Origin: Planctomicrobium piriforme
Lineage (GTDB): Bacteria > Planctomycetota > Planctomycetia > Planctomycetales > Planctomycetaceae
DNA length: 38,216 nucleotides
NCBI GenBank assembly: GCA_945860955.1
Contig: CAMATH010000082.1
Coordinates: 1-38,216, forward strand
Direction of reading: 5' to 3'
In this document: positions 1-38,216 of the stretch, piece after piece
Layout of the letters: each line of letters opens with the position of its first letter
Numbering within the stretch: the first letter of the stretch is position 1
Translations under genes and position numbers: made by a program
Notes under the pieces: model-generated
Told to the model about the DNA's origin: nothing
The model's database searches: none
The model's input: the letters and a program-made list of their open reading frames with translations, nothing else

Positions 1-263
1 ACATCCCCAGCGGAAACATCCCCGCGACTACCCGAGAAAGGCGCACACCCGGCGACAGAAATCCACGAAATTCATGAAAGCTCTCCGCAAAAGAAACGAC
101 AGCGAGCCTCCGTCGTCGGTGCCAAAGTAAGTGGCATTGGGCGTCAGCCGCCGGGTGTTTGGCGCTTACGGACACACTGTGTGCCATCCACGCAAAAAAC
201 CGGCCGGTTGACGCCCCGCCGCGGCGGGCTCGCCAGTCAACTGAGATGCCCCGACCCGAAGGC
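1..263. other. Intergenic spacer with repeat motifs, no supported gene
   Basis: No convincing gene is visible. One plus-strand frame stays open from the left edge to a stop near 264, but its translation is low-complexity and basic and resembles no family, so it is not called. The octamer TGACGCCC occurs at 209-216 and, reversed, at 139-146. Both sit in GC-rich repeat-like DNA of the kind seen again near 5.7 kb. The right end leads into the blaI promoter. Confidence 0.5.
198..235 (+). repeat. 38-bp GC-rich intergenic repeat, copy A
   Basis: This 38-base stretch recurs in inverted orientation at 5666-5703 with only two mismatches; the last 26 bases are identical. Its core is the palindrome CCCGCCGCGGCGGG. 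The two copies bracket the blaI/blaR/esterase block in opposite orientations. It looks like a dispersed REP-type intergenic element rather than part of a gene. Confidence 0.75.
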
Positions 264-291
264 TTGACTCCCGCGCCAGGTCTGGTAATAT
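264..291 (+). promoter_or_regulatory. Promoter of the blaI-blaR operon
   Basis: TTGACT (264-269) and TAATAT (286-291) are separated by 16 bp, a near-consensus housekeeping sigma promoter. The -10 box lies inside the first operator palindrome, so bound BlaI would block RNA polymerase directly. The expected start of transcription is near 298, leaving a leader of about 45 bases before the ATG at 344. Confidence 0.7.
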
Positions 292-314
292 ATTACCAGT
301 GGTAACCAATTACC
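282..314 (+). promoter_or_regulatory. Tandem BlaI-type operators
   Basis: Two dyad elements of the form GGTAA-N4-TTACC occur in tandem. The first (282-299, CTGGTAATATATTACCAG) is a perfect 18-bp palindrome and the second (301-314) keeps the same arms. Their centres are 17 bp apart, about one and a half helical turns. They overlap the -10 box and start region upstream of a BlaI/MecI-family gene, a family that binds such dyads as dimers to repress its own operon. The role is inferred from position and symmetry. Confidence 0.7.
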
Positions 315-343
315 GGACGGCCGCTGCGGGAGAATGGGATTTC

Positions 344-736
344 ATGGTCGGAAAAAAAGAGCCGTCGCAACTGGGTCGGCGGGAGCGCGAGATTCTGGAC
401 ATTGTCTTTCGTCTGGGGGAAGCCTCGGTCGGAAGTGTTCTCGAACAAATGGCCGATCCTCCCGCGTACGATTCGGTCCGCACGATGCTGCGTCTCTTGG
501 AGAGTAAGGGATTCGTGACGCATCGGCAGGATGGAACGAAGTACCTCTACAAGCCGACGCAATCGTTGAATTCCGCCAGTCGATCCGCGCTCTCTCACCT
601 GATGGCGACGTTCTTTCAGAACTCCCTCGCCGACACCATGGCGGCGGCGCTTGACCTGAAGTCCGATGACCTGAGTGACGACGAGCTTTCCAAACTGCAG
701 GGGCTAATCAACAAAGCGCGACGGGAGGGACGATAA
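344..736 (+). CDS. blaI: BlaI/MecI/CopY-family transcriptional repressor
   Basis: This 130-residue winged-helix repressor of the BlaI/MecI (penicillinase repressor) family would bind the two palindromes just upstream and silence this operon. The N-terminal part (about 8-75) carries the family pattern: LGRREREILDIVFRLGEAS, then VRTMLRLLESKGFVTH as the recognition region, then a wing. The C-terminal helices serve dimerisation. I chose ATG 344, preceded by GGGAG at 328-332; an upstream in-frame GTG at 299 would overlap the operator and has no ribosome site. The gene ends one base before the next ATG, and GGGAGG at 723-728, inside its end, serves the next gene. In the family, cleavage by the partner M56 protease relieves repression. 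Confidence 0.9.
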   Translation: MVGKKEPSQLGRREREILDIVFRLGEASVGSVLEQMADPPAYDSVRTMLRLLESKGFVTHRQDGTKYLYKPTQSLNSASRSALSHLMATFFQNSLADTMAAALDLKSDDLSDDELSKLQGLINKARREGR

Positions 737-3700
737 ATGAACGATCTCATTTCATTAGCTACCGCGATCTTCTCCGTGGTCGAATTCCCCTTGGGGGAAC
801 TGCTCGCCAAGTCGACGATGATCCTGGCATTGGTGGCACTCACGTGCACGTTGCTCGGGCACCGCACGGCGGCTCTGCGGCACCGCGTCTGGCTCTCGGG
901 CCTGGCGGCGGCGCTCGTGCTTCCTCTCGCGGCCGTCTTGCTCCCTCATCACACTTGGCGGGTGTTGCCCGGACGGGCCGATCCCCCCACAGTGACCAGC
1001 GGTAGCGACTCTTCATTGCAACCGCCGGCCGTCGCGGTCGCACCGACTGCGCCCGCTCCGTTGACGACCATCCCTCACTCTCCAACGATTTTCACATCAG
1101 ATCGGGAAGTGGACGGTAACCAGCATTCCGTTGACCAATCCATCGCGGACCAGACGACCGACAACCAGACAGTCGAAAGTCGGGTGACCGGGCAGCCACT
1201 CGAAGAACAACCGCAAATCGCCGCGGTGATTCCGACTCCACTTCCGCTCGAGCCGACAACACCGCTCGCGAAACCGTCGTGGAACTTCGTTCGCGTGTGC
1301 GCGGCGTGCTGGATGGTCGGTACGCTTTTGGGGTGGATTCTGTTCCTCTACGTTGCCATACAACGGGAACAGAAACTCATTCAACTCCCGCAGTTGGTGG
1401 ACAGCGACTGGACCGCTTCCGTCACGGCGGCGGCACGAACACTGGGGCTGAACCAGCCAATCGTCACGCTGGAGTGCGATGTAGAGTGCGTCCCGTCCGT
1501 GGTGGGAATCGTCAGGCCGCGATTGCTGATTCCGCAAAACTGGCGGCTCTGGAGTTTGGCACAACGCCGCTGCATTCTGTTGCACGAATTGGCGCACGTG
1601 AAGCGTCGCGACGTGCTGGCCCAGTTTCTTGGACGGTTGGCGCTGATTGTTTACTGGTTCCATCCGCTCGCTTGGCTGGCCGTGCGGCAAATGCGTGTCG
1701 AACGCGAACTCGCGGCGGATGATTGTGTGCTGCTGTCGGGGCAGATCCCCAGCGACTACGCGGATCAGCTCTTAACAACGTTACGGCTGTACCGACCGGT
1801 CACTCCCGAGATGGGAGTCGCGATGGCGCACTCCTGCCGACTCGACCAACGTGTGTTGGCAATCCTCGATCCCGGGCGTCAACGTGGTCCCGTCAGCCGA
1901 CCGTTGTCGTTGCTTTCTGTCTGTGTTGTCGGCCTCCTCGCCGGCCTGCTGGGAACGACCTCCATCGCCCCCCGACTGGCAATCGCGACGATGCCGGTCG
2001 ATTCCCCCGCTGATTCCAGCTCAGATCAAGCTGTGGAGCCAATCGCCGATCCACCGAAAAAACCGCTCTCTGTCATTTCGGCCATGAATGTCGCAGACCT
2101 GCGGCAGATCGCAGAAGTGAAAACAAACCGGCGGATCTATCGCATGATTCGGGGGCCGAAGAATGGTCAAATGGCTTGGCTCAATGGCGACTACCGCGCC
2201 GAACTGGTCGACGATTCCACCTTCGGAACGATCGGGGAGTTGGCACAGGGGAACGCGCCGACAGACTTCGCGCTCAGTCGCGATGGAAAGAAGATCGCGT
2301 GGACCGAGCGGGACGAGTCGACGTATCACATTGACAACGTCGGTGGCGGTGCTGGCGTGGAAATTGACGTGGGTGACCAGCCGGGGGATGCGGCTTTCAG
2401 CCCGGATGGAAAACTGATCGCGATCGGGAAGACCTATTGGGATCCGAAGGTCGAGGGTGCGGGTTCTTCGGAAATGCGTCTCTATGACCTTGTGGGAAAA
2501 CTGGTGCGCGTATTCGCGGGGTCACAACCGGGAGGCTTGATTCCGGTGTTCAGCCCCAATGGGCGAATTCTCGCAGTGGGAAACCGCAACGCCGGCACCG
2601 ATCTGTTCGACGTGGCGACAGGGAAGCGGTTGCACACGCTCGATAAGAAAATGACCCACGAGATTGCCTTCAGCCCCGATGGGCAGACCCTTGCCGCCAG
2701 TTATGTGGACGGTCGGGTCGTCCTCTGGGACGTCGCGACGGGAAAGAAACGGGAGTCCGCGGCGTCCGGCTGCAAGGAAATGTACTCGCTCGACTGGAGT
2801 CCGGCGGGAGATCTTCTGGTGACGGCGGGACAGGATGGCCCGCTTGTTTTATGGGACACAAAGACTCTCACGCGGTTGCGCGAGCTGGAGGGACCGGTGT
2901 GGGTCAACCAGGTCCGGTTCACGTCGGACGGCACCCGGGTTCTCTGGTCGAGCGCCTCCGATGCGACGGCGCGGAAGGATCTCCAGGTCGCTGTCTGGGC
3001 GATTGCCGACCCTTCACAAACCGACATCTTGAGAATCGACCATCAAACGGTTTCCGAGCCGCCGACCGCACAGACAAAGCCCGTGGCCTTCGATTCGGTG
3101 GAACGTCTCGGAATGAAGTTCATCCCGTTGTCGGCAGGCAGGTATTACAGTGGCTGGGACGGCTCGGACGATTCGCTGCGGCCGACCGAGATCTCCCAGC
3201 ACTTTGAAATCGCGACCCACACCGTGACCCAGGGGGAGTGGACGGCGGTGATGGGCAACAACCCGAGCCACTTCTCACGCGGCGGGAGAGGAAAGGAGAG
3301 CGTCCAGACAATCCTCGACATGGACCTGGAGCAGTTCCCGGTGGAAAACGTGTCGTTTGAAGAGACGCAGAAATTCATCCAGCGGGTGAATGAGAAGGAA
3401 CGCGACTCGGGATATCTCTACCGCCTGCCAACATCCGCGGAATGGGAGTACGCCTGTCGCGACGGGGCGACGACGAGGGACGAATGTTCGTTCCGTTATT
3501 ACACCGACCAACCATCCAACCGGATGACTTCGTTTCAGGCCAATTTTCAGGGCAACCTCAGTGATGAAAGCGGACCGTATCTCGCTCGCCCCGCGAAGGT
3601 CGGTTCCTATGCTCCCAACCAGATCGGGTTGTACGACATGCACGGCAACATTGCCCAATGGTGCGACGACGTCTACCAGAAGGAGCCCCGTCTGTACGTG

Positions 3701-4603
3701 GTGCGCGGCGGCTCATGGAAAGATCTCGCCGGTGTATGCGAGGCGAACAGCTTGAGTGCGTTCGCTCCGGACACCGCGTCGTGGGCGATGGGCTTCCGGC
3801 TCGTGCGTGTCCCGATTGCCAAACCACAAGGGATGGGACTGGGCGTTTTTGAAGCGACCATGTCGGAGAGAAAATGGAACGAATTGGCGTCGTACCCCAA
3901 TCTCACGTCCTTGAGGATTGAACATACGCAACTGAGCGATCCCGAGATCCAAGAACTGTTTCGGCTCAAGAATCTCACCAACCTCACAATTCAAAGCACG
4001 AAGGTGACGGATGCGGGATTCAAGGAACTGGCGAAATTCAAGCAACTCACAGTTCTCAGCGTCCGGATTTCGAAGATAACCGACGCCGGCGTGAAAGAGC
4101 TGACGGCGCTGACGAATCTCACGGAACTTCATTTGGATATCACGGAAGTGACCGATGAGGGACTGGCGGAGTTGGCAGCCTTCCCGAAACTCACCACACT
4201 CGACATCTCGCACACCAAGGTGACCGATGCCGGGCTGAAACACTTGGCGGGGATCAAGGGTCTCACCACACTCATCGCCGACGCCAACCGGATCACCGAC
4301 GCGGGCCTGAAAGATCTCGCAGCGATCAGGAACCTCCGCCAATTGCACCTGAACCATACGCTGGTGACGGACGAAGGGCTCAAGGATCTGGCGAGGCTCC
4401 GCGGGCTGACCACACTCAGTTTGGGAGCGACGAAGGTCACGAATTTGGGAATCCTGGAACTCGAACCGCTGGAGAATCTCACCTTTCTCTCGGTGCGCGA
4501 CACGAAGGTCAACAACGTTGGCGTTCGGGATCTGCAGCGGCTGCTGCCGAATTCCCAGATATTTTTACCGAAGCCAACTCCCATTGTTTTCGGTGAGGAG
4601 TGA
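737..4603 (+). CDS. BlaR1-like M56 peptidase with WD40, SUMF1 and LRR sensor tail
   Basis: This 1288-residue membrane protein is the sensor-protease partner of the adjacent BlaI-like repressor. Membrane segments lie near 22-41, 51-70, 185-208 and 391-412. Between the last two is the M56 zinc peptidase core, with HELAH at 283-287 and a downstream ELAADD at about 324-329. After the fourth segment, where BlaR1 carries a penicillin-binding sensor, this protein has WD40-like beta-propeller repeats (about 460-760, with FSPDG and LWDVATG units), then a SUMF1/formylglycine-enzyme-like domain (about 785-1025, with YDMHGNIAQWC and MGFRLVRV), then nine 24-residue leucine-rich repeats (1053-1268). By BlaR1 topology this tail would face outside the cytoplasm. 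The start directly abuts the blaI stop. The fold calls are strong; the signal sensed is unknown. Confidence 0.88.
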   Translation: MNDLISLATAIFSVVEFPLGELLAKSTMILALVALTCTLLGHRTAALRHRVWLSGLAAALVLPLAAVLLPHHTWRVLPGRADPPTVTSGSDSSLQPPAVAVAPTAPAPLTTIPHSPTIFTSDREVDGNQHSVDQSIADQTTDNQTVESRVTGQPLEEQPQIAAVIPTPLPLEPTTPLAKPSWNFVRVCAACWMVGTLLGWILFLYVAIQREQKLIQLPQLVDSDWTASVTAAARTLGLNQPIVTLECDVECVPSVVGIVRPRLLIPQNWRLWSLAQRRCILLHELAHVKRRDVLAQFLGRLALIVYWFHPLAWLAVRQMRVERELAADDCVLLSGQIPSDYADQLLTTLRLYRPVTPEMGVAMAHSCRLDQRVLAILDPGRQRGPVSRPLSLLSVCVVGLLAGLLGTTSIAPRLAIATMPVDSPADSSSDQAVEPIADPPKKPLSVISAMNVADLRQIAEVKTNRRIYRMIRGPKNGQMAWLNGDYRAELVDDSTFGTIGELAQGNAPTDFALSRDGKKIAWTERDESTYHIDNVGGGAGVEIDVGDQPGDAAFSPDGKLIAIGKTYWDPKVEGAGSSEMRLYDLVGKLVRVFAGSQPGGLIPVFSPNGRILAVGNRNAGTDLFDVATGKRLHTLDKKMTHEIAFSPDGQTLAASYVDGRVVLWDVATGKKRESAASGCKEMYSLDWSPAGDLLVTAGQDGPLVLWDTKTLTRLRELEGPVWVNQVRFTSDGTRVLWSSASDATARKDLQVAVWAIADPSQTDILRIDHQTVSEPPTAQTKPVAFDSVERLGMKFIPLSAGRYYSGWDGSDDSLRPTEISQHFEIATHTVTQGEWTAVMGNNPSHFSRGGRGKESVQTILDMDLEQFPVENVSFEETQKFIQRVNEKERDSGYLYRLPTSAEWEYACRDGATTRDECSFRYYTDQPSNRMTSFQANFQGNLSDESGPYLARPAKVGSYAPNQIGLYDMHGNIAQWCDDVYQKEPRLYVVRGGSWKDLAGVCEANSLSAFAPDTASWAMGFRLVRVPIAKPQGMGLGVFEATMSERKWNELASYPNLTSLRIEHTQLSDPEIQELFRLKNLTNLTIQSTKVTDAGFKELAKFKQLTVLSVRISKITDAGVKELTALTNLTELHLDITEVTDEGLAELAAFPKLTTLDISHTKVTDAGLKHLAGIKGLTTLIADANRITDAGLKDLAAIRNLRQLHLNHTLVTDEGLKDLARLRGLTTLSLGATKVTNLGILELEPLENLTFLSVRDTKVNNVGVRDLQRLLPNSQIFLPKPTPIVFGEE
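3893..4540 (+). repeat. Nine in-frame 72-bp leucine-rich repeat units
   Basis: The 3' end of the blaR1-like gene encodes nine consecutive 24-residue units of the pattern LTxLxLxxTKVTDAGLKxLA. No unit is shorter or longer than 24 residues, so the DNA has a 72-bp period. Units are diverged at base level, so this is an old protein repeat and not a recent tandem duplication. Confidence 0.85.
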
Positions 4604-4703
4604 GCTGGGGGAGCGATCCAGATCGCCTTCTGATTCGAGTGCGAGTTGAACAATTGAAAACGGACGGTGCGAAAATCGGAATTTGCACGGCCGAAGATTC
4701 GAC

Positions 4704-5630
4704 TCAATCCGGCATCAACAGCTTGTCAAACAGAAACGCGTTGCCATTCGCGTATTCTTTGGGCTGTGAAACGCCAGGAATAACCAGATAGCACTCGTGT
4801 CCGCACGCGTCCGACTTTTCTTTCAGCTTCAGACCGTAGGCCGGGTGGTGGATTCCGTGACTGGCGTCGCGTGACGGCAGAGAAGTCTCGGCACTGCAGG
4901 TCATGAACAACGGCGGATCATTGGCATCGACGTGGTTGATCGGGGAGAACTCGACGTAGATCGCCCGGTGTTTTTCATAGTGGGCGAGCGCCTGTTCGAT
5001 GGTCTTTTCTCCGACGGCGAACGCGATCATCCGATGTTGCAGGACGTTTGGTCCCAGCCAGGGCTCGATCACTTTGGGATCAATCGACGTTTGACCGACG
5101 TTGACTGCCGCCGCGCAGACGCGGGTCGACTCGCGCGCCACGGGATCCTTCGCATCCGGATCGGCAAGATCATCGTGCAACAGCAGCCACATGGAAGTGC
5201 AGGCCCCGGCGCTGGGGCCACTCACCGCAACCCGCCGGGGATTTATTCTCCAGTCGGTCGCTTTGGTCCGCAGAAACTGAATGGCCCTGGCGGCGTCGTG
5301 AACCGGAGCGGGGAGTGGATGGTCGGGAGTCAATCGGTAATTGATGGAGGCGATCGAAATCCCCCGATCCAGAAACGGCTGATAGTCGGGGAGTTTCTGA
5401 CGCTTGTCTCCCGTCACCCACCCTCCGCCATGAATGTGTACCAGCAACGGCCGCGGCCCCTCGCCCTTCGCCTGCCAGAAGTCCAGTACATTCCGTTCGT
5501 GCGGCCCATAGGGGATATCGGCAAACGTCGGTTCCGGAAGGGGGGAATCGGCGGGCGCGTTCTGGCCGGCGGCGCATCCGGCCGACAAGCCGACGAATAG
5601 TATCCAGAGGGAAAGGGTCCGAATCGTCAT
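4704..5630 (-). CDS. Lipoprotein alpha/beta-hydrolase (esterase/lipase)
   Basis: A 308-residue alpha/beta-hydrolase of the carboxylesterase/lipase type related to the BD-FAE and hormone-sensitive-lipase groups. A signal peptide ends in a lipobox LSAGC with Cys19 as the lipidation site, so the mature enzyme should be membrane-anchored outside the cytoplasm. HGGGW (67-71) forms the oxyanion hole, and GPSAG (138-142) supplies the nucleophile Ser140. The catalytic Asp and His are expected in the C-terminal third, where DANDPP and HGIHHPAYG are candidates. It probably hydrolyses an ester; the substrate cannot be told. It converges on the blaR-like gene with about 100 bp between them. Confidence 0.85.
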   Translation of the reverse strand: MTIRTLSLWILFVGLSAGCAAGQNAPADSPLPEPTFADIPYGPHERNVLDFWQAKGEGPRPLLVHIHGGGWVTGDKRQKLPDYQPFLDRGISIASINYRLTPDHPLPAPVHDAARAIQFLRTKATDWRINPRRVAVSGPSAGACTSMWLLLHDDLADPDAKDPVARESTRVCAAAVNVGQTSIDPKVIEPWLGPNVLQHRMIAFAVGEKTIEQALAHYEKHRAIYVEFSPINHVDANDPPLFMTCSAETSLPSRDASHGIHHPAYGLKLKEKSDACGHECYLVIPGVSQPKEYANGNAFLFDKLLMPD

Positions 5631-5665
5631 TGCAAAACCTGAGAGAGCGAGGGAACCACTTCACT

Positions 5666-5703
5666 TGGCGAGCCCGCCGCGGCGGGGCGTCAGCCGGCTG
5701 GTT
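5666..5703 (-). repeat. 38-bp GC-rich intergenic repeat, copy B (inverted)
   Basis: Reverse-strand copy of the repeat at 198-235, differing at two positions over 38 bases. It lies in the spacer between the start of the esterase and the end of rpoD, next to a second repeat-like hairpin at 5760-5788. Confidence 0.75.
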
Positions 5704-5753
5704 GCACGACGTCGAACTCAATCATGCGGTAGCGTGGCGTGTTCGACGAGATC

Positions 5754-5778
5754 AAAAAACCAGAGGGCTGACGCCCTC
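5754..5778 (-). terminator. Intrinsic terminator of dnaG-rpoD
   Basis: Read on the minus strand, a perfect 6-bp GC-rich stem (GAGGGC / GCCCTC, loop GTCA) is followed by TGG and then six T residues (5759-5754). It lies 14 bases past the rpoD stop, as expected of a rho-independent terminator. The hairpin belongs to a repeat also present at 31327-31355. Confidence 0.7.
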
Positions 5779-5788
5779 CGTTCGCCTG
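5760..5788 (+). repeat. Dispersed hairpin repeat, copy 1
   Basis: This 29-base element reads CCA, then a 6-bp stem with a TGAC loop, then CGTTCGCCTG. It matches 31327-31355 in the flanks and loop; the stem sequence differs, but pairing is kept through paired changes. Here it is reused as the rpoD terminator. Confidence 0.65.
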
Positions 5789-5791
5789 GGT

Positions 5792-7438
5792 TTACTTTTG
5801 CAAACTGTTCAGGATTTCGAGAAACCCCTTGAGCTGTTTCGCCCGGACCGGGTGCTGCAGTTTGCGGACCGCCTTGGCTTCGATCTGCCTCACCCGTTCC
5901 CGGGTCACATTGAAGATCCGCCCGACTTCTTCCAGTGTGTAGGTGTAGCCGTCCCCCAGTCCGTACCGCAGCTTGATGATCTCGCGTTCCCGATACGTCA
6001 GGGTTTTCAGCACGAAATCGATCTTCTCCTTCAGCATCTCTTGGGCGGCGTTCTGCGACGGATTGTTGTCGGAATCGTCTTCGAGATAATCGCCGAAGTT
6101 GCTGTCTTCCCCCTCTCCCACCGGGCGATCGAGACTCACAGGCTGGCGTGCGATCCGCATCACCCGGCGGGACTCCTCCAGCGGGATCTGGGCGAATTCG
6201 GCCGTCTCTTCCAGCGTCGGTTCCCGGCCATGTTCCTGCTCAAGCAGCTTACTCGCGCGGCGCAGCCGGGTGATCATCTCGACCATATGCACCGGCACGC
6301 GAATCGTCCGCGACTGGTCGGCGATCGCCCGAGTGATCGCCTGCCGGATCCACCACGTCGCGTAGGTCGAGAATTTGTAACCCCGCCGGTATTCGTACTT
6401 CTCGACCGCCCGCATCAACCCGGTGTTTCCCTCCTGGATCAGATCGAGAAAATTCATCCCCCGGTTGCGGTATTTTTTCGCGATCGACACCACCAGCCGC
6501 AGGTTCCCCCCCGAAAGTTCCCGCATCGCCTGCTCATGTTCGGACAGGCGGTCGTGAACCGCAGCCAGACGTCGCCGCAAATTCTCTGGAGACTCCTGGG
6601 CGAGTCGCATCAGATCGGCCAGTTCCCGCTGATGGTTCGCCCGTTGCTCTTTGCCAAACGGTGTGTCGCTGGCGTTCGCGATCAGTCGCTCGACTTCGGT
6701 CATCCGGTCGGAAATCTGCCGCAATGTCGTGATCGCCGGCTGCAGCCGCTGTGTCCGCAGACTGAGTTCTTCGAGCAGCGTCACCATCTTTCGGCGGCGG
6801 GAAATCAGCACCCGGCGAATCGCCTCGCGCTCGCCATCGGTCGTTTCCGGAGCGCATTGACGTTGAAAATCGACGGCGTTCAACTTCCGCATTTCCTGCA
6901 ACGACTTCAGGTTTTGCGGCATCCGCTTGGCGATCTGTTCCTTTTCGAGACCTTCGGTCAGCGCGACTTTGATCGTGCGATCGAACGGAAGCTCTCCCTT
7001 GTGGACGCGATCGAGGATTTCGATCGCCGCCTGCATGATGTAGTCGCTGCTGAGGAGTTCGCGACAATACTGCCGGCGGGTCACCTCGATCTTCTTCGCG
7101 AGCGAGATCTCCTGCGGACGGGTCAGCAGAGGGATCTCTCCCATCTGAGCGAGATAGACTCGCACGGGATCTTCGACGCGGCGCGAACCGTCGAGCGTGG
7201 GAATGTTCTCGACGGCGCGGGGACGGCCGCGAGGCTTCTTTTGCGGGGGGGCGGTGGGATGGTCGGCGTCGACACGGATCTCCAACCCCAACTCCTGGAG
7301 CGAGACCAGCAGGTTGTCGAGCTTTTCGGGATTGACCGCCTCATCGGGGAGATAGTCGTTCACCTGGGCGAAGGTCAGGTATCCCTGCTTCTGTCCCGCT
7401 TCAACCAGGGCCTTCAGTTGTTCATCGAGCTGGTGCAT
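5792..7438 (-). CDS. rpoD: Primary RNA polymerase sigma factor (sigma-70/SigA)
   Basis: A 548-residue primary sigma factor that directs core RNA polymerase to housekeeping promoters. An N-terminal region 1.1 ([13 protein letters not shown]) is followed by region 1.2 ([13 protein letters not shown], about 88-100). Region 2 (about 312-385) carries [20 protein letters not shown] and [10 protein letters not shown], which bind and melt the -10 box. Region 3 follows, and region 4 (about 480-535) ends in the helix-turn-helix with [16 protein letters not shown] for the -35 box. The full 1.1 region marks it as a primary rather than alternative sigma. I chose ATG 7438, which has AGGAG upstream and matches region 1.1; the frame stays open to 7537 inside dnaG. 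It overlaps the dnaG stop by 17 bases, indicating coupled translation. Confidence 0.95.
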
Positions 7439-9377
7439 TGGGACTCTCTCCTGAAGGAGCTGACGACGGCGCGGCGCGGCGAATCCGGGTGCCATTGTAC
7501 TGCGTGGCGCGGCGCAAGCGTTCGCGCATTGATTCATTCAACTCGCTGGAACCATCCGCTGTCGGCACGGGATCGACCGGATCCTCCGCCAGTTCATTCG
7601 TCGGCTCGGTCGAATGGAATTCCAGTTCGTGCCGACGCCGAAAGTAGGCCAGCGTGTGATCCATCAGATCTTCCGACGGGTTCGCCGAGCGGGCGATCTC
7701 ATCAATCTCAACCGCCAGCCGCAGCAGATTCGACTCATCAATCGCCAGCGACACGCGGTCGAACGACGGCGGTTGCTCACGGGCGTGGACGATGAGGCAA
7801 GTTTCGTACAAACGACGCAACCCATGGTGTGTGAAGTCGGCGGGCGAAAGTTCCCTCGCCGCCCGCGCGGCCTTGGCCGGGTGCGTGAAGAGCGCCATCA
7901 GCAGATCGATTTCGGCCCGTTCATCGCGCGACGGTTTCTTGGGTAACGGCGGGATCGTGTTCGTGACAGGCAGCGGCTCTTCGACCGGCCGTTCGACCGG
8001 TCTCGGGGCGAGTCCTTTTTGCTGTTGCGAGGTCCGCAGATCGGCCAGTCGGTCGCGAATGAACGCCTCGCCGACTTTGAGCCGTTGGGCGAGTCGGCCG
8101 AGTATGATCTGCTCTCGCTCTTTCCACTTCGCCGCCAGACCAGCACCCTCGGCGACCGGAACCTCAGCCAGGATCTCAAGCATCTCCTGCATGACGCGAT
8201 GCCGACTGTCGATCGAATCGAGTCCGTACCGCTCGACCACCTGCCGGAATTTGTACTCCCAGGCCTCGGTGGAGTTGCGCAGCAGTTCGCGGAGCGCGTC
8301 GGCTCCATGATCATTGAGATAGTCGGCCGGATCCTGCCCGCCCGGCAAAGTCAGGGTGCGCAGATCGATTTCCTGAGAGAGAAACTTCGTCAGCGCGCGT
8401 TCGGTCGCCTTCTGGCCGGCGACATCCCCATCAAACAGCAGAACCACGCGGCGGGCGAACCTCTTGAGCAGCGTGACGTGATTTTCATTCAGCGCCGTCC
8501 CCAGCGTGCCGACGACGTTTTTCAGGCCATACTGGTGCGCCATGATGCAGTCGGTGTACCCCTCGGTCACCACGACCATGTCGGACTTCACGATGGTCTC
8601 GCGGGCTTCGTCGAGGCCATATACCAGTTTGCTTTTGTGGAACAGCGAGTACTCGTCGGAGTTGAGGTATTTCGGTCCGTTCTGGTTTCGAGAGTCGGGA
8701 AGGATGCGTCCACCGAACGCGACGGGGCGGCGCTGCGCGTCGCGAATCGGGAAGATCACCCGATCGACAAAGCAGTCGAACCAGCCGCCGCGGCCTTCCC
8801 GTTCCTTCACCAGCTTCACGGAATGCAATTCCTCGATCGTGTACTTTCCCTTCGCCAGTTTCGCCAGCCAGTCCCAGTCGTCGGGATGAAATCCGAGGCG
8901 GAATTGCTTCATCGATTCGTCGCTGATGCCGCGATCGCGCAGGTATCGGCGGGCGCGGAGGGCTGTCGGGGATTCGAGCAGGAATTCATGGAACCGCGCC
9001 TCCGCCCAGGCGACGATTTCATACATGCGCATTCTGGCGTCGACGGTGGGACCGGGAGCTCCCGAATTCAATTGCTTGGGAACTTCCAGTCCGGCGCGAT
9101 TCGCCAGCAACTCGAGCGATTCACGAAATCCGACCCGATCCCGCAGCATCACGAACGCGAAACAATCTCCTCCCGAATCGCACACCCAGCAACGAAAACT
9201 CTGTCGGTCGGTGTAGACATGCATTGAGGGGCTGTGGTCATCGTGGAATGGACACAACCCGACGTAGTCCCTCCCACCACGCTGTGGACGGAGCGCGACC
9301 GACTCGGCGACCAGAGACAAAATATCGGTTCGCCCGCGGACCAACTCCTTAAAATCGTCGTTGAGCAGACGATTCAC
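7422..9377 (-). CDS. dnaG: DNA primase
   Basis: A 651-residue DnaG that makes RNA primers at the replication fork. The CHC2 zinc finger uses C42, H45, C63 and C66 (CPFH ... CWVC). The catalytic core has the TOPRIM motifs [10 protein letters not shown] and [12 protein letters not shown], whose acidic residues bind Mg. The C-terminal part (about 490-600) is the weakly conserved helicase-binding region, followed by a polar tail. The start is GTG 9377, because GGGAGG lies eight bases upstream and the family N-terminus ([12 protein letters not shown]) begins there; a second GTG at 9497 is in frame but lacks a ribosome site. It is followed by rpoD in the conserved dnaG-rpoD order; rpsU, often first in this operon, is not in the neighbourhood. 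Confidence 0.95.
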
Positions 9378-9582
9378 TCCACACGCCTCCCAGTTCTCGT
9401 TACGAATGGAACCGACCGTATTCCCTGGTCCGCGCGACACGACTCCCTTCCGGTTGATCTCGCCGCGCCTCCGCAAACGTATCGGCGTGTCGATCACCCG
9501 TCAGTCTGGCGGAAATCAATTGTACCGGTTGTGCCGTCGATTCTATAGGTGAGGATTGCGCGGTCAAGACGGGTTCATCTCT

Positions 9583-9749
9583 CGTTCCCAAGCTCTGCTC
9601 TCTCTCGTTCCCAAGCTCTGCTTGGGAACGCATCGTCCGAAGCTCTGCTTCGCGAGAGCATCACAAAGAGTGTTGACGCCGCCACTGAATTGTTTGCCTC
9701 CCGAAGCAGAGCTTCGGAAGGGTGCGTTCCCAAGGAGACCTTGGGAACG
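9583..9749. repeat. Composite inverted-repeat element (BIME/MITE-like)
   Basis: An ordered set of palindromes: a truncated unit at 9583-9600, a 25-bp hairpin at 9606-9630 (arms CGTTCCCAAG), a small hairpin CGAAG-CTCTG-CTTCG at 9638-9652, a 17-bp hairpin at 9701-9717, and a 25-bp hairpin at 9725-9749. The right half (9697-9749) is the imperfect reverse complement of the left half (9606-9658), around a unique core of about 38 bp. Each arm is thus itself palindromic. This matches REP doublets (BIMEs) or a short non-autonomous element. No transposase is nearby. Confidence 0.8.
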
Positions 9750-9830
9750 AGATCTTTCGGTTGCGCCCCCGCGAAGCGGTGCCGCGCCGCGTTCCTTCTG
9801 TCCCCAATCGCACCGATCGGGACGCTGGAA

Positions 9831-9859
9831 TTGCCTCACACTCCCCGCGCGGCTAGAGT
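9831..9859 (+). promoter_or_regulatory. Possible promoter of the APC permease
   Basis: TTGCCT (9831-9836) and TAGAGT (9854-9859) are 17 bp apart, each matching four of six consensus bases. This would give a leader of roughly 50 bases to ATG 9915. It is only a weak match and is offered because the spacing and position fit. Confidence 0.35.
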
Positions 9860-9914
9860 AGCCTCGACTGTGCTCGAAACGATTTCGTCACTCCCTCCGA
9901 GGCTGACTGGTTCC

Positions 9915-11621
9915 ATGAATCAACTGTTCGCGAAAAAATCGCTCAAGCATCTGCTCGAGGAAATGGCTGGCGACCACCGGCTGAAGCGGGTGCTGGGACC
10001 GGTCGGACTCACGGCACTCGGTGTGGGGGCGGTGATTGGTGCCGGCATTTTTGTCGCGACCGGCTCCGCAGCACACAACACCGCCGGCCCGGCGTTGATG
10101 GTCTCGTACGTGGTCGCGGGGGTCACCTGCATCTTCGCGGCACTCTGCTACGCCGAGTTCGCGTCGATGGCCCCGGTCGCGGGGAGTGCTTACACGTATG
10201 CCTACACCACTCTGGGCGAACTGTGTGCCTGGATCATCGGATGGGATCTGGTCCTGGAATATGCCGTGGGGGCGGCGACGGTCGCGAACGGATGGTCGGG
10301 ATATTCGCAGAGTGTCCTCGCAAAAGCCGGGCTGGTTCTCCCGTTCCTGTTTACGGGCGCGCCGTACAAGTATGACCACGGACACTTTCTCCCCAATGTG
10401 GTCGCACAGTACGAAAGTGTGGCGGTGACCCAAACAGCGGAAGAGGTTGGCGAGGGAGCGACCAAAACGAGTCGCTACGTCTGGATCAACAAAGAGACGA
10501 AAGAGGTTCTGGGCAAAGTGGGCGACGCCGACTTTGAGAGCAAGCTGACCGAAAAGAAACAGGCGCTGTGCGATCTCCCGGCGATTCTGGTCGCGCTCCT
10601 GGTGACCGCGGTTCTCGTCAAGGGGATTTCCGAAAGCGCGGGATTCAATGCGGTGATGGTCGCGATCAAAGTCGCGGCGGTGCTGTTCGTGATTCTGGTT
10701 GGTGTCGCGTACATCAATACCGAAAACTGGCAGCCATTCGCTCCCTATGGCTGGACAGGACTCAGCTTCTTCGGAATTCCCGTCGTCGGGCAGACGAATT
10801 CGGCTGGTCAGCCGGTTGGGATGCTCGCCGGTGCGGCGATCATCTTCTTTGCCTACATCGGCTTCGACTCGGTCTCGACACACGCCGAGGAGGCGATGAA
10901 CCCGCAACGGGACGTTCCCATGGCGATTATTATCTCGTTGCTGATCTGCACAGTTTTGTACGTGGCGGTGGTCGCGGTTCTGACTGGGATGGTCAATTAC
11001 AAAGAGATCGATGTGAACGCGGGCGTCTCCAAAGCGTTTTCGTCCGTGGGGCTCAAATGGGCCGATGTGATCATCGCCATCGCGGGGATCGCGGGGATCA
11101 CATCGGTGCTGCTGGTGATGATGCTGTCGGCACCACGGGTTTTTCTCGCCATGGCGCGTGACGGGCTGGTTCCGCAGAAGTTTTTCTCCGACATTCATCC
11201 GAAATTCCAAACACCCTGGAAGAGTACGATTCTGATCGGAATTTTCGTCTGCTTTCTGGCGGGTCTGTTGCCGATCGACGCGCTGCTGCACCTCACGAAC
11301 ATTGGGACCCTGTTCGCGTTTGTGGTTGTCTGCACCGCCGTGCTGGTGATGCGGAAGATCGATCCAGGGGCGAACCGTCCGTTCCGCTGCCCGCTTGTTC
11401 CCGTGGTTCCGGTCGCGGGGATCGCGCTCTGCCTGATGCTAATGTTCTCGCTGCCGGCGGAAAACTGGTGGCGGTTGATCGGCTGGCTGGCGATCGGACT
11501 GGTGATCTACTTCTGTTATGGCAAACACCATAGCGTGCTGGGTAAGGAATTGCGGGGACTGATTCAGGGTGCCGGGGCGTCTCCCGCCGGCACTCCGTTG
11601 CCGCCGCAAATGCACTCCTAG
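9915..11621 (+). CDS. APC-superfamily amino-acid permease (CAT-like)
   Basis: A 568-residue inner-membrane transporter of the amino acid-polyamine-organocation superfamily, closest in pattern to cationic amino-acid transporters (CAT/YfnA type). Residues 27-52 hold the signature GLTALGVGAVIGAGIFVATG in helix 1, where the unwound segment binds substrate. Helix 6 has FFAYIGFDSVSTHAEE, also typical. About 12 hydrophobic segments can be traced, plus a polar insert of about 75 residues (roughly 150-220) between two early helices. ATG 9915 is chosen because the family N-terminus (LLEEMAGDHRLKRVLGPVGL) follows; the frame runs open upstream through the repeat element, where the translation is nonsense. 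The substrate is probably a basic or neutral amino acid, but this is not fixed by sequence. Confidence 0.88.
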   Translation: MNQLFAKKSLKHLLEEMAGDHRLKRVLGPVGLTALGVGAVIGAGIFVATGSAAHNTAGPALMVSYVVAGVTCIFAALCYAEFASMAPVAGSAYTYAYTTLGELCAWIIGWDLVLEYAVGAATVANGWSGYSQSVLAKAGLVLPFLFTGAPYKYDHGHFLPNVVAQYESVAVTQTAEEVGEGATKTSRYVWINKETKEVLGKVGDADFESKLTEKKQALCDLPAILVALLVTAVLVKGISESAGFNAVMVAIKVAAVLFVILVGVAYINTENWQPFAPYGWTGLSFFGIPVVGQTNSAGQPVGMLAGAAIIFFAYIGFDSVSTHAEEAMNPQRDVPMAIIISLLICTVLYVAVVAVLTGMVNYKEIDVNAGVSKAFSSVGLKWADVIIAIAGIAGITSVLLVMMLSAPRVFLAMARDGLVPQKFFSDIHPKFQTPWKSTILIGIFVCFLAGLLPIDALLHLTNIGTLFAFVVVCTAVLVMRKIDPGANRPFRCPLVPVVPVAGIALCLMLMFSLPAENWWRLIGWLAIGLVIYFCYGKHHSVLGKELRGLIQGAGASPAGTPLPPQMHS

Positions 11622-11636
11622 TTTTGTCTGATTGAC

Positions 11637-11667
11637 CCGGGTGGCCAGCATGTACTGGACCACCCGG
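11637..11667 (+). terminator. Hairpin after the permease gene
   Basis: The arms CCGGGTGG-CCAG and CTGG-A-CCACCCGG form a 12-bp stem with a one-base bulge and a six-base loop, beginning 15 bases after the permease stop. There is no T run, so it may act as a 3' stabiliser or a repeat element instead of a true intrinsic terminator. Confidence 0.5.
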
Positions 11668-11711
11668 CGAATCAGTTATCGCTCGCCGCCATGCGGTCCC
11701 TTTTGGAGAGC

Positions 11712-12252
11712 ATGCCTTCGCCACGCATTGCAGGCGTCCGTTTATTCACAACGGACGACGCCCGTCGGCTGCGGCAGACGATTGGGGAGTTGTAACATCC
11801 CTCGGATGAGTTGTTTCCGTTGTTGAAGCAGCCCCTCCCGGCAGATTGTCTCTATCAGGTCGAGACCTGTCCAACCCTCGTTCATCCGACGACGGGGGTG
11901 GTGTTTGGGATGCGGATTGGGACGTATCTGTGCCTGTTGCGACTGTCCGATGAAGCACGCGAACGAGCACTGGCCGATGGGGCGGTTTGGATCAAACATC
12001 CCCTGTTGGACAAGTTAAAAGTCGATCTCGCTTCGCTCCTGGGTCCGGAGTGGACGATGCCGAATTCCGCCCATCCGCAAATTGCCGAGTATTACGGGTC
12101 GGCGTTCGCGGCGGCGGGATGGCAAGCTCGAAACGACGGAGATTGAGACATACTTCCCGAGCCGCGACCGTCAGAATGCGGTCATCGATTTCCACTTTTC
12201 CAGACAGCTGGTGTACTGCGGAAACACCGCTTTTTTGGGGATTGGAGTGTGA
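11712..12252 (+). pseudogene. Degraded gene of unknown family (stop plus frameshift)
   Basis: A coding-like stretch is broken twice. From ATG 11712 (GGAG just upstream) it reads MPSPRIAGVRLFTTDDARRL and on to a TAA at 11793-11795; reading CAA there would continue smoothly as IGEL-Q-HPSDELFPLL. The same frame runs on to about 12120. There the sensible frame shifts by one, as if one extra G had entered a GGG run, and continues as DGKLETTEIETYFPSRD to TGA 12250-12252. Repaired, the product would be about 180 residues, soluble, with no domain I recognise. A shorter intact product from TTG 11811 to 12146 is possible. Sequencing error is an alternative to true decay. Confidence 0.55.
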
Positions 12253-12345
12253 CGTCACGGGAGTGCGGGAAACAGTTCTGGACACGATCTGTCGATCTGG
12301 TAAAGTCCCCGGCCCCCCGTTCCTGGAACTCACTGTCGATTCCCC

Positions 12346-13584
12346 ATGGCACCCGCCTGTACGTACGCGCGACTGCGATCGCACGAAAATTACCGCAGAC
12401 TGTCGGACCTGGCGTGCGACAGCCATGCCCGGGGGCGCGCGCCACAGGGAATCCCTGATCGCGATATCATTCTCGCGCGATTGTACAGTCATGCGTTTCG
12501 CGCGCAGGTGATCGGGGCGTTTCACGCGACCCGGGTCGAGATGGGCAAGCTGACGATCGCCGATCCGCTCGCGAGACTGCAACTGACCCGCGCCGACGAA
12601 ACGCTGGCGGCGCTGGCGAATCGCGCGATGGACGCGGTGGGGGCTGATGCCCGGGCGCTCGTCGCCACGTTTCACCACTACTGCACTCACGTCGCCCGCG
12701 CTGTCGAAGCCCTGGACGCCGCCTGTGAGCTGACGCGACTTCCCGACCTGTTACGCATCCGCGACCTGTTCGTGGGGCACATGGAGGCGATCGTCGGCGG
12801 GAACGGCATCCATCTCACCCGCGATGTTTCCCCGCCAGAAATGGGGAGTTTTGTGGTGCCCTCACTGGGAATCACGATTGTCCCACTGGTGTATGGCGAT
12901 CAGCATTCCTGGAATCTCGCCTGGCTCCCCGCCGACAAGGCCGATGTCCCCTATCATCTGCACCACGAAGGGGTCGAAATTCACCTCGGGTTTGGCCCCA
13001 TGCACGGGTACACGGTGCTGGGAGATGTGAAAGCCGAGCTGGTCGAAGGGTACGCGATGCCGATCCCTCCCAACACGCGGCATGGCTACACCAACTTGGG
13101 TTCCCTGCCGCACCATGTCCCGTTTATTTTTGGATCGCTGACGTGTGGCGGTTGGGGGGTGTTTCTGGATGTCGAACCGCAGCCACGGGAGTTGGATCGG
13201 TTGCAAACCGCCCCGGTGCTGGGCCCCAAACTCAATGGAACGATTCTGCTGGAGCGCGAGATCGCCACGGCCGCCGGCAAGTTCGCATCGGTCCGGTATC
13301 CGCTGATCCCCGCGAGCGCGACCGACCGCGAAGGCGTCGGGGGACTCGAACTCTCGATCGTGCGCGCTGCGGAACGCGTGTGGGAGTGGAAGCTCGACCG
13401 GTTCTGCGCGGTCTCGGTCGTCCGTGGTCAGGGGGTTGTGTCGATGGCCGGGGAAGAGCGAGCGATCACTCCCCACGATCACTTTGGAATTCCCGCCGGT
13501 GTACCGGCTCAAGTCCGCCAGGTCGGTCCCGAACCGCTCGTACTGCTTGACAGCGTTTTGAAACCGGCCCGTCCCGCTCGGTGA
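12346..13584 (+). CDS. Bicupin-like protein of unknown function
   Basis: A protein of up to 412 residues with two cupin-like halves. The first (about 185-260) has the metal-binding pattern YHLHHEGVEIHLGFG, then IPPNTRHGYTN, so His/His/Glu/His ligands are plausible. The second (about 345-405, with GQGVVSMAGEERAITPHDHFGIPAG) keeps the fold pattern but few ligands, as in bicupins with one dead site. Residues 50-150 are helical and unassigned. The start is uncertain: ATG 12346 has no clear ribosome site, and an ATG at 12541 is possible. It ends nine bases before the VOC gene, so the two are probably co-transcribed. A dioxygenase, isomerase or sugar-binding role is possible; none can be chosen. 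Confidence 0.65.
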   Translation: MAPACTYARLRSHENYRRLSDLACDSHARGRAPQGIPDRDIILARLYSHAFRAQVIGAFHATRVEMGKLTIADPLARLQLTRADETLAALANRAMDAVGADARALVATFHHYCTHVARAVEALDAACELTRLPDLLRIRDLFVGHMEAIVGGNGIHLTRDVSPPEMGSFVVPSLGITIVPLVYGDQHSWNLAWLPADKADVPYHLHHEGVEIHLGFGPMHGYTVLGDVKAELVEGYAMPIPPNTRHGYTNLGSLPHHVPFIFGSLTCGGWGVFLDVEPQPRELDRLQTAPVLGPKLNGTILLEREIATAAGKFASVRYPLIPASATDREGVGGLELSIVRAAERVWEWKLDRFCAVSVVRGQGVVSMAGEERAITPHDHFGIPAGVPAQVRQVGPEPLVLLDSVLKPARPAR

Positions 13585-13593
13585 AGGAATATC

Positions 13594-14001
13594 ATGGATC
13601 ACCCCACGTTTCGCGGTCTGGATCATGTGGCGCTGCTGGTGCCGAACACCGAGGAGGCACTGCTGATCTGGCGGGATCGCGTTGGTCTCAAGGTGTTGTA
13701 CAGCGAAGTGGTCAATAATGGTGCGGTCCGGCTGACGCACCTGGACCTTGGCAACACGCACCTGCAGCTCGTTGAGCCGTTATTGGCCGACCATCCGCTG
13801 CACCGCTGGCTGGCACAGCACGGTCCGGGTCTGCACCATCTCTGTTTCAAGGTCGATGACGTCGGTCAGGCGTTCGTCGATCTGCCGACGCAGGGACTTC
13901 CCACCGCGAAGGCACCGCATCAGGGAACTCAGGGGAAGCGGGCGCTGTTTTTGGACGCGTCCCCCACGCAGGGAATTCAACTCGAAGTCACCGGGCCGTG
14001 A
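13594..14001 (+). CDS. VOC-family protein, methylmalonyl-CoA epimerase-like
   Basis: A 135-residue single-module vicinal-oxygen-chelate protein. The pattern LDHVALLVPN ... VRLTHLDLGNTHLQLVEPL ... GPGLHHLCFKVDD ... KRALFLDASPTQGIQLEV follows methylmalonyl-CoA epimerases. Candidate metal ligands are H11, Q58, H81 or H82, and E131, the His/Gln/His/Glu set of that enzyme. The family converts (S)- to (R)-methylmalonyl-CoA for the mutase. No mutase or carboxylase gene is nearby, so another VOC reaction (glyoxalase or isomerase) linked to the preceding cupin gene is possible. The gene follows the cupin gene by nine bases, with GGTGAAGGA serving as ribosome site. Confidence 0.75.
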   Translation: MDHPTFRGLDHVALLVPNTEEALLIWRDRVGLKVLYSEVVNNGAVRLTHLDLGNTHLQLVEPLLADHPLHRWLAQHGPGLHHLCFKVDDVGQAFVDLPTQGLPTAKAPHQGTQGKRALFLDASPTQGIQLEVTGP

Positions 14002-14187
14002 ATCGCGGCCGTTCGAATTCGAGGAACAGGTGGTCGGAACCGCTTGGTATCTCTCCAATGCTGTGGGGGGAAGATGGCTACCGTCGCATTTCGCGGTGTC
14101 GGCCGAATTCCGCGTGGTCGCGTGGTAAATTGGGTTTGTGCCGCATCGTGAAGCAGAGTTCGTCGACGCTTTCCACTCCACGGCTCG

Positions 14188-14508
14188 GTGGCTTCCGATT
14201 ACAATTTGAAGCCACCCATTCGAGGTTTCCGACGGGTTGGAGACTCGTTTGTTCCCATCGAGCCTGACCCGGCGGGATGGTTGTCGAGTGAGATCCTGGA
14301 GCTCTCGCTGGGACTTGACGGACGGAATCTGGTGATTCGGGATACTAGAACGGGAGAAGTGCTGCTGACTGATGCGGACGCGGAGCGAGCGGACCGTGTC
14401 GCCGAACACAATTCCCGTACCGCCGCCGAGGCGGCCCAACGTCTTGCGGAGGAAAAGATCCGCTCCCTGGAGGCGGAACTCGCCAAGTTCCGTGCCGGCG
14501 CGGGGTGA
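14188..14508 (+). pseudogene. C-terminal remnant of a Uma2/DUF820-type gene
   Basis: A 106-codon frame whose product resembles the tail of planctomycete Uma2-family (DUF820, PD-D/ExK-like) proteins: a PIRGFRRVGDSFVPIEPDPAGW segment, then LSLGLDGRNLVIRDTRTGE, then a charged coiled-coil of about 45 residues rich in Ala, Glu and Arg. The nuclease-like body that should precede it is missing: the frame is closed by a TGA at 14149, and the 150 bases before it match no part of such a protein. GTG 14188 has no ribosome site. I read it as an orphan 3' fragment; a small free-standing protein cannot be excluded. Confidence 0.5.
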
Positions 14509-14637
14509 TTCCCCCAGGGAATGGACAGAACAAGCCACGAATTTGATCTTGTACGGGTTCTAAGCTCCGTGCCGCCGAAAACGAGACTTTGCCTCAGTGG
14601 GACCGTTCCTTGACCCGTCGACCCAAAAAGTTGCGAT

Positions 14638-15111
14638 CTACTGCGAAAAAACCTCCCGTGCTTTCTCCAGTAGCCGGCTGAGCTGTTTCACCTCCGGCTG
14701 CGAGAGTTTTCCCACCATCTGCTTGTGCAGTGCGAGGACCGGCTGATCGAGTTCCGCGAGCAGTTTCGTCCCCAGGGGGGTGATCTCGACGTAGACCACA
14801 CGCCGGTCCTGAACACACCGCCGACGAACCACCAGTTCCTTCGCTTCCAGCCGATCGATTAGACCGGTGATCGCCGGCACGACCTGAACCATCCGGCCGG
14901 CGATTCCCAGACTGGGCATCGGCTGCCCTTCGTCCCGCAGAATCTTGAGTACGTTGTATTGCGAATCGGTGATATTGTGTTCACCAAAGAGTCGGCCAAA
15001 TCGGTTGAGAATCAGGTCGCCAGTTCGCAGCAGATTCAATACCGCTTCTTGTTCGGGCGTTTCAAACGGATTTCGCCTGTTGAGTTCCCGTTGCAGCCGG
15101 CCTTCCGCCAT
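14638..15111 (-). CDS. MarR-family transcriptional regulator
   Basis: A 157-residue winged-helix regulator of the MarR family. Helices at the N-terminus (EQEAVLNLLRTGDLILNRF) form the dimer interface, NITDSQYNVLKILRDEG leads into the recognition region, and LGIAGRMVQVVPAITGLIDRLEAKELVVRR forms the helix and wing, with the family DRR (VQDRRVVYVEITPLG) in the wing. Such proteins bind palindromes as dimers and are released by small phenolic or oxidising ligands. A palindrome lies in its own promoter, so self-repression is likely. No efflux pump or oxidoreductase adjoins it, so its other targets are unknown. Confidence 0.88.
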   Translation of the reverse strand: MAEGRLQRELNRRNPFETPEQEAVLNLLRTGDLILNRFGRLFGEHNITDSQYNVLKILRDEGQPMPSLGIAGRMVQVVPAITGLIDRLEAKELVVRRRCVQDRRVVYVEITPLGTKLLAELDQPVLALHKQMVGKLSQPEVKQLSRLLEKAREVFSQ

Positions 15112-15159
15112 GTCGTCTTCAATCCTGTCGCGCGAATTTTCGTGGACGATGTGCGCGTC

Positions 15160-15187
15160 ATTTTACATGTCAATTAATTGGCCACAA
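15160..15187 (-). promoter_or_regulatory. MarR gene promoter with embedded operator palindrome
   Basis: On the minus strand TTGTGG (15187-15182) and TAAAAT (15165-15160) are 16 bp apart; TG precedes the -10 box directly. The perfect palindrome CAATTAATTG (15171-15180) fills the spacer. A MarR dimer bound there would block the promoter. This is position-based inference. Confidence 0.5.
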
Positions 15188-15211
15188 GGGAGATTGGGTC
15201 GCTGCGGGGCG

Positions 15212-16135
15212 TTACAGACGGTGTTTTTGAGAATGCGCCGCGATTCGGGCGGACTTCCAGCGGATCAGCCCGATCCAGCCGCGATCGCTCCGATTCAACT
15301 TTCGTCCCAGATAGGCTCGCAAGAACCGTAATCGGTCTGTGCAGGAGATTCCCGCGGCCGAGTAGTTGAGTTGTGACAAATCCTTGAGGATCCAGCGGCG
15401 CGACAACTTCGCGTGCCGCCGCACGCGCCCCAGGTCGATGATTCTCAGATCGGGTCCGCCGTCGGCGCGGTCACCACACCACAACACGTGATTGAGGTAG
15501 AGATCCTGATGATGCAAACCGGCGGCGTGCATCCGCCGGACGATGTCCGCCAGTTCGAAAACGAACAATCGCAACTGATCCCGGTTGCAGGCCGAGCGGA
15601 CAGATCCGGTCCGTTCCCCGGCGGACACCTGAGCGACCCAGTGCTTCAAGTCGCATTTCGCCACCAGCTCCCGGGTCATCACAAACGATCCGTCCGCGTC
15701 CTCGCCAAACGCGATCGGTTCCATGGTGGGAAGATGCAATTCGTGGAAGTGTGTCAGCGCTTCCCACTCGGCCCTCGCTCCAACAATCGGTCGCGAAAAC
15801 CGCAACCACGGGACGATCCGCTCCCGCCAGGTTGGCTTCCCATAGCGCTTCAGATAGACCGCGACTTCTGATGAGGGCGTCCCATTGCCTCCGTCGACAA
15901 AGGGTAAAACCAGCCGCACAGTCTCGCGCGAGTCAATCGCGCGAACCGAGTCCCCTTCCAATTGTCGAAACGCCGCGATCGTCCCCAGATTCAACCGGTT
16001 CAACAATTCAGAATACGCGGGATTGACCTGAATCGTATTTCCAGCCTCGGATCGACCGCTGTCCCGTTCCGGGGACGTCGCTTCGGTGGGGGGTGTCGTG
16101 CAACTATGACCCAGAGGGATTTCGGCCGACGCCAT
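15212..16135 (-). CDS. LPS core kinase, KdkA/WaaP (RfaP) family
   Basis: A 307-residue kinase-fold protein of the lipopolysaccharide kinase (Kdo/WaaP) family, which phosphorylates Kdo or heptose of the LPS inner core at the cytoplasmic face. Lys96 in YLKRY is the candidate ATP-binding lysine. The catalytic loop is HHQDLYLNH with Asp211 and Asn215, and Asp234 in IIDLGRVRR is the metal-binding aspartate. It is the last gene of an hldE-heptosyltransferase-kinase set, 12 bases after the heptosyltransferase stop, which supports a heptose-linked role. The exact acceptor (Kdo or heptose I) cannot be decided. The first 35 residues are low-complexity and the true start could be internal. Confidence 0.85.
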   Translation of the reverse strand: MASAEIPLGHSCTTPPTEATSPERDSGRSEAGNTIQVNPAYSELLNRLNLGTIAAFRQLEGDSVRAIDSRETVRLVLPFVDGGNGTPSSEVAVYLKRYGKPTWRERIVPWLRFSRPIVGARAEWEALTHFHELHLPTMEPIAFGEDADGSFVMTRELVAKCDLKHWVAQVSAGERTGSVRSACNRDQLRLFVFELADIVRRMHAAGLHHQDLYLNHVLWCGDRADGGPDLRIIDLGRVRRHAKLSRRWILKDLSQLNYSAAGISCTDRLRFLRAYLGRKLNRSDRGWIGLIRWKSARIAAHSQKHRL

Positions 16136-16147
16136 CGGATCGTCCCT

Positions 16148-17209
16148 TCAGGCGGCACGCCGCATTGAGCCACTGCCGAGAATCGCCGCGACTTCGCCAA
16201 ACACCCGATCTGGAGTCAAGTCGCGCAGGCACCGATGGTGCCCTTGTGGACAGACCCGCTGTTGGCAGGGGCCGCAGTCGACCGGGTGTTGCAGGGAGAC
16301 ACCCAATTCGTAAAACGTCTCACTCCACAACGGATGTGTGGGACCAAACAGAGTGATCGCCGGCACACCGAACGGCGCGGCGAAATGCCGCGGGCCGCTG
16401 TCTGTGGTCACCAAAAGTTCCGCCGACCGCACAGCCGCCTTGGTGAGTCCAATCGAAACTGGCGCGTCGGCCAGGGAATAGACCGAGGGATGATCCGAAA
16501 ATCGAACGATTTCCCGAGCCACGTCACGTTCCGCGGGACCGCACAAGACGAGTACCACCCGTCCGCATTCTGTCGCAATCCTTCGTGCCAGGGTCCCAAA
16601 ATGCTCTGAGGGCCAATGCTTCGCCGCGCCAAACGCGCCGCCCGGATTCAGACAGACCACCCGCTCGGGCACACCTCGTTCCGGGCGGACCACCTGCCAG
16701 AATGTGTCGAGCGCTGCGAGATCCTGCGGCAGCGCCGCGAGTTCCATCCGCCGATCGAGTTGTTCGCATCCCGCAGCCTTGGCCAGTCGCAGGTACTCGT
16801 CCAACACGGGATAGGGTTCTCCGCGCGGTCGCCTGGGAACCGCGTCGGTCAGCAACAATCCGCGTCCGTTTCCATCGAAACCCACGCGGCGTTTCGCGTT
16901 GGAGATCCAGCCCCACCAGCCACTGCGAAAGGAATTGGGAAGCAGCAGCGCCAGATCGAACCGCTCGGCACGCAGAGCGGCGGCGAATGCGAGGCCAGAC
17001 AACCCGGTGCGCGGGCCACTCCGCGGCGCACGGGGTTCATGCAGCAGATTTCGGTCGGCCAGATCCAGCCCGGCCAGAACGCTGGCCAATACCGGCCGAA
17101 GAATCGCGACAATCTCAGCATCCGGAAACTGGCGGCGCATTCCCCGCAGCGCCGGCGTCGCCATCACCAGATCACCGACCCAATTCGGACAAAAGACTGC
17201 GATCTTCAT
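16148..17209 (-). CDS. ADP-heptose:LPS heptosyltransferase (GT9, WaaF-like)
   Basis: A 353-residue family-9 glycosyltransferase that adds L,D-heptose from ADP-heptose to the LPS inner core. The N-terminus IAVFCPNWVGDLVMATPAL contains the conserved Asp13 of WaaC/WaaF enzymes. The second Rossmann half carries VCLNPGGAFGAAKHWP and TTDSGPRHFAAPFGVPAITLFGPTHP, which bind the nucleotide sugar. The end has the heptosyltransferase II-type cysteine cluster CGPCQQRVCPQGHHRC. Its ATG overlaps the hldE stop (ATGA), so the two are translationally coupled, and they supply donor and transferase in one operon. Confidence 0.9.
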   Translation of the reverse strand: MKIAVFCPNWVGDLVMATPALRGMRRQFPDAEIVAILRPVLASVLAGLDLADRNLLHEPRAPRSGPRTGLSGLAFAAALRAERFDLALLLPNSFRSGWWGWISNAKRRVGFDGNGRGLLLTDAVPRRPRGEPYPVLDEYLRLAKAAGCEQLDRRMELAALPQDLAALDTFWQVVRPERGVPERVVCLNPGGAFGAAKHWPSEHFGTLARRIATECGRVVLVLCGPAERDVAREIVRFSDHPSVYSLADAPVSIGLTKAAVRSAELLVTTDSGPRHFAAPFGVPAITLFGPTHPLWSETFYELGVSLQHPVDCGPCQQRVCPQGHHRCLRDLTPDRVFGEVAAILGSGSMRRAA

Positions 17210-18753
17210 CCGGCTTTGCGCTCGGGGACAAAGGGAGTGACCGGTTGCGCGTCCGGCTGGTGCAGACGGGGTTGCGATTCGTCACGCAGTCGGGCGACGA
17301 TACTTGTCGTGGAAAGTCCGGGAACGACTCCCATCGGAAGCACGCGACCGCCGTATGCTTCGACCAATTCCCAACCGACAATCTGCTCGCGGGAGTAGGT
17401 TCCCCCTTTGACCAGCACTTCGGGGCGAAGCCGGTCGAGAAGCACGTGCGGTGTCGCTTCGTCAAACACGACGACATAATCGACAGCTTCCAGCGCGGCC
17501 AGCATCGCCGCCCGCTGGGCTTCTGGGAAGATCGGACGTTCCGGTCCCTTGTTCAGTCGGCGGACACTGTTGTCGCTGTTAACCGCGACGACCAGACAAT
17601 CCCCTTCCTGGGCGGCCTGTTCGAGATAACTGACATGTCCCGCATGCAGCAGATCAAAACAGCCATTGGTCAGAACGATCTTCTGACCCTGTTTGCGGTG
17701 GGATTCAAGCTGAGTGGCGAGTTCATCGACCGTGCAGATCTTTCCGACCGCTGAGTGGGAATGAGCCCGAATGTCGGCCCGCATTTCCTCGCGCGTGATC
17801 GGCACGACGCCAACCCGTTCGACTTCCAGGCCGCCCGCGATATTTGCAAGTCGGCCGACGGTCGCGGGATCTAGTCCCGAGGCGAGTCCCACGCCAATTG
17901 TCGCGAGAACCATATCCCCGGCTCCAGTAATGTCGTAAACCTGCCGGCGGCGGGTTGGCAGCAACACGGGTTCACCGGTCGCCGGCACGAGCGCGATCCC
18001 GTCGGCGTCAAGGGTGACATAGGCATGGTCCAGACCCAGTGAATCGCAGAGCTTCCGACCGGCGGCGAACGCCTGGGCGGTGGTCTTCACATCGATGCCG
18101 GTCGCCAGCCGTGTCTCCAGCCGATTCGGTGTGACGGCAGTCGCCCCGAAATACGCGGCGTAATCCTGACCCGGTCGGGGATCGACGACAACGGGAACCC
18201 CCACCTTTTTTCCGGCGGCGATGACGGCTCGAATGACTTCGGTGGTGCAGACCCCCTTGCCGTAATCGGAGATCAGCACCGACTGAAACGAGGGAATTCG
18301 CGGCAAGAGCAGGTCGAGCAACATCTGTTGCAAATCAGCCGACAATGGCTCGCGCATTTCGCGATCGACCCGCAGCATCTGGTGGGGGTGCCGATTTTGA
18401 GCGCGGCCGATGAACCGTTCTTTGACTGTCGTGGGACGATGATTCGTGGGGAGAACGAGCGAGGAATCGACGCCGACCGCTTCGAGTTCGCGGGTCAGTT
18501 CGGCTCCGTGATAGTCACAGCCAATCACCGTCGCGAGGGTTGCCTTGGCCCCCAGCCCGACGATCATATTGGCGACGTTGGCCGCCCCACCCAGTCGCGC
18601 CTCGTCGTGATCGGCGCGCAGCAGGACAACCGGTGCTTCCTGACTGACCCGCTCGGCGTTTCCCCAGATATAGCGGTCGAGAATCGCATCTCCCACCACC
18701 AGCGTACTGGGAGAAGCCAGCGATTCGAGAGCGTCGAGAAGCGAAACAGACAT
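17206..18753 (-). CDS. hldE: Bifunctional heptose-7-phosphate kinase / heptose-1-phosphate adenylyltransferase
   Basis: A 515-residue two-domain enzyme making ADP-heptose for LPS. Residues about 10-320 form a PfkB/ribokinase-type kinase, with VVGDAILDRYIWG at the start and the GAGD motif ending in the catalytic Asp280. Residues about 350-490 form a nucleotidyltransferase with TNGCFDLLHAGH (HAGH at 370-373). The order kinase then adenylyltransferase is that of E. coli HldE. ATG 18753 is chosen because AAAGGA precedes it and the family start follows; the frame stays open to 18885 across the end of the regulator gene. It lies about 100 bases after that gene in the same direction. Confidence 0.93.
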   Translation of the reverse strand: MSVSLLDALESLASPSTLVVGDAILDRYIWGNAERVSQEAPVVLLRADHDEARLGGAANVANMIVGLGAKATLATVIGCDYHGAELTRELEAVGVDSSLVLPTNHRPTTVKERFIGRAQNRHPHQMLRVDREMREPLSADLQQMLLDLLLPRIPSFQSVLISDYGKGVCTTEVIRAVIAAGKKVGVPVVVDPRPGQDYAAYFGATAVTPNRLETRLATGIDVKTTAQAFAAGRKLCDSLGLDHAYVTLDADGIALVPATGEPVLLPTRRRQVYDITGAGDMVLATIGVGLASGLDPATVGRLANIAGGLEVERVGVVPITREEMRADIRAHSHSAVGKICTVDELATQLESHRKQGQKIVLTNGCFDLLHAGHVSYLEQAAQEGDCLVVAVNSDNSVRRLNKGPERPIFPEAQRAAMLAALEAVDYVVVFDEATPHVLLDRLRPEVLVKGGTYSREQIVGWELVEAYGGRVLPMGVVPGLSTTSIVARLRDESQPRLHQPDAQPVTPFVPERKAG

Positions 18754-18859
18754 GGGCGCAGTCCTTTGCGGCGGTGATGCAACGGGGGCGTCCTGCCCCG
18801 AGGTCGGGTTGGGATCTTCCTTCGAGGGGCCAATCGTGTCAATCCCGGTTGATCGCTCC

Positions 18860-20485
18860 TCATGCGATCGGTTTCCCCACATCACGAATCCCCAGCGCCT
18901 TCAGTCGCGAGGCCAGGGTTGTGGGTTTGATACCCAGCAGTTCCGCGGCCCCCCCGGCACCGTAAATCCTACCCCCCGTCGCCTGGAGCGCGGCCCGCAG
19001 GTTGCCAGCCTCGATTTGCCTCAGCTCGGCGTTCGTCAAGACGCGGTCTGGGGGCGAGAGTGCTGGCGGGACGTGGGCTGCGGGGGTCCCCCGTAACGGC
19101 AATTCGATGGTCAGCCGCCCGCCACTCGAGGAGATCATTGCCCGTTCCAGCACAAACTGCAGTTCACGCACATTGCCCGGCCAGTCGTATTGCTGCAAGC
19201 GCTGGGTCGCCGCTATGGTCAGTCGGGGCTTCGGTCGACCAGTTTTGCGCGAAAACAGCTCGAGAAAGTGTTCGGCGAGAAGCGGAATATCCGATTTGCG
19301 TTTCCGCAGTGGGGGCAAATCGATTGGGAAAACGCAGAGTCGATAGTAAAGATCCTGCCGGAATCGACCCGCGTCCGCTTCGACGCGCAGATCGCGATTG
19401 GTCGCCGCGACCAGCCGTACGTCAACGCGTCGCGTCCGTTCTTCTCCCACGCGTTCGAGTTCCCCCTCCTGCAAAACCCGCAACAGTTTGGCCTGCAAAT
19501 CGAGGGGGATTTCGCCGATCTCATCGAGGAACAACGTTCCACCGTCGGCAAGCTCAAACCGACCGGCGCGATCGCGGAGTGCGCCGGTGAACGCCCCTTT
19601 GACATGCCCGAAGAATTCGCTTTCGAAGAGTTCCCGTGGAATGGAGGCACAATTGACCTTGATCAACGGCCTCTCCGAGCGCCGGCTTCGGTGATGAATC
19701 TCGCGTGCCACCAACTCCTTTCCTGTACCGCTCTCGCCCAGAACCAGTACCGTCGACTCGGTCGGCGCGACGAGTTCGATCTGCCGGTTGACCGCGTGCA
19801 ATGCCGGGCTCTCCCCGACCAGTGTTCCAAACGCTCCCGCCTGAGTCACTTCGTCTCGCAGGTATTCGTTTTCCAGTTCCAGTGACTTCTTGAGCGATTC
19901 CACCTCGGCGAATGCCCGGGCGGTGGCGATCGCGGCCGCCGCGTGGTTCGCGATCATTCGCAACCAACTCATACAATCTTCGTCGATCGGGCCGCGGGAG
20001 AAAACCGCCAGAACCCCCAAGACGACTCCGCGATGTGTCAGTGGCTGGCCGGCGAATCCGGTAATCGCTTCAGCCTCGATCCATTCCGGGCGCGCGACCC
20101 ATTCAGCAGGAGACTGGGCGAGATTGGGAACTTCGATTGGCTCGCCCAGGGCGGCAATCCGACCGACCTTGCGGACACCAAGGGGAAACCGTCGAAACGC
20201 CCCTTCGAGACTGGTCCAGGGACCGACTCCCGGGTTTTGCGATTGTCCCGCGCTGGCGACCAGATGCAGGCATTGAGCGCGGTTCCGACATTCCGGGAGC
20301 ATCGCGCAGCCGGTGCAATCGAACGTGGGCTGGATGAGCCAGATTCGGGCAAGCGGAACGCGTGGCGTTTGCGCCAGTCGCTTGACGATGACCCGCAACA
20401 GGTCGGGCAAGGAATGTTCCTGCGCCAGTGCGAGAAGTAACGACTTCGGATCCGGAACGAGTGGAGTGTCGAGGGGAGGACTCAT
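18860..20485 (-). CDS. Sigma-54-dependent activator with GAF sensor (NorR/FhlA-like)
   Basis: A 541-residue enhancer-binding activator. A GAF-like sensor (about 15-190) holds the cysteine cluster C57-x2-C60-x5-C66-x5-C72. A short coiled linker follows, then the AAA+ domain with Walker A GESGTGKE (250-257), the sigma-54 contact loop GAFTGA (297-302) and Walker [11 protein letters not shown] Fis-type helix-turn-helix ends the protein ([21 protein letters not shown]). GAFTGA means it acts on sigma-54 polymerase. The cysteine cluster hints at a metal or redox ligand. ATG 20485 is preferred; a GTG at 20518 is also in frame. It is divergent from the AhpD-like gene, whose promoter region fits sigma-54 control. 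Confidence 0.92.
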
Positions 20486-20498
20486 GGCACCCAGTTCA

Positions 20499-20549
20499 AC
20501 GAGTTTTCGTGATGACACAACGAAATATCATGATACCACGAGTTTTCGT
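20499..20549 (+). promoter_or_regulatory. Two enhancer-like sites for the sigma-54 activator
   Basis: The 12-mer ACGAGTTTTCGT occurs at 20499-20510 and again, unchanged, at 20538-20549. Each copy is a dyad (ACGA-N4-TCGT), and a small palindrome ATCATGAT lies between them at 20527-20534. Relative to the start predicted from the -24/-12 box they sit near -141 and -102, the usual place for upstream activator sites. They also flank the regulator's own start, so it may control itself. Confidence 0.65.
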
Positions 20550-20619
20550 TGCAGTACCGGAAATTATTGAATCGTTCTAACATGTTGTATTGTATGTGTT
20601 TATGGCTTTTTGTTCAGTT

Positions 20620-20634
20620 TGGCACGATTCGTGT
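20620..20634 (+). promoter_or_regulatory. Sigma-54-type (-24/-12) promoter
   Basis: TGGCACGATTCGTGT has a perfect -24 element (TGGCACG), four bases, then GTGT where the consensus has TTGC. The spacing is correct; the -12 element departs at two positions, including the usual C. It would start transcription near 20646, about 80 bases before the AhpD-like ATG. Its standing rests on the divergent sigma-54 activator and the repeats upstream. Confidence 0.6.
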
Positions 20635-20726
20635 AATTGTCTGTTCTGTCTTCCGGGTTTGGCTCGGGAGACCAAGCGAGTGAATTCCAGAACCTGTGAA
20701 CAATCGAGCGAAAGAGAGACCGAATC

Positions 20727-21269
20727 ATGGCCCGCGTCCAATTGATTGACCCGACGACCGCAACTGGCAAGACGAAGGAGCTGTTTCAAGTGGTCGAGAC
20801 AGCGTTTGGGGGAGTGCCGAATGTCGCGCGGGTGATGGCGAACTCACCTGCCGTGCTGGACGGGTTTCTGCAGTTCAGCACGGCACTCGGGAAAGGAGTG
20901 CTGAGCCAGAAGCTGCACGACCAAGTGAAGCTCGCTGCCAGCGAGTCGAATTCGTGCGATTACTGTTTGGCCGCTCTGTGTGCGATCGGCACGGGACACG
21001 GCTTGACCGCCGCCGAGATCACCGGAGGTCGGAAAGGGAGTTCGGCAGATCCGAAAACAGACGCGGCACTCAAGTTCGTGAAGCGAGTCGTGGCCGAGAA
21101 GGGGCACGTTTCGGACGCCGACGTCGCGACGGCGAAGCAGGGAGGCTTGAACGACGCCGAGTTGGTGGAACTCGTGGCGACTGTTGTGCTGGGGTTCCTC
21201 ACGAACTACCTGAACAACGCGTTGCAGACGGACGTCGATTTTGACGGTGCCGCTCCGCTGGCGGCATAG
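20727..21269 (+). CDS. Carboxymuconolactone decarboxylase / AhpD-like protein
   Basis: A 180-residue helical protein of the CMD/AhpD family, probably a thiol-dependent peroxidase or related redox protein in the cytoplasm. The family segment is SESNSCDYCLAALCAIG, with the redox pair C77/C80. In most relatives a histidine follows four residues after the second cysteine (CxxCxxxH); here it is Leu84, and the next residue is Cys85. The DNA codons at 20955-20990 confirm this reading. The rest, including LNDAELVELVATVVLGFLTNYLNN, is typical. It is first in a plus-strand trio with the DUF1348-like and flavin-binding-like genes, behind the predicted sigma-54 promoter. Whether it still has peroxidase activity is open. 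Confidence 0.88.
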   Translation: MARVQLIDPTTATGKTKELFQVVETAFGGVPNVARVMANSPAVLDGFLQFSTALGKGVLSQKLHDQVKLAASESNSCDYCLAALCAIGTGHGLTAAEITGGRKGSSADPKTDAALKFVKRVVAEKGHVSDADVATAKQGGLNDAELVELVATVVLGFLTNYLNNALQTDVDFDGAAPLAA

Positions 21270-21305
21270 CAGCCGCGGCGTGACGGAATTCTCCGGGAGA
21301 CTCGC

Positions 21306-21324
21306 GGCGGGCCGATGGCCCGCC
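21306..21324 (+). other. Intercistronic hairpin
   Basis: GGCGGGCC-GAT-GGCCCGCC is a perfect 8-bp stem with a three-base loop, 37 bases after the AhpD-like stop and before the next gene. There is no T run. It may lower downstream expression or protect the 3' end of the first message. Confidence 0.5.
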
Positions 21325-21389
21325 CGGGCTCCTGGAAAATGTGTCTGAAGATCAGATTTCCGGACAGATCATCATCCCGAGGGACGAAC

Positions 21390-21890
21390 ATGAGGACCAC
21401 ATTCGCGGGGCTGGACGCTGCCAAAACGAACGGAGTCATCGTTCCGCCGTTCACCGCTGACTCGGCGAGTCGCAAGGTCAGAATGGCGGAAGACGCGTGG
21501 AACTCCCGCGATCCACAACGGGTATCGCTCGCCTACAGCGAAGATTCGATTTGGCGGAACCGTAGCGAGTTTCTCTGCGGGCGCGACGAGATTCGACGGT
21601 TCCTCGCACGGAAGTGGGTTCGTGAGATCGATTATCGACTGGTGAAACAGTTGTGGTCGAATACCGACGACCGAATCGCGGTGCGATTTCAATACGAGTG
21701 GCGCGACGACACCGGCCAATGGTTCCGGTCTTACGGAAACGAGTTGTGGGAATTCGATGCACAGGGTCTGATGCGGCGGCGCGAAGCGAGCATCAACGAT
21801 TGCCAGATCTCGGCCGCCGACCGACGTTTCTTCTGGGAGGCCCCTGGTTCACGTCCGTTGGACGACCCGGGAATTCCCGAGATTGAGTGA
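21390..21890 (+). CDS. NTF2-like / DUF1348 family protein
   Basis: A 166-residue protein of the nuclear-transport-factor-2-like fold, DUF1348 (SnoaL-related) group. The pattern [20 protein letters not shown], then [11 protein letters not shown] and [12 protein letters not shown], then [26 protein letters not shown] is characteristic. The family is a small cone-shaped alpha+beta barrel; its biochemical role is not established. ATG 21390 is chosen, with GAGGGA upstream, over an earlier start that lies in the intergenic hairpin region. It sits between the AhpD-like and pyridoxamine-oxidase-like genes, so a part in the same redox or detoxification response is likely. Confidence 0.85.
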
Positions 21891-21961
21891 ATTTGCCGAA
21901 CGCGGTTTTGGAACAAGGCAGGGTGTTCACGCATCCCGCTCGCCTGAAAGGGGAATCTACG

Positions 21962-22600
21962 ATGTCGCGATTTGCGAGTGATGTGGCGTTTACGCCTGCG
22001 GTCAAAACGATTCAGCAGAATAAAGGCTCTCGGGGGGCGTACGCGAAAGTCGAGCAGCGCGGGTGGAATACGACCGCCAATGCCGACCTGGCGGCGTATC
22101 TCAGCCAACTCGACATGTTCTACCTGGGGACCGCCAATGCGCAGGGGCAGCCCTACATTCAGTATCGCGGCGGTTCACCTGGTTTTCTCAAAGTGATCGA
22201 CCCGCAAACACTGGGATTCGCCGACTTCGGCGGGAATCGGCAATACATCACGCTGGGCAATCTCTCCGAAAATCCAAGGGCGTTCCTGTTTCTCATGGAT
22301 TACGCGAACAGCCGGCGGGTCAAAGTGTGGGGGACGGCTCGGGTTGTGGAGGGAGATGCCGATTTGGAAGAACGGCTGGTCGATCCGAATTACCCTGGGA
22401 AGGTCGAGCGGGTGATTCTGTTCACGATCGAAGCCTGGGACGTGAACTGTCCACAGCACATCCATTCCCGCTATTCACAGCGTGAGATCGCACCGGTAAT
22501 CGAGGGACTCCAGCAGCAGATTGCCGATCTCAAGGCCGAAGTGGCCCGACTGAAGGGGGAGTCGACCGTCGACCAGTCGATGCCGGCCTCATCGGTTTAG
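21962..22600 (+). CDS. Pyridoxamine 5'-phosphate oxidase-like flavin-binding protein
   Basis: A 212-residue split-barrel protein of the pyridoxamine-phosphate-oxidase-like superfamily. The core (about 35-165) reads AAYLSQLDMFYLGTANAQGQPYIQYRGG ... LGFADFGGNRQYITLGNLSENPRAFLFLMDY ... RVKVWGTARVV, the pattern of FMN-binding general-stress-type proteins. A C-terminal coiled coil (about 175-205) follows. It is unlikely to be the true PdxH, which is shorter and has other motifs. ATG 21962 has AAAGGGG upstream and matches the family start (SDVAFTPAVKTIQ). It is the third gene of the sigma-54-associated trio. An FMN- or F420-linked reductase role is possible. Confidence 0.87.
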   Translation: MSRFASDVAFTPAVKTIQQNKGSRGAYAKVEQRGWNTTANADLAAYLSQLDMFYLGTANAQGQPYIQYRGGSPGFLKVIDPQTLGFADFGGNRQYITLGNLSENPRAFLFLMDYANSRRVKVWGTARVVEGDADLEERLVDPNYPGKVERVILFTIEAWDVNCPQHIHSRYSQREIAPVIEGLQQQIADLKAEVARLKGESTVDQSMPASSV

Positions 22601-22649
22601 AACCGTGCTGGCCGCCACCGGATCAGATCGAATCGACACCCGCGTACCC

Positions 22650-23486
22650 CTACGAATGGCTATGCGCGTCGTCAGGATATTGGCCACCGCGCACTTCCCG
22701 CACGTAGCTCGAAATCGCGTCGGTCGCGGCGGTTCGCAGTTCGGCGAAGTGTTTCACGAACTTCGGCTGAAAGCCTCCCGTCAGGCCGAGCATGTCGGGG
22801 GTGACCAGAACCTGCCCGTCGCAATCGGGGCCGGCACCGATGCCGATTGTCGGGATTTTGAGTTCCGCGGTGATATGCGCCGCGATGGCGCGTGGAACGC
22901 ATTCTAGAACCACACCAAAGGCTCCGGCTTCTTCCGCCGTGCGTGCATCCTTCAGCAGTTGTTCTTCATCGCGCTGAATCCGATATCCACCTAGTTTGTG
23001 GACGCTCTGCGGTTTGAGTCCAACATGCCCCATCACAGGAATGTCGGCATTGGCCAGCGCGCGGATCGTCGCGGCCTGGTGCGTGCCGCATTCCAGCTTC
23101 ACGGCGCTCGCTCCGGTTTCCTTCATGATGCGGCCAGCGTTTCGCAGCGCGTCTTCAACGCTCACCTGAAACGTCATGAAGGGCATGTCGACAATCACCA
23201 GCGCCCGCTTGACCGCTCGCGCGACCATTTCGCCATGGTAGATGATCTGGTCTAGCGTCACAGGCAATGTGGTCGATTTCCCCTGCACAACCATCGCCAG
23301 GCTGTCCCCGACCAGGATGGCGTCGACACCGGTGGCGTCGATCAGACCCGCCCACAGGTGGTCGTACGCTGTGAGGACAGAGAGCCGCCTTCCTTGTCGT
23401 TTCGCATCGACGAAGCGCGGGACCGTCATGGGACGGTCGGCGTCGGAAGCGGGGGACGGGGAGGAGTCAGTGGGTCGGGACGACAT
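22650..23486 (-). CDS. panB: 3-methyl-2-oxobutanoate hydroxymethyltransferase
   Basis: A 278-residue PanB that transfers a hydroxymethyl group from methylene-tetrahydrofolate to 2-oxoisovalerate to give ketopantoate, the first step to pantothenate and CoA. Motifs are LTAYDHLWAGLID, ILVGDSLAMVVQG (metal-binding Asp), KLECGTHQAATIRALANADIPVMGHVGL, and IPTIGIGAGPDCDGQVLV with the late LLGLTGGFQPKFVK-like end. The length is normal. ATG 23486 leaves a gap of 25 bases after the ApgM-like gene; an internal ATG at 23429 also precedes the core. The link with homoserine genes is positional only. Confidence 0.93.
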   Translation of the reverse strand: MSSRPTDSSPSPASDADRPMTVPRFVDAKRQGRRLSVLTAYDHLWAGLIDATGVDAILVGDSLAMVVQGKSTTLPVTLDQIIYHGEMVARAVKRALVIVDMPFMTFQVSVEDALRNAGRIMKETGASAVKLECGTHQAATIRALANADIPVMGHVGLKPQSVHKLGGYRIQRDEEQLLKDARTAEEAGAFGVVLECVPRAIAAHITAELKIPTIGIGAGPDCDGQVLVTPDMLGLTGGFQPKFVKHFAELRTAATDAISSYVREVRGGQYPDDAHSHS

Positions 23487-23511
23487 CAATCGATCGCTTG
23501 TTCCGCGGTGG

Positions 23512-24717
23512 TCAGGGGGTTTCGGCGGCACGCGCCAGAAACCAGGGCATCAAATCGCAACCGCGCGGGAATTCAACACTCGCTCGTGCGGCTTGAACTT
23601 CATCGTAGGCCGTGGCCACGTCGGGGGCCAGACCGGTTCCACATGCCGCGAATGGAACGAAGCCGTGACTGTGGGTTTTTGTCCGCAGAAACGTGGGATG
23701 GTCGGGAGAGATCAACAGGCGGTAATCGCCGCGGGTCTGAAGGTGGTCCAGCAGTGGTCCCACAATGCCTTCGTCAATTAACTCGAGAGCGTGGATCTTC
23801 TCTTCGACCGCTCCTTCGTGCGACGCTTCGTCGGTCGCTTCGACATGCACCACGACGAAATCGCGATGGTCGAGAGCCTCGATCGCGTACCGCCCCTTGG
23901 CCGCGTAATCGGTGTCGAGATATCCGGTCGCCCCCGGGACGGCGATATTGGTCCAGCCCAGCAGGGCGGCGATACCGCGCAACAGATCGACGGCGGTGAT
24001 CATCGCGCCGGTGACGCCGAACCGCTCTTGAAATGGCTGCAGGGCGGGTCGTTTTCCCTGACCCCACAGCCAGATCTGGGTCGCGGCCTGGGTCCGGGCG
24101 GCGTTTCTCGCGGCGGCGGACAAAACCGCCTGACTTTCCCGCATGAAACGCATCAACATGTCGGCCCCCTTGCCTTGGGGAAGACCTTGCGCGATCGGCT
24201 GGTCCGTGAGATCGTGCGGCGGTGTCGTGTGCGTCTGCGCGTCGAACGGAGCGGCGTGTTCGCTCCCCCGGTGAATCAGCAGATTCCGGTAACTCACCCC
24301 CGCGTGAAACTCCCACTCCGCGGTTCCCAGGGCATCCCGCAGGCGGTCGATCAACTCGCGCGCGAGGTCGTTGGGAATCTGGCCGGCGGTGAAGCTGCGC
24401 ATCACCCCTTCCGCAATCGTCACGAAATTGCAGCGCACCGCCCAGTCGTGCAGCCCCAGCGGAATTCCCTGCGCCGCCGCTTCGAGCGGGGCGCGGCCGG
24501 TGTGATAAACCAGTGGGTCGTACCCAAACAGACTCATCGTGGCGACGTCGCTGCCGGAGGGCATCGACGCGGGGACATTGTCGGCGCGACCAACCAAACC
24601 AAGTTGCGCGACGCGATCCATATTCGGGGTGCGCGCCGCCTGCAACGGGGTGCGACCTCCCAGTCTGGGCTGCGGCTCATCGGCGCAGCCATCGGGAATC
24701 ACCAGTGCGTATTTCAT
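23512..24717 (-). CDS. ApgM-type cofactor-independent phosphoglycerate mutase / candidate homoserine kinase
   Basis: A 401-residue alkaline-phosphatase-superfamily protein of the archaeal-type (ApgM) cofactor-independent phosphoglycerate mutase group. MKYALVIPDGCADEP has the first metal-binding Asp9, and PSGSDVATMSLFGYDP holds the nucleophile Ser56; late motifs EATDEASHEG and LISPDHPTFLRTKTHSHGFVPF give the second metal set. It lies 21 bases after homoserine dehydrogenase in the same direction. In this family, members next to threonine genes have been proposed to act as a non-orthologous homoserine kinase. No thrB is in the window. Either role, glycolytic mutase or homoserine kinase, is possible; the location favours the second. 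Confidence 0.85.
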   Translation of the reverse strand: MKYALVIPDGCADEPQPRLGGRTPLQAARTPNMDRVAQLGLVGRADNVPASMPSGSDVATMSLFGYDPLVYHTGRAPLEAAAQGIPLGLHDWAVRCNFVTIAEGVMRSFTAGQIPNDLARELIDRLRDALGTAEWEFHAGVSYRNLLIHRGSEHAAPFDAQTHTTPPHDLTDQPIAQGLPQGKGADMLMRFMRESQAVLSAAARNAARTQAATQIWLWGQGKRPALQPFQERFGVTGAMITAVDLLRGIAALLGWTNIAVPGATGYLDTDYAAKGRYAIEALDHRDFVVVHVEATDEASHEGAVEEKIHALELIDEGIVGPLLDHLQTRGDYRLLISPDHPTFLRTKTHSHGFVPFAACGTGLAPDVATAYDEVQAARASVEFPRGCDLMPWFLARAAETP

Positions 24718-24738
24718 CGTGAATTCAGCGGAAAGTGA

Positions 24739-26073
24739 TCAACCTGCGACGGGCATTCGGACATGGGGGGGCGAGATTGCGGGGATCTTTGCCAGGTCAA
24801 CTTCGGCCGCCTGCAGGTTTCCTTCGGTCGTGCGGTGCGTCATGATCACCAGCGGCACCGTCGTCACGGTCGCGCTCCCCGCGTGATTTGACTCGGGCGC
24901 TTCGTGTTGAATGACCGACGCGATACTGATGTTGTTGCGGCCCAGAATGTCGGCGATGTCGGCGAGAACATGCGGCTGATCCTGAACCTGAAATCTCAGG
25001 TAGAATCGCCCGACGATTTTTTCGCGCGGCTGCAACGTGTAGGGGGGCGGATCGCGCCACAGTTCGAGTCGCGGGTAATTGAGCTGCGTGCGGCCGGCGA
25101 CCGTGTCGATGATGTCGGCGACAACAGCGGAAGCGGTCGGCATCTGGCCGGCTCCCGGGCCGGAGTACCAGGTTTGACCCACCACATCCCCCATCAGGCC
25201 AATGGCGTTGAACGCCCCGTGTATCTCGGCGAGCGGCGTCTGTTTGCGCACCAGCGTGGGCTGCACGTACATTTCCAACTGTCCGTCGACAAGCCGCGAG
25301 ACGGCCAGCAGTTTCACGGTGTAGCCGAGTTCGGCGGCGTAGGCCAGATCCGAAAGATCGAGCCGATCAATCCCCTGGCGATGCAGGTTTTCAATGCGGG
25401 CGTTCACGCCAAACGCGAGCCGGGTGAGGATGATCAGTTTCTGCGCAGCATCGGTCCCGTCGACATCGAGCGTGGGATCCTCCTCGGCGAATCCGAGGTC
25501 CTGTGCCCGACGCAGCGCTTGCGCGTAGGACCAGTTTTCGCGGGCCATCTGTGTGAGAATGTAGTTGCTGGTTCCATTCAGAATCGCCGAGATGGAGGTG
25601 ATCTGATTGGCGGCGAGACATTGCCCGACGGTGGCGATGATGGGAATTCCGCCGGCGACGGCCGCTTCGAACGCGATCGTCCGGCCCAGTGCCCGGGCGC
25701 GGGCGAAGAGTTCGTCGCCACATTCGCAAAGCAGCGCCTTGTTCGCCGTCACGACGTCTTTGCCGGCTTCCAGCAGGGCCAGCATGATCTCGCGGGCGGG
25801 ATGGACTCCTCCCACCAGATGGACGGCGACGTCGATTTCGGGGTCGTTGACTACCGAATCGACCTGATCGGTGAGGACTCCCGGGGCAAGTTCAATGCCC
25901 CGCGACTTGTTCAGATCACGCACGACAGCGCGGCGGAGTTCGATGGGACGGCCGGCGCGGCGCGCGAGGCGCTCGGGATGCTGTTGAAGGACACGGGCGA
26001 CGCCGGTGCCAACTGTCCCCAGGCCGATGATGCCTACGCGGGCGGGCGGAAGAGACGGATTGCGATCGGGCAC
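24739..26073 (-). CDS. hom: Homoserine dehydrogenase with ACT domain
   Basis: A 444-residue enzyme reducing aspartate semialdehyde to homoserine for threonine and methionine synthesis. The NAD(P)-binding motif GIIGLGTVGTGV stands near residue 14, the catalytic domain shows TANKALLCECGDELF, GGIPIIATVGQCLAANQI and GTSNYILTQMARE, and EDPTLDVDGTDAAQKL follows. An ACT domain (about 355-440, VLADIADILGRNNISIASVIQ) suggests feedback control by threonine. The start is likely GTG 26073, just before the conserved N-terminus; no strong ribosome site is seen, and the frame continues open to 26268 through the divergent spacer. It is first in a hom-apgM-panB series. Confidence 0.93.
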   Translation of the reverse strand: MPDRNPSLPPARVGIIGLGTVGTGVARVLQQHPERLARRAGRPIELRRAVVRDLNKSRGIELAPGVLTDQVDSVVNDPEIDVAVHLVGGVHPAREIMLALLEAGKDVVTANKALLCECGDELFARARALGRTIAFEAAVAGGIPIIATVGQCLAANQITSISAILNGTSNYILTQMARENWSYAQALRRAQDLGFAEEDPTLDVDGTDAAQKLIILTRLAFGVNARIENLHRQGIDRLDLSDLAYAAELGYTVKLLAVSRLVDGQLEMYVQPTLVRKQTPLAEIHGAFNAIGLMGDVVGQTWYSGPGAGQMPTASAVVADIIDTVAGRTQLNYPRLELWRDPPPYTLQPREKIVGRFYLRFQVQDQPHVLADIADILGRNNISIASVIQHEAPESNHAGSATVTTVPLVIMTHRTTEGNLQAAEVDLAKIPAISPPHVRMPVAG

Positions 26074-26276
26074 GGGGAGTGTGAATTGCGACGAGAATCT
26101 GCGGTTGGATACGGGAGAGGATCCCGCGAACGGCCGCCATCCTACGAAGCGAACCTGCTGTTTGACAACACGCCTGCGCTGCGAATGCGGCGAACAGTGG
26201 CTAGAATGCGACGCTCCGTGGATCCGCCCGCAGATTGTTCCCTCCGCCTTCAACACTTCTTCACCCACTCGCCAAG

Positions 26277-27078
26277 ATGACTGGCTCTGAATTTCACGCG
26301 AGTAACCGAAAACTGCGGATCGGTGCGGTCAATTACCTGAACTCAAAACCACTGATCGAAGGACTGGCCGAGCTGACTCCCGAAGCCGATCTGATTCTCG
26401 ATTTTCCGAGTCGGCTGGCGGACCAGCTCTCGCGGGGAGGTCTGGATGTCGCGTTGGTCCCGTCGATCGCGAGTTTGCTCGACCCCGATTACGAAGTGGT
26501 CTCTGACGCCTGCGTCGCCACGCGGGGACCGGTCTTATCCGTGAAAATGTACAGCCGGGTTCCGCCACAGGAGATCCGGCGGCTCGCCCTGGACGCGGGT
26601 TCGCGCACTAGTGCAACGCTGGTGCGAATTCTGCTTGCGGAACGATACCAGGTATTCCCGCAGGTCGAACCCTTGCCCCTCGATCAGACCCTGGAATCCA
26701 GTTCGGCCGATGCGATTCTGCTGATCGGTGACCGGGCGATTCATGAACCCCGGGAGTCGTTCGCCTGTACGTGGGATCTCGGCGAAGAGTGGACGAAGTC
26801 AACAGGATTGCCCTTCGTCTTCGCGCTGTGGGCGACTCGGGCCGGGACGGAACTCGGACCGGTCGAAGAGGCGTTGACCGCCGCCCGTGATCTGGGTGTG
26901 GAACGACTGGACGAAATCGCCCGGCGTGAAGCCCCCTTACTGGGGCTGAGCGAACGCGTGACGATTGATTACTTGAAGCACAACCTGTATTACCGGCTGG
27001 GTGAGTCTGAACGGAAAGGGCTGGCGCGGTTCCAGCAGCTTGCCGTCCGATATGAACTCGCCCCGGGAGGAATCGAGC

Positions 27079-27107
<29 letters not shown>
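26277..27107 (+). CDS. mqnA: Chorismate dehydratase MqnA (futalosine pathway)
   Basis: A 276-residue periplasmic-binding-protein-fold enzyme that dehydrates chorismate to 3-enolpyruvyl-benzoate, the entry step of the futalosine route to menaquinone. The start motif RIGAVNYLNSKPLIEGL is diagnostic, and LSRGGLDVALVPSIASL and SVKMYSRVPPQEIRRLALD follow the family. It has no signal peptide, as expected for this cytoplasmic enzyme. ATG 26277 is chosen. Its end overlaps the mqnC start. It is divergent from hom across about 200 bases in which I could not assign a promoter firmly. Confidence 0.93.
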
Positions 27108-28223
<1,116 letters not shown>

Positions 28224-28227
<4 letters not shown>

Positions 28228-29009
28228 TTCGGGTTGAAGGGCTGACGAAGACGTTTCACGATTTGAAACGGGGCGAAGTCGCCGCCGTCGATCGCGTGTC
28301 GTTTCATGTGGCCCCGGGTGAGATTTTCGGACTGTTGGGAGCAAACGGCGCGGGGAAAACAACCTGCCTGCGAATCCTCAGTACCGTATTGAAGCCGACG
28401 CATGGCCTCGCGATGGTCGCGGGGCACAATGTTCTCACCGAGCCCGCCGCCGTCCGCGCGCGGATCGGATTCATGTCGGGAAACACGGGCGTTTACGACC
28501 GCATGTCGGCCTGGGAGTTCGTTCATTACTATGGCCGACTGTATGGAATCGCCGAAAATCGACTGCGGGAGCGGATGGAAGAAGTCTTTGAGATTCTGCA
28601 GATGAACGACTACCGCGACCTCCCCGGGGCGCGGATGTCGACGGGGATGAAGCAGAAAGTGTCGATCGCCCGCACGATTATTCACGATCCCCCCGTGATG
28701 ATTTTCGACGAACCGACTTCGGGATTGGATGTTCTGGTGGCGCGGGCGCTGTTGACGACGATCGAGTCGCTGAAGGCGGCGGGCAAGTGCATCATTTTTT
28801 CGACTCACATCATGCGCGAGGTCGAACGGCTGTGTGACCGGATCGCGATCATTCATCGCGGGCGGATTCTGGCGGCGGGTACCGTCGCCGAGCTGGAAGC
28901 CGAGCATTCCCAGCCCGACATGGAAGAACTCTTCTTCGACCTGATCACTAAAATGGGGACAGGTCCAATTAACGGCGACACGCGTGACTCGGGTTCAACC
29001 CAGGATTGA
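28224..29009 (+). CDS. ABC transporter ATP-binding protein (NatA-like)
   Basis: A 261-residue ATPase subunit. Walker [10 protein letters not shown] begins near residue 40, the Q-loop region is [18 protein letters not shown], the signature is [13 protein letters not shown] in place of LSGGQ, and Walker B is [12 protein letters not shown] with the switch His in [10 protein letters not shown]. The MSTGMKQK signature is typical of NatA/CcmA-type exporters. The ATG overlaps the mqnC stop. Its partner is the NatB-like fusion that begins three bases after its stop. The substrate is unknown: sodium export is the model function of NatA, but drug or lipid export is equally possible. Confidence 0.92.
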
Positions 29010-29012
29010 TCG

Positions 29013-31310
29013 ATGGACTTTCCCACGTGGTCCCGCAGTGTCTCGCGAATCGGGTTGATCGTCTCCCGCGAGCTGCGTGACCAGATGCGCGACCGCAGGA
29101 CGATGTTTCTGGTCGTGGTCCTGCCCATGCTGCTCTATCCCGCGCTGGGATTGGGGATGATGCAGTTGACACTGCTGTTCGGGGAGCAGCCCCGCACGGT
29201 GATTCTTTTGGGGGCCGACAATCTGCCCGATGATCCCGTGCTGTTTGTGAATGACCGGTTCGCAGTGGAGTGGTTACGCAAAGGGAGTGATCCGAACCGC
29301 CTGCGCGTCGTTTCCGACCGGACCCCCAGTGCGGAAGGTTCCGAATCTCTGGAAGCGGCGCAAGTTTCTGACAAACGGCGGGAAAAGCTGCTGGCGGCGG
29401 CCCGTGCCGTGCAGCAGACGCTCGAGTCGGAAGGGGCCGAAGCGGCAGGGCGGGTGTTCGACGCCGCGGAACTAGAAGCGGTGTTACTGATTCCACCAGG
29501 ATTTCGCGATTCACTGGCGAGTGTCCGACAACGGCTCGATCAGGGGGAAGGGACGGTCGAGGCGGACTGGCAGCGACCGGCCGTGGTTTACAACAAGGCG
29601 GCTGAAAAGTCGGCGGCGACCTGGATGCGCACCACGGCGGTTCTCGAACGCTGGGAAGGGGCGATTCTCGCCGACCTGTTAAAGCGCGCCCGGCTCGACG
29701 AGGCGTTCACTCACCCGGCTCTCGCCGACCCAATCGACCTGTCGCTTCCCGCGCAGGTGTCGGCGAGTTTGTGGGGCCGACTCTTCCCGGCATTTCTGGT
29801 GATCATGGCGGTGACCGGCGCGTTCTACCCGGCGATCGACCTGGTCGCGGGGGAAAAAGAACGGGGAACGATGGAAACGCTGCTCATCTGCCCGGCGACC
29901 CGGCTGGAAGTGGTCCTGGGGAAATTCGTCACCGTCATGTTGTTCAGCATGACGACTGCGATGTTGAATCTGGTGAGTACGGGTTTCACCGGCAAACAAC
30001 TGCTGGCGATGGCTCCCGCGCAAGGATCGGGGGGAAGTTTCGATCTGCCTCCTGTCACCACACTGGTGTGGCTGGGGGTTCTGTTGCTTCCCCTGTCGGC
30101 ACTCTTCAGCGCGCTCGCGCTCGCGCTGGCGACGTTCGCCAAGAGCAGCAAAGAGGGACAGTACTATCTGACGCCGCTCTTGATGGTCACGATGGGACTG
30201 ACGGTGTTTTGCCTCACACCGGGAACCGAGTTGACTCCTCAGTTGTGCCTGTTGCCGGTCGTGGGGCCGGCGCTGCTGCTGAAGGGACTTTTGTTGTCTC
30301 CCGCGCAAGCCGGCTCGGTTGGGGTCTACATCCTGCCGGTGCTGGTTTCGTCGTGCGTTTACAGCGGGCTGGCGCTGTGGTGGGCTGTCGAACTGTTTCA
30401 TCGCGAAGAAGTGTTGTTTCGCGAAGGGGAACGGTTCGAACTGGTGCCGTGGCTCAAGGATTTGTGGCGGACACGCGGCGAACTGCCGACGTTTGCCCAG
30501 GCGGCGACCTGTTTCAGTCTGATCATGCTGTTGCAGTTCTTCGCGTCGGGGTGGTTTCCCAAACCTCCGGCGGACGCGACTTCCGTGGAGCGAGGCACGA
30601 TGATGCTCCAGCAGGTGATCATGCAGCAGTGTCTGGTCATCGCCGGCCCGGCCTGCCTCATGGCGGTCGCGCTCACGCGAAATCCGCAACGAACACTGCG
30701 GCTGCGCGGCGCGACTTTGGGCTGGATTGCCGGCGGCGCGGCGCTGGCACTCTGCCTCCATCCCCCCACGGTCGAGTTGCAAGAGCGGATGAAGTGGTTT
30801 TTCGGAGAACTTCCCCCGGCGGCGAAGGGAATGTTCGAATCGTTGGGAGATCCGGAAATACCGATCGGCTTATTGTTCGTCGCGATCGCGATCGCTCCCG
30901 CGATCTGTGAGGAGCTGGCGTTTCGCGGATTCATCCTGAGTGGATTTGGCTCGCGCGGTCGGTTCATCCTGGCGATTCTGTTTTCCAGCCTGATGTTCGG
31001 CGCGGTCCATATGATCCCGCAGCAGGTTTTGAACGCCGGTCTGTTGGGGACGTTGCTTGGGTGGATGGCGGTTCGCAGCGGGAGCTTGTTGCCAGGGTTT
31101 GCGTTTCATCTGGTGAATAACGCGCTGGGGCTATGGCACGGTCGAGTGGGAACGCCGTGGGGAGAGGCGCATAGCGCGACTTGGTTCGCGGACACGGTTG
31201 GGGGATCACTGCGGTATTCTGGGCTGACGGTCGCGGTGGGGTTGGCGATGGCTGTGGGGATTGTTGTGAGTCTGCGGCGGAGGTTGGCTGGTTGTTTGCG
31301 ACAGGGTTGA
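29013..31310 (+). CDS. ABC-2/NatB-like permease fused to a CPBP intramembrane protease
   Basis: A 765-residue membrane protein. The N-terminal part (about 1-490) is an ABC-2/NatB-type permease: one helix near 31-52, a long soluble domain, then helices after residue 250 with the conserved VAGEKERGTMETLLICPATR. The C-terminal part (about 500-760) is a CPBP (CAAX protease, Abi) domain with EELAFRG (Glu633, Glu634, Arg638), His666 in the next helix, and His699 with Asn703. These are the metal or catalytic residues of the family. NatB-CPBP fusions seem to recur in planctomycetes. It pairs with the ATPase encoded just upstream. Whether the protease part cleaves a substrate or only gates transport is unknown. 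Confidence 0.88.
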   Translation: MDFPTWSRSVSRIGLIVSRELRDQMRDRRTMFLVVVLPMLLYPALGLGMMQLTLLFGEQPRTVILLGADNLPDDPVLFVNDRFAVEWLRKGSDPNRLRVVSDRTPSAEGSESLEAAQVSDKRREKLLAAARAVQQTLESEGAEAAGRVFDAAELEAVLLIPPGFRDSLASVRQRLDQGEGTVEADWQRPAVVYNKAAEKSAATWMRTTAVLERWEGAILADLLKRARLDEAFTHPALADPIDLSLPAQVSASLWGRLFPAFLVIMAVTGAFYPAIDLVAGEKERGTMETLLICPATRLEVVLGKFVTVMLFSMTTAMLNLVSTGFTGKQLLAMAPAQGSGGSFDLPPVTTLVWLGVLLLPLSALFSALALALATFAKSSKEGQYYLTPLLMVTMGLTVFCLTPGTELTPQLCLLPVVGPALLLKGLLLSPAQAGSVGVYILPVLVSSCVYSGLALWWAVELFHREEVLFREGERFELVPWLKDLWRTRGELPTFAQAATCFSLIMLLQFFASGWFPKPPADATSVERGTMMLQQVIMQQCLVIAGPACLMAVALTRNPQRTLRLRGATLGWIAGGAALALCLHPPTVELQERMKWFFGELPPAAKGMFESLGDPEIPIGLLFVAIAIAPAICEELAFRGFILSGFGSRGRFILAILFSSLMFGAVHMIPQQVLNAGLLGTLLGWMAVRSGSLLPGFAFHLVNNALGLWHGRVGTPWGEAHSATWFADTVGGSLRYSGLTVAVGLAMAVGIVVSLRRRLAGCLRQG

Positions 31311-31629
31311 GGCAGGGGCGGATTGACCAGGGAGCTAACGCTCCCCGTTCGCCTGTTCGGCGATTGGGGTGTGGCGGATGGCTGTAACATGCTGTGCTGC
31401 AAGGTGTTGCGATAAACCCAGGGGCCTTGCCCAGATTCCGTATTCTACCGATCGCGACGGTTCCGCTCGATCTTCCGATGAGAATCAACGTATTCACTGT
31501 ATTGAACGGGCCGGTTTCTCCGATAAAGACAGCCAGTCGTTCGCCGATCCGTCGGTTGCGCTTTGGGACGGATCCCTTAACGCAGATTCCGAACTGGGGC
31601 GACGTCAGTTCAGGTGCGGAGGATCAGTT
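31311..31629 (+). other. Spacer before the BBP7-like gene
   Basis: About 320 bases with no supported gene. The left end holds the hairpin repeat at 31327-31355. The frame of the next gene is open through most of the spacer, but the translation has no signal peptide or family pattern. I could not find a promoter with good boxes and spacing. Confidence 0.5.
31327..31355 (+). repeat. Dispersed hairpin repeat, copy 2
   Basis: CCA, then stem GGGAGC / GCTCCC with a TAAC loop, then CGTTCGCCTG. It aligns over 29 bases with 5760-5788; the stem differs at complementary positions so that pairing is kept. Lying just after the permease-protease stop, it may act as the operon's 3' hairpin, though there is no T run. 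Confidence 0.65.
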
Positions 31630-32715
31630 ATGCGTCAGACGGTGCTCTCGCTGTTTCTGGCCGGCGCTCTTGCAGGCGTCGGCTCGGTCGCCGCGGCTGG
31701 TGATCTCATCCGCGCCCAGTCCCCCTGGGATGAGGCGTACGGAGAAGAGTACGAAGCGCCAGGCGTCCAGTCGTTTGGCTCGACCCGGGGACACTTCGAA
31801 GAGGGGACCGGCCCCACAAGCTGGTACGCCCCACCCGATTACAGCATGTTCTTCAAGGCGGGGGTGCAGTGGCTCTCGCGATCGAACGGGGCGACTGACC
31901 AGACATTGGTCGTCGAGTTGCCTCCGCTGTCGACCCCCGTGCTGGGGACGAGTGACGTCAGTCTGGACAGCCAGTTCAATCCCGGTGCGATCTTCACGCT
32001 GGGGATCAACTTTGACCAGGTGTCTGGCGTTGATTTCGTCTACTGGGGATTGCAGAACTACAGCAGTAGCTCGACGGTGACCAGCAACAATTTTCTGGGA
32101 CTCGCCGGCACATTGCAGACCGCGACCGTCGACTTCATTTTCGCCGACCGGATGTCGGCGGAATACAACTCGCAGCTCAACAACGCCGAGGCGAACTACC
32201 GCCAGACCATTGAAGGGGTCACGATGCTCGCCGGCTTCCGGTACTTCAGCCTGGCGGAGACGTTCAACATCAACTCGCGAAACGCCTTCACGCAGACCGC
32301 CAGCGACTACCACATCGACGCCCACAACCAACTGGTGGGGGGTCAGGTCGGTCTGGGTTACGGGTTCGAATGGGGGCGGTTCCACCTGGGTGCCGACACC
32401 AAGTTCGCTGTCCTCGCCAACCTGAGCAGTCAGGACACGCTGCTGAACGACTTCGGCAACACATTCACCCGCCGCAACTACACCGACCAGTCGACTCCCG
32501 TCTCGTTGATTTCCGATACGACCGTCAACGGCAAGTTCCAGGTGACGGACTGGCTGGCGGTGGAACTCGGCTACCGGTTCATGTGGGTGCAAAACGTCGC
32601 ACTCGCTCCGAACCAGCTTGACCTGACCGACTCACCGGCGGGGACCAAGATCATCGATCCGCGAAGCCAGATCTACCTCAACGGCTTGATGCTCAGTACC
32701 GAGGTTCGGTGGTAG
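31630..32715 (+). CDS. BBP7-like outer-membrane beta-barrel protein
   Basis: A 361-residue exported protein. A signal peptide (MRQTVLSLFLAGALAGVGSVAAAG) is followed by a short acidic linker, then a domain of alternating polar and aromatic residues ending in a terminal tryptophan (LMLSTEVRW), typical of outer-membrane barrels. The repeated features (an LDSQFNPGAIFTLGINFD segment, DFIFADRMSAEYNSQLNNAEANYR and GFRYFSLAETFNINS) match the BBP7 family found mainly in planctomycetes. ATG 31630 has GGAGGAT six bases upstream. Its function is unknown; it is likely a structural or porin-like surface protein. The gene stands alone and ends in a strong terminator. Confidence 0.85.
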   Translation: MRQTVLSLFLAGALAGVGSVAAAGDLIRAQSPWDEAYGEEYEAPGVQSFGSTRGHFEEGTGPTSWYAPPDYSMFFKAGVQWLSRSNGATDQTLVVELPPLSTPVLGTSDVSLDSQFNPGAIFTLGINFDQVSGVDFVYWGLQNYSSSSTVTSNNFLGLAGTLQTATVDFIFADRMSAEYNSQLNNAEANYRQTIEGVTMLAGFRYFSLAETFNINSRNAFTQTASDYHIDAHNQLVGGQVGLGYGFEWGRFHLGADTKFAVLANLSSQDTLLNDFGNTFTRRNYTDQSTPVSLISDTTVNGKFQVTDWLAVELGYRFMWVQNVALAPNQLDLTDSPAGTKIIDPRSQIYLNGLMLSTEVRW

Positions 32716-32735
32716 GAATCCGAGTGAGGCAGGCG

Positions 32736-32769
32736 GGCAGGGAGCTTTGGCTCCCTGCCTTCGTTCTTT
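32736..32769 (+). terminator. Strong hairpin terminator between convergent genes
   Basis: A perfect 10-bp stem (GGCAGGGAGC / GCTCCCTGCC, loop TTTG, 32736-32759) is followed by the T-rich TTCGTTCTTT. It serves the barrel gene and, being symmetric, may also stop the vWA transcript arriving from the right. Confidence 0.75.
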
Positions 32770-32807
32770 GGCCAGCTCGAAGTCACAAATTCCCGCTTCG
32801 GTAGACT

Positions 32808-35267
32808 CTACGCCAGCTTCAGCAGCTTCCGCGTCAGCCACTCCGCCCCCAGCAGGCCGACCAGGATGTACATCACCCACTGACGGTCCCACAGCGATTT
32901 CGGCTGGTCGTATTGAATGCGGACTTGCGAACGGTCGGGGAGCAGTTTGGGGAGTTCGGTCGCCATCGAATCGAGTTTCAGAAACAGTCCGCCGGTCTCG
33001 TTTCGGGCGAGCAGTCCCAGCAGATTGGCGTTCTGTTCCGGATGTTCAAACTCGAGGTTGGGCATGCGAACCGAAACGCTTCCCGTCAGCTTTTCGTCGG
33101 AATCGGGGATTCCCAATTCCAGCTTGTAGGTGCCGGGGGCGCCCGCGATGAATGAGCCGGTGAACAGGCCGGGGCGGGTCTTGTCTCCCAGCAGCGACAG
33201 CGCCGGGCTGCGAGGTTTGCCGTTGGGGTCGAACAGTTCCAGGCTCACTTTGTCGGCCTCGTACTCCTTGAATTGCGGATCGAGCAGGCGGACCCGCAAC
33301 GGGACCGTCGACCCAAGCGCGTATTGAGTTTTCTCCAGCAGCATGATTCCGCGATTCGTCCCGCGAAGCAGTCGCCCTTGTCCGACTTCACGCAACAGCT
33401 TGATCCAGAAGCGGTCATAGAACGCCTCATCGAGCGCTCGCAGCCGCCACATCTCGGCGCTGCCCAGATACATCACCCGGCCGGCACCATAGAACTGCGA
33501 CGCGAGCAGGATCGGAGGTTCGGGACTGCGGGCGTCAGCCACGCGGGCATAGACCGTGGCGGCCGACTTGGGATTGTTCGTCGGGAAGCAGCGGAAGATT
33601 CCCGGGAATTCCCGCCAGGCGGTCGCCGAGGTGAGCGGATTGTCGGTGATCTGCAGGAAACCTGCTTCCAGGCCCTCCCGGGTGAACTCGACCGGCCACG
33701 CCGTCGCGTATTCTTCTTCGTCGGAAAGCCGGGCGACGTCCAGAACCACCGGGTAGAGTTCCAGCAGTCTCGCGAGCGCTTCCCGGGTCTGATCCGACGA
33801 TGTCGCCAGACGGGGCGTGTTGACTTCCCCCGCCACAAGAATCAAGCCACCGGCCTGCGCGTACGACCACTCGGCCAGATGCATCAATGAGGCCCCATCG
33901 TCTCCGCCAATCTTACGCCAGTCGGGATCGAACGCGACGATCACGTCGTAATTGAACAGCTCTTCGCGGGTTTTGGGGAACTCGAACAGCAGGTTGTCTG
34001 ATTCCTGACTGATTCCCACGACGCCCGTTTGCAGCAGCACATCGGTGGTGATCGACTTGTCGCGATGCAACAGGTTCCGGACGAACTGGTAGTCGCGCAT
34101 CGGACCACCCGCCAACAGCAGCACCCGGCTCTTGCGATCGACCACCTCGACCGACACGTCGTCTTGAACCGGGTCATCCCCCAGCTCTTTGATCTTGGTC
34201 GTCGGACGGGCACGCACCCGGAAGATCCGCCGACCGGCTTCGGTCGGTACGTAGTTGAAGCTGACTGTGACCGGCGCGCCGTCGGCAGGAAGGAGATCGT
34301 CCCGGGTTTGCACTACCACAGGCTCGCCTTCATCCCGTTCGAGTTTGCTCAGCAGTTCAACCGTCATCGGCTGTCGGGGCAAACCCTGTCCCGAGACGAA
34401 TGCCGACAGCGTAAACCCATCGTTGATATGGACGTGCGTGGGGGATTGGATCTCGGCGAGCTGCAACGCCACCGGCTTGTTGCGGCTTCCGACCCCGACC
34501 GGTATCACCCGCGCCTTGGCGGTGACCGCCAGATCCGACACCGTTTTCGGATCGACCCCCGCGTTGTTCTGCCCGTCGCTGATCAACACGATTCCCGACA
34601 GCGTGTCGCCGTTCTGTTCACGAATCGCCTGCAAGAGCGCGTCTCCCAGACGCGACTCCGGTCCGCGTGGACGCAGAATCTCGGTCCAATTCGGAGGCGC
34701 GTCGGCCTCGTCGGTTGAGGCTTCACCGCCGACGGCAGGCTTTACGGGACGGTCGGCTCCGTGACGGGACAAGACCATTTGCCGAGCCACCTGACTGTCG
34801 AACGTCCAGATCGCCACGTCGTGGGACTTGCGCAAGTCCTCCAACAGCGGCGACTTTTCGAAGACCTGTTTCACCTGATCGGCGCGGCTGGTAACAGGTT
34901 CGCCCGCCGACGCCCCGTCACCATCGCGATCCTGCCGACTCATGGAGACCGACGTATCGACCAGGAAGAGGACGCGTGAGTATTCCGAGAATTCCTGCGA
35001 CCGGCGTTCCTGCGGGATGAGCGCGACCAGGGCCAGAGCGGCGATCGCCAGACCGCGCAGCGCCCACAGCCAGACGCGCCAGAACGGATGCAGTTCCCGC
35101 GTGTCGCGATAGTAGAGCCAGGTCGAAAACAGTAACAGCAGCGCGAACGCGCCCGAGAGCAGCACGAACCAACCGGTGTCGGTCTCACGGCCAAACTCAA
35201 ACGTCGACCAGAAATCGGTCCACGCCGGCCAATCGGGAAACAGCTTCGCGATCCACGCGGCCTTCAT
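32808..35267 (-). CDS. vWA-domain membrane protein with glutamine-amidotransferase-like region
   Basis: An 819-residue membrane protein. Two helices lie near 34-52 and 68-85, then a von Willebrand A domain (about 95-270) with an intact metal site DTSVSMS. A segment of immunoglobulin-like character follows (about 275-395), then a class I glutamine-amidotransferase-like fold (about 400-600, with VLLLAGGPMRDYQFVRNLL), and a final helix near 795-815. The architecture recurs in the planctomycete BatA-like cluster. It is translated from an ATG that overlaps the stop of the BatA-like gene. It probably forms a complex with that protein at the membrane; the substrate and role are not known. Confidence 0.8.
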   Translation of the reverse strand: MKAAWIAKLFPDWPAWTDFWSTFEFGRETDTGWFVLLSGAFALLLLFSTWLYYRDTRELHPFWRVWLWALRGLAIAALALVALIPQERRSQEFSEYSRVLFLVDTSVSMSRQDRDGDGASAGEPVTSRADQVKQVFEKSPLLEDLRKSHDVAIWTFDSQVARQMVLSRHGADRPVKPAVGGEASTDEADAPPNWTEILRPRGPESRLGDALLQAIREQNGDTLSGIVLISDGQNNAGVDPKTVSDLAVTAKARVIPVGVGSRNKPVALQLAEIQSPTHVHINDGFTLSAFVSGQGLPRQPMTVELLSKLERDEGEPVVVQTRDDLLPADGAPVTVSFNYVPTEAGRRIFRVRARPTTKIKELGDDPVQDDVSVEVVDRKSRVLLLAGGPMRDYQFVRNLLHRDKSITTDVLLQTGVVGISQESDNLLFEFPKTREELFNYDVIVAFDPDWRKIGGDDGASLMHLAEWSYAQAGGLILVAGEVNTPRLATSSDQTREALARLLELYPVVLDVARLSDEEEYATAWPVEFTREGLEAGFLQITDNPLTSATAWREFPGIFRCFPTNNPKSAATVYARVADARSPEPPILLASQFYGAGRVMYLGSAEMWRLRALDEAFYDRFWIKLLREVGQGRLLRGTNRGIMLLEKTQYALGSTVPLRVRLLDPQFKEYEADKVSLELFDPNGKPRSPALSLLGDKTRPGLFTGSFIAGAPGTYKLELGIPDSDEKLTGSVSVRMPNLEFEHPEQNANLLGLLARNETGGLFLKLDSMATELPKLLPDRSQVRIQYDQPKSLWDRQWVMYILVGLLGAEWLTRKLLKLA

Positions 35268-37540
35268 GCCCGGGCTCCCGCAGGTTTTGTATGGTAACTC
35301 AGTCGGAATGACATCGCCTGCTCCAGTGCGAAGAACACCAGCAGCGCCAGGATCACGTAGTCGTGCAGGTCACTGGCGCTCTGTTCGCCGCGGATCCAGG
35401 TCAGGTCTCCCGGCTCATGAATCTGAATCTTGTGTCCCGCCCCCAGGCTGCGGCGGAGTGACTCACCAGGAATCAGCTCCAACTCACTCTCGGCGGCGGG
35501 GGCATTCACCGAGATGCGACGCACTTCTTCCGCTCCGTCCTGGCGCGTGGACAGCACACTGTAGAGTCCTGGTTCGTCCGTGCTCTTCCAGTCCCCTTCA
35601 TATCGGACGGTGGCAACCGCCGGTGTCTCTGACTTCCCCGGTTCGCTCGCCGCGCTCTCTCCCGAACTCTCGTTCACGAGGCTGAGCGTCAAAGGGATCG
35701 CGGGGCCATCGGGGGAAGAGACCTTGACCTCTGGCCGGTACGAACCGGCGTCGAGCGAAATCGGGATCGGCTCTCCCACCACTCGAATCTCCAACGCCTG
35801 CCGCCGCCTGGCGATGCGTTTTGCCAGTTCCAGTTGCAGAGGGACGTACGCCCCCGGTTCCTGTGGCCAGTTCGTCCAGTCAAACCCGACGGTCGTCAGG
35901 CAGGTAACAATCTGACCCAGCCCGAACCGATGTTCCAAAAACAGCGGTGCCCGGTTGCGCAGGTCGGCGATGATCTGCACCCCCTCCGGCGGCGACCAGT
36001 CACGCGGGACACCGAAGTACCGATCGACATGTAGCTTTCGCGCGAAGTCGGTCGTGCGGTCTTCACCCCGAAACCCTTCGAACATGGGGTGATCACCCAG
36101 TTCGACATCGGCCTGATCATCGACATTGTCCAGCGCCAAAACCGCGGGAATTCCGAGTCGGCACGGAAAGATGCCCTTCCCCTCGCGATACAGTTTGTCG
36201 TTGTAAAAGGCGGCCCGCACCTGGTCTCCCAGATACCAGCACAATCCCCCCCCACGCGAGACGAACTGGTCGAGCGCTCGTATAGAATCGGGAGGAAGTT
36301 CCGCAACATTGAGCAGAAAAATGCTCTGAAATTTGTCGAGCGGATGGCGACGGAGGTATTCGATCGGTTCGATCGAAGGGGCAAATCCGGTAAGCCCTGG
36401 TGCCGGAGCCAGAGCGTCGGCGAGATAGAACGCTTCGCTCGCCGTCGGATTGCCGTCAATAATCAGAATCGAATTCGCTTCGGGAATATTGACCGCCAGA
36501 TACCGCTGGTTGTCCTGATCCAGCGCGTCCGCCGGCAGCGAAACCCGGACGTCGTGCGAGCCGGTCCGTTCAAACTGCACATCAAACTGCCGAACCACTT
36601 CCTGACCCGGTTCGATCGTATCGATCGATTCGGTCATCAGCCGCTTCTGCCCGTCCACACGCACTTCCAACGCGACCGGCTCGTTCGCTTTGGGATACGA
36701 CTGTTCGCCGTAGTTCCGGACGGTGACCGACAACCGCAACGGCACATTGGCGGCGGCGACGTCGATCGCGCCGGTCAACTCCGTCAGTCCCAGATTGCCG
36801 TGCCACTCGGGAACGGTCTTCACCAGGTTGACCGAGACGCCGTCAGCGTCAAGCTGTTTGAGTTCTTTCGCCAGGACCGTGTCGTCATCCCAGTCGGTCT
36901 TGCGAAAGTCGGAGATCAAATGCAGGTTGCGGGCGGTCCCGGGCTGTTCGGTCAGTTGACGGCGGGCGGCGACCAGACCCTCGGCCAGGTCCAGCGCCTG
37001 ATGCGAACACTTGAGGTTCTTGAGTTCCGATTCGAGACGGGAGACGAAGTCGGAGTTGATGGTCTCGCGATTGAAGATCGGCGTGTCGGGACTCGACAGT
37101 TTCACCAAGGTGAGGGTCTGCGTATCGGGCTGGCGTTCCCCCTCGGCGGCGAGGCGGCGAACCACATCCTTGGCCGAGTCGAATGCAGTCGTTTCGACTC
37201 CGCGGTCGCGCAGCGAGCCGCTGTCGTCGAGCAGCACGTAGTGCTGGGTGCGTTCGCCCCGCAGAAAGGCCCATTGGCGGGGGTCGAGAATGGGGCGGGC
37301 GATCAACCCGACCAGCAGCGCGACCAGCAGCATCCGCAGCGCCAGCATCAACAGTTGTTCGAGCAGCACGCGTCGACGATTGCGCTGCTGACTGGCGAGC
37401 AGGAACTCCATGGCGGCAAACCGCACCCGCTTGAACCGCAACCGGTTGATCAAGTGGATGATGATCGGCACCGACAGCAACGCCGCTCCGGGGAGCACGT
37501 AGCTGGGGTTCAGGAAGAGGTTTTGGAGCCAGAAGGGCAT
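35264..37540 (-). CDS. BatA-domain protein with vWA-like region
   Basis: A 758-residue membrane protein. The N-terminal BatA segment (about 1-80) reads FLNPSYVLPGAALLSVPIIIHLINR then FAAMEFLLASQQRNRRR and a second helix. A vWA-like domain follows (about 93-250) with DDSGSLRD as a near-complete metal site. A middle region (250-370) looks like CARDB/Ig-type domains, then a ThuA/amidotransferase-like region near 360-520, and a last helix (about 728-748). It lies between the DUF58 gene and the vWA gene, the order of MoxR/Bat operons. Its stop overlaps the next start. The role is likely assembly or quality control at the cell envelope. Confidence 0.82.
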   Translation of the reverse strand: MPFWLQNLFLNPSYVLPGAALLSVPIIIHLINRLRFKRVRFAAMEFLLASQQRNRRRVLLEQLLMLALRMLLVALLVGLIARPILDPRQWAFLRGERTQHYVLLDDSGSLRDRGVETTAFDSAKDVVRRLAAEGERQPDTQTLTLVKLSSPDTPIFNRETINSDFVSRLESELKNLKCSHQALDLAEGLVAARRQLTEQPGTARNLHLISDFRKTDWDDDTVLAKELKQLDADGVSVNLVKTVPEWHGNLGLTELTGAIDVAAANVPLRLSVTVRNYGEQSYPKANEPVALEVRVDGQKRLMTESIDTIEPGQEVVRQFDVQFERTGSHDVRVSLPADALDQDNQRYLAVNIPEANSILIIDGNPTASEAFYLADALAPAPGLTGFAPSIEPIEYLRRHPLDKFQSIFLLNVAELPPDSIRALDQFVSRGGGLCWYLGDQVRAAFYNDKLYREGKGIFPCRLGIPAVLALDNVDDQADVELGDHPMFEGFRGEDRTTDFARKLHVDRYFGVPRDWSPPEGVQIIADLRNRAPLFLEHRFGLGQIVTCLTTVGFDWTNWPQEPGAYVPLQLELAKRIARRRQALEIRVVGEPIPISLDAGSYRPEVKVSSPDGPAIPLTLSLVNESSGESAASEPGKSETPAVATVRYEGDWKSTDEPGLYSVLSTRQDGAEEVRRISVNAPAAESELELIPGESLRRSLGAGHKIQIHEPGDLTWIRGEQSASDLHDYVILALLVFFALEQAMSFRLSYHTKPAGARA

Positions 37541-37710
37541 CGGGGGGTGGGGTTGGAAGGACGAAGGGCGAAATTCGAATGACGGATGAAATTCGAAACG
37601 TCGGGCACAGATGGACTCAGTTCGCGATCCTCAATTCACAAGCGTCGTCGTTGGATTTCGAATTTCGATCTTCGCGTCTCTCGGGAGACTCGAAATCCGG
37701 CATTCGTACT
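37541..37710. repeat. Spacer with GAAATTCGAA-type inverted repeats
   Basis: This spacer of 170 bases carries several copies of a short AT-rich motif: CGAAATTCGAA near 37569, GAAATTCGAAA near 37587 and TTTCGAATTTCG near 37657. Such motifs can fold back on one another. It separates two genes of one apparent operon, so it is unlikely to be a full terminator. Confidence 0.5.
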
Positions 37711-38216
37711 TCACCGCCGCACCGACTGTCGCATTCCCAACCGGTGGTTCACGTAATGCGCCAGGACCGCGTCCAGTTTTTCGCTGGTGCGAACCGTCTG
37801 GTAGTCAATGGTGGCACCGGCACATTTTCGCCGGACTTCTTCGAGGAAGGTTTTGACCGCTTCCAGGTAACCATCACGCAGCGACCGGGGATCGCAGGTG
37901 AGTTCTCCCATCGCCTCGAGTCCCTCGAATTTGGTGGTTCCGTTGTAGTCGAAGTCGAGTTCCTGATCGTCGAGAACGTGCAGCACCATCACATCGTGAC
38001 CACGATGGCGGAGCATCTGCAGCCCCTTGAACAGGCTGTCGCGGGGCGTGAGCAGATCGGACACAACCACAATCATGCCGCGCTGTGTTTGCTGGTCGGC
38101 GACTTTTGCGAGGATGCCGTACATGTCGGTCTTCTCAGCCGGCTTGCCCGCGTCGAGAGAGGCCAGAATGTCGTTGAGGTGATTCCGCTTGCTGCGCGTG
38201 GGAACGACAGTCCGGA
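37711..38216 (-). CDS. DUF58 domain-containing protein (partial, cut by window edge)
   Basis: The last 168 residues of a DUF58 protein; the frame is open through the right edge, so the start is outside the window. The visible part reads [15 protein letters not shown], then [47 protein letters not shown] and [24 protein letters not shown], the standard C-terminal half of DUF58, a vWA-like fold. DUF58 genes usually lie between a MoxR ATPase and the BatA-type genes, as here, so a MoxR gene is expected to the right. The final LGMRQSVRR is a normal end. Confidence 0.88.

Follow-up and report, generated by a model that had tools for sequence, protein, structure and literature searches.

A planctomycete BlaI/M56 gene pair with a WD40-SUMF1-LRR tail in place of a penicillin-binding sensor

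BlaR1 and BlaI are known chiefly as an antibiotic-resistance switch. In the accessible text of PMC9834060, the topology of BlaR1 is reported as Nout/Cout, with the C-terminal outer domain as the sensor. The window (the whole 38,216-nucleotide stretch analysed, from Planctomicrobium piriforme contig CAMATH010000082.1) resembles S. aureus BlaR1/BlaI (PDB 8exp-8ext), as described in that text, in encoding an M56 zincin with four TM helices, Nout/Cout topology (here predicted) and a C-terminal outer domain, and an adjoining BlaI with a palindromic operator (PMC9834060). Unlike S. aureus BlaR1, the window protein has WD40, SUMF1 and LRR modules in place of the class-D-like penicillin-binding sensor and a disordered outer loop of about 110 residues; the operator is TGGTAATnnATTACCA and the bicistron has no resistance gene. 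Because it lacks the penicillin-binding sensor, the protein belongs to the M56/BlaI kind more broadly and is not strictly a BlaR1. In other BlaI/M56 pairs of this genome and family, BlaI likewise adjoins an M56 protein with a non-penicillin tail, but these are mostly CarboxypepD_reg tails, without SUMF1 among the matches listed.

The open reading frame at 737-4603 (+) starts with ATG, has no internal stop and encodes 1288 aa (Table 1). The TAA stop of blaI directly abuts this ATG, and the two genes, blaI first, form a small operon. Pfam places Peptidase_M56 at residues 174-376 (2e-29), WD40-type models with their best stretches at about 572-761, FGE-sulfatase/SUMF1 at 796-1024 (7.9e-32) and LRR models with their best stretches between 1046 and 1189. 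A penicillin-binding sensor domain was not found among the best 25 of 50 Pfam families listed for this protein, and the other domains account for its whole tail. Pfam thresholds ranged from 1e-5 to 1, at which weak additional domains may escape detection; the best 25 families each were likewise used for L017, L060, L071, L219 and L248. An initial annotation, made from the sequence, had proposed a BlaR1-type core next to BlaI and a WD40, SUMF1 and nine-LRR sensor instead of a penicillin-binding domain. As to domain architecture, both proposals are borne out, the first by the Peptidase_M56 and Penicillinase_R matches and BlaR1 hits in Foldseek, the second by Pfam, the propeller model and the LRR spacing. 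The promoter and operators described below are additions to that annotation.

Table 1. Features of the bicistron and its promoter, in window coordinates; promoter, operators and topology are predicted.
Feature	Position	Strand	Basis
Sigma70-like blaI promoter: -35 TTGACT (264-269), 16-bp spacer, -10 TAATAT (286-291)	264..291	+	sequence; promoter alignment
Operator 1, TGGTAATATATTACCA, perfect palindrome overlapping -10 box	283..298	.	shuffles; counterparts in G002, G026, G171
Operator 2, TGGTAACCAATTACCG, 17 bp downstream of operator 1, centre to centre	300..315	.	promoter alignment
BlaI/Penicillinase_R repressor, 130 aa	344..736	+	PF03965 9.9e-25; MecI 1okr E 6.3e-5; omega 0.03
M56-WD40-SUMF1-LRR protein, 1288 aa	737..4603	+	ORF reading + Pfam
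TM1 (res 18-39) and TM2 (45-68), positive turn between	788..940	+	AlphaFold helices; charge counts
Extended outer loop (res 69-181), mostly disordered, fast-evolving	941..1279	+	pLDDT, omega
Helix 182-216 containing TM3	1280..1384	+	AlphaFold
Zinc metalloprotease domain (res 223-377)	1403..1867	+	M56 alignment, AlphaFold, Foldseek BlaR1 8exq/8exr
HELAH motif, residues 283-287	1583-1597	+	within zinc metalloprotease domain
E324, third-ligand candidate	1706-1708	+	within zinc metalloprotease domain
TM4 (res 388-407)	1898..1957	+	AlphaFold
Linker (res 408-454), acidic immediately past TM4	1958..2098	+	residues 411-440: 1 K+R, 5 D+E
WD40 propeller (res 455-756), probably seven blades	2099..3004	+	Pfam, AlphaFold, PDB structure match
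SUMF1/FGE-sulfatase-like domain (res 785-1028)	3089..3820	+	Pfam, PDB sequence matches; omega 0.20
Nine 24-residue LRRs (res 1056-1271), then C-terminal cap	3902..4549	+	motif spacing

The adjoining BlaI has a predicted operator over its own promoter. Two tandem TGGTAATnnATTACCA-type predicted operators cover the blaI -10 box and are conserved in all four genomes of the M56-WD40 clade, and TTGAC is invariant among five aligned promoters. Only 2 of 200 shuffles matched operator 1. Each of the four genomes has the exact TGGTAAnnnnTTACCA pattern at a single site, always at blaI, and the pattern is absent from the three best palindromes of each of 18 other BlaI promoters. The window, G002, G026 and G171 have in common the TGGTAA operator and the BlaI segment PAYDSVRTMLRLLE, which we take to be the recognition helix; this pairing of operator and helix is specific to the clade, the other BlaI/M56 pairs examined having different palindromes and different helices (segments compared by eye). 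Among 11 palindromes upstream of blaI genes in this genome (L023 was left out), six (L016, L018, L019, L020, L022 and the window) were equalled by at most 10 of 200 shuffles, a threshold missed by L015, L021, L024, L025 and L026. Distinct operators are thus evident for some pairs and only suggested for the rest. Relative to the Asn-Phe cut site of S. aureus BlaI, the MecI alignment is gapped near the site; by eye, Leu (window) or Phe (G026 and G171) lies at the likely place.

A wider regulon was sought and rejected. Sites for TGGTAANNNNTTACCA with at most one mismatch fall outside blaI promoters in 1 of 3 cases in G000, 3 of 5 in G002, 2 of 4 in G026 and 10 of 12 in G171, and are not in excess of a reversed control pattern (9, 8, 6 and 23 sites, respectively). 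With two mismatches, TGGTAATNNATTACCA gives 13 sites versus 0 for the control in G000 and 11 versus 1 in G002. Beyond the operon itself, only the site at the L021/L069 promoter (the closest paralog pair) is near a BlaI, and the site common to both genomes (C53/C49) falls within a 951-aa open frame. No target outside the operon is visible in these four genomes, which are drafts from which sites may be missing. Since the exact operator is found only there, the operon is the only predicted direct output.

We predict, with a probability of roughly 0.6, that the two genes form a transmembrane signalling unit of the BlaI/BlaR1 type whose receptor is not one for penicillin, with a self-repressed operon and ligand-triggered cleavage of BlaI; the locus is best read as a private receptor-repressor pair in which the exported receptor can be exchanged. 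BlaI dimers would occupy both tandem operators at the -10 box and thereby repress the operon that encodes them, while the M56 protein would cross the membrane four times with its termini outside and the zincin inside. A ligand outside the cytoplasm, probably some protein or polymer, would be bound by the exported propeller-SUMF1-LRR arm, and the binding would shift TM4, freeing the zincin to cut BlaI. The operon would then be derepressed and more receptor made, so that the response amplifies itself. The signal is probably something other than a beta-lactam, as the protein has no penicillin-binding domain. Alternatively, the tail could be the product of the system: BlaI/M56 would only determine how much of an outer scaffold or adhesin is anchored in the membrane, with sensing done by the membrane or loop parts of M56 itself. 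The exact operator at the own promoter only, in four genomes, the effector-like tails of other M56 proteins (AhpC/thioredoxin, S41-PDZ, secretin) and the LRR as the best-conserved part of the tail (omega 0.15, residues 1030-1288) all fit such a role. However, the WD40 arm accompanies one BlaI/operator type in four genomes and the sensor of BlaR1, in the accessible text of PMC9834060, is its C-terminal outer domain, and we regard a tail that is only a product as unlikely.

The genome encodes about 13 M56 proteins of BlaR1-related type with differing tails; a 14th match to PF05569 (C117, below the cut-off) is an M48 peptidase (M48 6e-13 versus M56 2e-4). CarboxypepD_reg tails, by our assignment, occur in 24 of 43 scanned M56 proteins (those of L022, L023, L024 and L224 score below Pfam's cut-off), and further tails comprise LRR, HEAT, AhpC, S41 and secretin. 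Among the sister tails, several resemble enzymes (AhpC, S41), a feature more in keeping with effectors than with receptors. Among the 43, SUMF1 was found in the window protein only (among the matches listed), and among the M56 frames of 273 loci SUMF1 occurs in none except copies of the window gene. A quick M56 tree, built from the G002 core and 42 of these 43 proteins (all but L069), carries long-branch flags at L017/L019 and L025/L026. In it, the window, G002, G026 and G171 form one clade (SH-aLRT 100), all with WD40 tails. Within this clade, the older unit seems to consist of BlaI, M56 and the WD40 arm; SUMF1-LRR was observed in the window's genus only. No papers on planctomycete BlaI/M56 pairs with such tails were found in the open-licence PMC literature, where some queries were noisy.

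A penicillin-binding domain occurs in 0 of 44 planctomycete M56 proteins scanned, 13 of them from this genome (among the Pfam matches listed), and its absence is the usual state in this group. This count argues against a system in which a separate penicillin-binding partner, docked on the tail, still relays a beta-lactam or cell-wall stress signal, as does the bicistron, in which ORFs and Pfam revealed no penicillin-binding or beta-lactamase gene. BlaI and M56 are bla-type parts and repeat domains often bind proteins, yet we consider such a partner improbable. Returning to the private receptor-repressor pair, we suggest tentatively, at slightly below even odds, that a large family of one-step switches, insulated from one another, links membrane to DNA in planctomycetes, each pair having an operator code of its own and an exported receptor that can be exchanged, akin to two-component or ECF/anti-sigma systems; the window gene would be the propeller-SUMF1-LRR variant, with the receptor its own main output. 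With many tails on one core in a single genome, and visibly different operators in several pairs, M56/BlaI would be a general chassis for bacterial signalling, for which the clade of four genomes sharing one conserved operator is a clean test case.

The M56 zincin has an intact zinc motif of the HEXXH type and a downstream acidic ligand; H283, E284, H287, E324 and D328 are invariant across 53 aligned M56 proteins. With the M56 model as Foldseek query, only BlaR1 chains reach E<=0.001 in the PDB (6 of 77 listed at E<=10). The fold match is partial, with query TM-scores of 0.31-0.34 and a good superposition for 8exr_A only (rmsd 2.7). Charges and AlphaFold predict four TM helices with both termini outside, as in BlaR1, and most segments fit: K+R/D+E counts are 0/3 at the N-terminus, 3/0 in the TM1-TM2 turn, 5/12 in the outer loop and 1/5 past TM4. 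Contrary to the positive-inside rule are residues 208-225, just past TM3 (2 K+R, 3 D+E). In the outer loop, pLDDT is below 50 over most of 104-164, and residues 97-180 evolve with omega 0.99 (identity 47.6%). The tail is probably exported. WD40 repeats are often cytosolic, and among the SUMF1 and LRR homologs L077 and L057 carry no export signal and L043 and L050 resemble kinases, as a cytoplasmic tail binding a cytosolic ligand might lead one to expect. Against this placement, which we judge very improbable, stand the four TM helices, the charge pattern and BlaR1 homology, together with the stand-alone WD40 homologs: the three checked all have a signal-like segment or a TM helix at the N-terminus, and the N-termini of G168, G216 and G323 also look exported (by eye, from four of 11 WD40-only matches, G025 included).

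The AlphaFold model of the propeller, from a tail alignment over residues 440-1031, has 28 strands between about 455 and 756, probably seven four-strand blades. Its best PDB structural match is the prokaryotic WD40 domain 5yzv (target TM-score 0.86), a different protein with 27% identity. Nine LRR starts at residues 1056-1248 are spaced 24 residues apart, not counting a further hit of the short motif at 1125, taken as chance. The SUMF1 part is modelled poorly (pLDDT <50 at 770-784, 800-818 and 908-1018), so its fold is assigned from sequence matches. The best in the PDB are PorK/GldK (9mzu, 9ots; related lipoproteins 9myj, 9p6h), followed by 5aoh (named CotH), 2y3c (Treponema variable protein 1), 1y4j (SUMF2) and then FGE. 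The window protein shares the FGE-sulfatase domain with the FGE/SUMF1 family but embeds it in a receptor-like chain, and lacks the first cysteine of the FGE active-site pair, as we map these positions: Asp stands there in the window, and Cys in 0 of 10 aligned homologs. The single cysteine, C1001, follows RGGSW (RGGSWKDLAGVC). A catalytic FGE was rejected on the missing cysteine, which changes the initial description of the domain as enzyme-like; with one of two cysteines absent, it is more likely a binder than an enzyme.

Purifying selection acts on all tail domains, with omega 0.28 in the WD40 part (residues 491-770). The G002 assembly is broken at residues 454-491, between M56 and WD40, and separate SUMF1 and LRR genes fused by misassembly, the error considered in the initial annotation, would be compatible with that gap; selection on every module and contiguity at each junction in another genome lead us to dismiss it, because contig C628 of G002, a second species, encodes residues 491-1288 (WD40-SUMF1-LRR) in a single frame at 88% identity, and G171, from another genus, reads through from M56 and linker into WD40. 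In the outer loop of G002, a 47-bp length difference shifts the reading frame.

Pfam models identify Penicillinase_R in the small protein (BlaI) and Peptidase_M56, WD40-type, FGE-sulfatase and LRR domains in the large protein encoded after it; nine LRRs recur at a spacing of 24 residues. Models and repeat count thus agree with the initial annotation of a BlaR1-type M56 core beside BlaI, carrying WD40, SUMF1 and nine LRRs. Computation establishes this anatomy and the conserved zinc motif, as it does the selection, predicted topology and operators described below.

Features of the bicistron and its surroundings, with related proteins lacking M56
Feature	Position or locus	Strand	Remark
BlaI	344-736	+	TAA stop directly abuts next ATG (737)
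Large ORF, 1288 aa	737-4603	+	ATG at 737; second gene of bicistron at window start
Esterase-like ORF (by eye)	4704-5630	opposite to bicistron	next long ORF
Five planctomycete SUMF1 + LRR proteins without M56	L269, L270, L271, L272, L273		LRR precedes SUMF1 in L270

Joining of separate genes by an assembly error is countered by two genomes. WD40-SUMF1-LRR is a single frame (88% identity) in G002, a second species of the genus (Planctomycetota MAG JAPLOC01, LacPavin isolate), and G171, from a different genus, encodes a complete BlaI and one 715-aa M56-linker-WD40 protein with a stop after the propeller. The G002 blaI, promoter and M56 are on a separate contig that ends at residue 454, and its outer loop is frame-shifted (L059 about 6198, 47 bp shorter than the window), reflecting either a draft error or a broken gene. 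Comparing the window with G002 gives omega values of 0.03 (BlaI), 0.27 (M56 core), 0.99 (outer loop), 0.28 (WD40), 0.20 (SUMF1) and 0.15 (LRR), against 0.023 for an rpoD-like control; these values are rough, since a single species pair was compared. The M56 core had no match at E<=1e-30 in either of the genus's two remaining genomes.

Searches covered 59 relatives with the full protein as query, 170 genomes of the family with the M56 core, 397 genomes of the class with M56-WD40, and GTDB contigs (using the best 80 of 128). The 273 collected loci hold 194 M56-matching open frames; SUMF1 is present in four, all overlapping copies of the window gene itself, although tails can be cut off because many loci have short flanks. 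The same domain order was therefore seen nowhere else in these loci. M56-WD40 without SUMF1 occurs in G171, G026 (with two WD40 regions) and G177, whose BlaI is more divergent. Five proteins with no M56 match, from G030 (two), G033, G035 and G057, combine SUMF1 and LRR in one frame; thus, this module pair travels on its own.

The window's genome has 14 PF05569 matches, 13 of them above the cut-off; the fourteenth is an M48 peptidase and was rejected. BlaI adjoins 12 of the 13 (that of L023 was recognised by eye), and none was found upstream of the remaining gene, on C97, whose tail is WD40. The Pfam scan covered these 13 together with 31 M56 proteins from relatives that were picked as best matches to the window rather than at random. 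The missing penicillin-binding domain noted initially is real but usual, as none is listed for any of these proteins; SUMF1 is listed for the window protein only. Tails that we label CarboxypepD_reg account for 24 of the first 43 proteins; others are WD40, LRR, HEAT, AhpC/thioredoxin, secretin, S41-PDZ, PSCyt2, FecR_C or none recognised. Mapped on an M56 tree of 43 rows, these classes of tail require 14 changes, where 4 is the minimum and shuffled data average 18.8 (none of 200 shuffles reached so low a number); tails have therefore been swapped often, yet non-randomly. We found no description of planctomycete BlaI/M56 tails in open-licence PMC papers. Individual cases include a BlaI/M56 pair with a secretin domain (PF00263) in the M56 tail (G000:C54), an M56 protein of 3688 aa whose CarboxypepD_reg tail is very long (G026:C40), and an M56 fused to a PDZ-S41 protease, with adjoining BlaI (G059:C1), perhaps placing two proteases of one chain on opposite membrane sides.

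AlphaFold modelled residues 1-480 (mean pLDDT 76.6, pTM 0.68) with helices at 18-39, 45-68, 182-216 and 388-407, a confident zincin and a disordered outer loop; six BlaR1 chains were the only PDB matches with E<=0.001, superposing partially. The 28 strands modelled for residues 455-756 (closest PDB match 5yzv) are read as seven blades. Structure prediction thus supports the helices, zincin and propeller, but the SUMF1 half of the propeller-containing model was poor. Helices and most charges predict an Nout/Cout protein, the topology reported for BlaR1 in a cryo-EM paper (PMC9834060). Signal-like segments or TM helices begin all three stand-alone WD40 homologs checked and, by eye, the 50% identical stand-alone propellers of G168, G216 and G323. 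Among homologs with a closed 5' end, N-termini are signal-like in 4/5 for SUMF1 and 6/7 for LRR; the exceptions count against an exported tail.

The initial annotation took the outer modules to be protein-interaction or enzyme-like. At the positions we take to be those of the FGE cysteine pair, RGGSWKDLAGVC retains one cysteine and has Asp at the other. None of 10 aligned planctomycete homologs has a cysteine at the Asp position. A binding role appears likelier than catalysis from these residues.

The blaI promoter is sigma70-like (TTGACT-16-TAATAT). A putative operator, TGGTAATATATTACCA, covers its -10 box, and a second, TGGTAACCAATTACCG, lies 17 bp downstream. Both have counterparts in G002, G026 and G171 with <=1 mismatch to TGGTAANNNNTTACCA, in flanks that largely differ among the four genomes, and PAYDSVRTMLRLLE is common to all four BlaI. 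The 18 other BlaI promoters tabulated have different palindromes (TGGCA..TGCCA, TGTTA..TAACA, TGTCA..TGACA and more). Each of the four genomes contains the exact pattern a single time, at blaI, and near matches elsewhere in them do not exceed the control; the predicted direct output of BlaI is therefore its own operon. In the closest paralog pair, L021/L069, the operators are related (TGGCAATAGAATGCCA and TGTTAATGGATTGCCA at L021:4716-4749), and the pair offers natural material for testing BlaI operator specificity.

The best reading is that the window encodes a receptor-repressor pair that would work like BlaR1/BlaI with a different receptor. The exported receptor would meet a ligand and so activate the M56 protein, upon which BlaI, presumed to bind the operators, would be cleaved; BlaI and MecI do not align cleanly at the cut site. 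Chief among the rival readings is one in which the tail serves as the product and not as the sensor.

Elsewhere in the window, positions 9604-9752, within the 5' portion of a listed ORF, form a dispersed REP/BIME- or MITE-like repeat with a shorter inverted arm. Positions 9556-9700 have 27 matches in the genome (the window's own two counted), frequently as inverted pairs.
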